Below are positions 1 to 64,000 of a stretch of DNA of 64,000 nucleotides, in pieces. The DNA is from Peptostreptococcaceae bacterium (GTDB lineage: Bacteria; Bacillota; Clostridia; Peptostreptococcales; Acidaminobacteraceae): contig JAMOQG010000019.1 in NCBI GenBank assembly GCA_027064135.1, positions 96,571-160,570 on the forward strand, read 5' to 3'. Both the position numbers and the translations under genes were made by a program. The notes below the pieces were generated by a model, which had not been told where the DNA came from, did no database searches, and saw only the letters and a program-made list of their open reading frames with translations. Position 1 is the stretch's first letter. Every line of letters begins with the position of its first letter.

Positions 1-30
1 TGAAAATAAAAATGGATTTGATGTGAGAAT

Positions 31-234
31 ATGAAAAAACATAATATTATGGAAGAATTGTGTGAGGAATACATTGAAAAATCAGATGAGCATGAAATTA
101 ACATTGAAAAAGATTCTAAAGTTTTAAAGAATACTTTAGATATGGATATTAGGGAGAATATCCCTCCTCAATTAATATCGATAGTTGCAGGTGTTGTAAA
201 TATTATTGAGATATTGGAAAAAGGTGAGGAATGA
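31..234 (+). CDS. hypothetical protein, 67 aa
   Basis: Intact ORF immediately upstream of, and overlapping, the YaaR-like ORF; no family recognised. Confidence 0.5.
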   Translation: MKKHNIMEELCEEYIEKSDEHEINIEKDSKVLKNTLDMDIRENIPPQLISIVAGVVNIIEILEKGEE

Positions 235-677
235 GAGTAAAAAAAACTAGTGGTATAGAAAGTAAAAAGAAAGTAAAATCTATAAAAATGATTGAAGAAG
301 ATGCAAACCGCATTTCTTTTACAGAAATTTTAGCGTCTACTGAAGAGGAAAATATGCGAGAAGCTCTTACTGATGTTCTAGAAAAAATAAATAAAAAAGG
401 AAAAGAATTAGTAAGTAATAGAACTGTTGAGAATTTATTAGAATATAAAAAAATGGTGAAAAATTTTATAGAAGATGCTGTAAATTTTGGTTTGAAAATA
501 AATGCAAGAAGAGGGTATGGACTTAGTGGACGAACTAAAATACTTAGAACCGTGAGCACAATTGATAAGCGGCTTATTGAATTAACGGATATAATAATGA
601 AGCAAGAAAGTAAAGGAATAAAGCTTTTAGAAAAAGTAGGACAGATTGAAGGACTGTTGTTAAATATTTTTATTTAA
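231..677 (+). CDS. YaaR/DUF327 family protein
   Basis: 148 aa; pattern FxEIL...ALxxVxxxGKxLxxxxTxxNLxxYKxxVKxFI...RRGYGxxGRxKIL is typical of YaaR family. Confidence 0.75.
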   Translation: MRVKKTSGIESKKKVKSIKMIEEDANRISFTEILASTEEENMREALTDVLEKINKKGKELVSNRTVENLLEYKKMVKNFIEDAVNFGLKINARRGYGLSGRTKILRTVSTIDKRLIELTDIIMKQESKGIKLLEKVGQIEGLLLNIFI

Positions 678-728
678 AAAAAGATTGACAATGTTACGAA
701 AATGTAATATTATGAATTTTAATAAAAA

Positions 729-974
729 GCGATGAGAAAAAGAGTAAGTTTAATTATTTAATTAAGCGAGTCGGTGATGGTGGAAGTCCGATATTAAATA
801 TTAAATTGAAAAACCTTTTTGAGCTATTAACCGAAATCGTAAGAGAGTAGGCTTAATCGGGACTGACCGTTATATCAGTAGAGTATCGATGTTTTCTGTA
901 CTTGATAAATAACCAAGGTGGTATAGCAAAGTTAAGTCTTTTGTCCTTTATTTAGGATAAGAGGCTTTTTTTAT
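729..974 (+). promoter_or_regulatory. T-box leader upstream of asnA
   Basis: GGTGatGGTGGAAGTCC-like stem I segment, GAAaaACCttttTGAG specifier-loop-like segment, AAGGTGGtatagC T-box-like motif (912-925), followed by a terminator and asnA. Confidence 0.8.
934..974 (+). terminator. T-box-linked intrinsic terminator
   Basis: AAGTCTTTTGTCCT-ttattt-AGGATAAGAGGCTT followed by T-run. Confidence 0.8.
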
Positions 975-1034
975 TGTTGAGTTATTATACAAGAGAGAAA
1001 AGAAATTAGGATGAGTAATTTAAGGAGGAATAAA

Positions 1035-2042
1035 ATGAAAAGATTGAGAATTATTGAAGGGTATAAGTCGTATATGACATTAATGGAAACGGAAGTAGCA
1101 ATTAAAGAAACTAAGGATTTTTTTGAAAGAGATTTATCTAGAAGCCTAAATTTAACAAGAGTTTCTGCACCACTTTTTGTACTACCGAAATCTGGTTTAA
1201 ATGATAACTTAAATGGTGTTGAAAGACCTGTTGGGTTTGATCTTAAGGAAACTGGAGAAGTAGCTGAAATTGTACATTCACTAGCAAAATGGAAAAGAAT
1301 GGCACTTTATAGATATGGGATTGAAGCAAATCATGGAATTTATACTGATATGAATGCAATTAGAAGAGATGAAGAATTAGATAATTTACACTCTGTTTAT
1401 GTTGATCAGTGGGACTGGGAGAAAGTAATTATAAAAGAAAACAGAACAAAAGAATATTTAGAAGAAACTGTAAGAAAAATCTACAAGGTCTTAAGAGATT
1501 TGGAATTATTTCTATATAACAGATATCCATATCTTCAAAGAAATTTGCCTAAGGAGATTAAATTTATTACTACTCAAGAATTAGAGGATATGTATCCAGA
1601 TTTATCACCGTCAGAAAGAGAAAATAAAATAACAGAAAAGTATTATGCAGTTTTCTTAGAAAAAATTGGTGGAGAACTTGAATCAGGAATTAAGCATGAT
1701 GGTAGAGCGCCTGATTATGATGATTGGGAATTGAATGGAGATATATTGGTTTGGAATCCGGTTTTAAAAAGAGCTTTTGAACTTTCTTCAATGGGAATAA
1801 GAGTTGATGAAAAAGCACTTGAAAAACAGTTGAAAATTAGAGGTTGTGAGGATAGAAAAGAATTTAAATATCACAAGATGTTGCTTGAGGGTAAATTGCC
1901 ATTAACAATTGGTGGAGGAATAGGCCAATCTAGAATGTGCATGTTCTTCTTAAGAAAAGCTCATATTGGTGAAGTCCAAGCAAGTGTATGGCCTGAAAAA
2001 ATGATTGATGATTGTAAAGAAGCTGGTATTCATTTATTGTAA
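1035..2042 (+). CDS. asnA: aspartate--ammonia ligase AsnA
   Basis: [23 protein letters not shown]...[12 protein letters not shown]...[14 protein letters not shown]; start placed at ATG 1035 after AAGGAGG rather than 1011. Confidence 0.95.
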
Positions 2043-2047
2043 AATTC

Positions 2048-2083
2048 AAATGCTTTATATCTTTTAGATATAGGGCATTTTTC
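2048..2083 (+). terminator. intrinsic terminator after asnA
   Basis: AAATGCTTTATATC-ttttA-GATATAGGGCATTTTT. Confidence 0.75.
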
Positions 2084-2176
2084 ATGATTATAATTAGAAT
2101 TTATTTAAATATTTCAAAAAACGTGATATTATAAGAAGGAGTAATTTTTGAATGTTTATATAGTTTGGAGTGAATA

Positions 2177-6342
<4,166 letters not shown>

Positions 6343-6366
6343 AGAAAGAAAACAAGGAGGAAGAAA

Positions 6367-6654
6367 ATGGCATTAACTGTAAAAGATGTAGAGCATGTTG
6401 CAAAATTATCAAGATTATCATTTAGTGATGATGAAAAAGCGGATTTCATTGAAAAATTAAATAGTGTAGTTGATTATATTGAACAACTTGGAGAAGTTGA
6501 CGTTGAAGGTGTAAAACCAACTTATAATGTGTTAGATATTAAAAATGTGTTTAGAGAAGATAAAGTTGAAAAATCATTCGATAGAAAAGATATAATTGCA
6601 AATGCACCAAGTGCAGAAGGCGGATGTTTTAAAGTACCTAAAGTAGTTAAGTAG
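6367..6654 (+). CDS. gatC: Asp-tRNA(Asn)/Glu-tRNA(Gln) amidotransferase subunit C
   Basis: VKDVEHVAKLSRLSFSDDE; start of gatCAB. Confidence 0.93.
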   Translation: MALTVKDVEHVAKLSRLSFSDDEKADFIEKLNSVVDYIEQLGEVDVEGVKPTYNVLDIKNVFREDKVEKSFDRKDIIANAPSAEGGCFKVPKVVK

Positions 6655-6666
6655 AAAGGAGAAAAA

Positions 6667-8121
6667 ATGGAATTTTTTAATTTAACAGCTCATGAAGTTA
6701 GAGATATGTTGAGAAATAAAGAAGTTACATCAGTAGAATTGGTTGAAAGCATGTTTTCTAGAATTGATGATGTAGAAAATGATTTGAATTCATTTTTAAA
6801 AACATATAAAGAAGAAGCTTTAGAAAAAGCAAAAGAAATTGATAAAAGATTAAGTAATGGGGAAGAACTTGGTGATTTAGCAGGTATTCCTATTGCTGTA
6901 AAAGATAATATGTGTACTACTGGTAAAAATACTACTTGTGCATCTAAAATGCTTGAGAATTTTAAGCCACCTTATAATGCTACTGTTGTTGAAAAGTTGG
7001 AAAATGAAGGTGCTATAATAATTGGAAAAACAAATATGGATGAATTCGCAATGGGTTCTTCAACAGAAAATTCAGCATTCCAAATCACAAAAAACCCATG
7101 GGATCTTGATAGAGTACCAGGAGGTTCTTCAGGTGGATCGGCAGCAGCAGTTACTGCAGGTGAAGCATTTTTAGCACTTGGAAGTGATACTGGTGGTTCA
7201 ATCAGACAACCGGCTTCTTTATGTGGAATAGTTGGACTAAAACCTACTTATGGTTTAGTTTCAAGGTATGGACTAATTGCATTTGCATCTAGTTTAGATC
7301 AAATTGGTCCATTAAGTAAAGACGTTGAAGATTCAGCAATTATGCTCAATGCAATTGCTGGTCATGATAGAAGAGATTCAACTAGTGCTAATAAAGAAAA
7401 AATTGATTATAAAAAATCTTTAATAAATGATGTAAAAGGGATGAAAATTGGTGTACCAAAAGAATATTTTGGGGAAGGAATTAATGATGAAGTTAAAGAA
7501 CTTATATATAAAGCTCTTGATAAATTAGTTGAATTAGGTGCTGAATATGAAATGATTTCTTTGCCTCATGTAGAATATTCGCTTCCAACTTATTATATTA
7601 TTGCACCGGCTGAAGCGTCATCTAATCTTGCTAGATTTGATGGTATTAGATATGGATATAGAACTGCACAATTTGATGGTGTAGATGATTTATATACAAG
7701 AACTAGAACAGAAGGATTTGGCGAAGAAGTAAAAAGAAGAATTATGATTGGAACACATTCTTTAGCTTCAGGATATTATGATGCATATTATAATAAAGCT
7801 ATGAAAGTAAGAACTTTGATTAAGAATGATTTTGATAAAGCATTTGAAAAATATGATTGTATTATTACTCCTACAGTAACTGATAAAGCATTTAAAATTG
7901 GAGAAAAAACAGATGATCCGCTTGCTATGTATATGGGAGATGTATGTACTGTTCCTGTAAATATTGCTGGTGTACCTGCAATTTCAATACCAGCTGGATT
8001 TGTTGATTCAATGCCAATTGGAATGCAGATTATTGGGAACCATTTTGATGAAGAAACTATTTTAAGAGTAGCATATACTTTTGAAAAAAATACTGATTTT
8101 AATAGAAGAGCCAAGCTGTAG
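6667..8121 (+). CDS. gatA: Asp-tRNA(Asn)/Glu-tRNA(Gln) amidotransferase subunit A
   Basis: [37 protein letters not shown] amidase signature. Confidence 0.97.
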
Positions 8122-8135
8122 AAAGGAGATATGTA

Positions 8136-9560
8136 ATGGAATTTAAAACTATTGTTGGACTTGAAATTCACTCTGAGTTAAAAACTAAGTCTAAAATATT
8201 TTGTGGTTGTACAACGGAATTTGGTGGAGAAGTAAATACGCAATGTTGTCCTGTGTGTTTAGGACTTCCAGGTAGTCTACCAGTTGTAAATAAAAAAGTT
8301 ATTGATTTTGCGATTAAAACAGGTCTTTCTTTTAATTGTGATATTGCTAGATATAGTAAAATGGATAGAAAGAATTATTTTTATCCGGATTTAGTTAAAG
8401 CTTATCAAATTTCACAATATGATCTGCCTTTATGTTCAAATGGAGGGATAGAAATTGAGAAAGCTGATGGAACTAAAAAAGAAATTAGATTGATAAGAAT
8501 TCATATAGAAGAAGATACTGGAAAATCATTACATGGATTAGAAGATGTATCACTTCTTGATTATAATAGAAGTGGCGTTGGACTTGTTGAAATTGTTACT
8601 CAACCTGATATTAGTACTTCAGAGGAAGCTGTATTATTTTTAGATGAATTAAAAGCTACTTTAGAATATTTAGAGGTATCTGATGTAAAAATGGAACAAG
8701 GTTCACTTAGATGTGATGTTAATGTTAATGTTGTTTCGCTTGATGGAACTTTAAAAAGTAATATTAGTGAGATTAAAAACTTAAATTCATTTAAAGCTGT
8801 TCAAAAAGCAATTGAATTTGAAACTATAAGACATACTGAATTATTAAAAAAAGGAGAAAACACTAAAAAAGATACAAGAAGATGGGATTCGGAAAATAAT
8901 ACTACGTTATTTATGAGAGATAAACAACATGTTCAAGATTATAGATATTTTCCGGAGCCAGATATTGTAGATTTTGAAATTAGTGAAGAATGGATTCAAG
9001 ATATTAAAGATAATTTGCCTGAACTTCCTAAAGCTAGAAAAAATAGATTTATGAGTGAATATGGTATTCCAGCTTATGATGCAAATGTACTTGTTAGAGA
9101 TAAAAAATTAGCAAATTATTTTGAAGAAATATGTAAAGGTTTTAAAGATGCAAAATTAGTAAGCAATTGGATTATGACTGAACTTTTAAGAAGAATGAAT
9201 TTAGAAGAAGTTACTTTAGAAGAGTTAAAATTCTCTGTTGAGGATCTTATTGTATTATTCACTCAATTATCTGAAAGTAAAATAAGTAATGGATCTGCAA
9301 AAAAAGTGTTTAGAGAAATGTTTGAAGAAGGAAAGAAACCTTTAGATATAATAGAAGAAAAAGGTATGGCTCAAATATCGGATGATAGTTTTATAGAAGG
9401 TCTTGTTAATGAAGTTCTAGTAGCTAATCCTGAAGCGATAGAGGATATTAAAAACGGAAAAGATAGAGCAATAGGTTTCTTAGTTGGCCAAGTTATGAAA
9501 AAATCAAGAGGTAAAGCAAATCCGCAAATGGTAAGTGAGCTAATTAAGAAAAAATGTTAA
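8136..9560 (+). CDS. gatB: Asp-tRNA(Asn)/Glu-tRNA(Gln) amidotransferase subunit B
   Basis: VGLEIHSELKTKSKIFC, CPVCLGLPGSLPVVN, RKNYFYPDLVKAYQISQYD. Confidence 0.97.
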   Translation: MEFKTIVGLEIHSELKTKSKIFCGCTTEFGGEVNTQCCPVCLGLPGSLPVVNKKVIDFAIKTGLSFNCDIARYSKMDRKNYFYPDLVKAYQISQYDLPLCSNGGIEIEKADGTKKEIRLIRIHIEEDTGKSLHGLEDVSLLDYNRSGVGLVEIVTQPDISTSEEAVLFLDELKATLEYLEVSDVKMEQGSLRCDVNVNVVSLDGTLKSNISEIKNLNSFKAVQKAIEFETIRHTELLKKGENTKKDTRRWDSENNTTLFMRDKQHVQDYRYFPEPDIVDFEISEEWIQDIKDNLPELPKARKNRFMSEYGIPAYDANVLVRDKKLANYFEEICKGFKDAKLVSNWIMTELLRRMNLEEVTLEELKFSVEDLIVLFTQLSESKISNGSAKKVFREMFEEGKKPLDIIEEKGMAQISDDSFIEGLVNEVLVANPEAIEDIKNGKDRAIGFLVGQVMKKSRGKANPQMVSELIKKKC

Positions 9561-9590
9561 ATAATTTAAAACTGAATTTTATTTAAAAAT

Positions 9591-9637
9591 AAAAAACCAG
9601 CTATAATATTGAAATTTCAATATTATGCTGGTTTTTT
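9591..9637 (+). terminator. terminator after gatB
   Basis: AAAAAACCAGCtATAATATTGAAATTTCAATATTATGCTGGTTTTTT. Confidence 0.85.
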
Positions 9638-9665
9638 ATATATAGTTTTAATTTTTTTAAAAAAC

Positions 9666-9694
9666 TTGACTGTTGGTCATAAATGTGGTTTAAT
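9666..9694 (+). promoter_or_regulatory. sigma-A type promoter of YhgE operon
   Basis: TTGACT (9666-9671), 17-nt spacer, TTTAAT (9689-9694). Confidence 0.65.
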
Positions 9695-9721
9695 AAGAAG
9701 GTAGAAAATGACTAAAAGTCA
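9667..9721. promoter_or_regulatory. two candidate TetR-family operators
   Basis: TGACTgttGGTCA at 9667-9679 (overlapping -35) and TGACTaaaAGTCA at 9709-9721 (within AATGACTAAAAGTCATT 9707-9723); centres 42 bp apart; tetR gene at 14744. Confidence 0.55.
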
Positions 9722-9743
9722 TTAAATGGAGAGAGGTGGTTAT

Positions 9744-12617
9744 TTGAAATTAAAAGTTATTATGGATGATTTAAAATCTTTAAGCAAGAATAAATTTATG
9801 ATTGCTACAATTATTGCAATAATGCTGATACCGGTTATTTATGGAGGGTTATATCTTGCTGCTTTTTGGGCACCATATGATAGCACTGAAAAAATTAATG
9901 TTGCAGTTGTAAATCTAGATGAGGGATATATCAATGATGACAAAGAATTAAAAGAATATGGTAAAGATATAGAAAAAAATCTTATGCACAATGATGATTT
10001 AGGTTGGTATTTTGAATCGGATTACGATAAAGCAATTCAAGGACTTGAAAATGATAAGTATTATTCTATATATGTGATACCTAAAGATTTTTCTATGAAA
10101 CTAGAAAGATTGAAAAAAGGTGAGCTCAATAAACCTAAAATTACATTTATACCAAATGAAAAGAAAAATTATATTAATTCGTTAATTAATCAGAGAGGAT
10201 TAAGTTCTTTGCAATACGAGATTAATTCGAAAATTTCAAGTATGTTCGCAAGTACAATTATTAATGATTTGAGATTGATGAAAGACGGATTAAATACAGG
10301 AAGTGAAGCCTTATTTTTACTTACCGAAGGTAGTAGTGAATTGCAAGAGAAAATTCCTGTTTTACAAAGTGGGATTGAAAAATTAAACGAAGGAACCGAA
10401 CTTTTAAGTGAAAAACTTGATGATGCTTCGGATGGTGCGAAAAAAATAAATGAAGCAAGCGCATCTTTAAATAGTAAAATGCCTGACTTAATTGACGGAG
10501 CTAATGATTTAAATGATGGAGCTGTACTTATTAGTGAAAAACTTAATGATGCTTCAGACGGAATTAGTTTATTAAATGATTCTTTAATTGCATTTCAAGA
10601 AAAAATGCCAGAGCTACAAGATTCTACAAACGAACTTTTTTTATCTTCTGTAAAACTTGCTGAGAGTGCTAATTCTTTAAAAGAAAAAGGTGGAGAGTTA
10701 GAAGATGCAATGAGTGAATTAAATGATGCAATGGATGAATTAGATGGTGGAATAAGTTATGCTAAAAATAATTCTTTAAATATAGTGAATATTGCTAAAG
10801 ATATTTATGATGAAAGAAAAATAGAAGCAGATAAAGCAAATGAATTAGTAAAGAATAATTTAGGATTTAATGCCTCAATAAATATTACAGAAAAGGATGT
10901 TAATGATATTATAAATGTTTTGGCGGCTTCTGGACAAGTTGCTCTTGCAAATGATTTAGGGCATGATTTTGAAATTATTTCAGAAATGGGAGAAGCGGTT
11001 TTAAAAGCAAATTCTCTTTTAGATGATGCGAATAAAATTAAAATAGATATTAATAATCCAGATGATGCAAGTATTGAAATAATGAATATTTTGGGAAATG
11101 AAATTCCAAATGAGCTTATGAATATTTCTATTATTGAGGCAAAGTTATTTCCCCCTATGGGTGATTCAGTAAAGCATTTTAGCGATGCTGCAGATTTCTT
11201 TACAAGTATTGGTCAAAATGAAATATCATCAAAGTTGCTATTAGTTAAAGTAACTTTAGAAAATTTAGAAAGCACTTTGCCTATAACTAATGATGAGATG
11301 ATTGCGAAACAGAAAAATATTGAAATTGAACTATCAAATTATGGTAATGTTTTATCGAAAAAATTAGAAGCTCAAGCACTTTTTGATGCAAATTTAGCTC
11401 TTGCAAGAGGCTTAGGCGATGGATCTGATGGTACTAATAAAATAAAAGATGGAATAGAAAAAATTGAAGAAAATATGGTGAAATTTGTTTCTATGATGGA
11501 TTTGCTTTATAAAAATAATGAATATTTGTCTGGTGGATTAAGTATGCTTAATAATAAAATCCCGGATTTAGAGCAAGGATTAGCTATTGTAAATGATAAT
11601 GCTATACTTCTTGATACTGGAATAGTTAAATTAAAAAATGCTAGTGAGACACTTGCTGAAGGTACTGATGAGTTTTCGAAAAAAATTCCTGATTTGCAAA
11701 TTGGAACAGAAATGTTAGTTGATGGAAGTGAAATGATTTCAGGTGGAATTGATAAACTTCAGAGTGCATCTATTCAACTTAACGAAGGAACTGAAGTTCT
11801 AAATGAAAAAATGCCTGATTTGATTGATGGAGTTAACGAGCTTGCTGATACTACTGATATGTTAAGATTGAAAATGGAAAATGCTGCAAAAGAGATTTCG
11901 GATGTTGTTGTAATGGATTCTCAATCTATGGGTAATTTTATGGCTGAGCCAGTGAAAACAGAAACAGATGAATTATATAATGTTGAAAATTATGGTGCAG
12001 GTTTTACACCTTACTTTGTTTCTTTGGCTCTTTGGGTGGGAGCATTAGCTCTTTTTATTGTAATACCTATTAAAAACAAATCTGGTGTTACAGCTACTCA
12101 ATTTGCTTTAACAAGATATTTAATATTTGCTGTAATTGGAACAATTCAAGCGCTTCTTCTTTCAGGGGTAATCATTAAACTAGGACTAGAACCGTCAAAT
12201 ATGATGCTTTTTATAATTTTTAATGTATTCTTATCATGGACGTTTATAGCGATTGTTCAGTCTTTGATATATGTTTTTGATGATGTAGGAAAGCTAATTT
12301 CAACTGTTTGGTTTGTTTTGCAGTTGACTTCCTGTGGCGGTACGTTTTCAAAAGAATTAACACCAAAATTTTTCCAAGTTATTAGTCCTTATATGCCGTT
12401 TACTTATTCTGTTTCTGGAACTAGAGAAATAATTAGTGGAATAAATAGTAATATATTTTCTAAGGATATAATTATATTATTTGCTTTTCAAGTAATTGCA
12501 CTTTTAATATTGACGATTGGATCAAAATATAAAAATTATGGCGCAGAAAAAGAAGTCATTAATAAAGAAATTGAAAATAATGTTGAAATTAAGGAAAATG
12601 AATTAGTCTATAATTAA
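9744..12617 (+). CDS. YhgE/Pip family membrane protein
   Basis: N-terminal TM then extracellular domain (VNLDEGY...), repeated L-xx-G-xx-L coiled-coil modules, C-terminal multi-TM ABC-2-like region; TTG start at 9744 after GAGAGGTGG. Confidence 0.85.
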   Translation: MKLKVIMDDLKSLSKNKFMIATIIAIMLIPVIYGGLYLAAFWAPYDSTEKINVAVVNLDEGYINDDKELKEYGKDIEKNLMHNDDLGWYFESDYDKAIQGLENDKYYSIYVIPKDFSMKLERLKKGELNKPKITFIPNEKKNYINSLINQRGLSSLQYEINSKISSMFASTIINDLRLMKDGLNTGSEALFLLTEGSSELQEKIPVLQSGIEKLNEGTELLSEKLDDASDGAKKINEASASLNSKMPDLIDGANDLNDGAVLISEKLNDASDGISLLNDSLIAFQEKMPELQDSTNELFLSSVKLAESANSLKEKGGELEDAMSELNDAMDELDGGISYAKNNSLNIVNIAKDIYDERKIEADKANELVKNNLGFNASINITEKDVNDIINVLAASGQVALANDLGHDFEIISEMGEAVLKANSLLDDANKIKIDINNPDDASIEIMNILGNEIPNELMNISIIEAKLFPPMGDSVKHFSDAADFFTSIGQNEISSKLLLVKVTLENLESTLPITNDEMIAKQKNIEIELSNYGNVLSKKLEAQALFDANLALARGLGDGSDGTNKIKDGIEKIEENMVKFVSMMDLLYKNNEYLSGGLSMLNNKIPDLEQGLAIVNDNAILLDTGIVKLKNASETLAEGTDEFSKKIPDLQIGTEMLVDGSEMISGGIDKLQSASIQLNEGTEVLNEKMPDLIDGVNELADTTDMLRLKMENAAKEISDVVVMDSQSMGNFMAEPVKTETDELYNVENYGAGFTPYFVSLALWVGALALFIVIPIKNKSGVTATQFALTRYLIFAVIGTIQALLLSGVIIKLGLEPSNMMLFIIFNVFLSWTFIAIVQSLIYVFDDVGKLISTVWFVLQLTSCGGTFSKELTPKFFQVISPYMPFTYSVSGTREIISGINSNIFSKDIIILFAFQVIALLILTIGSKYKNYGAEKEVINKEIENNVEIKENELVYN

Positions 12618-12629
12618 AAGGATGGTATT

Positions 12630-14648
12630 ATGAAAAAATCTAAAATAATTGTTTTTACTATTGTATTGTTAAGTCTTGTTATGCCGAATTGTGTATTTGC
12701 CAGTTCTAATGATGAGGTTAAATTTATAGATAGTAATTTAGAAAAAGGAATTAGAGAAAAATTAAATATTGAAAATGGTGTTCTTACAGAAAACAATCTT
12801 TTTTCAATTACAGAACTTAATTTAAGAAATAAAAATATTTCTGATATTTCTGGGATTGAGCATTTGAAAAATCTTAGAAAATTGGATTTAAGTATAAATA
12901 AAATAGAAAAGATTGATGAGCTTAAGTCACTTTCTAAGTTGAAAGAACTTAGTTTGTATCATAATGAAATTGAAGATATTAATGCTTTAAAGGATTTGAA
13001 AAATTTAGAGGAATTAAATTTAAATGATAATAAAATTTTAGACATCTATCCTATTGATCAATTAAAGAATTTAAAGAGAGTTTTTTTAGATAAAAATTAT
13101 ATTAGAGATTTAAAAGCTTTTAAAAACTTAAATGGTATCGAGATGCTTTCGCTTTCAAATAATGAAATTGATGATATTGAAGAGCTAAAGTATATTTATA
13201 ATGTTGAAATGTTATATTTAAATAACAATATGATTTCTGATGTTTCAGTGCTTAAAAGGTTTCCAAAACTTGTGAAACTTGAAATTGATAATAATAAAAT
13301 TGAGAGTATTTCAGATATTCTAAAATTAAAAAAACTTGAAAATTTATCAATTAATAAGAATCCAATAGAAAATGTCAGTGAACTTTCAAAATGTAAGAAT
13401 TTAGAAACTGTATATTATGGGCAACAAAAAATTACTAATTTATTTAATTTAAATGATATTGTTAATGATTTTGATAAAGAGGTCATATTCAAAGATAGAA
13501 ATTTGGAAAAAGCAATTAGAGATGAGATTGAAATATATGAAGAAAAACTTTATAAAAGAGATTTGCTTGATATATATAGTTTGAATTTGTGGAATAAAAA
13601 TATTAAATTTTTAGATGGTATAGAAAATTGTGAAAATCTGCAAGTGTTAAAATTAGGTAAGAACAATATTATTAGTTTGAAACCAATTGAAAAACTTAGT
13701 GAATTAACTAATTTATATTTATATAAAAATCATATATCTAATTTAAGTAATATTAATGGATTAACAAATTTAAGAACTTTAATGATAATTGATTGTGGAC
13801 TTTCTGAAATAAATGGAGTAGAAAATCTAACAGATCTTGAAACGTTATATATTAAATCAAATAATGTAAGTGATATTAATTTGATTAGTGGTCTTTATAA
13901 TCTTGAAAGTTTAAATTTATCTGATAATAACATTGGAAATATTGATTCAATTGGATATTTATATAAATTAGATAACTTAGATATATCAGGAAATGAGATA
14001 AAAGATTTATCACCAATCGGAAGTTTAAATGAACTTACTGAAATAACTTTTAGTGATAATAAAATTTCAACTTTAAAATCTTTATCAAAAAATTTATCTC
14101 TTAAATGGATAATAGGCAGAAAAAATGAGTTAAAGAATTTAGATGGTCTTGATAGTTTGTTTAATCTTGAAAAAGTAATAGTAGATAATAATAATATTAA
14201 CGATATTAAGGGGATTAGAAATTCAAAAGATATTGAAGAATTAAGCTTTTACAAGAATGATATAAGCGATATAAAAACTCTTTATTTATTACCTTATCTA
14301 AGGAAACTAAATTTATATGATAATGAAGTGAGCGATTTAACACCGCTAAAAGAATCAGTCTATTTAGAGAAGTTATTACTTGATAAAAATATGATTAAAG
14401 ACATTTCACCGTTAAAAGATCTTAATGGTCTTTCTACATTGTCGCTTGGGGATAATGATATTAATGACATTTCTAGTTTAAAAAATTTATTTTATTTAGA
14501 ATCTTTTGATATCAGTTATAATAATATAAGAAATATTGAAGTTTTAAAAAGATACCCGTATTTAAAAGATGTAAATGTTAAAGATAATCATATTTCATCA
14601 AGTTATATTCATTCTTTAGTTGACGATAGTGTTGATATTACAAATTAA
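12630..14648 (+). CDS. secreted leucine-rich-repeat (internalin-like) protein
   Basis: Signal peptide MKKSKIIVFTIVLLSLVMPNCVFA; tandem 22-residue LRRs (LKNLEELNLNDNKIxDI); two cap+LRR blocks. Confidence 0.85.
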   Translation: MKKSKIIVFTIVLLSLVMPNCVFASSNDEVKFIDSNLEKGIREKLNIENGVLTENNLFSITELNLRNKNISDISGIEHLKNLRKLDLSINKIEKIDELKSLSKLKELSLYHNEIEDINALKDLKNLEELNLNDNKILDIYPIDQLKNLKRVFLDKNYIRDLKAFKNLNGIEMLSLSNNEIDDIEELKYIYNVEMLYLNNNMISDVSVLKRFPKLVKLEIDNNKIESISDILKLKKLENLSINKNPIENVSELSKCKNLETVYYGQQKITNLFNLNDIVNDFDKEVIFKDRNLEKAIRDEIEIYEEKLYKRDLLDIYSLNLWNKNIKFLDGIENCENLQVLKLGKNNIISLKPIEKLSELTNLYLYKNHISNLSNINGLTNLRTLMIIDCGLSEINGVENLTDLETLYIKSNNVSDINLISGLYNLESLNLSDNNIGNIDSIGYLYKLDNLDISGNEIKDLSPIGSLNELTEITFSDNKISTLKSLSKNLSLKWIIGRKNELKNLDGLDSLFNLEKVIVDNNNINDIKGIRNSKDIEELSFYKNDISDIKTLYLLPYLRKLNLYDNEVSDLTPLKESVYLEKLLLDKNMIKDISPLKDLNGLSTLSLGDNDINDISSLKNLFYLESFDISYNNIRNIEVLKRYPYLKDVNVKDNHISSSYIHSLVDDSVDITN

Positions 14649-14650
14649 CA

Positions 14651-14675
14651 GGAGGGCATAGCCTTCCTTTTTTGT
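14651..14675 (+). terminator. terminator after LRR gene
   Basis: GGAGGGC-ata-GCCTTCC followed by T6. Confidence 0.65.
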
Positions 14676-14692
14676 AAAATATAAAAAAATAT

Positions 14693-14722
14693 TTGTTAAA
14701 TAATGGATTCTTTTATTATAAT
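14693..14722 (+). promoter_or_regulatory. promoter of tetR-family gene
   Basis: TTGTTA - 18 nt - TATAAT upstream of GAGAGGTG RBS. Confidence 0.55.
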
Positions 14723-14743
14723 ATTACATAGAGAGGTGTTAAA

Positions 14744-15334
14744 ATGTCTAAAATCGATGGTAATAAAGAAAAAAAAGAACGTGCAATTTATTCTGCAGCA
14801 TATAAATTATTTACTGAAATTGGTATTAATAATGTCACTGTAAGCAATATTACTAAACAAGCTGGTGTAGCTAAGGGAACTTTTTATTTATATTTTAAAG
14901 ATAAATATAGTTTAATGGATAAAATAATAGTTAAGAAGAGTTTTGAGTTATTATTAGAAGCGTATAATATTACGAAGGATAAAGAATTTTATGATTATAA
15001 TGAAAGAGTAATATTTTTTATAGATTTTATTGTAGATTCCTTAAAGGAAAATAGAGTTCTTCTTAAATTACTTCATAAAAATCTTTCTTGGGGAATGTTT
15101 AACCAAGCTGTTGATAATAAAATGATTACAAAAATTATTAATGAACTTATACATGAGTTATATGGTGACAAAATAGATAACAAAATGAGTGAATTAAATT
15201 TTTATAGAACTTTGTTTATGATTATAGAATTAACTTCATCTGTGTGTTATCATTCTATCATTGAAGAAAAACCTGCAAAAATTGATGAAATGAAACCGTT
15301 ATTATTAAATGTGATAAAAAAAATATTGTTATAA
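14744..15334 (+). CDS. TetR/AcrR family transcriptional regulator
   Basis: N-terminal HTH: AAYKLFTEIGINNVTVSNITKQAGVAKGTFYLYFKDKYSL. Confidence 0.92.
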   Translation: MSKIDGNKEKKERAIYSAAYKLFTEIGINNVTVSNITKQAGVAKGTFYLYFKDKYSLMDKIIVKKSFELLLEAYNITKDKEFYDYNERVIFFIDFIVDSLKENRVLLKLLHKNLSWGMFNQAVDNKMITKIINELIHELYGDKIDNKMSELNFYRTLFMIIELTSSVCYHSIIEEKPAKIDEMKPLLLNVIKKILL

Positions 15335-15394
15335 TTTTGAAATAGTTAAATCATTTTAAAATTTTATGAAATAAAAATTGCATTTATCTGAAAA

Positions 15395-15421
15395 TTCATC
15401 GGTTTTTGCCGGTGTTTTTTG
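15395..15421 (+). terminator. intrinsic terminator
   Basis: CATCGG-ttttt-GCCGGTG followed by T6. Confidence 0.6.
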
Positions 15422-15429
15422 TGTATTTA

Positions 15430-15443
15430 TGATAACGTTTTCA
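15430..15443. promoter_or_regulatory. candidate CcpA catabolite-responsive element (cre)
   Basis: TGATAACGTTTTCA, fits TGNNANCGNTNNCA-type consensus, upstream of opp operon. Confidence 0.4.
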
Positions 15444-15627
15444 ATGGTGTAAAATGCTTTGATTTCAATGCTTTTTAATGGTATTACGAAAAGTTAATAT
15501 CTGTATGGTGTTTATATATTGAAAAAAAATGCGTTATGCGCTAAAATAATTGTATATTAAAGAGTGGAAAAATGAATTATTATTGTTTTCACTTGTAATA
15601 TTCATAATATTGGGAGGAGATTTATTA

Positions 15628-16548
15628 ATGGGGAATTATTTAGTAAAAAGATTATTATCAATGGTAATAACACTTTGGTTTGTTATTACTATTACTTTTT
15701 TTCTAATGCATGCAATCCCTGGTGGACCTTTTGTAAGAGAAAAAGAATTACCACCAGAAGTAATTGAGGCATTAAATGAAAAGTATCATTTAGATGATCC
15801 ATTGTATGTTCAATACTTTGATTATTTAAAGGGTGTTGTTACATTTGATATGGGACCTTCATTCAAAATGACAGGTGTAGAAGTAACAGATTTAATTAAA
15901 AAAGGATTTCCAGTTTCAGCGAAAATGGGAGGTTTAGCGGTATTATTTGTTTTACTTTTAGGTGTTCCTATAGGAATTATTTCAGCTTTAAAACAAAATT
16001 CGTGGATTGACTATATTGTAACGATTATTGCTACGATTGGTGTAGCTGTTCCGGGATTTGTTGTTGCTACGATATATATTTATATATTTAGCTCCAAGTT
16101 GGCTCTTGTTCCATCTTTTGGATTAGAATCAGCTAAAGGTTATATAGGACCTGTATTGGCGTTAGCTTTTTTCTCACTAGCATTTGTTATGAGACTTATG
16201 AGATCTAGTATGTTAGAAGTTCTTGGTGAAGATTATATTAGAACTGCTCGTGCAAAAGGATTACCAGAATTTATAGTAATTTATAAACATGCACTTAAAA
16301 ATGCAATAATCCCAGTTATTACTTATGTTGGGCCAATGATTGCGTCAGTAATGACAGGCTCATTCGTAATTGAAAAAATATTTGCTATTCCAGGAATGGG
16401 AAAATATTTTGTTGAATCAGTAGGGAATAGAGATTATACGGTTTTAATGGGTACTACAGTATTTTATGCGGCGTTAGTTATAGTAGCGATATTAGTTGTT
16501 GATGTTGCGTATGGAATGATTGATCCAAGAATTAAACTAGGAGATTAG
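15628..16548 (+). CDS. oppB: peptide ABC transporter permease, OppB-like
   Basis: MGNYLVKRLLSMVITLWFVITITFFLMHAIPGGPF; start at ATG 15628 after GGGAGGAG. Confidence 0.9.
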   Translation: MGNYLVKRLLSMVITLWFVITITFFLMHAIPGGPFVREKELPPEVIEALNEKYHLDDPLYVQYFDYLKGVVTFDMGPSFKMTGVEVTDLIKKGFPVSAKMGGLAVLFVLLLGVPIGIISALKQNSWIDYIVTIIATIGVAVPGFVVATIYIYIFSSKLALVPSFGLESAKGYIGPVLALAFFSLAFVMRLMRSSMLEVLGEDYIRTARAKGLPEFIVIYKHALKNAIIPVITYVGPMIASVMTGSFVIEKIFAIPGMGKYFVESVGNRDYTVLMGTTVFYAALVIVAILVVDVAYGMIDPRIKLGD

Positions 16549-16557
16549 GAGGGAAAT

Positions 16558-17766
16558 ATGAGTAATAAAAATATCTCTCCGGAATTATGGGAGAAAGTAG
16601 AAGTACATGCAAGTAGATCTGAAGAAATAACTAGAAAAAGTTTAACGTATTGGCAAGATGCTTGGAGAAGATTAAAGCAAAATAAACTTTCAATGTTAGG
16701 ACTTGCTTTAATAATAATTATGATTATGTTTGCATCGTTTGGTTCTATGTTTACTGAATGGGATTATTCAAGTCAAACATTGAAAAATGCAAATTTACCT
16801 CCTAAAATGGATGTTGTAAAATTGCCTAACGATGTATATGGATTTGTACATCGTGAATATACATTGTTCGAAGTAGATGAGACAGGACACATAATTGATA
16901 GATTAGAACCTACAAATTCAATGTTAGATATTATGCAAAATAAAAGACGTATCTATGAAATAAATGGAGAAGAGGTAGTTTTAGATTTTTCATTTATATC
17001 AGACGCTAAAAAAGAAGGCAAAATTGCTGAAAAAGGGTTTGAATTAACAGTAAATGGAGAAGAATTAAAAACTGTAAAAAGTCTTTGGAATAAAACTTAT
17101 TTATTTGGTAGTGATGATTTAGGAAGAGATTTATTTGCTAGAGTTAGATATGGAGCAACGATTTCGTTACTTATTGCTTTAGTTGCAACATTAGTTCAAT
17201 TCTTTGTTGGCGTATTTTATGGTGCTATTGCAGGTTATGCTGGTGGAAGTGTTGATATGATAATGATGCGTATTGTAGATGTAATTGCAACTGTGCCTTT
17301 ATTATTATATGTAATTTTACTGATGGTTGTTATTGGCCCTGGACTTAAAACTATCATATTAGCGATGGGTATTATTTATTGGGTTGGAATGGCTAGAATT
17401 GTAAGAGGCGAAATTTTAAGTTTGAAAGAACAAGAATTTGTAATGGCTGCTAAAACTTTAGGTGCAAGTACTTGGAGAATTATTGCAAGACATTTAGTAC
17501 CAAATGCATTGGGACCAATTATTGTATCTTTAGCAATGATGATTCCAAGTGCGATATTTACAGAAGCTTTTTTAAGTTTTATTGGATTAGGTGTACCTGC
17601 TCCTATGGCTTCATGGGGAACTTTAGCGAATGATGCTGTTAAGGCTTTAAGATCGTATCCGTTCCAGTTATTATGGCCATCTTTAGCAATTAGCATTACA
17701 GTATTGTCATTTAACTTTTTCGGTGATGGGTTAAGAAATGCGCTGGATCCAAAATTACGAAGATAG
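16558..17766 (+). CDS. oppC: peptide ABC transporter permease, OppC-like
   Basis: FGSDDLGRDLFARVRYGATISL, EAFLSFIGLGVPAPMASWG. Confidence 0.9.
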   Translation: MSNKNISPELWEKVEVHASRSEEITRKSLTYWQDAWRRLKQNKLSMLGLALIIIMIMFASFGSMFTEWDYSSQTLKNANLPPKMDVVKLPNDVYGFVHREYTLFEVDETGHIIDRLEPTNSMLDIMQNKRRIYEINGEEVVLDFSFISDAKKEGKIAEKGFELTVNGEELKTVKSLWNKTYLFGSDDLGRDLFARVRYGATISLLIALVATLVQFFVGVFYGAIAGYAGGSVDMIMMRIVDVIATVPLLLYVILLMVVIGPGLKTIILAMGIIYWVGMARIVRGEILSLKEQEFVMAAKTLGASTWRIIARHLVPNALGPIIVSLAMMIPSAIFTEAFLSFIGLGVPAPMASWGTLANDAVKALRSYPFQLLWPSLAISITVLSFNFFGDGLRNALDPKLRR

Positions 17767-17780
17767 AAAGGGGTACTAAA

Positions 17781-18809
17781 TTGAAAGAAAAAATAATAGA
17801 AGTAAATAATTTACAAACTTCATTCTATACTCATTTGGGAGAAGTGCAGGCTGTTAGAGGTGTTAGCTTTAATGTTGCAAAAGGAGAAGTTTTAGGAATA
17901 GTAGGTGAATCAGGTAGTGGTAAAAGTGTAACTTCAATGTCGATAATGAAGCTCGTATCATATCCTGGTAAGATTAAAAGTGGTGAAATATTATTTAGAG
18001 GTGAAGATTTAGCTAAAAAAACTGATAAAGAAATGTTAAGCGTTCGTGGAGATAAAATTTCAATGATTTTCCAAGACCCGATGACATCTTTAAATCCCGT
18101 TTATACAATAGGAAATCAGATTATTGAAGCTATTATTAGACATCAGAATGTTGGTAAAGATGAAGCGAGAGAAAAAGCTATAGAGATGCTAAAACTTGTT
18201 GGTATTCCATCACCTGAAGAAAGAATTGACAATTATCCTCACGAATTTAGTGGTGGCATGAGACAAAGAGCAATGATTGCAATTGCACTTTCATGTGAAC
18301 CTGATTTGTTGATTGCTGATGAGCCAACAACTGCACTTGATGTAACTATTCAAGCTCAAATTATGGAGTTATTAAAAGAATTAAAAAATAAAGTTGATAC
18401 ATCAATTATATTGATTACACATGATTTAGGTGTTGTTGCTGATACTTGTGACAAAATAATTGTAATGTATGGTGGGCTTGTAATGGAAAGAGGATCTGCT
18501 CAAGAAATATTTTATACTCCAAAACATCCATATACAATGGGACTTATGAAATCTATTCCTAGATTGGATGCTGGAGATGATGGAAGATTGATTCCAATTC
18601 CTGGAACACCGCCGGATTTAATTAAGCCTCCAACTGGATGCCCTTTTTCTGCAAGATGTCCTTATGCAATGAAAATTTGTACTCAGGAAATGCCAGGATA
18701 TACAAAATTTGGAGAAGGTAATGAAGCTGCATGTTGGTTGTTGCATAAAGATGCTCCGGAAGTGGAAGTTGATACTGGTGTAGTTAGAGGTGATGTAAAT
18801 GCAAAATAA
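17781..18809 (+). CDS. oppD: peptide ABC transporter ATPase, OppD-like
   Basis: GESGSGKSV, FQDPMTSLNPV, FSGGMRQRAMIAIAL, C-terminal GCPFSARCPYA. Confidence 0.92.
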   Translation: MKEKIIEVNNLQTSFYTHLGEVQAVRGVSFNVAKGEVLGIVGESGSGKSVTSMSIMKLVSYPGKIKSGEILFRGEDLAKKTDKEMLSVRGDKISMIFQDPMTSLNPVYTIGNQIIEAIIRHQNVGKDEAREKAIEMLKLVGIPSPEERIDNYPHEFSGGMRQRAMIAIALSCEPDLLIADEPTTALDVTIQAQIMELLKELKNKVDTSIILITHDLGVVADTCDKIIVMYGGLVMERGSAQEIFYTPKHPYTMGLMKSIPRLDAGDDGRLIPIPGTPPDLIKPPTGCPFSARCPYAMKICTQEMPGYTKFGEGNEAACWLLHKDAPEVEVDTGVVRGDVNAK

Positions 18810-19797
18810 AGAAGTTTTATTAGAAGTAAAAGGTTTGAAAAAATATTTCCCTATAAAACATGGTTTTTTAGGTAGAAAAACTAAGTATGTTAAAGCTGTA
18901 GATGGAATTGATTTTAAAGTATATAAAGGTGAAACGCTTGGTTTAGTTGGAGAATCCGGTTGTGGTAAATCTACTACTGGAAGAACAATAATTAGATTAT
19001 ATGATGTTACTGAAGGAGAAGTTATATTTGATGGAACAGATATTAGTGATCTTTCTCAAAGAGAACTTTTGCCTTTCAGAAAAAAAATGCAAATGATTTT
19101 CCAAGATCCGTATGCATCATTAAATACTAGAATGACAGTTGCTGATATTATTGGGGAGCCTTTAGATATTCATGGGATCGCTAGCGGAGAAGCAAGAAAA
19201 AATAGAATTAATGAACTTTTAAAAACTGTTGGATTAACTACTGATCATGCGAGCAGATATCCACATGAATTTAGTGGTGGACAAAGACAAAGAATTGGTA
19301 TTGCAAGAGCACTAGCTGTAAATCCTGAATTTATAATTTGTGATGAACCTATTTCTGCACTTGATGTATCTATTCAAGCTCAAGTAGTAAATATGCTTGA
19401 TGATTTACAAAAAAATATGGGATTAACGTATTTATTTATTGCGCATGATTTGTCAATGGTTAAATATATTTCTGATAGAATTGCTGTAATGTATTTGGGA
19501 AAAATTGTTGAAATTGGTGAAGCAGATAGATTATATAATCATCCTGAACATCCTTATACTCAAGCCTTATTATCAGCTGTTCCAATTCCAGATCCTGATT
19601 TAACTCGTGAGCTTGCGAAGGATAGAGTAATATTAGAAGGTGACGTTCCAAGTCCATTAAATCCACCTTCTGGATGTAGATTTAGAACTAGATGTCAATA
19701 TGCAAAGCCAATTTGTTCTGAAGAAATGCCAGAGTTGCAAGATATAGGTGGTGAACATCAAGTAGCATGTCATTTCACTGGCAAACTTATTAAATAA
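18799..19797 (+). CDS. oppF: peptide ABC transporter ATPase, OppF-like
   Basis: GESGCGKST, FQDPYASLNTRMTV, FSGGQRQRIGIARAL, GCRFRTRCQYA. Confidence 0.92.
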   Translation: MQNKEVLLEVKGLKKYFPIKHGFLGRKTKYVKAVDGIDFKVYKGETLGLVGESGCGKSTTGRTIIRLYDVTEGEVIFDGTDISDLSQRELLPFRKKMQMIFQDPYASLNTRMTVADIIGEPLDIHGIASGEARKNRINELLKTVGLTTDHASRYPHEFSGGQRQRIGIARALAVNPEFIICDEPISALDVSIQAQVVNMLDDLQKNMGLTYLFIAHDLSMVKYISDRIAVMYLGKIVEIGEADRLYNHPEHPYTQALLSAVPIPDPDLTRELAKDRVILEGDVPSPLNPPSGCRFRTRCQYAKPICSEEMPELQDIGGEHQVACHFTGKLIK

Positions 19798-19912
19798 ACG
19801 TAACATTTAAAATTTGTAAAAGAATTAAAAATATATTATAATTAACTCGTAGATATTAAGAAAAATTAATTTCTTAATTATTATATAAGAGAGAAAAATG
19901 GAGGGGATTTTA

Positions 19913-21550
19913 TTGTTTAAAAGAAGTATTTCGTTAATGTTAGTATTATTATTGGTAGTAGCTTCATTCGCAGGTTGTTCAAAACCAGCTGAAGAGCCAG
20001 CACCAGTAGAACCAACTGCAACAACTGAGCCAGCACCAGCAGAACCTGCTGTAGAGCCAGCTCAAGAAGAAAGTGTTTTACATTGGAACGTTGGAGCAGA
20101 TCCAAAAACATTAGACCCAGGTTTAAATGCAGCTAGTGATGGTGGAAATGTTATTAATAACACTTTTGAAGGTTTAACAAGAGAAATTGATGGTGAATTG
20201 ACACCAGCAATGGCAGAAAGTTGGGATGTATCTGAAGATCAAACTACTTACACTTTCCATATTAGAGAAGGCGTAAAATGGTCTGATGGACAAGCTTTAA
20301 CAGCTAATGATTTTGAATATGCTTGGTCAAGAGTAATTGATCCTGCTACTGCTTCAGAATACTCATGGATTTTTGATGCTGCTAACGTAGATTCTTTTGA
20401 AGCTACTGATGAAGCTACATTCGTTGTTAACTTAAAGACACCAACTCCTTGGTTCTTAGGATTAACTACTTTCTACTCATTCTTCCCAGTAAGAGAAGAT
20501 ATGGTAAACGCAAAAGCTGACGGATTATGGGCAAAAGATGGTTCTTTAGCAATATCTAATGGACCTTTCACATTATCTGAATATGAAACAGGCGACAAAT
20601 TAGTATTAGTTAAAAATGATAATTATTGGAGAGCTGATGAAGTTAAGTTAGACAAAATCGTTGGAAGAATGATTGTTGAAGCTTCTACTGCATTAACTGC
20701 TTACCAAGGTGGAGAATTAGATATTAATTCTAATATTCCTAGTGCTGAAATACCAGGATTAATTGCTGAAGATCCAACATTTATGATTTTCCCAATGTTA
20801 GGAACTTACTACTATAGTTTCAATACATCAGTTCCTCCTTTAGATAATGTAGATGTAAGAAGAGCATTAACATTAGCTATCGATAGAAAAGCAATTGTTG
20901 AAACTGTAACTAAAGGTGGACAGTTACCTGCATCAACTATGATTCCAGGAGCGATTTTAGACGCTGAAGGTAATGTGTTTAATGAAATGACTGGAGACTA
21001 CGGAATTTCTGCAACTGCAAACGTTGAAGAAGCAAAAGCATTATTAGCTAAAGCTGGATATCCAAATGGTGAAGGATTCCCTAACTTTGAATTGTTATAC
21101 AACACTTCTGAAGGACACCAAAAAATTGCTGAAGCACTTCAAGAAATGTGGAAAACTAACTTAAATATTGATGTTACATTAGCTAACCAAGAATGGGCTG
21201 TATTCCAAGATACTAGAACTCAAGGCAATTTCCAAATTGCTAGAGAAGGTTGGATTGGAGATTATACAGATCCATTAACATTCTTAGATATGTTTAGAAC
21301 TGGTGGAGTTATGAATCATACTCAATGGGGTAGCGATGAATATGATCAGATATTAGACGATTCTATGATGGCTAAAGGTCAAGAAAGATTTGAGATGTTA
21401 TTTAAAGCGGACAAAATTTTAATGGATGCTGCTGTTGTAATGCCAGTTTATTACTACACTGACATAATGATGGTTGCTGACAAAGTACAAGGTTGGGAAT
21501 TAACAGGATTAAGTACTTACTACTTCGGAAGAACTGAAATAGTAGAATAA
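19913..21550 (+). CDS. oppA: oligopeptide-binding lipoprotein, OppA-like
   Basis: Lipobox VASFAGC, LHWNVGADPKTLDPG; TTG start at 19913 after GGAGGGG. Confidence 0.9.
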   Translation: MFKRSISLMLVLLLVVASFAGCSKPAEEPAPVEPTATTEPAPAEPAVEPAQEESVLHWNVGADPKTLDPGLNAASDGGNVINNTFEGLTREIDGELTPAMAESWDVSEDQTTYTFHIREGVKWSDGQALTANDFEYAWSRVIDPATASEYSWIFDAANVDSFEATDEATFVVNLKTPTPWFLGLTTFYSFFPVREDMVNAKADGLWAKDGSLAISNGPFTLSEYETGDKLVLVKNDNYWRADEVKLDKIVGRMIVEASTALTAYQGGELDINSNIPSAEIPGLIAEDPTFMIFPMLGTYYYSFNTSVPPLDNVDVRRALTLAIDRKAIVETVTKGGQLPASTMIPGAILDAEGNVFNEMTGDYGISATANVEEAKALLAKAGYPNGEGFPNFELLYNTSEGHQKIAEALQEMWKTNLNIDVTLANQEWAVFQDTRTQGNFQIAREGWIGDYTDPLTFLDMFRTGGVMNHTQWGSDEYDQILDDSMMAKGQERFEMLFKADKILMDAAVVMPVYYYTDIMMVADKVQGWELTGLSTYYFGRTEIVE

Positions 21551-21564
21551 TAATTTTGATAAAG

Positions 21565-21597
21565 GAAGTGGAGAGTTAATCTCTACTTCTTTTTTTA
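21565..21597 (+). terminator. terminator after oppA
   Basis: GGAAGTGGAGAGTTAATCTCTACTTCTTTTTTT. Confidence 0.85.
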
Positions 21598-21709
21598 TTA
21601 TTTAGGAAAGTGCAGTTGAAAATTATAACGAGTGGCGATTTCGTTTTAATATTATCGAAAGCGTAACGGCCTATCTAAAACATTCTGAAAGAATTTTTTG
21701 TGAAATTAT

Positions 21710-21732
21710 TTTAAAGTCCGTAGGACTTTTTT
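21710..21732 (+). terminator. second terminator upstream of amidase gene
   Basis: AAAGTCC-gta-GGACTTTTTTTT. Confidence 0.7.
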
Positions 21733-21818
21733 TTGTTTTTTTGATATACTATACTAAAGTACATATTATTGAAGGAATAGTAGATAAAGTAAAAAAAGTA
21801 GTTGCTATGGAGGAAGAT

Positions 21819-23936
21819 GTGAAAAAAAAAATATTTTTAATTATGATGATGATATTAATGACAAGTGTTTCATTTGCAAATAAATTTTCAGAGATTGATA
21901 GTGTTGAATTAAAAGATTCATTAACAAACGAAGTTAAAGAATATGAACCTGTGAGCCTTTTATTGAAAGGTAAAGATGTTGTAACTGATGTACCGGGAAT
22001 ATTATACATTCTAAACGGCGAAGCAAGAACTCTTGTACCTGTGAGATTTGTTACTGAACAACTTGGAGCTGAAGTAGAGTGGGATCAAAAGACAAAAACA
22101 GTTACGATAAATTACAAAAGTGACGTTTTAAAACTTACCATAGATAGTGAATATGCGTATGTGAATGGAATAAAAGAAAAACTTCCGAGCAATGTTCCGG
22201 CTAAATTAATGGCTTATCAAGATGTTTATAGAACTATGGTTCCAGTTAGATTTGTTACTGAAAATTTTAATCTAGATATAGATTGGCTTGGAGATACAAA
22301 AACTGTATCTATTAATTCTGAAGAACAGAATATTATAGGAATTGATTTTTTATATAAATTAAAATTTCCTGAAATTAGAATTAAAACAACTGGTTATGTG
22401 GATATAAACAGTTATTCTGTTGGAAGTAGTGATTTTGGAATTGATGATAAAATAATTTTTTCTATTCCTAACTCTAATTTTTTAATTAATGAATTTGAAG
22501 AATCCGTTTTCTTAACAAAGAAAAATGGAACTGTTGAATATGATATTGCTTTAACAGGTTTTGGGACTGAAAAATTAGTGATTGATCAATTATCAGGTGA
22601 TATAAAAAGTACTACAATTGAAATGAATTTAGCGAAGAAAAAAGGAGTTAATACTTTTTTCGATTCAGAAACAAATGAAATTGTGATTCAGTTTATTAAC
22701 TCAGTTGAAGAAATTAATGTTGAAGATATTTATAATGCGAAAACTTTAATAATTGGAACAAAAGAAGATATGCCTTCGATCAATCCGGTTATTGACAAAA
22801 TTAATAATGAAGTTATTATTGATATAGTTAATAGTAATTTAAATTTAAATGAAGGAGAAAGGGAGACTATACAAGTAAATGAAGGTGGTATTGCAAGTTA
22901 TACTTATTTCCAACTTGATACATCGACAGATGAGATTTATGAAAATGATGATATTGTAACAAGAGTAATTATGCAGCTTAATAAAGAGAAAAGTGTAGAT
23001 GATGTATATATTGAAGAAATTGATAATAAAATATATGCATATGTTTCTGGAAATCCATTAAATGGGTTTGAATATGTTAAAAATGATGTTGCAGAGTCGA
23101 AGTTGATAATTAATTTTTTAAAAGATGGTATATATAATGCCGATATTGATGAAAATAACAACATTATTGAATTAAGTTTTTCAAAAGATTTAGTTGATAT
23201 AGATAATATGAATCTTAATATTGATGACCAAATAATTGAAAAAATTTCTATTAATAGTGTTTCAGATAAATATTATATTAGGTTTAAGTATGAAGATTCT
23301 GTTACAGTTACTCAAAATACAAGCGAAAATATTTTGACAAATAATATTTCTATTGATTTTAAAAATTTAAATATAGTCAATTCAAAGTATAAAGATAAAT
23401 TAATAGTAATTGATCCAGGACATGGTGGTAAAGATCCAGGAGCAATAGGAACTAAAACTAAAACAACAGAAAGCGAACTTGTTTTAAAAACTGCTTTTAT
23501 TTTGAAAAAACAATTAGAAGCAAAAGGATTTAAAGTATATTTAACTAGAGATAAAGATGAATATGTGGATTTATATCAAAGGCCAAATATTGCAAATAAA
23601 TTAAATGCTGATTTGTTTGTAAGTATTCATATTAACGCTTTTACTAACCCGGATGCAGAAGGTATTGAAGTTTTATATGCTGATGACGGAATAAGAGGTA
23701 ATTATTCTTTTGCAAAGATTACACAAGGTTATTTAATAAGTTATTTGAATAGAGTGGATAGAGGGGTTAGAAATCGACCTAGACTAGTTGTGTTAAAAAA
23801 TACTCATATGCCTGCAATATTAACAGAATTAGGTTTTTTAACAAATGAAAAAGAAGAAGAAATGCTAATTACAAATGAATATTTACAAAAAGCTGCTAAT
23901 GCAATATATAAAAGCATAATCGATCAAATTAAGTAG
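21819..23936 (+). CDS. N-acetylmuramoyl-L-alanine amidase with copper-amine-oxidase-like N-domain and AMIN-like regions
   Basis: Signal peptide; LVPVRFVTEQLGAEVEWD...MVPVRFVTENF; Amidase_3: VIDPGHGGKDPGAIG...FVSIHINAF...ILTELGFLTN; GTG start 21819 after GGAGGA. Confidence 0.88.
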   Translation: MKKKIFLIMMMILMTSVSFANKFSEIDSVELKDSLTNEVKEYEPVSLLLKGKDVVTDVPGILYILNGEARTLVPVRFVTEQLGAEVEWDQKTKTVTINYKSDVLKLTIDSEYAYVNGIKEKLPSNVPAKLMAYQDVYRTMVPVRFVTENFNLDIDWLGDTKTVSINSEEQNIIGIDFLYKLKFPEIRIKTTGYVDINSYSVGSSDFGIDDKIIFSIPNSNFLINEFEESVFLTKKNGTVEYDIALTGFGTEKLVIDQLSGDIKSTTIEMNLAKKKGVNTFFDSETNEIVIQFINSVEEINVEDIYNAKTLIIGTKEDMPSINPVIDKINNEVIIDIVNSNLNLNEGERETIQVNEGGIASYTYFQLDTSTDEIYENDDIVTRVIMQLNKEKSVDDVYIEEIDNKIYAYVSGNPLNGFEYVKNDVAESKLIINFLKDGIYNADIDENNNIIELSFSKDLVDIDNMNLNIDDQIIEKISINSVSDKYYIRFKYEDSVTVTQNTSENILTNNISIDFKNLNIVNSKYKDKLIVIDPGHGGKDPGAIGTKTKTTESELVLKTAFILKKQLEAKGFKVYLTRDKDEYVDLYQRPNIANKLNADLFVSIHINAFTNPDAEGIEVLYADDGIRGNYSFAKITQGYLISYLNRVDRGVRNRPRLVVLKNTHMPAILTELGFLTNEKEEEMLITNEYLQKAANAIYKSIIDQIK

Positions 23937-23977
23937 TAATTTTATCTTTATCACTGAGAGTACTGGGGGAGGAATTT

Positions 23978-24385
23978 ATGCTTATAGTAAATAAAGAAAT
24001 TGAATCTAATTTTGAATCTGTGCATCAATTTGTCTTGAAAGTTATTGATCTGATTGATAAAGAAAAAATCGTAAAAAAACAAAATACTATTTTTAAAATC
24101 AATGTCATGTTAAGAGAAGTTCTTAATAACGCAGTTGAACATGGAAATAAATTTGATGAAAATAGGATGGTTTATTGTAGAATTGAGTTAGATAAAGAAA
24201 TATTTACTTTTATTGTTAGAGATGAAGGAGAAGGTTGTATTAAGGATCAATTTTATAATGTAGGCGATGGATTTACAATGAAACTTAGATCAAGAGGATT
24301 GGATTTAATAACTAAATATGGTTTTAAATATAAATTTAATAAAAATGAAATTGTATTAAAGTATATGTTAGATAAGGAGATGTAA
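23978..24385 (+). CDS. RsbW/SpoIIAB-like anti-sigma-type serine kinase (HATPase_c)
   Basis: N-box LREVLNNAVEHGNK, G1 box RDEGEG, RGLDLI. Confidence 0.82.
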   Translation: MLIVNKEIESNFESVHQFVLKVIDLIDKEKIVKKQNTIFKINVMLREVLNNAVEHGNKFDENRMVYCRIELDKEIFTFIVRDEGEGCIKDQFYNVGDGFTMKLRSRGLDLITKYGFKYKFNKNEIVLKYMLDKEM

Positions 24386-24386
24386 A

Positions 24387-24692
24387 ATGAGAAAAAATAT
24401 TGAAAACAATTTAATGACGTTTATTATTGAAAAAGATTTAATTGCACCAAATGTAAAAAAAATGAAAGAAGTTTTGAATGATGCGTTAAATGAAGTTGAT
24501 GAAATAGATGAAGTGGTAATTGATATGGATGGCATTGAAAATATTGATTCTGTAGGCGTTTCATTTGTTGTTAGTTTATATAAAAATATAAGTAATGAAG
24601 GGTTAGAATTTAGAATTGTAAATGCAAGTAGTGATATTGTACAATTATTTAAATTGATGAGATTGGATGAATTTTTTATTATAGAAGAATAA
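24387..24692 (+). CDS. STAS-domain anti-sigma factor antagonist
   Basis: VVIDMDGIENIDSVGVSFVVSLYK contains the phosphorylatable D-S-x-G motif. Confidence 0.85.
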   Translation: MRKNIENNLMTFIIEKDLIAPNVKKMKEVLNDALNEVDEIDEVVIDMDGIENIDSVGVSFVVSLYKNISNEGLEFRIVNASSDIVQLFKLMRLDEFFIIEE

Positions 24693-24707
24693 TATGGAGA
24701 TGATCAT

Positions 24708-25877
24708 ATGAGTCATAATGTCGTGGTAGCTGATGATGGAAAAATGAATCGGTTCATTATAAAAAAAATATTAAATGACAATATGGATGAGGTTACGATA
24801 TTTGAAGCAGTTAATGGCGTTGAAGTGTTTGAGATACTTAGAAATAATGATATAGATTTAATTATTCTTGATTTAATTATGCCTGTAAAAAATGGTTTTG
24901 AAACATTGAAGGAACTTAAAGCTAATTCTGAGTTACAGGATATTCCTGTAATAGTGAGTTCCACAATTACTGAGATTTCAAGTGTAGAAAAAACTTTAGG
25001 TGGAGGTGCTATCGATTATTTTGCTAAACCGTTTTCAAAAGAGGATATTGAAATAATATTGCCACTGAAAGTAATTAATGCAATTAAATATTATGAGCAG
25101 AAAAAAACAATAAAAAAATTAAATGAAGCTATTGAAGAAGAAATGAAAACTGCTAATTTATTTCAAAACCTTATGTTGCCTAAAACAAATCAGTTTTCTG
25201 ATTTTGATTTATTTATAAAGTATAGACCTTGTATGGGAATAGGTGGAGATTTTTTTGATTGTGTTGAGAATGAAGAGGGATTTTGGTTTATGATTGCAGA
25301 CGTAACAGGTCACGGAATAGCTGCTGGAATGATTTCTTCTATGGTTAAAGTAATGTTTAGAAATGGTGTAAACGATAAAGAGGTTCGATCTCCAGCTGAA
25401 ATGTTAGGAAATATGAATCATAATGTTTTTAATTATTTTTATACAAGTGCAACTGATACAAGTGTAGTTTTTACTGGATTTGTGGGTTTGATTAAAGATG
25501 GAGAATTATTTTATTCAAGTGCAGGCCAGCCGTTTCCGGTACTTTATCATAAACGCAAAAAATTAGTTTTATCGTTAAAACAAACTGGTATGAATATAGG
25601 TTTTTTTGATGGTATTAAATATATTGATGAAAGTGTTAATATGGATAATGGGGATACATTATTGGTTTATACTGATGGCTTATTTAGTTCTGGAAAATCT
25701 TCAGATTTTTCAAGTTGGCCAGAAGTTGAAAGTTTTTCAAGAGAAAACAGTGAATTGCTTGAAGAAAATCCTCATGAATTTTTAGAAAATATTTTTTGGC
25801 ATTTTTTAAGTAAGCATAAAAAAAATGATAGTGATTATACTGATGATGTAGCAATAATGCTTATTAAATCTAAATAG
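24708..25877 (+). CDS. response regulator receiver + PP2C/SpoIIE phosphatase (RsbU/RsbP-like)
   Basis: [13 protein letters not shown]...[13 protein letters not shown]...FAKPF; PP2[26 protein letters not shown]...LLVYTDGL...DDVAIML. Confidence 0.92.
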
Positions 25878-25890
25878 AAAGGAAATATTT

Positions 25891-26616
25891 ATGAAAAGAA
25901 CAGATAGAGATAATAATGAAATTAGAAAAACGATTGTTGAAAAAGATTATTTGCTACACGCAGATGGGTCTGTATTGATTTCAACTGGAAATACTAAAGT
26001 TATATGTAGTGCAAAAATTGAGGAAAAAGTACCGAGATTTTTAAAAGATGAAAAAAAAGGATGGGTTACTGCTGAATATTCTATGTTACCTGCCGCTACC
26101 GAAGATAGATTTAGACGAGAAAGAAATAAAATATCTGGAAGAACTATGGAAATTCAGAGGCTTATTGGAAGATCTTTAAGAGCGGTTGTGGATTTAGAAA
26201 AATTAGGGGAAAGAACTATTTGGATTGATTGCGATGTTATACAAGCTGATGGCGGAACTCGTACTGCATCAATTACCGGTGCATTTATAGCTATGTCTTT
26301 AGCAATTGAGAAATTAATTGATAATGGGATTTTAACAGAAAATCCGATTACTGATTATATGGCAGCAGTTAGTGTTGGTAAAATTGAGGGAGAAGTAATG
26401 CTTGATTTATGTTATAAAGAAGATTCTAATGCAGATGTAGATATGAATGTTGTTATGACAGGAAAGAGAAAATTTGTTGAGATCCAAGGTACAGCAGAAG
26501 AAGGTGTATTTGACAGAGATGAGTTGGATGAGTTTTTAAAATACGCTGAAAGCGGAATTTTAAAATTAATTGAGGTTCAAAAAGAAATGATTGAAATGGA
26601 ATTAGGAGAAAATTAA
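25891..26616 (+). CDS. rph: ribonuclease PH
   Basis: [52 protein letters not shown]. Confidence 0.97.
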
Positions 26617-27239
26617 TGGAAAAATATGTACTTGCTTCAGGGAATAAACATAAATTAGAAGAAATAAATAAAATTGTCGAGAAATTTGATATTGAACTTA
26701 TAATGATGAGTGACGTTGGTTTGCAAAACCTTGAAATTATTGAAGATGGGGATACGTTTGAAGAAAATTCTTATATAAAAGCTAAGACGGTTTGTGATTT
26801 AACAAATATTCCAACAATTGCCGATGATTCGGGTTTAATGGTTGATTATCTAGATGGAGCACCTGGTGTTTATTCGGCAAGGTATTCTGGGGTGAATGCG
26901 ACTTATGAATCAAATAATATGAAATTGATTTCTGCTCTAGATAGTGTTGAAAGTTCAGAACGTGGTGCAAAATTTGTAACGGTTATTACTGTGGTTTTCC
27001 CAAATGGTGATAAAATTGTAGCTCGTGGTGAAATTAATGGGATGATTGGTACTGAGTTAAAAGGAGAAGCTGGATTTGGATATGATCCGCTTTTTAATGT
27101 AAAAGAATATAATCTTAGTTTTGCAGAAATGGGTTCAGAGTTGAAAAATGAAATTAGTCATCGTGCTTTAGCTCTTAAAGAACTAAAGAAAAAACTTAAA
27201 AAATATTATGGAGAAAGTAATGAAAATACTAATAATTAG
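26616..27239 (+). CDS. rdgB: XTP/dITP diphosphatase
   Basis: LASGNKHKLEEI, IADDSGLMVDYLDGAPGVYSARY, GFGYDPLF, HRALALKELKK. Confidence 0.95.
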   Translation: MEKYVLASGNKHKLEEINKIVEKFDIELIMMSDVGLQNLEIIEDGDTFEENSYIKAKTVCDLTNIPTIADDSGLMVDYLDGAPGVYSARYSGVNATYESNNMKLISALDSVESSERGAKFVTVITVVFPNGDKIVARGEINGMIGTELKGEAGFGYDPLFNVKEYNLSFAEMGSELKNEISHRALALKELKKKLKKYYGESNENTNN

Positions 27240-27693
27240 TGATTCGCATGGAGGAAAAGAAACACTGTTGAAGGTTATTCTTCATGAAAATCCGGAGAAA
27301 GTGTTTTTTCTTGGAGATCATATTTCTGATATTTATGAAATTGAACATAATATTACAGCGGATATTTGTGCAGTCAAAGGGAATACGGATTACAATTTAA
27401 TAGGACTTGATGATATATTTTTAAATATATATAATAAAAAAATTTTATTAACACATGGACATAATTATAAAGTTAATTATGGATATTATAGATTAAGTTT
27501 AAAAGCCCAAGAAGCTGAAGTTGATTATGTTTTTTTTGGACATACACATAGATATGTTGATTTTTCAGAAAATGGAATTAGATTTATTAATCCTGGGAGT
27601 ATTAGCAAACCTAGAGATTGTAATCACGGAAGTTATGTTGTGATGAAAATAGATAAGGTGAATGTCAATTTTGTTAAAAAAGTATTGACTTAA
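27220..27693 (+). CDS. YfcE/MJ0936-family metallophosphoesterase
   Basis: ISDSHGG, FLGDHISD, VKGNTD, THGHNY, FGHTH, NPGSISKPR; start at ATG 27220 after GGAGAAAG. Confidence 0.92.
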   Translation: MKILIISDSHGGKETLLKVILHENPEKVFFLGDHISDIYEIEHNITADICAVKGNTDYNLIGLDDIFLNIYNKKILLTHGHNYKVNYGYYRLSLKAQEAEVDYVFFGHTHRYVDFSENGIRFINPGSISKPRDCNHGSYVVMKIDKVNVNFVKKVLT

Positions 27694-27713
27694 ATGATTA
27701 AAATATATATAAT
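27685..27713 (+). promoter_or_regulatory. strong promoter of the tRNA cluster
   Basis: TTGACT - 17 nt - TATAAT overlapping the 3' end of the phosphoesterase gene. Confidence 0.8.
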
Positions 27714-27747
27714 GATACTCGTCGTTAAAGCAATTTAATGATTATTC

Positions 27748-27821
27748 GCGGGTGTAGCTCAGTGGTAGAGCCTCGGCCTTCCAAGCCGATTGCGAGGGTC
27801 CGATTCCCTTCACCCGCTCCA
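27748..27821 (+). tRNA. tRNA-Gly (TCC)
   Basis: Cloverleaf with anticodon loop CTTCCAA, encoded CCA; T-loop reads TCCGATT. Confidence 0.93.
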
Positions 27822-27827
27822 ATATAC

Positions 27828-27904
27828 GCGTTCATAGCTCAGCTGGATAGAGCATCGGCCTTCTAAGCCGAGGGTCAGGGGTTCGAATCCCTTTGGACGT
27901 ACCA
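27828..27904 (+). tRNA. tRNA-Arg (TCT), copy 1
   Basis: Cloverleaf, anticodon loop CTTCTAA, encoded CCA. Confidence 0.95.
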
Positions 27905-27907
27905 TAT

Positions 27908-27984
27908 GGCGGTTGTAGTCAAGTGGTTAAGACACAGGATTGTGACTCCTGCATGCGTGGGTTCGACCCCCACCAGCCGCCCCA
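27908..27984 (+). tRNA. tRNA-His (GTG), copy 1
   Basis: Cloverleaf with encoded G-1:C73 pair, anticodon GTG, CCA. Confidence 0.95.
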
Positions 27985-27997
27985 TTTATAATTTCTT

Positions 27998-28143
27998 TAG
28001 AAATGACCCATTAGCTCAGTTGGTATAAGTAGAGAACACAAATCTATGATTTGTAGTGAATCACTTAGTTAAACCCAGACATTATGATAATGGAAGCACT
28101 AAGAAATATTGTTACTAGAAATGACCCATTAGCTCAGTTGGTA
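27998..28143 (+). repeat. 28-bp direct repeat of the tRNA-Lys 5' end (27998-28025 and 28116-28143)
   Basis: Both copies read TAGAAATGACCCATTAGCTCAGTTGGTA; the first copy is not followed by the rest of a tRNA. Confidence 0.9.
28005..28025 (+). pseudogene. truncated tRNA-Lys fragment (5' acceptor + D arm only)
   Basis: GACCCATTAGCTCAGTTGGTA then unrelated sequence. Confidence 0.8.
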
Positions 28144-28198
28144 GAGCATCTGACTTTTAATCAGGGTGTCTGGCGTTCGAGTCGCCAATGGGTCACCA
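28123..28198 (+). tRNA. tRNA-Lys (TTT)
   Basis: Cloverleaf, anticodon loop CTTTTAA, encoded CCA. Confidence 0.95.
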
Positions 28199-28205
28199 AA
28201 TATAT

Positions 28206-28282
28206 GCGTTCATAGCTCAGCTGGATAGAGCATCGGCCTTCTAAGCCGAGGGTCAGGGGTTCGAATCCCTTTGGACGTACCA
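28206..28282 (+). tRNA. tRNA-Arg (TCT), copy 2
   Basis: Identical to 27828-27904. Confidence 0.95.
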
Positions 28283-28285
28283 TAT

Positions 28286-28362
28286 GGCGGTTGTAGTCAA
28301 GTGGTTAAGACACAGGATTGTGACTCCTGCATGCGTGGGTTCGACCCCCACCAGCCGCCCCA
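28286..28362 (+). tRNA. tRNA-His (GTG), copy 2
   Basis: Identical to 27908-27984. Confidence 0.95.
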
Positions 28363-28378
28363 TTTTAAATGTAAAAAT

Positions 28379-28421
28379 ATCTCAGTTGAATTATTCTTAA
28401 AACTGAGTTTTATTTTTTTAT
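28379..28421 (+). terminator. terminator within the tRNA cluster
   Basis: CTCAGTT...AACTGAG followed by TTTTATTTTTTT. Confidence 0.7.
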
Positions 28422-28438
28422 AAATATAAAACTTATAA

Positions 28439-28515
28439 GCGCTGTTAGCTCAGCTGGATAGAGTAGGTGGCTTCGAACCACTTGGTCGGGGGTTCGAATC
28501 CCTCACAGCGTACCA
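28439..28515 (+). tRNA. tRNA-Arg (TCG)
   Basis: Cloverleaf GCGCTGT...ACAGCGT, anticodon loop CTTCGAA, encoded CCA. Confidence 0.9.
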
Positions 28516-28520
28516 TATAG

Positions 28521-28567
28521 AAATAGTAACAACTCTTTGATATAAAGATTTGTTACTATTTTTAATT
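28521..28567 (+). terminator. terminator after tRNA-Arg(TCG)
   Basis: AAATAGTAACAA...TTGTTACTATTTTT. Confidence 0.8.
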
Positions 28568-28875
28568 TAATGAATGGAAAGTTAATTTATTTGAAAGATG
28601 ATGAGAATGTAATGACTTTGAAGTAAATTGTTGTAATAAAATGGCAATGCTCTTCAATTGCGTTTTAAAGAAAAAAGAATATAATTATAAATAAAAACGG
28701 AAAAAATATAAAAACTAAAGTATTTACTGATGAGGAAATTAAGGAAATGAAAAATTTTTTAAATATTACAATAATTTAACTAAAATAAAGTGTTATTTCT
28801 GTTTTAAGCATAATTTAATGGGTAAATTAACAGTATCACAAAATAAACCCATTATTATTGAAAGGGGATGGATAT

Positions 28876-29412
28876 ATGAAAATAGTAGTAAGCGGAAGAC
28901 ATATGCATGTGAGAGATGAATTTGTGGATTATGCAGTGAGTAAATTGGAAAAATTTGATTCTTATTTTGATGAAAATGTAGAGGCACATTTAACGTTTTC
29001 ACATCGTAAGAAAGATCAAATTTTTGAAATAACTATTTTAATGAAAAGAGGTGTTGTTTTAAGAGGCGAAGATTCTTCTGACGATATAAGAACTGCCATA
29101 GATGGTGCTGTTGCTAAGGTTTCAAGACAGATTAGGAAGCATAAAGCTAAATTAGAAAAGAAATATTATGGAGATGAATCAATTAAATTTAATGATGTGC
29201 CTGATATGATTGAAAAGGAAGTGGAAATAGAAGGTAAAATTGTTAAAAGCAAAAGATTTGGTATTAAGCCAATGATGGCTGAAGAAGCCGCTTTACAAAT
29301 GGAATTAATAGGACATGACTTTTTCGTATTCTTGAATGCGGAAACAGATGAAGTAAATGTTATCTATACAAGAAAGGATGGAAATTTCGGATTAATTGAG
29401 CCATATTTTTAA
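28876..29412 (+). CDS. hpf: ribosome hibernation promoting factor, long form
   Basis: MKIVVSGRHMHVRDEFVDYAVSKLEKFD...; C-terminal KRFGIKPMMAEEAALQMELIGHDFFVFLNAETDEVNVIYTRKDGNFGLIEP; start ATG 28876. Confidence 0.93.
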   Translation: MKIVVSGRHMHVRDEFVDYAVSKLEKFDSYFDENVEAHLTFSHRKKDQIFEITILMKRGVVLRGEDSSDDIRTAIDGAVAKVSRQIRKHKAKLEKKYYGDESIKFNDVPDMIEKEVEIEGKIVKSKRFGIKPMMAEEAALQMELIGHDFFVFLNAETDEVNVIYTRKDGNFGLIEPYF

Positions 29413-29436
29413 GATGATTTTATATAAATAATTATT

Positions 29437-29480
29437 ACAGCTAAAAGTCAGAAGAAATTGACTTTTAGCTGTTTTTGTTT
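29437..29480 (+). terminator. terminator after hpf
   Basis: ACAGCTAAAAGTCAgaagaaatTGACTTTTAGCTGTTTTT. Confidence 0.85.
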
Positions 29481-29556
29481 GAATGTATGCTTTGAAATAT
29501 ATATGAAATGATGTATAATATAGAAAGTGATATGATAATGAGAAAGGTGATTTTAT

Positions 29557-30132
29557 ATGTTTATTGAAGCATTGATTATTGGCTTAATAATTGGAATTAT
29601 AACAAAAGGAAGAATATCAAATCTTTTTTCCTTGAATATAAGAGGATGGTATTTAATAGTTGTAGGAGCGTTGGTTCAATATTTGCCTGTAGTACTTAAT
29701 TTATTTAAAATTCAATTGTTTGATTATAATTATTTTACTTTAATTGGCAATGTTATTTTACTTCTTGCAGTTATTATTAATATTGAAATAAAAGGAGTTT
29801 TTATAATATTAATTGGTGGTATTTTAAATTTAGTTGGATTTATATTAAATGGCTTCCAAATGCCTGTGCTTCATTCACTGGTTTCGAAGAAATTTATACA
29901 ATTGGTAAGTGATAACGATGTTATGAATTATAAATTAATTAGTGAAATGTCAAATTGGAAGTATTATTTTGGAAAGATAATTTCAATGCCTAATATTTAT
30001 CCTTTTCATAAAGCTTTAAGTTTTGGTGATATAGTGATAACAATTGGTTTAATAATATTAGTATCTTTGGAAATGAAAAAAACTTATTTCCGAGGAAGCG
30101 ATAATATGTTGAGATTTCCACATCAATTATAA
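29557..30132 (+). CDS. DUF5317-like membrane protein
   Basis: Multi-TM; LHSLVSKKFIQL and FHKALSFGDIVITIGLI pattern. Confidence 0.65.
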   Translation: MFIEALIIGLIIGIITKGRISNLFSLNIRGWYLIVVGALVQYLPVVLNLFKIQLFDYNYFTLIGNVILLLAVIINIEIKGVFIILIGGILNLVGFILNGFQMPVLHSLVSKKFIQLVSDNDVMNYKLISEMSNWKYYFGKIISMPNIYPFHKALSFGDIVITIGLIILVSLEMKKTYFRGSDNMLRFPHQL

Positions 30133-30156
30133 TGCTAGAATTTTCTAGCATTTTTA
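30131..30156 (+). terminator. terminator upstream of secA
   Basis: AATGCTAGAA-ttt-TCTAGCATTTTT. Confidence 0.7.
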
Positions 30157-30179
30157 ACATTAAATAGAAAGGATGAAAA

Positions 30180-32912
30180 ATGAGTAAATTTATAGAAGTG
30201 TTGGGTTCAATTTTTGGAACATATAACGGAAGAGAGATTGCAAAAATTGAAAAAATAGTAGATCAGATTGAAAAATTAGATGATGAAATGATTTCGCTAA
30301 GTGATGAAGAGCTTAGAAATAAAACAAATGAATTTAAGGAAAGATTAAAAAATAATGAAACACTAGATGACATATTGGTGGAGACTTTTGCGGTTGTTAG
30401 AGAAGCTGCTTTTAGAACGTTAAATATGAAGCATTATAGAGTTCAATTAATTGGTGGAATTGTGTTACATCAAGGGAGAATTACAGAAATGAGAACAGGA
30501 GAAGGAAAAACTCTTGTAGCAACTTTACCAACATATTTAAATGCTCTTAGTGAAGAGGGTGTTCATGTAGTTACAGTTAATGATTATCTTGCACAAAGAG
30601 ATAAAGCTTGGATGGGTAAAGTATATGAATTTTTAGGATTAACTGTTGGCTGTATTATAAGTGGCATGGAGAATGCAGATAGAAAGAAAGCTTATCAATG
30701 TGATATTACATATGGTACAAATAATGAATTTGGTTTTGATTATATACGTGATAACATGGTGGTTAGAAAAGAAAATAAAGTTCAAAGGGGTTTTAATTAT
30801 GCGATAATTGATGAGGTTGACTCAACATTAATTGATGAGGCAAGAACGCCTTTAATTATTTCAGGAGCAGGCACAAAATCAACTGGTCTTTATTCAAAAG
30901 CAGATAATTTTATAAAAACTTTAATTAATGTAACTGATTATATAGTTGATGAAAAGGAAAAAACTGTTGTTTTAACAGATGAATCAGGACTTCCTAAAGC
31001 TGAAAAGTATTTTGGTGTGGAAAATTTAAGCTCGCCAGAAAATATGGAAATAAATCATCATATTAATCAAGCTCTTAGGGCAAGAACTTTAATGAAGCGT
31101 GATATTGATTATGTGGTAAAAGATGGTGAAATTTTAATTGTTGATGAATTTACTGGAAGACTTATGTCTGGAAGAAGATATTCTAATGGTTTACATCAAG
31201 CTATTGAAGCAAAAGAAGGACAATCTATTAGAAAAGAAAGTCAAACTTTAGCTACTATTACTGTTCAAAACTTTTTTAGAATGTATAAAAAATTAGCTGG
31301 GATGACAGGAACTGCAAAAACAGAGGAAGAAGAATTTAAACATATTTACGGCATGGATGTATTGACTATTCCAACAAATAAGCCTGTAGTAAGAAATGAT
31401 AAGGAAGATGTAATTTATAGAACTTTAAAAGGAAAATTTAATGCAATTGTAGAAGATATTAAAATTGCACATGCAAAAGGTCAACCGGTTTTGGTTGGAA
31501 CGATTTCAATAGAAATTTCTGAATATATTTCGAAATTACTGAAAAGACAAGGAATAGAGCATGAGGTTTTAAATGCTAAACATCATGATAAAGAAGCTGA
31601 AATAGTAGCTCAAGCGGGAAGATATAATGTGGTTACTATTGCTACAAATATGGCTGGCCGTGGTACTGATATTGTGCTTGGAGGAAATCCAGAATTTGTT
31701 GCAAAAAAATATATGAAACGTGATGGTTATGATGATGAAATGCTTGAAAAAGTTACAAGCCCTCTAGATTCTCATGATGAAGAAGTTAAAAAAGCGAAAA
31801 TTGTATATCATAAGTATTTTGATGAATTGGAAAAAGAATTTTCTAGTGAAAAAGCGAAAGTTATTGCTGCTGGCGGACTCCATATTATTGGAACTGAAAG
31901 ACATGAATCAAGGCGTATTGATAATCAGTTAAGAGGTAGATCAGGACGTCAAGGTGATGTTGGATCATCACAGTTTTTTATTTCATTTGAAGATGATTTA
32001 TTAAGATTATTTGTTAGTGATAAGATTAGAAATATGGTTGCTAGTTTAGGAATGGATGAAGAAACTCCAATTGAAGCTTCAATTTTATCAAATTCTATTG
32101 AAAAAGCTCAGAAAAAAGTAGAGGGAAGAAACTTTGGTATAAGAAAACATGTTTTACAATATGATGATGTAATTAATAGACAAAGAGAAATTATATATAC
32201 TGAAAGAAATAAAGTTTTAGAAGGAGAAGATTTAAAAGATAATATTGTTAAAATGATTGAAAAAATTATTGATGAAGCGATACAGCTTTATACAAGCGGT
32301 ACTGAATATCCTGAGGAATGGAAATTGGATTTACTTGAATCGTATTTACATTCGATTTTTCTTCCGAAAAATATTATTGATAAAAACAATTATGATTTAA
32401 CAAGAGAAGATTTAAAAGAATCAATTTATAATAAGGCAATGGAAATATATAATGAAAAAGAGGAGAGCTTCACGTCTGAAAGAATGCGTGAACTTGAAAG
32501 ATTTATTCTGTTAAGAGTTGTAGATACTAAATGGATTGATCATATTGATGCAATGGCTCAATTAAAACAAGGTATTGGATTAAGAGCAATTGGTCAACAA
32601 GATCCTGTTATTGCTTACAAAAAAGAAGGCTTCGATATGTTTGATGAAATGATTAACAATATTCAAAATGATACCGTTAAATATATTTATGGAGCATCAA
32701 TTGAAACAAATACCAAAAGAGAAAAGGTTGCTGTTGTTTCAAATGCAATTAAAAGGGGTGCTGATAGTGTTACAAATACAAATGCATCTAGGTCTAATGA
32801 TAAACAAAGTACATTTGTTAGAAATGATAAAAAAATAAGAAGAAATGATCCATGTCCTTGTGGAAGTGGTAAAAAATATAAAAATTGCTGTGGAGTTGGG
32901 AAAGTTGATTGA
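30180..32912 (+). CDS. secA: preprotein translocase subunit SecA
   Basis: [43 protein letters not shown]-terminal Zn motif [14 protein letters not shown]. Confidence 0.97.
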
Positions 32913-34015
32913 TAAATTAAAAAAAATGTTACATGAAATGAGCGATATTGAGAAAGTTGTTGCGGACATTAGGAGTTCGCTTTGACGTTCCAAATTTAAA
33001 AATAGAATATGAAAAACTAGAAAAATTAATGACTAAAGAAGGATTTTGGAATGATTCTGAAGAAGCTCAAAAAATTGTTAAACAAGCAAAATCAATTGAA
33101 AAAAAAATTAATAAAATTGAAAATTTGGAATCAGAATTTAGTGATATTCAAATGCTTGTAGACATTGCAATTGAAGAAGAAGATTCTGAACTTTATAATG
33201 AAATTTTAGATCAGTATGGAAAAATAAAAGAAACAGTAGAAAAAATGAAATTAAGTACTATGCTTAGTGGTGAATATGATCATTTAAGTGCAATTTTATC
33301 AATTAATTCAGGTAGTGGTGGTTTAGATGCACAAGATTGGGCTGAAATGCTTCTTAGAATGTATACAAAATGGGCTGAGACTCAAGGCTATGATGTTGAT
33401 GTTTTGGATATTTTAAGTGATAAAAAAGGTGGAATTAAAAGTGTAACTATAAAAATAGATGGAGAATATGCAACAGGATATTTAAAATCTGAAAAAGGAG
33501 TTCATAGATTAGTAAGAATTTCACCATTTGATACTGCAGGGAAAAGGCATACATCATTTGCTTCTGTTGATGTAATACCAGAACTTGATGATACGATTGA
33601 AATAGAAATTGACCCAACAAATTTAAGAATTGACACTTATCGCGCATCAGGAGCAGGGGGACAGCATATTAATAAAACTGATTCTGCTGTAAGAATTACT
33701 CATTTACCAACAAATATTGTTGTACAGTGTCAAAATGAAAGATCACAACTTAGTAATAAAAAAACTGCTATGAAAATGTTAATGGCAAAGCTTATTCATC
33801 TTAAAGAGAAAGAGAAAAAAGAAGAAATTGGAGATTTAATGGGTGACCATTCTCAAATTACTTGGGGGAGCCAAATTAGATCTTATGTTTTTCATCCATA
33901 TAGTATGGTTAAAGACCATAGAACAAATTATGAAGTTGGAGATGTCAATAGGGTTATGGATGGGTATATTGATGGGTTTATCAATGAATATTTAAAAATG
34001 GCCAAGGAGTTGTAA
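32905..34015 (+). CDS. prfB: peptide chain release factor 2 with programmed +1 frameshift
   Basis: TTG start at 32905 (overlaps secA); frame-0 peptide [26 protein letters not shown] then in-frame TGA at 32983 in AGGAGTTCGCTTTGAC; +1 frame gives [14 protein letters not shown]...; RF2 motifs [21 protein letters not shown]. Confidence 0.95.
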
Positions 34016-34032
34016 TAAACTGGAGGGACTAT

Positions 34033-36204
34033 ATGGATAGAATAATTAAACAATTAGCTCTTGAATTAAAAGTAAAAGAATTTCAAGTGAAAGAAACTAT
34101 CAAATTAATTGATGAAGGAAATACGATTCCTTTTATTGCTAGATATAGAAAAGAAATGACTGGCGGATTAGATGATGAAGTGTTAAGAAATCTTGATAAA
34201 AGGTTATTATATTTAAGAAATTTAAAAGAGAGAAAAGAAGATGTCATAAATATAATTGATAATCAGGGGAAATTAACTGATGAGTTGAGAAATGAAATAC
34301 TTAATGCAGAAATGATTCAAGAAGTTGAAGATTTATATAGACCATATAAACAAAAAAGAAGAACAAGGGCAACAAAAGCAAAAGAAAAAGGTTTAGAGCC
34401 TTTAAGTGTAATAATTATTTCCCAGGAAATTATTCAGGGAAATATTGAAGATTATGCAAAAGAATATATAGACATTGAAAAAGGTGTTGAATCAGTAGAG
34501 GACGCCATTAATGGAGCAAAAGACATTATTGCGGAGATAATATCTGATGAACCTAAATATAGAGAATATATAAGAAATTATGTTAAGAATTATGGAGTAT
34601 TAAAATCTAATGTAAAAGCACATGATAAAGATGAAAAAGAAGTTTTTAAAATGTATTATGAGTATAGCGAAAGAATAAAATCTATTGCTAATCATAGAGT
34701 GCTTGCAGTAAACCGTGGTGAAAACGAAAAGATATTGAAAGTTGATGTTAAAATTGAAGAAGAAGCATTAATTAAATATCTTGAAAATAAAATAATTACA
34801 AATAGTAAATCAATATTTCATGAAGTTTTAACTGAAGCTATTAAAGATAGTTATAAAAGACTTATTTATCCATCTATCGAAAGAGAAATAAGATCAATTT
34901 TAACTGAAACAGCTCAAGAGGAAGCAATTGAAGTGTTTGCAAGAAATACTAAATCGTTATTAATGATTCCTCCTATTAGTGGAATGAATGTTTTAGGTGT
35001 TGATCCAAGTTTTAGGACTGGATGTAAATTAGCAGTTTTAGATAAATATGGAAAACTTTTAAGTTATGATACAATTTATCCTAATGCCCCTCAACATAAG
35101 GTTAAAGAATCAAAAGAAGTATTAAAGAAAATAATAAAGAAATATGATATAGATATTTTATCAATTGGAAATGGTACTGCTTCACGAGAAACTGCTCAAA
35201 TTGTTTCAGAAGTTATTTCTGAAATTGATGAAGAGGTTGTATATACGATTGTTAGTGAAGATGGAGCTTCAGTTTATTCTGCTTCAAAACTTGGAACTGA
35301 AGAATTTCCAGATATTAATGTATCTATTAGAGGTGCGGTATCAATAGGAAGAAGACTTCAAGATCCGCTAGCTGAACTTGTTAAAATTGATCCTATGAGT
35401 ATTGGCGTTGGTCAATATCAACATGATTTAAATAAAACTAAATTAGAATATTCATTAACTGGAGTAGTTGAGGATTGTGTTAATGGAGTAGGTGTTAATT
35501 TAAATACGGCTTCAGCGACATTACTTAGTTATGTTTCAGGAATTTCAGGTGCTATTAGTAAAAATATTGTTAACTATAGAGAAGAAAATGGTGAATTTAA
35601 AAGTAGAAAAGAACTTTCGAAAGTTAAAAGACTTGGACCAAAAGCTTTTGAACAATGTGCAGGATTTTTAAGAATTAGAAATGGTAAGAATATATTTGAT
35701 AATACAGGAGTTCATCCGGAAAGTTATAATGCGACAAAGAAACTTCTTAAAATTCTTGATTATAGCGAAACAGATGTGAAAAACGGGAAAATAGATGATA
35801 TTAGCGATAAAATAAAAGAAAAAGGTGGATTTCTAGAAATATCTAAGAAATTGGATGTTGGAATACCAACTTTAACGGATATTGTTAAAGAGTTAGTTAA
35901 GCCTGGTAGAGATCCTAGAGAAGAAATGCCTAAACCTGTTTTTAAAAGTGGTGTTTTAAAAATTGAAGATTTAGAAATTGATATGGTTTTAAAAGGTACT
36001 GTTAGAAACGTTGTGGATTTTGGTTGTTTTGTAGATATTGGTATTAAACAGGATGGTCTTGTTCATATTTCAGAATTGAGCGATAAGTTTGTTAAAAGAC
36101 CTATGGATATTGTGAAGGTTGGAGATATTGTAGACGTTAGAATAATTGATATTAATATCGAAAGGCAGCGTATAGGATTAAGTATGAAGAAGACTAGGAG
36201 TTAA
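34033..36204 (+). CDS. tex: Tex-family S1 RNA-binding protein
   Basis: FIARYRKEMTGGLDDEVLR, GVDPSFRTGCKLAVLD, GNGTASRETAQ, GVGQYQHDL, C-terminal S1 domain. Confidence 0.95.
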   Translation: MDRIIKQLALELKVKEFQVKETIKLIDEGNTIPFIARYRKEMTGGLDDEVLRNLDKRLLYLRNLKERKEDVINIIDNQGKLTDELRNEILNAEMIQEVEDLYRPYKQKRRTRATKAKEKGLEPLSVIIISQEIIQGNIEDYAKEYIDIEKGVESVEDAINGAKDIIAEIISDEPKYREYIRNYVKNYGVLKSNVKAHDKDEKEVFKMYYEYSERIKSIANHRVLAVNRGENEKILKVDVKIEEEALIKYLENKIITNSKSIFHEVLTEAIKDSYKRLIYPSIEREIRSILTETAQEEAIEVFARNTKSLLMIPPISGMNVLGVDPSFRTGCKLAVLDKYGKLLSYDTIYPNAPQHKVKESKEVLKKIIKKYDIDILSIGNGTASRETAQIVSEVISEIDEEVVYTIVSEDGASVYSASKLGTEEFPDINVSIRGAVSIGRRLQDPLAELVKIDPMSIGVGQYQHDLNKTKLEYSLTGVVEDCVNGVGVNLNTASATLLSYVSGISGAISKNIVNYREENGEFKSRKELSKVKRLGPKAFEQCAGFLRIRNGKNIFDNTGVHPESYNATKKLLKILDYSETDVKNGKIDDISDKIKEKGGFLEISKKLDVGIPTLTDIVKELVKPGRDPREEMPKPVFKSGVLKIEDLEIDMVLKGTVRNVVDFGCFVDIGIKQDGLVHISELSDKFVKRPMDIVKVGDIVDVRIIDINIERQRIGLSMKKTRS

Positions 36205-36205
36205 A

Positions 36206-37153
36206 ATGACGGATGATTATATATTGGTATTAGGAGCTTCTGTTGTAGATATTTTTGGATTCTGTGATAATGAGTATACATCTTTTGATTCAATTCCTGG
36301 AGTTGTAAAAGTTTCTTTTGGAGGGGTGTCAAGAAATATTGCTGAAAATTTGGCAAGAATGGAAATAAACACTAAATTCATTTCAGTTCTTGGCGATGAT
36401 GAAATGGGTCTCCAAATGATTTCTCATGCTAAAGATATTGGATATGATGTTTCAGAATCATTAATACTTGAAAATAATAGGACACCTACATATCTTGCTG
36501 TTCTTAATGAAAATGGAGAAATGGTTTCTGGAATAAATGATATGACTAATATTAATAAATTAGACGTGAAGTATTTAAAAACAAAAGAAAGTATAATAAA
36601 GAATTCTCAATATGTTTTTGTTGATGCAGATAATCCAGATAATCTTGAATATTTATTAAATGAATTTAAAGATACAAAATTCATTTTAGATCCGATTTCT
36701 GCAGTTAAAACTAGAAACATTTTGTCATTTATTGGAAAATTTCATACTATAAAACCTAATAAATTGGAAGCTGAAGTGATTTCAGGAATGAAAATTGAAA
36801 ATAAAGACGATTTGCTTATTGCAGCTAAAAAAATTCATGCATTGGGTGTCAAAAGAATGTTTATAACACTTGATAAAGATGGTGTGTTTTACTCAGACGG
36901 AAAAACTAAAGGGTTATTAAAAGCATTAAATCCAATTGTAAAAAATGTAACTGGTGCAGGAGATTCTTTTGTAGCGGGTATAGGATACGGATATGTTAAT
37001 AATTTAGAAATTGATGAAATTGCAAAATTAGCTACAACTATGGCATTTATTACAATTTCTGATAAAGAAACAATTCACCCAAATTTGAGACTTGAAAAAG
37101 TTCTTGATGAGGTAAAAAGAATTAACTGGGAAGAGCATAAATTTAACTATTAG
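36206..37153 (+). CDS. PfkB-family carbohydrate/nucleoside kinase (pseudouridine-kinase-like)
   Basis: GGVSRNIAENLARM, IKPNKLEAE, VTGAGDSFVAG. Confidence 0.85.
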   Translation: MTDDYILVLGASVVDIFGFCDNEYTSFDSIPGVVKVSFGGVSRNIAENLARMEINTKFISVLGDDEMGLQMISHAKDIGYDVSESLILENNRTPTYLAVLNENGEMVSGINDMTNINKLDVKYLKTKESIIKNSQYVFVDADNPDNLEYLLNEFKDTKFILDPISAVKTRNILSFIGKFHTIKPNKLEAEVISGMKIENKDDLLIAAKKIHALGVKRMFITLDKDGVFYSDGKTKGLLKALNPIVKNVTGAGDSFVAGIGYGYVNNLEIDEIAKLATTMAFITISDKETIHPNLRLEKVLDEVKRINWEEHKFNY

Positions 37154-37166
37154 CATGGAGGCAAAT

Positions 37167-38318
37167 ATGTTACTACTTAAAAATTTAAAAATATATACAA
37201 TGGAAGAAAATGTTATTGAAAAAGGTTCTATCTTAATAAAAAATAGAAAATTTCTTGAAATAAGTGAAACTATAGATGTGAATGAAAAAAATATTGAAGT
37301 TTACGATATGAATGGAATGATTGCAACTCCAGGATTAATAGATGCGCATTGTCATTTAGGAATGTTTGAAGATGCAATAGGATTTGAAGGTAATGATGTA
37401 AATGAAATGACAAACCCTATTACTCCTGAATTAAGAGCAATTGATGGAATTAATCCAATGGATAAAACATTTACAGAAGCTATTGCTGGTGGAGTTACAA
37501 CGGTTTCAACAGGCCCAGGAAGTGCAAATGTAATTGGAGGACAATTTGCAATTATAAAAACTCACGGTGTCTCAATTGATGAAATGATCGTAAAAGCGCC
37601 TTCTGCAATGAAATGTGCTTTTGGAGAAAATCCGAAAAGAGTTTATAATGCAATGAAAAAATCTCCTTCTACAAGAATGGCGACGGCTGCTGAATTAAGA
37701 AAAACATTATATGAAGCTTTAGAATATGATACTAAAATTAGAAGAGGCGATGATGGGAAATTCGATTTTAGATTAAAAGCGATGTTACCTGTAATACATA
37801 GAGATATTCCGTTAAAAGCACATGCTCATAGAGCTGATGATATTTTAACGGCAATTAGAATTGCAAAAGAGTTTGATGTTGATTTAACATTGGATCATTG
37901 TACTGAAGGGCATTTGATTGTTGATATTCTAAAAAACGAAAAATATCCTGCGATTGTTGGCCCTACGTTTGGACATAGATCTAAATTTGAATTAAAAAAT
38001 AAATCATTTACAACTCCTGGAATATTAAATAAAGCGGGAGTTAAAGTTGCAATAATGACTGATTCACCAGTTATACCATTACAACATTTAAATATGTGTG
38101 CAGCATTAGCTGTTAGAAGTGGTATGGATGAAAACGAAGCTTTAAAAGCAATTACGATTAATCCAGCAGAAATTCTAAAAATTGATAATAAAGTTGGAAG
38201 TATAAAAGTTGGTAAAGATGCAGATTTAGCAATATGGGATAACCATCCGTTTGATATTCAATCTCGCGTTGTAATAACTGTGATAAATGGAAAAATTATT
38301 AAGAATGAAATTGAGTAG
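37167..38318 (+). CDS. amidohydrolase family protein
   Basis: TPGLIDAHCHLGMFED, AHAHRADDI, LDHCTEGH, MTDSPVIPL; start ATG 37167 after GGAGG. Confidence 0.85.
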   Translation: MLLLKNLKIYTMEENVIEKGSILIKNRKFLEISETIDVNEKNIEVYDMNGMIATPGLIDAHCHLGMFEDAIGFEGNDVNEMTNPITPELRAIDGINPMDKTFTEAIAGGVTTVSTGPGSANVIGGQFAIIKTHGVSIDEMIVKAPSAMKCAFGENPKRVYNAMKKSPSTRMATAAELRKTLYEALEYDTKIRRGDDGKFDFRLKAMLPVIHRDIPLKAHAHRADDILTAIRIAKEFDVDLTLDHCTEGHLIVDILKNEKYPAIVGPTFGHRSKFELKNKSFTTPGILNKAGVKVAIMTDSPVIPLQHLNMCAALAVRSGMDENEALKAITINPAEILKIDNKVGSIKVGKDADLAIWDNHPFDIQSRVVITVINGKIIKNEIE

Positions 38319-38319
38319 T

Positions 38320-39072
38320 ATGGATAATATTTATATTAAAGGTGGTAGAGCTCATTTTAATGGGGTTAGTATTCAAAGTAATGTTGGTTTTTCAAGAGTG
38401 AGTTTTGATAAAAAAAATGAACAATTTATTATTAGAAGTGGTAAATATATTAAAAGTGATACAAAAATTAGTAAAATAATTAATTTTATTTCTAAAATTC
38501 CATTTTTAAGATCTTTTGTTCTTTTTTACAATATGATAAAAAGTAATAAAAAAATGGCTTTGAAAATAGTTGGCATATATATAGTATTACTAGTTTTATT
38601 ATTTAATTTTGATAATGAAACTTTAAATACTGTTGATTCTTTTTTAGAAAATGGAAACTTGAGTTATTTTGTCATTGTGTTAGTTGTAAGTATAGGTATT
38701 AAAGTTACCAGTATTTCAAATTATCATGGTGCAGAGCATATGGTTATTAATTATTATAATAAATATAAGAATTTAGAATTTAATAATTTAGAAGATATCA
38801 CTAGAGTATCGAATTCGTGTGGTAGTGTACTAATATTAATAACGTTTTTCTTTTTTTATGCTTTTAATTTATTTTCATCATATGTAGATTTAAATTTTCT
38901 TATTTCTTATATGATAGCATATGAAGTGTTTATTAGTAAAAATAAATTATTTAAACCAATTTTTTATATGAGTGGTGTTATTCAAAAGTATTTATTAACT
39001 TCAAAACCAAGTGCAATTCAATTAAGGTTAGCAAAAGTCGCATTAAAAAATGCAGTTAATAAAAGTAATTAG
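38320..39072 (+). CDS. DUF1385-like membrane protein (divergent YqhQ family)
   Basis: GGRAHFNGV near N-terminus, TM segments, NYHGAEHMVINYYN. Confidence 0.7.
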   Translation: MDNIYIKGGRAHFNGVSIQSNVGFSRVSFDKKNEQFIIRSGKYIKSDTKISKIINFISKIPFLRSFVLFYNMIKSNKKMALKIVGIYIVLLVLLFNFDNETLNTVDSFLENGNLSYFVIVLVVSIGIKVTSISNYHGAEHMVINYYNKYKNLEFNNLEDITRVSNSCGSVLILITFFFFYAFNLFSSYVDLNFLISYMIAYEVFISKNKLFKPIFYMSGVIQKYLLTSKPSAIQLRLAKVALKNAVNKSN

Positions 39073-39081
39073 AGGTGCGAA

Positions 39082-39531
39082 ATGAAAGTAGTATGTAAAA
39101 ATGAAAATGATACAAAAAGATTGGCTAAAGAAATTTCAAATGTTGTGAAGCCTGGTGATGTAATTTGCCTTGATGGTGATTTGGGCGCAGGTAAAACAAC
39201 TTTCACGAAATATTTATGTGGATATTTAGGTGTAAAAGGATATGTAAATTCTCCGAGTTATAGTATTGTTAATGAATATGATGGTAATGTAAAAATTAAT
39301 CATTTTGATGTATATAGAATTTTTTCTATTGAAGAATTATATGAAATTGGATATGAAGAGTATTTTAATAATAAGAGTTTATGTATTGTAGAATGGGCAG
39401 AAAAAATTGAAGAGTTGATTCCTGAAAAAAGTATATGGATGAATATATCTCTAGGAAGAAATTATAATGAAAGAGTTATTGATATTAAAGGTTTAGATGA
39501 TAAATTGACTTTTGAAGGAGTTGAGAAATAG
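39082..39531 (+). CDS. tsaE: tRNA threonylcarbamoyladenosine biosynthesis ATPase TsaE
   Basis: GDLGAGKTTFTKYLCGYLGV, VNSPSYSIVNEY, IVEWAEKIEELIP. Confidence 0.95.
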   Translation: MKVVCKNENDTKRLAKEISNVVKPGDVICLDGDLGAGKTTFTKYLCGYLGVKGYVNSPSYSIVNEYDGNVKINHFDVYRIFSIEELYEIGYEEYFNNKSLCIVEWAEKIEELIPEKSIWMNISLGRNYNERVIDIKGLDDKLTFEGVEK

Positions 39532-39532
39532 T

Positions 39533-40231
39533 ATGAAAATTTTAGGAATTGAAACATCATCAATAGTTGCTAGTGTAGCAATAACTGAAAACGAATTATT
39601 ATTAGGGGAAACTACTATTAATCACCCTAAAAAACATTCTCAAAAATTAATGCCTATAATAAAAAATCTGTTTAAAAGTTTAAATATGACAATTGATGAT
39701 ATTGATTTGATTGCAGTTTCTAATGGGCCAGGTTCTTTTACTGGAATTAGAATTGGTCTTACAACAGCTAAAGCTTTAGCACATAAAAGTAAAATACCTG
39801 TGGCTACAATTTCAACGCTAGAATCTCTTGCAATGAATGATAATAATTATACTGGAAAGGTTTTTTCAATAATTGATGCAAGAAGAAAAAATGTTTTTGT
39901 AAATGAATATGATTTAAAAAATGGGATAATAGTATTAGAAAATGAACCGTCTATGGAAGTTATAGATGATTATTTGAATATTATAAATGAATGTTCAGGA
40001 AAAGTACTTTTAGTTGGAAGTGGAGTAACTGAAAATATTGAATATATAATCGAAAATAAAAATGAAAACGTTATATTGAGTGATATGAATAGTAATTTTC
40101 CTATTGCTAAAACTCTTTGTATTTTAGGAAGCAGATTAGAAAAAGAAAATTATAATAATTATGATAATGTTAAAGCTAATTATATAAGAAAATCACAGGC
40201 TGAAATAAGTATAGCTCAAAAAGGAAAATAA
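39533..40231 (+). CDS. tsaB: tRNA threonylcarbamoyladenosine biosynthesis protein TsaB
   Basis: MKILGIETSS, VSNGPGSFTGIRIGLTTAKALAH; start ATG 39533. Confidence 0.93.
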   Translation: MKILGIETSSIVASVAITENELLLGETTINHPKKHSQKLMPIIKNLFKSLNMTIDDIDLIAVSNGPGSFTGIRIGLTTAKALAHKSKIPVATISTLESLAMNDNNYTGKVFSIIDARRKNVFVNEYDLKNGIIVLENEPSMEVIDDYLNIINECSGKVLLVGSGVTENIEYIIENKNENVILSDMNSNFPIAKTLCILGSRLEKENYNNYDNVKANYIRKSQAEISIAQKGK

Positions 40232-40232
40232 A

Positions 40233-40691
40233 ATGAATGAAGTAATTCAGGAAATGAATATATTTGATTTAATTGAAGTTATGCGCATTGAAGAAGAAAG
40301 TTTTGTGAAAAAATGGTCAATGAATGATTTCCTTTATGAACTTATTGTTAATGAAAAAGCAAAATATTTTGTTTATAAAATGAATAATAAAATTATTGCT
40401 TATATTGGTGAATGGCATTTAGAAGATGAAATTCACATTGCGAATTTAGCAGTTGATTTAAATTATAGGAAAAAAGGAATTGCCACTAAGTTATTGAAAG
40501 CAACAATGGAAAGAGCAAATTTTTTAAATGTAAATATAATTTCTCTAGAAGTAAGATTGTCTAATATAAATGCAATTAATTTATATGAAAAAATCGGTTT
40601 TATAAAAACAGATATTTTAGAAAATTATTATGAGATTGAAGATGGCGTAAGAATGGTATATAAAATCGCAGGAGGAATTAATGGAAAATAA
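40233..40691 (+). CDS. rimI: ribosomal-protein-alanine N-acetyltransferase RimI
   Basis: GNAT: IANLAVDLNYRKKGIATKLL..SLEVRLSNINAINLYEKIGF; follows tsaEB. Confidence 0.9.
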   Translation: MNEVIQEMNIFDLIEVMRIEEESFVKKWSMNDFLYELIVNEKAKYFVYKMNNKIIAYIGEWHLEDEIHIANLAVDLNYRKKGIATKLLKATMERANFLNVNIISLEVRLSNINAINLYEKIGFIKTDILENYYEIEDGVRMVYKIAGGINGK

Positions 40692-41937
40692 TAAAAAAAG
40701 AAAAATGCGAGTTAATAAAAAAAGAGTTTTTACTGTGGTTGGAATTTTTTTGTTATTAGTTTTTATTGTATATGTAGGTATAAGTGGATCTAAAAAAGAA
40801 AATAACGAAAAATTTTACTTAAAAACTGAAACTGTAAAAATCGAAGAATTATCATCAACAATATTTACTTCAGGAAAAGTTGAATCTAATGAAAAAAGAA
40901 ATTTAAGTTTTGATATGTCAGGGAAAGTTAAAAAAATGTATTTTAATGAGGGGGATTTTGTTAAAAAAGGTGAAATCATTGCGGAGTTAGATACAGATAT
41001 ATTATTAAAACAAATTAGAAACGCTAAATTAAATGTTGCAATTAATCAGAAAAATATAGAAAAGCTAAGAATGTCGGGTGTTATAAATTATGAAAGTCAA
41101 TATAAGAACTCGAAAATAAATTATGACAATGCTAAAAAGAGTTATGAAGATAATCTTCAGTTATTTAATGATGGTGTAATTAGTGAATCTCAATTAACTG
41201 AATATAAAAATGCGTTTAATATTTCAGAAAACGAATATTTATCTGTTAAAAAGAAATATGAAGGATATGGCAATGGAATAGACCTGGAAATTTTGAAATT
41301 GCAATTAGAAAATTCGGAAACATTACTAAATGATTTAGAAAATGATATGAAAAATGCTCAACTTATTGCTTCAATGGATGGAACAATAACAGAAAAATTA
41401 TTTGAAATTGGAGATTATGTAGTTGAAAATCAGAAAATAATTAGAATTGAAACAATCGATTCTTTGATTGTTAAAATTAATATTAGTCAATATGATATTA
41501 ACGATATTAAAAAAGGACAGAAAGTTATTATTTCAAGAAATGGCGATACTGAAGAGTTTGAAGGAAAAGTAACTAAAATTGCATCAATTGCTTCTGATTC
41601 ATCTCAGTCTTCAGTTGTACCTGTAGAAGTTGAAATTATAACAGACAATTTTTATAAACCTAATTACTCAGTTGATGTAGAAATAACAACTCAATCAAGT
41701 AAAGAAGCTAAAGTTGTGCCGTATGAAGCATTATATAAAGATGAAAATGATAAAGATTGTATTTTTATTTTGAAAAATGGGAAATCAAAAAAAATATATA
41801 TTCAAAAAGGAATAAATGGGGCTCTACTTATTGAAGTTATTGCAAACGAATTAAATATTGGAGATTCAGTGATTTTAAATCCGCCAGTTGAATTTAAAGA
41901 AGGAAGTATTGTTGAATCTTTGAATGACGATAAATAG
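40681..41937 (+). CDS. efflux periplasmic-adaptor-like subunit (MacA/HlyD family)
   Basis: N-terminal TM; barrel-sandwich hybrid VKKMYFNEGDFVKKGEIIAELD...; coiled coil. Confidence 0.85.
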   Translation: MENNKKRKMRVNKKRVFTVVGIFLLLVFIVYVGISGSKKENNEKFYLKTETVKIEELSSTIFTSGKVESNEKRNLSFDMSGKVKKMYFNEGDFVKKGEIIAELDTDILLKQIRNAKLNVAINQKNIEKLRMSGVINYESQYKNSKINYDNAKKSYEDNLQLFNDGVISESQLTEYKNAFNISENEYLSVKKKYEGYGNGIDLEILKLQLENSETLLNDLENDMKNAQLIASMDGTITEKLFEIGDYVVENQKIIRIETIDSLIVKINISQYDINDIKKGQKVIISRNGDTEEFEGKVTKIASIASDSSQSSVVPVEVEIITDNFYKPNYSVDVEITTQSSKEAKVVPYEALYKDENDKDCIFILKNGKSKKIYIQKGINGALLIEVIANELNIGDSVILNPPVEFKEGSIVESLNDDK

Positions 41938-41952
41938 ATTTTGGAGCGTTAT

Positions 41953-42648
41953 ATGATTAAATTAGATAAAATTTGGAAAATATATGATATGGGTAAAATT
42001 AAAGTTGAAGCTCTTCGTGGAATCGATTTAGAAATAAAAGCCGGAGAATTTGTTTCAATTGTTGGAGCTTCGGGCTCAGGAAAATCAACTATGATGAATA
42101 TACTGGGTTGTTTAGATAGACCAACAAATGGAAAGTATAAATTAAACGGTAGTTATATCGAAGGATTAGATGAAGATGAGCTTGCTAGAATAAGAAATAA
42201 AAATGTAGGTTTTATATTTCAAACTTTTAATTTAGTTCCAAGAGTTACTGCATTTCATAATGTGGAATTACCATTAATTTATTCAAAGGTTAAAGCAAGT
42301 GAAAGAGAAAAAAGAGTTGCAATTGCTTTAGAAAGAGTTGGACTAAGTGATAGAATGAAACATAAACCAAATGAATTATCTGGAGGACAAAAGCAAAGAG
42401 TTGCAATTGCAAGAGCACTAGTAAATAATCCTTCGATTATTTTAGCTGATGAACCTACAGGGAATTTAGATTCTGAAACAACAATTGAAATAATGGAAAT
42501 TTTTAAGAAACTTAATTCTGAAGGGGCAACTGTAATTATTGTTACTCATGAGGTTGAAATTGCGGCGATGACTAATAGACAAATTACTTTTAAAGATGGC
42601 AAGATAGTAAGTGATGAATTAAATAAATATAGAAGTCACGAGGTATAA
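41953..42648 (+). CDS. MacB/LolD-type ABC transporter ATPase
   Basis: [49 protein letters not shown]. Confidence 0.95.
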
Positions 42649-42650
42649 AA

Positions 42651-43871
42651 ATGAATTTTATTGAAAGCATAAAAATTGCATTAAAAGCACTTTGGATAAA
42701 TAAAATGAGATCACTATTAACAATGCTAGGTATTATTATAGGAATTTCATCAGTAATAACAGTCGTAGCGCTTGGAAATGGTACTAAAGGCGCAGTGAAT
42801 TCAGAATTTGATAATTATGGTGCTAGTTCTATATATTTATTTAATAAGTATTCGGAAGAAATGTATCAAGAAGATTTGATTACAAATAGAGATTATGAAA
42901 TTTTAAGTAGGATTTTTGAAAACCAGATAGAAGCTAAATCTGCTATAATAAATTATTCAGGAGTAACAAATAAAATTAGTGATGTTAAAAAAGATATTAA
43001 TCTGGATGTAAATGGCGTTGGTGATGAATATGATAAAGTAATTAATTTTGAATTAATCAAAGGCCGTTTTTTAAGTGAACAAGATTTAGTATCAAGAAAA
43101 AATGTTGCTGTTATTGAAAAAGAGTTAGCAATTGAAAAATTTGGGAAAGAAGATGTGCTTGGCAAAAAATTAAGTGTAAGAAGAAACGATGGAGTTGAAA
43201 CATTTATAATAGTTGGAATTTTTGAACCGCCTAAATCTCTTTTGCCTGCAATGGGGGAAAGAGCGAAAGTTATGTATATTCCAACTACTACTGCAGGAAG
43301 AGTTTTAAATTTGTCTGATCAAATTTATTATATGCAATTTAGTTTGAAAAATGATGTTGATGCAGAAAATGTAATTACGCAAATGATTAATGTGCTTGAA
43401 AGAAAACATAAAAATATTGATCAAAATAAATTTCAAGGAGAATCTGCTGAAGGGCAACTTGAAATTATAAATAAAGTAATGAAAATTTTGACATCAGTTG
43501 TTGGTGCTATAGCAGCAATCTCTCTTATTGTCGGCGGAATTGGGATAATGAATATTATGCTTGTGTCTGTTACTGAAAGAACAAGAGAGATTGGGATTAG
43601 AAAAGCAATTGGAGCAACACGAAAAGATATATTGATTCAGTTTTTAATTGAGGCAATTGTTATTTCAGGAATAGGTGGAGTTATTGGAACTGCGATTGGA
43701 ATAATTCTATCAAAAGTGGTTTCATATTTTATTAAAATTCCTGCTACTACTGGTGTTTTAGTAATAATAATTGCGACTTTATTTTCTACAATGGTTGGTA
43801 TTGCAGCTGGACTTTATCCAGCTAATAAAGCGGCAAAGCTTGATCCGATAGATGCCCTACGATATGAATAG
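42651..43871 (+). CDS. MacB/FtsX-type ABC transporter permease
   Basis: MRSLLTMLGIIIGISSVITVVALGNG, VGGIGIMNIMLVSVTERTREIGIRKAIGA, LYPANKAAKLDPIDALRYE. Confidence 0.93.
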   Translation: MNFIESIKIALKALWINKMRSLLTMLGIIIGISSVITVVALGNGTKGAVNSEFDNYGASSIYLFNKYSEEMYQEDLITNRDYEILSRIFENQIEAKSAIINYSGVTNKISDVKKDINLDVNGVGDEYDKVINFELIKGRFLSEQDLVSRKNVAVIEKELAIEKFGKEDVLGKKLSVRRNDGVETFIIVGIFEPPKSLLPAMGERAKVMYIPTTTAGRVLNLSDQIYYMQFSLKNDVDAENVITQMINVLERKHKNIDQNKFQGESAEGQLEIINKVMKILTSVVGAIAAISLIVGGIGIMNIMLVSVTERTREIGIRKAIGATRKDILIQFLIEAIVISGIGGVIGTAIGIILSKVVSYFIKIPATTGVLVIIIATLFSTMVGIAAGLYPANKAAKLDPIDALRYE

Positions 43872-43879
43872 GAGGAATT

Positions 43880-44569
43880 ATGGAGACCGAAGAAATAATT
43901 GAAGTTAAAATGAGTGTGCTTTCTAGAATAAAAGGAATTTTTACAAATCCAATTTTAGTGTTTGAGGATATTAAAAAGAATCCAGATATTTTGAAACCTG
44001 CGATTATATTAATGGGAATATTTATAGGTACTTATTTAATTCAGTTAAGCGTAATAAGAGAATTGATTATTGAGCAACTTAAAACTTCTATGGAAGCAAA
44101 TACTTCTTTTCAAATAACTGAAAGTTATTTAAAAAAAGTGATTATTAGCGGTTTGTTTGCAGGAACGATTTTCTTTGCACTTGTACCAATAATAAAAGGA
44201 ATGATAGTGCATGGAGTTTCTTTGATAAATAATGGAAAAGGTAAATTGAAAGCAACGATAAGTGTGTTTGTATATTCATATTTTATTGTAGCGCTTGGTC
44301 AAATTATTTTGGCAATATTAAAAATGATAACCGGTAATGCTTATCTTACTTTATCGCCGGCAGTGTTTTTTTCGTTGAAATCAAATGAATTATTATTATC
44401 ATTGCTTTCGTATTTTGATATATTTGTTGTGATTTATCTTGTAGTAACTATTATTGGAATAAAAATTATTCAAGAATTGACAACTTCTAAAGCGGTAATT
44501 GCTGTCTTAATACCATCTGGTATCTATATGTTGCTGATTACAGTGCCAATTCTGTTAGGATTAAATTAG
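43880..44569 (+). CDS. Yip1-family membrane protein
   Basis: RIKGIFTNPILVFEDIKKNPDILKPAIIL plus five-TM pattern. Confidence 0.75.
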   Translation: METEEIIEVKMSVLSRIKGIFTNPILVFEDIKKNPDILKPAIILMGIFIGTYLIQLSVIRELIIEQLKTSMEANTSFQITESYLKKVIISGLFAGTIFFALVPIIKGMIVHGVSLINNGKGKLKATISVFVYSYFIVALGQIILAILKMITGNAYLTLSPAVFFSLKSNELLLSLLSYFDIFVVIYLVVTIIGIKIIQELTTSKAVIAVLIPSGIYMLLITVPILLGLN

Positions 44570-44581
44570 AAAGGTGATTAA

Positions 44582-45589
44582 ATGAGTCTATTAAGTTTAG
44601 CTATTGAAACTAGTTGTGATGAAACCTCAGTGGCAGTTATTAAAAATAAAAGAGAAGTAATTTCGAATGTTATATATTCACAAATTGACATTCATAAAAA
44701 ATTTGGTGGAGTTGTTCCAGAGGTCGCTTCAAGAAATCATCTTGAAAAAATTTCTCAGATAGTGGATGAAGCCCTTAATGAAGCAGAGTGTAGTCTTGAT
44801 GATTTGGATTATATTTCTGTTACAAATGGACCAGGATTAGTTGGAGCGCTATTAGTAGGGCTTTCTTATGCAAAAGCATTAAGTTTTTCTTTAGATATAC
44901 CTTTAGTTCCTGTTAATCATATTGAAGGACATATTTATGCGAATTTTATTGAACATAAAGAACTAGAACCGCCTTTTATTTCGCTTGTGGTGTCTGGTGG
45001 ACACACTCATCTTGTAGAAGTTAAAGATTATAGTGATTTTAATGTTATTGGTAGAACGCGCGATGATGCTGCGGGAGAGAGCTTTGATAAAGTAGCAAGA
45101 AAATTAGGTTTAGGGTATCCAGGTGGACCCATTATTGACGAACTTGCAAAAGAGGGAGACCCTAATGCAATCAAATTTCCTCGTTCAAAAATTGATAATT
45201 ATGATTTTAGTTTTAGTGGTTTAAAAACTGCTGTACTTAATTATATAAATATGATGCAACAGAGAAATGAAAAAATAAATGAGAAAGATGTTGCTGCAAG
45301 TTTTCAAGCAGCTGTTGTTGAAGTTTTAGTTGAAAATGCTAAAAGAGTTTGTAAAAATATGAAAATAGATAAAATTGTATTAGCTGGTGGAGTTGCTGCT
45401 AATAATGGATTAAGAGAAGCATTAGATTCTATGGGGAAAGAAGAAGGGATATCCATTTTTTATCCTTCTAAAATTTTATGTACTGATAATGCTGCAATGA
45501 TTGGATGTGCAGGAGCATATAGATATGAAAGAAAAATGTTTGGAAGTGAAGAAACAATTGCAATTCCTAATTTAGAAATTGATAGTTAA
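44582..45589 (+). CDS. tsaD: tRNA threonylcarbamoyltransferase TsaD
   Basis: [57 protein letters not shown]. Confidence 0.97.
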
Positions 45590-45590
45590 T

Positions 45591-46067
45591 GTGAACCTCA
45601 CCACCCAAATAAGCTATTTGGATGGAGCTTCTTTTCAAGACTTCGTATACATTGTAGCAGTATAGTACTAGCTTGATTTAAGTGTAGTTTGGTAATTAAG
45701 TTTTTGCACCTGTTAATACAGGCAACCCTTATACACTAGGGGTAGTCCACATACCCATTATACTCCAGAGTACTATCTCTTGCTTCGCAATTCACCTTGT
45801 CCGTTACCAATTAATTGGTTTCGGAATACATTTAGAAGCTCATGCTTTGAATATTTTACTTGGTCAAAGACTAGTGACCAAAACTTCATATATTCACTTG
45901 TCGTTTAACAAGGCGTGGATTCCTTTTAATTAGAATACACTTTAAACTTTTAACCTTGTTAAGGATATTATATCACATGTTCTTCTTTTGAACAAGTGTT
46001 TATTGATGAAAAACCGTCTAAATTCATCTCCACCCAATGCATAGCTTCGATGGAGTGTTCTTTAGAC
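45591..46067 (-). mobile_element. ORF-less IS200/IS605-like element (PATE-like) with omegaRNA-like structured region
   Basis: Similar hairpins in the same orientation at both ends (CCACCCAAATAagcTATTTGGATGG at 45601-45625; CTCCACCCAATGCATAGCTTCGATGGAG at 46028-46056); minus-strand promoter-like segment with inverted repeat; hairpin-rich minus-strand sequence; no TnpA/TnpB ORF. Confidence 0.55.
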
Positions 46068-46202
46068 AATTAATAAATTTAATACTACATATAAAAATAG
46101 GTAGGTGTAGTTATATTTTTGTTAAAGCATATAGTGACAATGATTTATTAATGTTTAGGAATATATAATTAACGCTTTGGAAATTAATTGAAAGGAAAAA
46201 TT

Positions 46203-48050
46203 ATGAAAAAAAATACAAATAGTATAACGATATTTGATTATAAATCTCAACATATTAAAAAAGATAGAAGTGATTTGATAGAATCTTCAAAAATTTTCAT
46301 GGATTATATATTTCAGTTTATTACCAAGAAGAATTTCATTATAATTTTAACTGATGCTGATGCAAATGTTATTCATATAGTTGGTGGTGAGTATTTAACT
46401 AAAAAATTTAAAAAAGATTATAATTTCGGATTAGGAAATCAATTTTCAAAAAAATTTATAGGTGAAACTGCAATAAATTTATCATTATCTTCAAAAAAAC
46501 CTGTGAAATTTTGTGGTGAAGAACATGAAAATGCTGACCATCACGAATTGTCATGTTATAGTGCACCAATTTTAATTAATGGTGAAATACTAGGAGCATT
46601 GTGTATTACAGAACGGAATAAAGAATTTAATAAAAATGCACTAGGTATGGTTATCGCTTCCGCTAAAGGAATAGAAAATCAAATCTATAATAAAAGGCGT
46701 GCTGATAAAATTGCAGAGCAATCAAAATATCAAAATGCTATTGTAGAAAATATTAAAGAAGCATTTTTAACGATAGATAATAAAGGTGTTTTAACATATA
46801 TGAATCAGAAGGCTGCAGAAATGTTAGCTTTTGATATAGAAGAAAGTGTTGGAAAAAGCATTAGTGAATTAGTTCCATTTAAACCAATAATTCTTGAGGT
46901 TTTAGAAACAGGGAAAGGATATGTAGATAGAGAATATGTATTAACTAATAATGTGGGTAAAAAATTACATTTGTTTAAAACTGCCATTCCAATTAGAGAT
47001 AAAAATGGTAATTTAACGGGTGTAATAGATATTTTTAGAGAAATAGGAGATATTAAAAAGATTGTAAATAAGATGATTGGAGCAAAAGCCAGTTTTGAAT
47101 TTGATGATATAATTGGCGAAACGCCAGCATTTAGAAAATGCATAGAGAAAGCAAAAAAAGCTGCCAGAAGTTCATCAAATATTTTAATACAAGGTGAATC
47201 TGGCACAGGAAAAGAACTTTTTGCGCAATCAATTCACAATTATAGTACAAGAAGGAATAAACCATTTGTTGCGATTAATTGTGCTGCTATTCCAAGAGAA
47301 TTAATTGAGAGCGAATTATTTGGGTATGCAAAAGGTTCGTTTACTGGTGGAATGAAAGGTGGACGACCTGGCAAATTTGAATTAGCTGACGGCGGAACTA
47401 TTTTTTTAGATGAAATTGGTGATATGCCAATAGATGTTCAAGCCAAATTATTAAGAGTGCTTCAGGATAAAAAAGTTATGAGAGTTGGCGGTGATAGTAT
47501 ATTTAATGTAAATGTTAGAATTATTGCTGCTACAAATAAGAATCTTTATGAAGAAGCAAAAAATAATAATTTCAGATGGGATATTTATTATAGGTTAAAT
47601 GTTTTGGGAATTAATATTCCGGCATTAAATGAAAGGAAAGAAGATATACCACTAATAGTAAATAAATTAGTTTCAAAAATTAATAAACGATTAGGAACCG
47701 ATATTGAGGGTATGAATAATGAAGTAATTGATATTTTAGAGAAACATTCGTGGAAAGGAAATGTTAGAGAACTTGAAAATGTGGTAGAGCGTATGATGAA
47801 TATATGTACGAATGATAGAATTGGTTTAGAACATTTACCTGATGAATATATGGAAATAGAACCGAAAATAGAACCGAAAATAGCGGAAATAGAAAATTAT
47901 AAAGTTAGAACTTTTGAAGAGGCCGAAAAAGAAATTATAAGTAATGCAATTGAATATTTTAAAGGAAATATTGCAAAAACGTCAAGGAGTTTAAAAATAA
48001 GTAGGAATACACTATATAATAAAATGAAAAAATATAAAATAAACATGTAA
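46203..48050 (+). CDS. sigma-54-dependent transcriptional activator (GAF-PAS-AAA+-Fis HTH, AcoR-like)
   Basis: GESGTGKELFAQSIHNYS, ESELFGYAKGSFTGGMKGG, FLDEIGDMPIDVQAKLLRVLQ, C-terminal HTH NIAKTSRSLKISRNTLYNKMKKY. Confidence 0.93.
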   Translation: MKKNTNSITIFDYKSQHIKKDRSDLIESSKIFMDYIFQFITKKNFIIILTDADANVIHIVGGEYLTKKFKKDYNFGLGNQFSKKFIGETAINLSLSSKKPVKFCGEEHENADHHELSCYSAPILINGEILGALCITERNKEFNKNALGMVIASAKGIENQIYNKRRADKIAEQSKYQNAIVENIKEAFLTIDNKGVLTYMNQKAAEMLAFDIEESVGKSISELVPFKPIILEVLETGKGYVDREYVLTNNVGKKLHLFKTAIPIRDKNGNLTGVIDIFREIGDIKKIVNKMIGAKASFEFDDIIGETPAFRKCIEKAKKAARSSSNILIQGESGTGKELFAQSIHNYSTRRNKPFVAINCAAIPRELIESELFGYAKGSFTGGMKGGRPGKFELADGGTIFLDEIGDMPIDVQAKLLRVLQDKKVMRVGGDSIFNVNVRIIAATNKNLYEEAKNNNFRWDIYYRLNVLGINIPALNERKEDIPLIVNKLVSKINKRLGTDIEGMNNEVIDILEKHSWKGNVRELENVVERMMNICTNDRIGLEHLPDEYMEIEPKIEPKIAEIENYKVRTFEEAEKEIISNAIEYFKGNIAKTSRSLKISRNTLYNKMKKYKINM

Positions 48051-48055
48051 ATAAC

Positions 48056-48101
48056 AAAAGTGTCCTAAATTTAAACAATAGTTTAATTTTAGGACACTTT
48101 G
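48056..48101 (+). terminator. terminator after the activator gene
   Basis: AAAGTGTCCTAAATTTAAACaataGTTTAATTTTAGGACACTTT. Confidence 0.85.
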
Positions 48102-48147
48102 CTAATAAGCTCTAAGTTTCAATGCTCTTTAACATAAAAAAAATAAC

Positions 48148-48166
48148 ATGCTCAAATATAGAGCAT
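48148..48166. promoter_or_regulatory. candidate upstream activator sequence for the sigma-54 activator
   Basis: Perfect palindrome ATGCTC-AAATATA-GAGCAT, about 90-100 bp upstream of the -24 element. Confidence 0.6.
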
Positions 48167-48243
48167 ATATGTTGTGTTATAATCTTTTTTGATTTTTTCT
48201 TGAAAGCCGTCCAAATACTAGAATACTGATAATATCCAGGTAT

Positions 48244-48259
48244 TGGCACATAAGTTGCA
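48244..48259 (+). promoter_or_regulatory. sigma-54 (-24/-12) promoter
   Basis: TGGCAC-ATAAG-TTGCA matches the sigma-54 consensus; activator gene directly upstream. Confidence 0.88.
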
Positions 48260-48318
48260 TATATATAGATATAAATGAATGTTTATGTATAATGATATGT
48301 CACTTGGAGGTGATTAGA

Positions 48319-49278
48319 GTGAATAAAGAATTATATTCTCAATTTTATAAAACAATGTTTAAAATAAGAACATTTGAAAAAAGGATTGAAGAGTTTTCTA
48401 TGAAAGGAGAGGTACCTGGGTTTGTTCATCTGTATATTGGGGAAGAGGCTATAGCTACGGGAGTTTGCGCAAACTTAACTAAGAATGATTATATACAAAG
48501 TACACATCGAGGTCATGGTCATACTATTGCAAAAGGTGCAAAAGTTGATAAAATGATGGCTGAGTTATTTGGAAAGAGAACTGGGTATTGCAAAGGAAAA
48601 GGTGGATCGATGCATATTGCAGATTTTAGCGTTGGGATGCTTGGAGCAAACGGGATTGTAGGTGGTGGATTTACTTTAGCTACAGGTGCAGCTTTAGCAG
48701 AAAAGATAAAAGGGACAAACAATGTTTCTGTTGTATTTTTTGGGGATGGTGCTTCTAATCGCGGAACGTTTCATGAAGCGTTAAATATGGCTTCTGTCTG
48801 GAAATTACCCGTGGTTTTCGTATGTGAAAATAACGAATGGGCATCGACAACACCATATTTAACAACAACATCTGTTAAAGATATTTCTGATCGAGCTGTA
48901 GGGTATGGAATTCCAGGCGTAATAGTAGATGGAAATGATGTAGAAAAAGTTTATGAGGAATCTGCAAAAGCAATCGAAAGAGCAAGAAAAGGTGAAGGAC
49001 CTAGCATTGTTGAAATGAAGACTTATAGAATAAAAGGTCATTTTGTTGGTGATCCTGAAATGTATAGAACAAAAGATGAAGTAAAAGAAAGATTTGAATT
49101 AACTGATCCGATAAGAAGATTTAAGGAAAAGGTATTATTAGAAGGTGTTTTAAGCGAAAATGAAATTAATAAGATGGAAGAAGAGATAATAAAAGAAATT
49201 GATGATGCTGTTAAATTTGCTATGGAAAGTCCATTTCCGAGTGAAGAAGAACTCTTTGAAGATTTGTATGTGGATTAG
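48319..49278 (+). CDS. TPP-dependent 2-oxoacid/acetoin dehydrogenase E1 alpha
   Basis: GFVHLYIGEEAIATGVCANL, THRGHGHTIAKG, KGKGGSMHIAD, FFGDGASNRGTFHEALNMASVW; GTG start after TTGGAGGTG. Confidence 0.92.
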   Translation: MNKELYSQFYKTMFKIRTFEKRIEEFSMKGEVPGFVHLYIGEEAIATGVCANLTKNDYIQSTHRGHGHTIAKGAKVDKMMAELFGKRTGYCKGKGGSMHIADFSVGMLGANGIVGGGFTLATGAALAEKIKGTNNVSVVFFGDGASNRGTFHEALNMASVWKLPVVFVCENNEWASTTPYLTTTSVKDISDRAVGYGIPGVIVDGNDVEKVYEESAKAIERARKGEGPSIVEMKTYRIKGHFVGDPEMYRTKDEVKERFELTDPIRRFKEKVLLEGVLSENEINKMEEEIIKEIDDAVKFAMESPFPSEEELFEDLYVD

Positions 49279-49289
49279 GAGGTGATATT

Positions 49290-50264
49290 ATGAGAGAGAT
49301 TACATTTGCTGAAGCAACTCTGGAAGCTATGAAAGAGGAAATGGAAAAAGACGATACGATTTTTATTATGGGAGAGGATCTTGCTAGGCAAGGCGGAATA
49401 TTTGGTCAATTTAAAGGATTGCCAGAGATGTTTGGAACCGAACGGATTATTGACTCACCAATTTCTGAAACTGCAATTGTAGGAGCTGTAATTGGAGCTG
49501 CATTAGCAGGGATGAGACCAATAGCTGATATGCATTTTGCTGACTTTATGGGTATAACTATGGATGAAATATTTAACCAAATGGCAAAGATACGATATAT
49601 GTTTGGAGGTCAAACTATAGTACCTATGGTAATACGTGCTCCAGATGGATTGATACGTTCTGGCGCTGCACAACATTCGCAGAGTATTGAAGCATGGTTT
49701 AATGGTATTCCAGGAATAAAAGTTGTAGCTCCATCAAATCCTGCAGATGCTAAAGGATTATTAAAGGCTGCAATTCAAAGCGATGATCCTGTTATTTTCT
49801 TTGAAAATAAAGATTTGTATAGGCAATCTGGCGAGGTGCCTGAAGACGAGAATCTCATTGTACCAATTGGAAAAGCAAAAGTTGTTAAAGAAGGAAATGA
49901 TGTTACAATTGTTTCATATTCTATAATGATGAAAAAAGCTTTAGAAGCATCTGAAATTTTAGAAAAAGAAGGGTATAGTGTTGAAGTGGTTGATTTAATT
50001 ACTTTATCGCCTTTTGATGAGGAAACAGTTATTGAATCTGTTAAAAAGACTCATAGATTACTTATTGCACATGAGGCAGTTAAAAGAGGTGGACTTGGCG
50101 GAGAAATTGCAGCTGTAATTGCTGAAAAAGCAATAGATTATTTAGATGCTCCAATAATTAGAGTAGGAGCTAAATTTACTCCAGTTCCATTTAGTCCAAC
50201 ATTAGAAAACGCGTATAGACCAAAAACTATAGATATAGTCAATGGTATAAAAAGTATGTTTTAA
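49290..50264 (+). CDS. TPP-dependent 2-oxoacid/acetoin dehydrogenase E1 beta
   Basis: MREITFAEATLEAMKEEM, MGEDLARQGGIFGQFKGL, RIIDSPISETAIVGAVIGAALAGMRPI. Confidence 0.93.
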   Translation: MREITFAEATLEAMKEEMEKDDTIFIMGEDLARQGGIFGQFKGLPEMFGTERIIDSPISETAIVGAVIGAALAGMRPIADMHFADFMGITMDEIFNQMAKIRYMFGGQTIVPMVIRAPDGLIRSGAAQHSQSIEAWFNGIPGIKVVAPSNPADAKGLLKAAIQSDDPVIFFENKDLYRQSGEVPEDENLIVPIGKAKVVKEGNDVTIVSYSIMMKKALEASEILEKEGYSVEVVDLITLSPFDEETVIESVKKTHRLLIAHEAVKRGGLGGEIAAVIAEKAIDYLDAPIIRVGAKFTPVPFSPTLENAYRPKTIDIVNGIKSMF

Positions 50265-50286
50265 TTAAAATTAGGGAGGATTAAAA

Positions 50287-51351
50287 ATGAAAAAAAATTT
50301 AGTTTTATTATTGGTTATGTTAATGGTTGTATCGGTATTTTCAATTGCATGTTCTGCTAAGACTGAGGAACCAGCGCCAGCACCATCTGATAGCGAACCT
50401 GCTGCAGAAGAAGCAACAGTTGAATTTCCAGCGATGAGTCTTAATATGAGTGTTTCTACATCAGATTCATCGTCATGGTATGAAGGAGCTGAGAAATTCA
50501 GTGAATTAGTAAGTGAAAAAACTGGTGGGAAAGTAGATATTACTGTTTATCCAAATGAACAATTATCAAGTGGTAGTCAAACAAAAGGAATTGAGCAGTT
50601 GCAGAATGGTATCACTGATATATCGTTCCATTCAACAATTATCTATTCTATATTAGATCCGAAATTTGGTGTTGTATCTTTACCATGGTTACTACCAAAT
50701 GAAGAAGCTGTTGATAAAGCTTTAGCTGGTCCGGCTGGAGCGGCAATAAATGAAATACTTATAGAAAATAATATTCAACCATTAGGATTTGGAGAAAATG
50801 GTTATAGACAAATTACTAATAATAATAAAGAAATAAAGAGCCCAGCTGATCTTGAAAATATGAAAATTAGAATTCCTGGAATAAATATGTATATTGATTT
50901 ATTTAAAGAATTAGGTGCAGATCCGACTGCTATGAATTTTTCTGAAGTATTTACATCATTACAGCAAGGAACAATTGATGGACAAGAAAATCCGCTTCCA
51001 ATTATAACATCTAGTAAATTATATGAAGTTCAAAAGTATATTTCGCTTTGGAATTACTCATATGATCCAATTATTTTAGGAGTAAATAAAGATTTGTTTG
51101 ATAGTATGAGTCCGGAATTACAAAATATTTTTGAAGAAGCAGGACAAGAAGCATGTGCATATCAAATTAAAATTAATAGAGAAGAAGGCGCTACTGCAGT
51201 TGGATTCTTAAAAGACCAAGGAATGACTGTTACTGAATTATCTGCAGAAGAAATTGCAGCATTTCAAGAAAAAATGATTCCAATTTATGAAAAATATGAA
51301 GATGTAGTTGGAAAAGATTTATTAGATACTTTTAGAGATGCTATAAAATAA
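50287..51351 (+). CDS. TRAP transporter substrate-binding lipoprotein (DctP-like)
   Basis: Lipobox VFSIAC; KFSELVSEKTGGKVDITVYPNEQL, NMKIRIPGINMYIDLFKELGADPTAMNFSEVFTSLQQGTIDGQENP. Confidence 0.92.
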   Translation: MKKNLVLLLVMLMVVSVFSIACSAKTEEPAPAPSDSEPAAEEATVEFPAMSLNMSVSTSDSSSWYEGAEKFSELVSEKTGGKVDITVYPNEQLSSGSQTKGIEQLQNGITDISFHSTIIYSILDPKFGVVSLPWLLPNEEAVDKALAGPAGAAINEILIENNIQPLGFGENGYRQITNNNKEIKSPADLENMKIRIPGINMYIDLFKELGADPTAMNFSEVFTSLQQGTIDGQENPLPIITSSKLYEVQKYISLWNYSYDPIILGVNKDLFDSMSPELQNIFEEAGQEACAYQIKINREEGATAVGFLKDQGMTVTELSAEEIAAFQEKMIPIYEKYEDVVGKDLLDTFRDAIK

Positions 51352-51364
51352 AATGGTTATTGTG

Positions 51365-51394
51365 TTGTGATGTGGTAAAATTGCCACATCACAA
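51365..51394 (+). other. intercistronic stem-loop between TRAP SBP and permease genes
   Basis: Perfect 11-bp stem TTGTGATGTGG-taaaattg-CCACATCACAA. Confidence 0.7.
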
Positions 51395-51412
51395 TTTATA
51401 GGTGGTGATTAT

Positions 51413-51889
51413 ATGATTAAGTTTTATGACAAAATAGAGAAGGTTTTTAAATGGATTTTAATTGCTAGTCTTTCAATTATGGCAATTTTGAATTTTTCAA
51501 ATGTACTTTCAAGGTATTTATTACATGCATCTCTTTCCTTTACAGAAGAAGTAACAACAAATTTATTTGTGTACAATACATTTATAGGTGCCGCAATAGG
51601 GGCACGTCATGGAGGACATTTGGGGCTTTCAGTAATTAGTGATCGATTATCTCTTAAAGCTAGTAGAAATATGATATTTTTTGCTAATGTTGTTTCAGCA
51701 ATGTTATTTGCAACTTTGATATATTTCGGTTACGGGATGGTTAAATCACAATTTATTTATGGACAAACAACAGCTGCTTTAGGATTACCGGAATGGTGGT
51801 TTGGAATGGCAATTCCTGTAGGTTCTTTGTTTATAATGTTTAGTTTTGTGGTGGCTGGTTATGAAACATTAACGAAGGGAGAGGTATGA
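51413..51889 (+). CDS. TRAP transporter small permease (DctQ-like)
   Basis: ILNFSNVLSRYLLHASLSFTEEVTTNLFVYNTFIGAAIGARHGGHLGL. Confidence 0.88.
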   Translation: MIKFYDKIEKVFKWILIASLSIMAILNFSNVLSRYLLHASLSFTEEVTTNLFVYNTFIGAAIGARHGGHLGLSVISDRLSLKASRNMIFFANVVSAMLFATLIYFGYGMVKSQFIYGQTTAALGLPEWWFGMAIPVGSLFIMFSFVVAGYETLTKGEV

Positions 51890-53172
51890 TGGGGTCAGTA
51901 GGGATTTTATTATTTACGCTTTTCGCTTTATTATTACTTTTAAACATTCCAATAGCTGCATCACTTGGATTAGCATCAGTCATTACTATGTATGTGTTTA
52001 ATTTACCTGTAAAAGTTTATTCGTATACAATGTATGCTGCTACAGCAAAATTTACACTTTTAGCAATTCCTTTTTTTATTTTAGCAGGAATGATTATGGA
52101 AAAAGCTGGTATATCGAAAAGGCTTATAGATTTTGCGAATAAAGCAGTAGGTCATATGAGAGGTGGACTTGCTATTGTATCTGTACTTACATCATCATTT
52201 TTTGCAGCAATCTCTGGATCTGGTCCGGCGACAGTCGCGGCATTAGGAAGCATCCTAATTCCAGCAATGGATGAGGAGGGATATGACAAAGGAATGGCAT
52301 CTGCATTATTGGCTTCAGCTGGAGCAATTGGAATAATTATTCCTCCAAGTATTGCATTTGTTGTATATGGTGTTGTTGCTCAAGTTTCAATTGGTAAATT
52401 ATTTATTGCAGGAATTGTTCCAGGGTTATTATTTGGAATATCATTAATTGCAGTTAGTTTAATAGTTTCTAAAAAATATAAATTAAAGAAACACGATGTG
52501 GCTACTCCAAAAGAGTTATTTGATTCTTTTAAGGAATCTTTCTGGGGATTATTGACACCATTCATTATTTTAGGTGGTATTTATGGTGGAATATTTACTC
52601 CTACTGAAGCTGCAGGTGTTGCAGTATTTTATGGTTTGTTTGTAGGATTTTTTATTTATAAAGAATTAAAACTGAAAGATTTAGGAGAACTATTGGTTAA
52701 TGCTTCAGTTAGTTCAGCAGTTGTTATGTTAATAGTATCATCAGCATCTGTATTCGCATGGATAATAACTACTCAAGGTATTGCATCAAAAATTGCGGCA
52801 GCTGTTATGGCAGCAACTTCAAATAAAATTGTAATTTTATTAATGATTAATATAATTTTGCTTGTTGCGGGGATGTTCATTGATGCAATTAGTGCATTTT
52901 ATATTTTGTTACCAATTTTTATTCCGATATTAAATACTATTGGTGTTGATTTAACTTTATTTGGTGTTATTATGACTGTGAATTTGGCAATTGGTCAAGT
53001 TACACCGCCGGTAGGAGTAAATCTTTATGTCGCCTGTGGAATAGCGGATATTAGTTTATCTAGAATATCGAAATCTGTAGTACCGTTTTTAGTTGCTTCC
53101 ATTATCGCATTAATGTTTATTACATATATTCCAGCAATCTCGCTTTGGCTGCCTAATTTATTAGGTTTGTAA
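51886..53172 (+). CDS. TRAP transporter large permease (DctM-like)
   Basis: LLLLNIPIAASLGLASV, AIPFFILAGMIMEKAGIS, FFAAISGSGPATVAALGSILIPAM, GIIIPPSIAFVVYG, TPPVGVNLYVACGIA. Confidence 0.94.
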   Translation: MMGSVGILLFTLFALLLLLNIPIAASLGLASVITMYVFNLPVKVYSYTMYAATAKFTLLAIPFFILAGMIMEKAGISKRLIDFANKAVGHMRGGLAIVSVLTSSFFAAISGSGPATVAALGSILIPAMDEEGYDKGMASALLASAGAIGIIIPPSIAFVVYGVVAQVSIGKLFIAGIVPGLLFGISLIAVSLIVSKKYKLKKHDVATPKELFDSFKESFWGLLTPFIILGGIYGGIFTPTEAAGVAVFYGLFVGFFIYKELKLKDLGELLVNASVSSAVVMLIVSSASVFAWIITTQGIASKIAAAVMAATSNKIVILLMINIILLVAGMFIDAISAFYILLPIFIPILNTIGVDLTLFGVIMTVNLAIGQVTPPVGVNLYVACGIADISLSRISKSVVPFLVASIIALMFITYIPAISLWLPNLLGL

Positions 53173-53178
53173 TATAAA

Positions 53179-53655
53179 ATGAGTTATACATATCAAACTG
53201 GAATGAAAGGTAGAATAATTTTTGCGAGAATTTTGCCGGGAAGCGAATTAATTGAGAGTATTAAAAAAATTTGTGCAGAAAACAATATTGAAATTGCATA
53301 TATAAGTACTTGTATAGGAAGTTTAGAAAAAGTTTCTTTTGTATATGCAATAAAAGATGAAAAACAATATTACAAAATAAAATATCATGAACCAGTAGTG
53401 ATGGTAAGACCAATAGAATTTTTAGGAGCGCAAGGCATTATTGTAAGAGATAGCAATGATGAATATCAGGTACATTTTCATGCTCAATTTAGTGATGAAA
53501 ATATGGATGTGTATGGCGGTCACTTATTGGATTCGGGGAATATTGTATTAGCGACTATTGATTTAGTATTGAATGAAATTATCGATGTGAAAATTAAGAG
53601 AAAGTATCATAAAGCTAGTGGTTTTAGTTTTTTTGAACCTACTGATAAGGAGTGA
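53179..53655 (+). CDS. PPC/DUF296 domain protein
   Basis: RILPGSELIESIKKICAENNIEIAYISTCIGSL...VHFHAQFSDENMDVYGGHL. Confidence 0.85.
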   Translation: MSYTYQTGMKGRIIFARILPGSELIESIKKICAENNIEIAYISTCIGSLEKVSFVYAIKDEKQYYKIKYHEPVVMVRPIEFLGAQGIIVRDSNDEYQVHFHAQFSDENMDVYGGHLLDSGNIVLATIDLVLNEIIDVKIKRKYHKASGFSFFEPTDKE

Positions 53656-53660
53656 ATAAT

Positions 53661-54959
53661 ATGGCAAATATCATGTTGATGCCAAAACTTGGTCTTACAA
53701 TGGTAGAAGGAAAAATTGGTAAATGGTTAAAGCAAGAAGGAGATTTAGTATTACTAGAAGAACCATTATTACAAGTTGAAACGGATAAAATAGTAAGTGA
53801 TGTGAATGCTACTTTTGAGGGAACCTTATTAAAAATTATTTCAGAAAGAGGTGATAAAACTAAGGTTAAGGAACCTATCTGCATTATCGGAGAAGCTGGT
53901 GAAGATATTTCTGAACTTTTAGTTGATAATAGTGGAATAGCAGAAAGTAATTTGGAAGTAACGAAAGTAAAAAAAATAGAAAAAAAAGAAAAAAAAGAAA
54001 AAAATATAAAGGTTGAAGGTGATATTTTAGCTTCTCCTTTAGCTAAAAAACTTGCAAAAGATAAGGGTTATGATTTAAGTAAAATTAATGGAACAGGACC
54101 AAATGGAAGAATAGTTGAAAAAGATATACTGATGTATAAAGGCAATGTTAAGGCAACGCCAACTGCAAGAGTGCTTGCAAATAATTTAGGTGTTGACATT
54201 AACAACATTAATAAGTCAAGTAGAATTGTGAAACAGGATGTATTTAATGAATATGATAAAAATTCGAAATTAAATGGGTTTGATTTAATCGAAGAAGTAG
54301 TCGAGATGTCTCAAATGCGTAAAATTATATCTGAGAGAATGTTTGATAGTTGGCAAACGTCTCCAGCAGTTACTTATGAATTAAAAGTTGATACAACTAT
54401 GTTGAAAAAATTTAAAAATCAAATTTCTCTAAAGCATAAAGTGACATATACAGATTTGATTGTTAAAATTGTTTCTAATGCACTAATTGAATTTCCTATA
54501 TTAAATTGTAGTATTGATGGTGATAGTATTATAATGAGAAATTTTACAAATATAGGAGTGGCTGTTGCACTTGATGAAGGGTTAATTGTACCGGTTGTTA
54601 AATATGCTAATCTTATGGGTTTGGGTGAATTATCAAATAAAATTAAATCTTTAGTAATTAAATCTAAAAATAATGAGTTAGAAATGGACGAATTACAGGG
54701 TAGTACATTTACAGTTACTAATTTAGGAATGTATGAAATGAATTCTTTTTCTCCGATAATAAATCAACCGGAAGTAGCTATTTTGGGGATAACTGCAATA
54801 AAAGATGAAGTTGTTGTAAAAGATGGACAAATGGTTATTTTACCAATGATGAATTTATGTTTAACTGCAGACCATAGAGTTGTTGATGGTGCTATTGCGG
54901 CAGAATTTATGTCAAGATTAAAAGAAATAATTGAAAATCCTGCACAATTATTGTTGTAG
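53661..54959 (+). CDS. dihydrolipoamide acyltransferase E2
   Basis: Lipoyl domain VETDKIVSDV, two E3-binding-like segments, catalytic C-terminal DHRVVDGAIAAEF; start ATG 53661 after AAGGAG. Confidence 0.93.
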   Translation: MANIMLMPKLGLTMVEGKIGKWLKQEGDLVLLEEPLLQVETDKIVSDVNATFEGTLLKIISERGDKTKVKEPICIIGEAGEDISELLVDNSGIAESNLEVTKVKKIEKKEKKEKNIKVEGDILASPLAKKLAKDKGYDLSKINGTGPNGRIVEKDILMYKGNVKATPTARVLANNLGVDINNINKSSRIVKQDVFNEYDKNSKLNGFDLIEEVVEMSQMRKIISERMFDSWQTSPAVTYELKVDTTMLKKFKNQISLKHKVTYTDLIVKIVSNALIEFPILNCSIDGDSIIMRNFTNIGVAVALDEGLIVPVVKYANLMGLGELSNKIKSLVIKSKNNELEMDELQGSTFTVTNLGMYEMNSFSPIINQPEVAILGITAIKDEVVVKDGQMVILPMMNLCLTADHRVVDGAIAAEFMSRLKEIIENPAQLLL

Positions 54960-54974
54960 GAAATGGAGGTTGCT

Positions 54975-56354
54975 ATGCGAATTGTAGTATTAGGTGGAGG
55001 ACCTGGGGGATATGTTGCTGCTATACGAGCAGCTCAACTTGGTGCTGAAGTAACAATCATAGAAAAAAATAAAATTGGTGGTACATGTCTTAATATTGGA
55101 TGTGTTCCGACTAAAGTTTTACTACACACTGCTGAGATGATTGAAAATTTGAATTGTGCAGAAGATATTGGTATAAAATTTGATAAGTTTACTTTTGATT
55201 GGGATAGAGTTATGAATAGAAAAATTGAAGTTGTAAATCAATTAGTAGATGGAGTTAAGGGTTTGCTTATTTCAAATAATATTGAGATTATTATTGGCTT
55301 GGGAGAATTTAATACGGATAAATCTATAATCATAACTAATGGTGAAGAATGCGGAAAAATTATTGAATTTGATGCTTGTATAATAGCTGTTGGTAGCGAA
55401 TCATCAATAATTCCTATAAAAGGAATAAATTTAGAGGGCGTTGTAACAAGTGAAGAAGCATTATCGTTTAAAGAAATCCCTGGTAAAATGTTAATTATAG
55501 GCGGTGGTGTTATCGGATCTGAATTTGCTGAAATATATTCTGCATTTGGTTCGAAAGTTACAATAGTGGAAATGGCAGATTCAATACTTCCTATGATAGA
55601 TAAAGAGATCGTTTCGATTACTAGAGAAAAATTACTTAGTAAAAATATACAGATTATGGAAAGTGCAAGAGTCTTAGAAATTTATAAGAAAGATTCATTG
55701 ATTGTAAAAGTTGAATTTGAGGACGAAATTATAGAGGTTGATGCAGATAAAGTATTAGTAGCCGCTGGTAGAAAAGCTAATACAGATTCAATAAAATTTG
55801 AGAAAATCGGTATAAAGTCAAATCGTGGAATGATTAACGTTGATACAAATATGAGAACAAATTTGAAAAACATATATGCGGTAGGAGATTGTAACGGTGG
55901 GATAATGTTGGCTCATGTAGCTTCTGCTGAAGGAATAGTTGCTGTTGAAAATATAATGAATATAAAATCTGAAATTGATTTTAAAACAATTCCATCTACT
56001 ATATATACAAAACCAGAAATTGCTTCTGTAGGGATGGATGAGGCGGAAGCAATAAAAAAAGGATTAAAGGTCAACGTTGGAAGATTTCCTCTTATGGCAA
56101 ATGGAAAATCATTGATAATGGGCGAAGAGGGACTTGTTAAAATAGTTGCGGAACGCGAGACTGAAGAAATCTTAGGAGTGCAAATTATAGGACCTCGTGC
56201 AACTGATATTATTGCAGAAGGGGCACTTGCTATACGACTTGAAGCAACTGTAAATGAATTAATTACTACAATACATGCTCATCCTACTGTTTCTGAGAGC
56301 GTTATGGAAGCGGCAACTAATGTATTTGGACATGCGATACATTTACCGAGATAA
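54975..56354 (+). CDS. lpdA: dihydrolipoyl dehydrogenase E3
   Basis: VLGGGPGGYVAAIRAAQLGAEVTIIEKNKIGGTCLNIGCVPTK, GGGVIGSEFAEIY, HAHPTVSESVMEA. Confidence 0.95.
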   Translation: MRIVVLGGGPGGYVAAIRAAQLGAEVTIIEKNKIGGTCLNIGCVPTKVLLHTAEMIENLNCAEDIGIKFDKFTFDWDRVMNRKIEVVNQLVDGVKGLLISNNIEIIIGLGEFNTDKSIIITNGEECGKIIEFDACIIAVGSESSIIPIKGINLEGVVTSEEALSFKEIPGKMLIIGGGVIGSEFAEIYSAFGSKVTIVEMADSILPMIDKEIVSITREKLLSKNIQIMESARVLEIYKKDSLIVKVEFEDEIIEVDADKVLVAAGRKANTDSIKFEKIGIKSNRGMINVDTNMRTNLKNIYAVGDCNGGIMLAHVASAEGIVAVENIMNIKSEIDFKTIPSTIYTKPEIASVGMDEAEAIKKGLKVNVGRFPLMANGKSLIMGEEGLVKIVAERETEEILGVQIIGPRATDIIAEGALAIRLEATVNELITTIHAHPTVSESVMEAATNVFGHAIHLPR

Positions 56355-56425
56355 TGTATAATTATTAAAAAAATGAATCCCTAATATTGGGATTTTATTT
56401 TTTTAGTTTACGAGGAGAATATTAT

Positions 56426-57366
56426 ATGAAATTTATTAGAAATAATTCATTGAATCCATATTTCAATATTGCTTTAGAAGAATATTGCTTAGAAAATAAA
56501 GCGAATGATGAAAATTTCTTTATAATATGGAGAAACAAACCTTCAATAATTGTAGGTAGGCATCAAAACATTTTTCAAGAAATAGATTATGAATATATAA
56601 AAAAAAAAATATATTAATTGTAAGAAGAATTTCTGGTGGTGGAACTGTTTATCATGATTTAGGGAATGTAAATTATACATTTATATTTAATAGAAATGAC
56701 AACAACATTAATTATGAAATTCATAATTGTAAAATAATGGAGGCTTTATCTACTTTAAACATTAAAACTACTATGTCGAAAAGACATGATATACTGCTAA
56801 ATAATAAAAAGATTTCTGGAAATGCCCAGCGAATACATAAAAATCATGTATTACACCATGGGACAATTTTATTTGATACCGATTTAGAAAAATTAGAAAA
56901 ATCACTTGATGTAAAAGATAAAGTTATTTATTCAAAGGCAACAAAATCCGTAAGAAGTCAGGTAACAAATATTAAAAAAAATATGCGCGAAGAGATGGAT
57001 ACAGAAGAATTTCAAGAAAGACTTATTAAAATTTTATCAAATGATTATCGAGATGATGAAATATTATTGACTAATGAAGATTTTGTTAGAATAAATAGAA
57101 AAACGGAAGAGAAATTTAGAAAATGGGAATGGAATTACGGAGAATCTCCAAAATTTACTGTTAATAATCACATTGAAAATACTAGTGGGATATGGGATGT
57201 AGAAATAATTGTTAAAGATGGATTAATATTGGAATGCAATGTAATAAAAAATGGAAAAGAAATGTTATATAATTTAATTGGATTACGATATGAAATAGAT
57301 ATTTTAGATGTAACTATTTATGAATTGACAAAAAAAGATATTTATTGCTTGTTTTTCAAAAAATGA
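56426..57366 (+). pseudogene. lplA: lipoate--protein ligase, split by a frameshift at an A11 tract
   Basis: ORF1 MKFIRNNSLNPYFNIALEEYCLE...IIVGRHQNIFQEIDYEYIKKK; continuation NILIVRRISGGGTVYHDLGNVNYTF in another frame, through KKISGNAQR and HHGTILFDTDLEKLEKSL. Confidence 0.85.
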
Positions 57367-57405
57367 GTTTATCATCATGCATTAAGGCATGGATGATTAA
57401 ACTCA
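57364..57405. other. long imperfect hairpin at the lplA stop codon
   Basis: TGAGTTTATCATCATGC-attaag-GCATGGATGATTAAACTCA. Confidence 0.6.
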
Positions 57406-57421
57406 CTTATGCTATAATTTT

Positions 57422-57450
57422 CGGAAGCTTGTACGCTTCCGTTTATTTTT
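57422..57450. terminator. terminator between convergent lplA and acpP
   Basis: CGGAAGC-ttgtac-GCTTCCG followed by TTTATTTTTTT. Confidence 0.8.
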
Positions 57451-57690
57451 TTATAATACTTCATCAAGATAATCTAAAATATCTTCAAAAGTTTCAATTT
57501 TTTCAGCTATTTCATCAGGTATTTCAATATTAAATGCATCTTCAATTTCCATGATTATTTCAACTGCATCTAGCGAATCTGCATTCAAATCAGTTGCTAA
57601 ATTTGATTTAAGATTGATTTCCTGATCCGTATCTCTTCCAATCTGTAAATTAATAATTTCTTTAACGATTTCTTGTGTTGTTTTTTCCAT
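57451..57690 (-). CDS. acpP: acyl carrier protein
   Basis: DLNADSLDAVEIIMEIEDAFNIEIPDE with phosphopantetheine DSL motif. Confidence 0.95.
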   Translation of the reverse strand: MEKTTQEIVKEIINLQIGRDTDQEINLKSNLATDLNADSLDAVEIIMEIEDAFNIEIPDEIAEKIETFEDILDYLDEVL

Positions 57691-57704
57691 TTTTTCTCCT
57701 TTTT

Positions 57705-59615
57705 TTATATGTTTTCTAGAAATACATCTAAATCACTTAATTCTTCGTAAAGTTGATTTATGTTTTTTTCTAATTCTGAGTTTTCGCTGTTAATGCGTTT
57801 AACTTCTATCCCATTTGAATAGACTTCTTCTTTACAAAGTAATTGTTCGTTAGAACTTAAATTTTGTTCTAAATTTTCAATTTCTTCAAGAATTTGTTCC
57901 ATTCTTTTTTTCATTATTTTCACTTTTTTCTTTTCTTCTTTTTTTAATTGCATTTCTTTTTTTTGCTCAGTTTTTGTTTTTGTAGGTGCGATATCTTTTT
58001 TAAAAAGTTCTTTATTTATTTTTTTCTTTTCGATATAGTAATCATAATTTCCTAAATAAGTTTTAATATTGTTTTTACTGAAATCAAAAGTTTTATTAGT
58101 CACTTTATTTAGGAAGTATCTATCATGAGATATGATTAATAAAGTTCCGTCATAATTGTTAAGTGCTTGTTCTAATACTTCTTTTGACTTAATATCAAGA
58201 TGGTTTGTAGGCTCATCGAGTAAAATGAAATTTGAATTTGTTAAAATTAGCTTTAGTAATGATAAACGACCTTTCTCTCCACCGCTTAGCGAATCAATTT
58301 GCTTAAAAACATCATCTTCTTTAAAAAGAAACGCTCCAAGTTTACTTCTGATTTCCGTATTAGTAGCCTTAGGAATAACTTCAAGTATTTCATTAAATAC
58401 AGTATTTAATGGATTAAGTTTTTGTTGTTCTTGATCAAAATATCCAGTAAAAACATTGTGCCCGTGTTTAACTTCACCACTACTTTGTGAAATCTCATTT
58501 AAAATGATTTTGAAAAGCGTAGTTTTACCGATTCCGTTTGGACCAATTAAACCAATTTTTTCGCCTTTAAATATTTCGAAATTTAAATTTTCAAATAATA
58601 GCTTGTTAAACGACTTCGATAAATTTTCAACTTTTAAAACTTCTTCACCGCTTTTTATCGTTGGTGAAAATCGCATTTTCATGGATTCACTAAAAACAGA
58701 TGGTTTGTCGAGAACTTTAACTTTAGCTAGCATTTTTTCTCTGCTTTGAGCCCTTTTTACAAGTTTTTCGGTTCCGTGACCTTTAAAACGTCTTATTATT
58801 TCTTCTTGCTTTTTAATATCCTTTTGTTGTTTTTCAAAAGCTCGTGTTTGAACATCAAGTATACTTTTTTTATAAAGTTGAAAATCAGAATAAGTTCCGT
58901 CATGTTCAATTAATTTTTGATTTTCAATTTCAAATATTTTTGTTGAAATTTTATCCAAGAAATATCTATCATGAGTAATTGTAATAACTGTATTTGGATA
59001 ATCAATTAAATAATTTTCTAACCAAGTAGTAGTAGCTAAATCTAAGTGATTGGTGGGTTCGTCTAGTAGCAGTATATCTGGTTCGCTTAATAATAATAAT
59101 GCAAGTTGAAGTCTTGATTTTTGACCACCACTTAAAATATTGATTGAATTACTGTATTCTTCTTGAGTGAATCCTAGTCCATTTAATACACCTCTAATTT
59201 TACTTTTATAAGTATATCCACCTTTTCTTTCAAAAAGATCAAGATAATCTGAATATTCATTTAGAAGATCAATATCATTTGAGTTTGCTGAAATTTTCTC
59301 TTCATATATATGCAGTTGATCTTCGAGTTCGATTAGTTCATTAAACGTAGGAAGACATGCTTCATAAATAGTTTGATTATTGTTATAATTATTTTTTTGT
59401 TTTAAATAGCCAAGTTTTTTATCTTTTGATAAAAAAACGTTACCATCATCATACGGAATTTCACCAGTTATGATCTTGAAAAGGGTAGTTTTTCCACAAC
59501 CGTTATCACCAATTAATCCAACTCTTTCTTTTTCATTCAAGCTAAAACTTATTTTATTTAGTATTAAATCTACACCGTAATATTTTGTAATATTTGAGCA
59601 TGAGATTGATATCAT
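57705..59615 (-). CDS. ABC-F family ATPase
   Basis: Two ABC domains GDNGCGKTTL and GPNGIGKTTL, LSGGQKSRLQLALLLL, LDEPTNHLD in both halves. Confidence 0.95.
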   Translation of the reverse strand: MISISCSNITKYYGVDLILNKISFSLNEKERVGLIGDNGCGKTTLFKIITGEIPYDDGNVFLSKDKKLGYLKQKNNYNNNQTIYEACLPTFNELIELEDQLHIYEEKISANSNDIDLLNEYSDYLDLFERKGGYTYKSKIRGVLNGLGFTQEEYSNSINILSGGQKSRLQLALLLLSEPDILLLDEPTNHLDLATTTWLENYLIDYPNTVITITHDRYFLDKISTKIFEIENQKLIEHDGTYSDFQLYKKSILDVQTRAFEKQQKDIKKQEEIIRRFKGHGTEKLVKRAQSREKMLAKVKVLDKPSVFSESMKMRFSPTIKSGEEVLKVENLSKSFNKLLFENLNFEIFKGEKIGLIGPNGIGKTTLFKIILNEISQSSGEVKHGHNVFTGYFDQEQQKLNPLNTVFNEILEVIPKATNTEIRSKLGAFLFKEDDVFKQIDSLSGGEKGRLSLLKLILTNSNFILLDEPTNHLDIKSKEVLEQALNNYDGTLLIISHDRYFLNKVTNKTFDFSKNNIKTYLGNYDYYIEKKKINKELFKKDIAPTKTKTEQKKEMQLKKEEKKKVKIMKKRMEQILEEIENLEQNLSSNEQLLCKEEVYSNGIEVKRINSENSELEKNINQLYEELSDLDVFLENI

Positions 59616-59806
59616 ATTTTCTCCTATCTATATCATCATCATACAGTTTATTAATATATTATTGTCTTGTCAATAATATAATTATAAAATTTCATAATAT
59701 TTCATAATAAAAAAATATATGCTAAGTTAACGGATTATTCTTGGATCTTCTTTGGTCAGTTTGATTGACAGTTGTGATTTTCTATGTTAAGTTATTAAAA
59801 AAGAAT

Positions 59807-59893
59807 AATAATCCCTTTCTTGTCCGAGAGACACTATGAGATTAACAGTTTACAACCTCTTTGGGATTATTGCGTTTAAAAGAGGTTTTTTGT
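59807..59893 (+). promoter_or_regulatory. PyrR-like transcription attenuator of the pyr operon
   Basis: AATAATCCC (59807-59815) can pair with GGGATTATT (59863-59871); GTCCGAGAGAC resembles PyrR-binding loop; terminator AACCTCTTT...AAAGAGGTTTTTT at 59854-59893; followed by pyrC. Confidence 0.55.
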
Positions 59894-59904
59894 TTGGAGG
59901 GAAA

Positions 59905-61158
59905 ATGAATATACTTATTAAAAATGGTTATGTAATTGATCCAAAAAATAATTTAGAAGGATATTATGATATTTTTATTGAGGAAGGATTTATTTCTAAA
60001 GTAAATCAAAATATTGATATCCAAAATTGTGAAATAATTGATGCAAAAGGGAAGATGGTGTGTCCGGGATTTGTTGATGCTCATGTGCATTTAAGAATTC
60101 CGGGTTTTGATTTCAAAGAGGATTTAATATCTGGAACAAAAGCAGCACTTAGAGGTGGAGTTACTTCTGTTGCAGCAATGCCTAATACAAAACCGGTTAT
60201 TGATACTGTAAATAAATTGAATGATGTAAAAAGAAAAATTGAAGAAGAAGCACTTATTGAAGTGTTTCCGATAGTTAGTGTCACAAAAGATCAAAAGGGG
60301 AAAGAATTAGTTGATTTTAAAAAGTTTGAAACTGAAACTGTTGCTTTTTCAGATGATGGAATGCCTATTATGGATAAAGTTGTTTTAGAAAAAGCATTTG
60401 AAAATTTACCTAATTCAGCGTTAATCATATCTCATTGTGAAGATTTCAGTGTATCAAAATTATATACTGATGGACCATGGCCGTGTATTGGTGAATCTAA
60501 AATGGTAAAACGAAATGTTGAAGTTGCAAAAAAATATAATAAAAGGATTCATATTGCTCATATTAGTTGTAAGGATTCTCTTGATCACATTGTTGAAGCT
60601 AAAAATAATGGAACAAAAGTAACTTGTGAAGTTACGCCTCATCATTTTTCGCTTTCAAAAGAAGAAGTAAATATAAAAAGCACATATGCTAAAGTAAATC
60701 CACCAATTAGATCAAAAGAGAATTTAAATGTTATCATTGAAGGTATTAAAAATAATCAAATAGATATTATTGCAACTGATCATGCTCCGCACGAAAAAGC
60801 AAGTAAGGAAGTTGAATATCAAAAAGCATCAAATGGAATAAGTGGAGTTGAAACGAGTTTTTCTTTAGCTTATACTAATCTTGTAAAAAAAGAAGAAATT
60901 GAACTTTCAAAAATAATTGCTATGATGACTTTTAAACCAGCCGAGATATTAAAGATTAAAAGAGGAAGTATAGGCGTAGGAGATATAGCAGATGTTGTAA
61001 TTATAGATTTGAATAAAAAATGGAAAATTGAAGCTGATAAATTTGCGTCAAAAGGTAAAAATACACCTTTTGATGGCTATGAAGTTTATGGTGAAGTTGA
61101 AATTACTATAAAAAATGGAATTATTAAATTTAAAAGGGGTGGAAAATATGAATATTAA
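59905..61158 (+). CDS. pyrC: dihydroorotase
   Basis: CPGFVDAHVHLRIPGFDFKEDL, GGVTSVAAMPNTKPVID, TDHAPHE; start ATG 59905. Confidence 0.95.
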   Translation: MNILIKNGYVIDPKNNLEGYYDIFIEEGFISKVNQNIDIQNCEIIDAKGKMVCPGFVDAHVHLRIPGFDFKEDLISGTKAALRGGVTSVAAMPNTKPVIDTVNKLNDVKRKIEEEALIEVFPIVSVTKDQKGKELVDFKKFETETVAFSDDGMPIMDKVVLEKAFENLPNSALIISHCEDFSVSKLYTDGPWPCIGESKMVKRNVEVAKKYNKRIHIAHISCKDSLDHIVEAKNNGTKVTCEVTPHHFSLSKEEVNIKSTYAKVNPPIRSKENLNVIIEGIKNNQIDIIATDHAPHEKASKEVEYQKASNGISGVETSFSLAYTNLVKKEEIELSKIIAMMTFKPAEILKIKRGSIGVGDIADVVIIDLNKKWKIEADKFASKGKNTPFDGYEVYGEVEITIKNGIIKFKRGGKYEY

Positions 61159-62047
61159 TCAATTGCAAAAGAAAATTATTGATAAGAAATCGCCTGTTGT
61201 AGTTGGATTAGATCCGAGGCTTGAAAAAATACCTGATGAATATAAAAAAGATGGTAAAATTTCTAAGGCTTTATTTGATTTTAATAAAGATGTTATTGAT
61301 GGGATTTATGAAATTGCACCTGCTGTAAAATTACAAATTGCTTTTTATGAAAAATATGGAATTGAAGGTTTAAAAGCGTACTCAGATACAAAAAAATATG
61401 CAAAAGAAAAAGGACTATTTGTAATAGGTGATATTAAGCGTGGAGATATTGGATCAACTTCACAAGCGTATTCAAATGGTCATCTGGGAAATGTTGTTTA
61501 TAATGGAATAAAAGTTGATGATTTTGAAGTTGATAATGTAACTGTTAATCCATATTTAGGTGAAGATTGTATAAATGAATTTATAGAAGATATTGATAAA
61601 TATGATAAAAGCATTTTTGTTTTAGTTAAAACATCAAATAAATCATCAAAACAGATTCAAGATATTAAGAAAGATGATGTTACAATATATGAAAGAGTTG
61701 CTGGAATAGTAAATGTAATGAACTCAAAATATGATGAAAACTACGGACCTGTTGGTGCTGTAGTCGGTGCAACATATCCGAGTGAAATGATTTCGTTAAG
61801 AAAACAAATGAAAAATGCGTATTTTCTTGTGCCAGGTTACGGAGCGCAAGGTGGAGGAGCAAAAGATGTAGTTAATGCATTTAATGAAGACGGGCTTGGT
61901 GCAATAGTAAATTCTTCTAGAGGGATAATATTTAACTATGAAAAAATAGGTTCCACTGTAAAAGAAGGTGCAAAACAAGCTGTACTTGAAATGAATAAAA
62001 AAATTAATGCTGAACTTGAAAAAGCGAATAAAATATATTGGAAGTAG
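61148..62047 (+). CDS. pyrF: orotidine 5'-phosphate decarboxylase
   Basis: VVVGLDPRLEKIPDE, VIGDIKRGDIGSTSQAYS, VGATYPSE, VPGYGAQGG; start ATG 61148. Confidence 0.95.
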   Translation: MNINQLQKKIIDKKSPVVVGLDPRLEKIPDEYKKDGKISKALFDFNKDVIDGIYEIAPAVKLQIAFYEKYGIEGLKAYSDTKKYAKEKGLFVIGDIKRGDIGSTSQAYSNGHLGNVVYNGIKVDDFEVDNVTVNPYLGEDCINEFIEDIDKYDKSIFVLVKTSNKSSKQIQDIKKDDVTIYERVAGIVNVMNSKYDENYGPVGAVVGATYPSEMISLRKQMKNAYFLVPGYGAQGGGAKDVVNAFNEDGLGAIVNSSRGIIFNYEKIGSTVKEGAKQAVLEMNKKINAELEKANKIYWK

Positions 62048-62053
62048 GATTAT

Positions 62054-62818
62054 ATGAAATTTTATGGAAAAGTAAAAGTAAAAAAAGTAGAATTTATGAC
62101 TGAAGACGTGTTTAAAATGATTGTTGCTAGACCTGATAAAATAGATATTAAGCCGGGACAATTTTTCATGATTAAAAATGTGGAATTGTATCCGCTTTTG
62201 AATCGCCCGATAAGTGTGAGTTCATATAATGAAAAAGAAATTGAATTTGGAATTAAAATAGTGGGAACTGGAACTGAAAATTTTAGCAGATTAAGAGTGG
62301 ATGATGAAATAATTTTAACAGGGGCATTAGGAAATGGCTTTGATTTAAAGAAAGAATATAAAAAAGTGCTTTTAATTGGTGGAGGAATTGGTGTTGAACC
62401 ATTAAAAGGTGCGGCAATGGAACTAAATAAAATGGGTGTTTTTACAAAAATGTTTCTTGGTTTTAATAATGAGTGTTTTGATATAAATGTATTTAATGAA
62501 GTCTCAACCGAAGTTATAACATTTAGCGAAGTTGAAAATAAAGCTGATTATATGGGATATCCAACTGATATTTTAAAAGGTGAATTAGCAAAAGTTGATT
62601 ATGATGTAGTTTTCACATGTGGGCCTAAAATTTTAATGAAGAAAGTTAATGAAATTTCAAAAGCAAATAATGTAGAAACACAATTGTTGTTAGAAGAAAG
62701 AATGGCATGTGGCATTGGAGCTTGTTTAGGTTGTACTTGTGAGACGGTAAATGGATATAAAAAAGTATGTCAAGATGGTCCTATGTTTTACGGTAATGAG
62801 GTGAATTTGAATGAATAA
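62054..62818 (+). CDS. pyrK: dihydroorotate dehydrogenase electron transfer subunit
   Basis: LLNRPISVSSY, ILTGALGNGF, ERMACGIGACLGCTCE. Confidence 0.94.
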   Translation: MKFYGKVKVKKVEFMTEDVFKMIVARPDKIDIKPGQFFMIKNVELYPLLNRPISVSSYNEKEIEFGIKIVGTGTENFSRLRVDDEIILTGALGNGFDLKKEYKKVLLIGGGIGVEPLKGAAMELNKMGVFTKMFLGFNNECFDINVFNEVSTEVITFSEVENKADYMGYPTDILKGELAKVDYDVVFTCGPKILMKKVNEISKANNVETQLLLEERMACGIGACLGCTCETVNGYKKVCQDGPMFYGNEVNLNE

Positions 62819-63722
62819 TATTGATATGTCTGTAGATTTAAATGGCCTTAAATTAAAAAATCCAGTAACTGTTGCATCAGGCACGTTTGGGTTTGGAGAA
62901 GAGTATGCTGAATTTATTGATCTGAATCAGATTGGTGCAATTTCAGTAAAAGGCTTGACCCTAAAGCCTAAAGAAGGGAATCCGCCTCCAAGACTTTACG
63001 AAACACCAATGGGTTTATTAAACTCTATAGGATTGCAAAATCCAGGTGTTGAAGTTTTTATAAAAAAATATATTCCATATTTAAGGCAGTTTGATACTAA
63101 AATAATTGCAAACATTAATGGAGCAAATTTGGAAGAATACATGGAAATGGCAAGAATTTTAGATAAAGAAGATATTGATTCAATTGAGCTTAATATTTCA
63201 TGTCCAAATGTAAAGGATGGAGGACTTGCTTTTGGGACAAATCCAGAAGTAGTTAGGAATATTGTAACTGAGATTAGGAATTGCACTTCAAAACACTTAA
63301 TCGTAAAATTATCCCCGAATGTAACTGATATTAAAGAAATCGCTTTAATAGTAGAAGAATGTGGTGCAAATGCTATTTCGTTAATCAATACTGTTGCTGG
63401 GATGGCAATTGATATTGAAAAACAAAAAGCAGTAGTTGAAAGAAAAATAGCAGGATTATCTGGACCGGCTGTTAAACCTATTGCTATTAGGAAAGTATTT
63501 GAAGTTGCAAGTGTTGTAAATATACCGATTTTAGGAATGGGGGGGATATTAAATGGTAATGATGCGGTGGAATTTGCGCTTGCAGGAGCATCTGCAATAG
63601 CTATTGGAACTGGAAATTTCATTAATCCTAACGCTAGCATTGAAACTGTTGAAGGAATTAGAAGTTATTTGATGAGAAAAAAATACTCAAAATATACTAA
63701 AATTATTGGATTGGTTAAATAG
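62811..63722 (+). CDS. pyrD: dihydroorotate dehydrogenase, catalytic subunit
   Basis: NPVTVASGTFGFGEEYA, GLTLKPKEGNPPPRLYETPMGLLNSIGLQNPGV, NISCPNVKDGG. Confidence 0.95.
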   Translation: MNNIDMSVDLNGLKLKNPVTVASGTFGFGEEYAEFIDLNQIGAISVKGLTLKPKEGNPPPRLYETPMGLLNSIGLQNPGVEVFIKKYIPYLRQFDTKIIANINGANLEEYMEMARILDKEDIDSIELNISCPNVKDGGLAFGTNPEVVRNIVTEIRNCTSKHLIVKLSPNVTDIKEIALIVEECGANAISLINTVAGMAIDIEKQKAVVERKIAGLSGPAVKPIAIRKVFEVASVVNIPILGMGGILNGNDAVEFALAGASAIAIGTGNFINPNASIETVEGIRSYLMRKKYSKYTKIIGLVK

Positions 63723-63734
63723 AAATCGCTTATT

Positions 63735-63778
63735 AATGGTTTTACTCAAGGAGATATTTGAGTAAAACCATTTTTAGT
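63735..63778 (+). terminator. terminator of the pyr operon
   Basis: AATGGTTTTACTCAaggagataTTTGAGTAAAACCATTTTTA. Confidence 0.85.
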
Positions 63779-64000
63779 ATAATTAGAAATAATAATTAGT
63801 GATCAGATCTATTAAAGAAGCGAAGCAATTTGTTTAGGAAATATTGTATATAGTTATTGAGATTAATTGTTAGTATGAATATTCAGAAAAGTTTTACTTT
63901 ATAAAAATATTTGACCCATAAGTTTCAAAATGGTATTATCAAATAGTTCTAAGGAAAAGCAGTTGAATTGTCTTAAAAAAAAACTAAAAAAAAGATTTGA

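What the first reader, a model, noticed from the sequence alone, without database searches (positions are those of the whole stretch)
45591..46067. ORF-less IS200/IS605-type element with an omegaRNA-like structured minus strand
Both boundaries carry similar hairpins in the same orientation (CCACCC...GGATGG; CCACCC...CGATGGAG), the arrangement expected for IS200/IS605 ends rather than classical inverted repeats. Read on the minus strand it contains a promoter-like segment (CACTTGTTC-aaaagaa-GAACATGTG then GATATAAT). A hairpin-rich part (ACCCCTagtgtataAGGGTtGCCTGTattaACAGGTGC) and a pairing ATAGTACT/AGTACTAT follow before the terminal hairpin. No TnpA or TnpB coding remains. Inference: a PATE-like non-autonomous element possibly still producing a TnpB guide-type RNA, or the remnant of an IStron.
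Basis: partly seen in the sequence, partly recalled or inferred. Interest (0 to 1): 0.65.

Follow-up and report, generated by a model that had tools for sequence, protein, structure and literature searches.

The report
Gene-less transposon carrying a guide-RNA scaffold
A 482-base piece of mobile DNA in a clostridial genome has lost both of its genes but keeps the ends needed to move and the folded scaffold of a guide RNA for the nuclease TnpB, so it may make guide RNA for nucleases encoded by other elements; it is a well-preserved example of a known class, not a new system.

Summary
The finding is real. Window 45591-46072 (minus strand) is a non-autonomous IS200/IS605 element (PATE). It has two same-orientation subterminal hairpins, sits 3' of a TTTAT target, makes no target duplication, and occurs as 2 copies in this genome and 4 in its sister (Clostridiaceae bacterium HSG29). 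One sister copy has a clean empty site in the window's genome. Its ends match a full tnpA+tnpB IS605 in the same genome, and it still holds codons from the ends of both genes.

Its last 166 nt are a TnpB guide-RNA (omegaRNA/reRNA) scaffold. A covariance model finds the same RNA in other families of the order, at the 3' end of tnpB in 15 of 17 non-PATE hits, with compensatory changes in 5 of 6 pairs of one helix. IStron is rejected. The ATAGTACT/AGTACTAT pairing comes from a later repeat insertion.

All five full copies share a perfect -10 box followed by a strongly folded ~170-nt leader, so the element looks like a stand-alone guide-RNA gene. That RNA is made and used by TnpB in trans is inferred, not shown; the one matching tnpB found in this genome is frameshifted. 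New member of a known kind; moderate interest.

The parts
45591..46072 (-). Whole element (PATE, 482 bp), 5' end (LE) at 46072, 3' end (RE) at 45591
   Evidence: Conserved limits in five full copies with unrelated flanks; clean empty site for a sister copy
46073..46077 (-). TTTAT target/TAM, 5' of LE (host side)
   Evidence: TTTAT precedes LE in all five full copies and in the autonomous IS605 of C132
46028..46055 (-). LE subterminal hairpin
   Evidence: Sequence; same place and near-identical flanks in the autonomous IS605
46009..46044 (+). Remnant of the tnpA 3' end (KNRLNSSPP), overlapping the LE hairpin
   Evidence: tblastn of the C132 TnpA, 8 of 9 residues, E 0.004 in a search of two copies
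45967..45995 (-). Promoter-like TTGTTC-17-TGaTATAAT
   Evidence: TATAAT invariant in five copies, spacer 16-17; extended TG kept in 4 of 5; not found by the generic scan
45757..45965 (-). Structured leader of three main hairpins between promoter and scaffold, starting at the likely transcript start; origin mostly unknown
   Evidence: Folding z-scores -3.4, -3.9, -3.9 in three copies with the same three hairpins; one G-C to A-U double change
45762..45800 (-). Inserted unit of a dispersed 40-bp tandem repeat
   Evidence: Absent from the sister copies; arrays of the same unit at G000:C109 and G001:C249
45721..45833 (-). Remnant of the tnpB 3' end (KCIPKP ... DNGYVDYP*CIRVA), interrupted by the inserted repeat
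   Evidence: tblastn E 9e-5 on sister copy L010 and 0.003 on the window copy, in a search of two copies; DNA alignment above 500 of 500 shuffles
45591..45756 (-). omegaRNA/reRNA scaffold including the RE
   Evidence: Model R1 and covariation; tnpB-linked homologues
45597..45627 (-). RE subterminal hairpin
   Evidence: Compensatory changes between copies and the autonomous element
45575..45590 (-). Position the guide would take (first 16 nt past RE: ATTAACTATCAATTTC, antisense to the tsaD end)
   Evidence: Inference from the reRNA layout of ISDra2 (PMC8612924)

Best explanation
A homogeneous PATE: an internally deleted, decayed derivative of a local IS605 (tnpA and tnpB divergent) that keeps LE, RE and the complete guide-RNA scaffold. 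Shown: TnpA-type ends, TTTAT target, no duplication, spread to several sites, and a scaffold homologous to the RNA at the 3' end of tnpB with its helices kept by compensatory changes. Inferred: TnpA from an autonomous copy moves it in trans as single-stranded DNA (about 0.85). The minus-strand promoter makes an RNA that runs through the scaffold into the host flank, whose first ~16-20 nt become the guide (about 0.6). TnpB in trans, from a related element, uses it to cut the empty donor site TTTAT+flank left after excision, so the copy is restored by repair (about 0.35-0.4).
For: A second copy at 92% in this genome and four (three full, one cut by a contig end) in the sister. All full copies lie 3' of TTTAT and end GGTTCAC. 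The C170 copy has a contiguous empty site in the window's genome, 120 bp aligned with no gap or duplication. The two G000 copies share a repeat insertion absent from the sister copies, so the element moved after the split. IS605 with a complete Y1 TnpA (E 2.8e-40) and a TnpB in the same genome with matching LE and RE. Codon remnants of both genes. Scaffold found in 10 of 395 order genomes; 15 of 17 non-PATE hits abut the tnpB C-terminus. On the MAFFT alignment, which was not fitted to a structure, 8 pairs change on both sides against 3.3 in shuffles, 0 of 500 reaching it, and 5 of 6 pairs of helix 2 covary.
Against: No expression data. The tnpB of the C132 element is frameshifted, the sister's is cut by a contig end, and no TnpA was found in the sister's 86%-complete genome. 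The scaffold as a whole is not significantly slower-evolving than the rest among copies (9/166 against 21/277 variable sites, p 0.44); only its core is (1/109 against 29/337, p 0.003), a segment chosen after looking. The scaffold's folding energy alone is unremarkable (z -1.8). The -35 box is poor. At the tsaD site only one flank of the sister's empty site is homologous.
Confidence: 0.85

Rival explanations
1. A PATE whose scaffold is only leftover sequence: it moves by TnpA, and the RNA region survives because RE and its neighbourhood were not deleted, with no RNA function.
For: Copies within the genus are recent (94-99% alike), so conservation has had little time to be tested; the scaffold as a whole is not slower than the rest; the only complete-length tnpB of the family in this genome is frameshifted.
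Against: The core has 1 variable site in 109 while the rest has 29 in 337; RE stem changes in the C7 copy are compensated; the stem after the core has changed completely from the autonomous element yet still folds; all copies share a -10 box and a folded leader upstream. These also fit the RE hairpin's role as transposase DNA site.
Confidence: 0.4
2. Remnant of an IStron, that is, a minimal element with a group I intron that splices from transcripts.
For: Group A IStrons also insert after TTTAT (PMC4227781) and occur in clostridia; the leader is strongly folded.
Against: No Rfam intron match even at E<=1; 3' end TTCAC, not TCAG; the autonomous relative has tnpA running into LE, leaving no room for an intron; the window copy is intergenic.
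Confidence: 0.03
3. A fixed cis-regulatory RNA of tsaD or the downstream regulator.
For: Lies directly after the tsaD stop codon and is structured.
Against: Absent after tsaD in the sister; copies lie at unrelated sites.
Confidence: 0.01

Closest known systems
Homogeneous PATEs of Haloquadratum walsbyi (PMC3119063)
   Same: No coding gene, near-terminal palindromes like those of IS605 elements, no target duplication, several copies above 90% alike; some derive from divergent tnpA/tnpB elements with only the C-terminal ends of both genes left.
   Different: Archaeal; described before guide RNAs were known, so no scaffold was examined; sequences unrelated as far as this was looked at.
PATE-like element of Halanaerobium hydrogeniformans (PMC7290912)
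   Same: LE hairpin + last 58 nt of tnpB + full 160-nt RE, the same plan as here.
   Different: Single copy, 271 nt, no leader or promoter reported; here multi-copy with ~250 nt between LE and the scaffold.
ISDra2 reRNA (PMC8612924)
   Same: Guide RNA of ~150 nt made of the tnpB 3' end plus RE plus ~16 nt of flank; the layout here is the same.
   Different: ISDra2 encodes TnpA and TnpB; here no protein is encoded and transcription would need a promoter of its own.
Autonomous IS605 at G000:C132:439-2391 and tnpB-linked scaffolds in the order (this work)
   Same: LE, RE, TTTAT target and scaffold.
   Different: They keep tnpA and tnpB (intact or broken); the PATE keeps only codon remnants.
Group A IStrons, CdISt1 type (PMC4227781)
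   Same: IS605-type ends and TTTAT-type target.
   Different: They carry a group I intron and end in TCAG; neither is present here.

Membership tests
PATE / non-autonomous IS200/IS605 element | No intact transposase gene | tested here: met
   No gene-sized ORF in 45591-46072; only codon remnants
PATE / non-autonomous IS200/IS605 element | Near-terminal palindromes like those of an IS605 element | tested here: met
   LE and RE hairpins match the C132 IS605
PATE / non-autonomous IS200/IS605 element | Fixed short target 5' of LE and no target duplication | tested here: met
   TTTAT in all full copies; clean empty site for the C170 copy
PATE / non-autonomous IS200/IS605 element | Dispersed copies at unrelated sites | tested here: met
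   2 + 4 copies
PATE / non-autonomous IS200/IS605 element | Mobilised in trans by TnpA | not testable with these tools
   A complete TnpA with matching ends is present in the genome, but movement needs an assay
TnpB guide RNA (omegaRNA/reRNA) | Homologous to the RNA at the tnpB 3' end + RE, overlapping the tnpB stop | tested here: met
   15 of 17 non-PATE hits abut tnpB
TnpB guide RNA (omegaRNA/reRNA) | Conserved secondary structure | tested here: met
TnpB guide RNA (omegaRNA/reRNA) | Expressed, bound by TnpB, guide from the flank | not testable with these tools
   No transcriptome or protein assay
IStron | Group I intron | tested here: not met
   Rfam scans
IStron | 3' end TCAG (group A) | tested here: not met
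   Ends GGTTCAC; rule from PMC4227781

The most novel reading that the evidence does not exclude
The element is a selected, self-contained guide-RNA gene: its own promoter and a stable folded leader drive a guide RNA that hijacks TnpB of other elements, so a gene-less element gains TnpB-dependent retention in trans.
Probability: 0.3. Interest if true: 0.65.

Novelty: new member of a known kind. Interest (0 to 1): 0.42.

Why it matters
TnpB is thought to keep IS605 elements in place by cutting the empty site after excision. Whether gene-less derivatives can use a TnpB in trans decides whether they are passive passengers or RNA-level parasites. This family has a conserved promoter-like box, a covarying scaffold, several recent copies, a complete TnpA and an empty site in a sister genome, so the question can be tested with one element and one tnpB.

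Tried and rejected
IStron or group I intron: no Rfam match and wrong 3' end. Cis-regulatory RNA of tsaD: absent in the sister. ATAGTACT/AGTACTAT helix: due to an inserted repeat. A search for the PATE interior in the autonomous IS605: no better than shuffles apart from the last ~70 nt. Scaffold folding energy as evidence: not significant (z -1.8). Faster or slower evolution of the whole scaffold: not significant. Viral, phage and plasmid collections: no copy. Empty site for the C7 copy in the sister: no homologous locus found; for L014 and L015: not clean. Papers on non-autonomous elements with guide RNA: none found in the held library beyond the PATE papers; two papers on TnpB selfish spread and IStron guide RNAs that I recall by DOI are not held, so whether they describe scaffold-bearing PATEs was not checked.

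Full report
What was checked. The window belongs to a draft clostridial genome (G000, 158 contigs). The only other genome of its genus held is G001, whose contigs are those of Clostridiaceae bacterium HSG29. The region lies between tsaD (44582-45589) and a sigma-54-dependent regulator (46188-48050).

It is a mobile element. The 482 bp from 45591 to 46072 recur at G000:C7 (92% over the matched stretch) and at four places in G001, one of them cut by a contig end. Flanks differ; the conserved part starts at GTGAACC and ends at AATT(A/T), followed on the + strand by ATAAA, that is TTTAT 5' of the left end on the minus strand. The flanks of the C170 copy are contiguous in G000:C53: 120 bp align across the junction without gap or duplication. 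This sets the limits and shows IS200/IS605-type insertion. After tsaD the sister has no element; there only the tsaD side is homologous, so that site is a weaker empty site. The two G000 copies share an inserted repeat (complete in one, partly deleted in the other) that the G001 copies lack, so they stem from one copy that moved after the two lineages split.

Its parent type is in the same genome. G000:C132:439-2391 is an IS605 with divergent tnpA (145 aa, Y1_Tnp E 2.8e-40) and tnpB (OrfB_IS605, Cas12f1-like_TNB) whose left and right ends match the PATE. The PATE keeps codons of the tnpA end (KNRLNSSPP) and of the tnpB end (DNGYVDYP*CIRVA, with a stop inside), and KCIPKP further up; the ~70 nt before the scaffold align with the tnpB end better than any of 500 shuffles, while the rest of the interior does not align better than shuffles. 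So it is an internally deleted, decayed tnpA/tnpB element.

The 3' part is the TnpB guide-RNA scaffold. Minus-strand 45756-45591 aligns with the RNA region that begins inside the tnpB 3' end in C132, in G001:C148 and in more distant genomes; an invariant core (ATAAGGGTTGCCTG, AAACTTAA) is shared. On that MAFFT alignment, 33 pairs are formed in 97% of cells; 8 pairs change on both sides (3.3 in shuffles, 0 of 500 reach it), and sliding the partners by one column drops pairing to 40-50%. Helix 2 (45737-45732 with 45686-45681) appears in three sequence versions, with 5 of 6 pairs compensated. A covariance model built from it finds 23 matches in 10 of 395 genomes of the order; of the 17 that are not PATE copies, 15 lie at the C-terminal end of a tnpB reading frame. 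This is the layout of the reRNA of ISDra2: tnpB 3' end, right end, then ~16 nt of flank as guide (PMC8612924). The enlarged alignment gives the same picture, but it was fitted to the model and counts for less.

Promoter and leader. All five full copies have TATAAT preceded at 16-17 nt by TTGTTC; four keep the extended TG. The consensus scan does not flag it because the -35 is poor. Between it and the scaffold lies a stretch of 170-209 nt that folds into the same three main hairpins in three copies examined (z -3.4, -3.9, -3.9). One stem shows a G-C to A-U double change in the C7 copy. The opposite strand is also stable (z -2.9), as expected for palindromic DNA, so RNA function is not proven. 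The origin of the upstream part of this leader is unexplained.

How it most likely works. Shown: ends, target, spread, scaffold homology and structure. Inferred: TnpA in trans moves it; a minus-strand RNA carries the scaffold into the host flank; TnpB in trans may use it to cut the empty donor site. Against: the C132 tnpB is frameshifted, the sister's matching tnpB is cut by a contig end, and there is no expression evidence. Among copies, the core varies at 1 of 109 sites against 29 of 337 elsewhere (p 0.003), but the segment was chosen after seeing the data and the scaffold as a whole shows no slower change (p 0.44).

Comparison with the known. PATEs are described in Haloquadratum (PMC3119063), including derivatives with only the C-terminal remnants of both genes, and a PATE-like element in Halanaerobium keeps the last 58 nt of tnpB and the full right end (PMC7290912). 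The plan here is the same. What is added is the demonstration that the retained part is a covarying guide-RNA scaffold, plus a shared promoter-like box and folded leader in a multi-copy family. From memory, work on TnpB in Geobacillus and on IStrons in clostridia discusses gene-less derivatives; those papers are not in the library and were not checked. I therefore file it as a new member of a known kind.

Noticed in passing
G000:C132 (L007:573-1885), G072 (L061), G154, G080, G198, G046, G174, G001:C83: The TnpB proteins of this group lack the canonical RuvC-II glutamate (Gly, or another residue in its place) and the zinc-finger cysteines, but all keep a Glu just before [AS]YTS, close to the alternative glutamate position described for Fanzor-like TnpBs (PMC10711439); read from one alignment.
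   Followed up: partly
window 45762-45800; L009:2209-2276; L018:139-258: A dispersed ~40-bp tandem repeat (TTACAAGGTGAATTGCGAAAGCAAGAGAGAGTAGCCTGG), found in short arrays in both genomes, has put one unit into the G000 PATE copies.
   Followed up: partly
window 45757-45965 (-), L010:1667-1837, L002:1670-1860: Strongly folded three-hairpin leader of mostly unknown origin, with a higher folding z-score than the scaffold itself; one compensated pair between copies.
   Followed up: partly
L065:1501-1632 (-) and L055:16-140 (+) (G250, another family): Scaffold-like RNAs with no tnpB beside them (L065 lies between a tilS-like and an ftsH-like gene; L055 begins near a contig end): possible independent PATEs with a guide-RNA scaffold.
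   Followed up: partly
L054 and L068 (G080): Two copies of an IS605 with the same large deletions in tnpA and tnpB (TnpB residues 253-413 left) that keep the scaffold: an independent deletion derivative that seems to have multiplied.
   Followed up: partly
L007:145-393 and 2351-2740: The autonomous IS605 of C132 appears to interrupt a MATE-type transporter gene on the same strand as tnpB (reading of the two ORFs, not profile-tested).
   Followed up: no
L010 around 1501-1943: The sister PATE copy at C170 lies inside an open reading frame that is uninterrupted in the window's genome.
   Followed up: partly
L014 around 1500: The sister PATE copy at C132 lies inside an ORF that looks Fic/Doc-like (motif HPFVDG just before the element).
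   Followed up: no
window 723-951 and 27748-28512: A T-box leader and a cluster of seven tRNA genes; ordinary.
   Followed up: no
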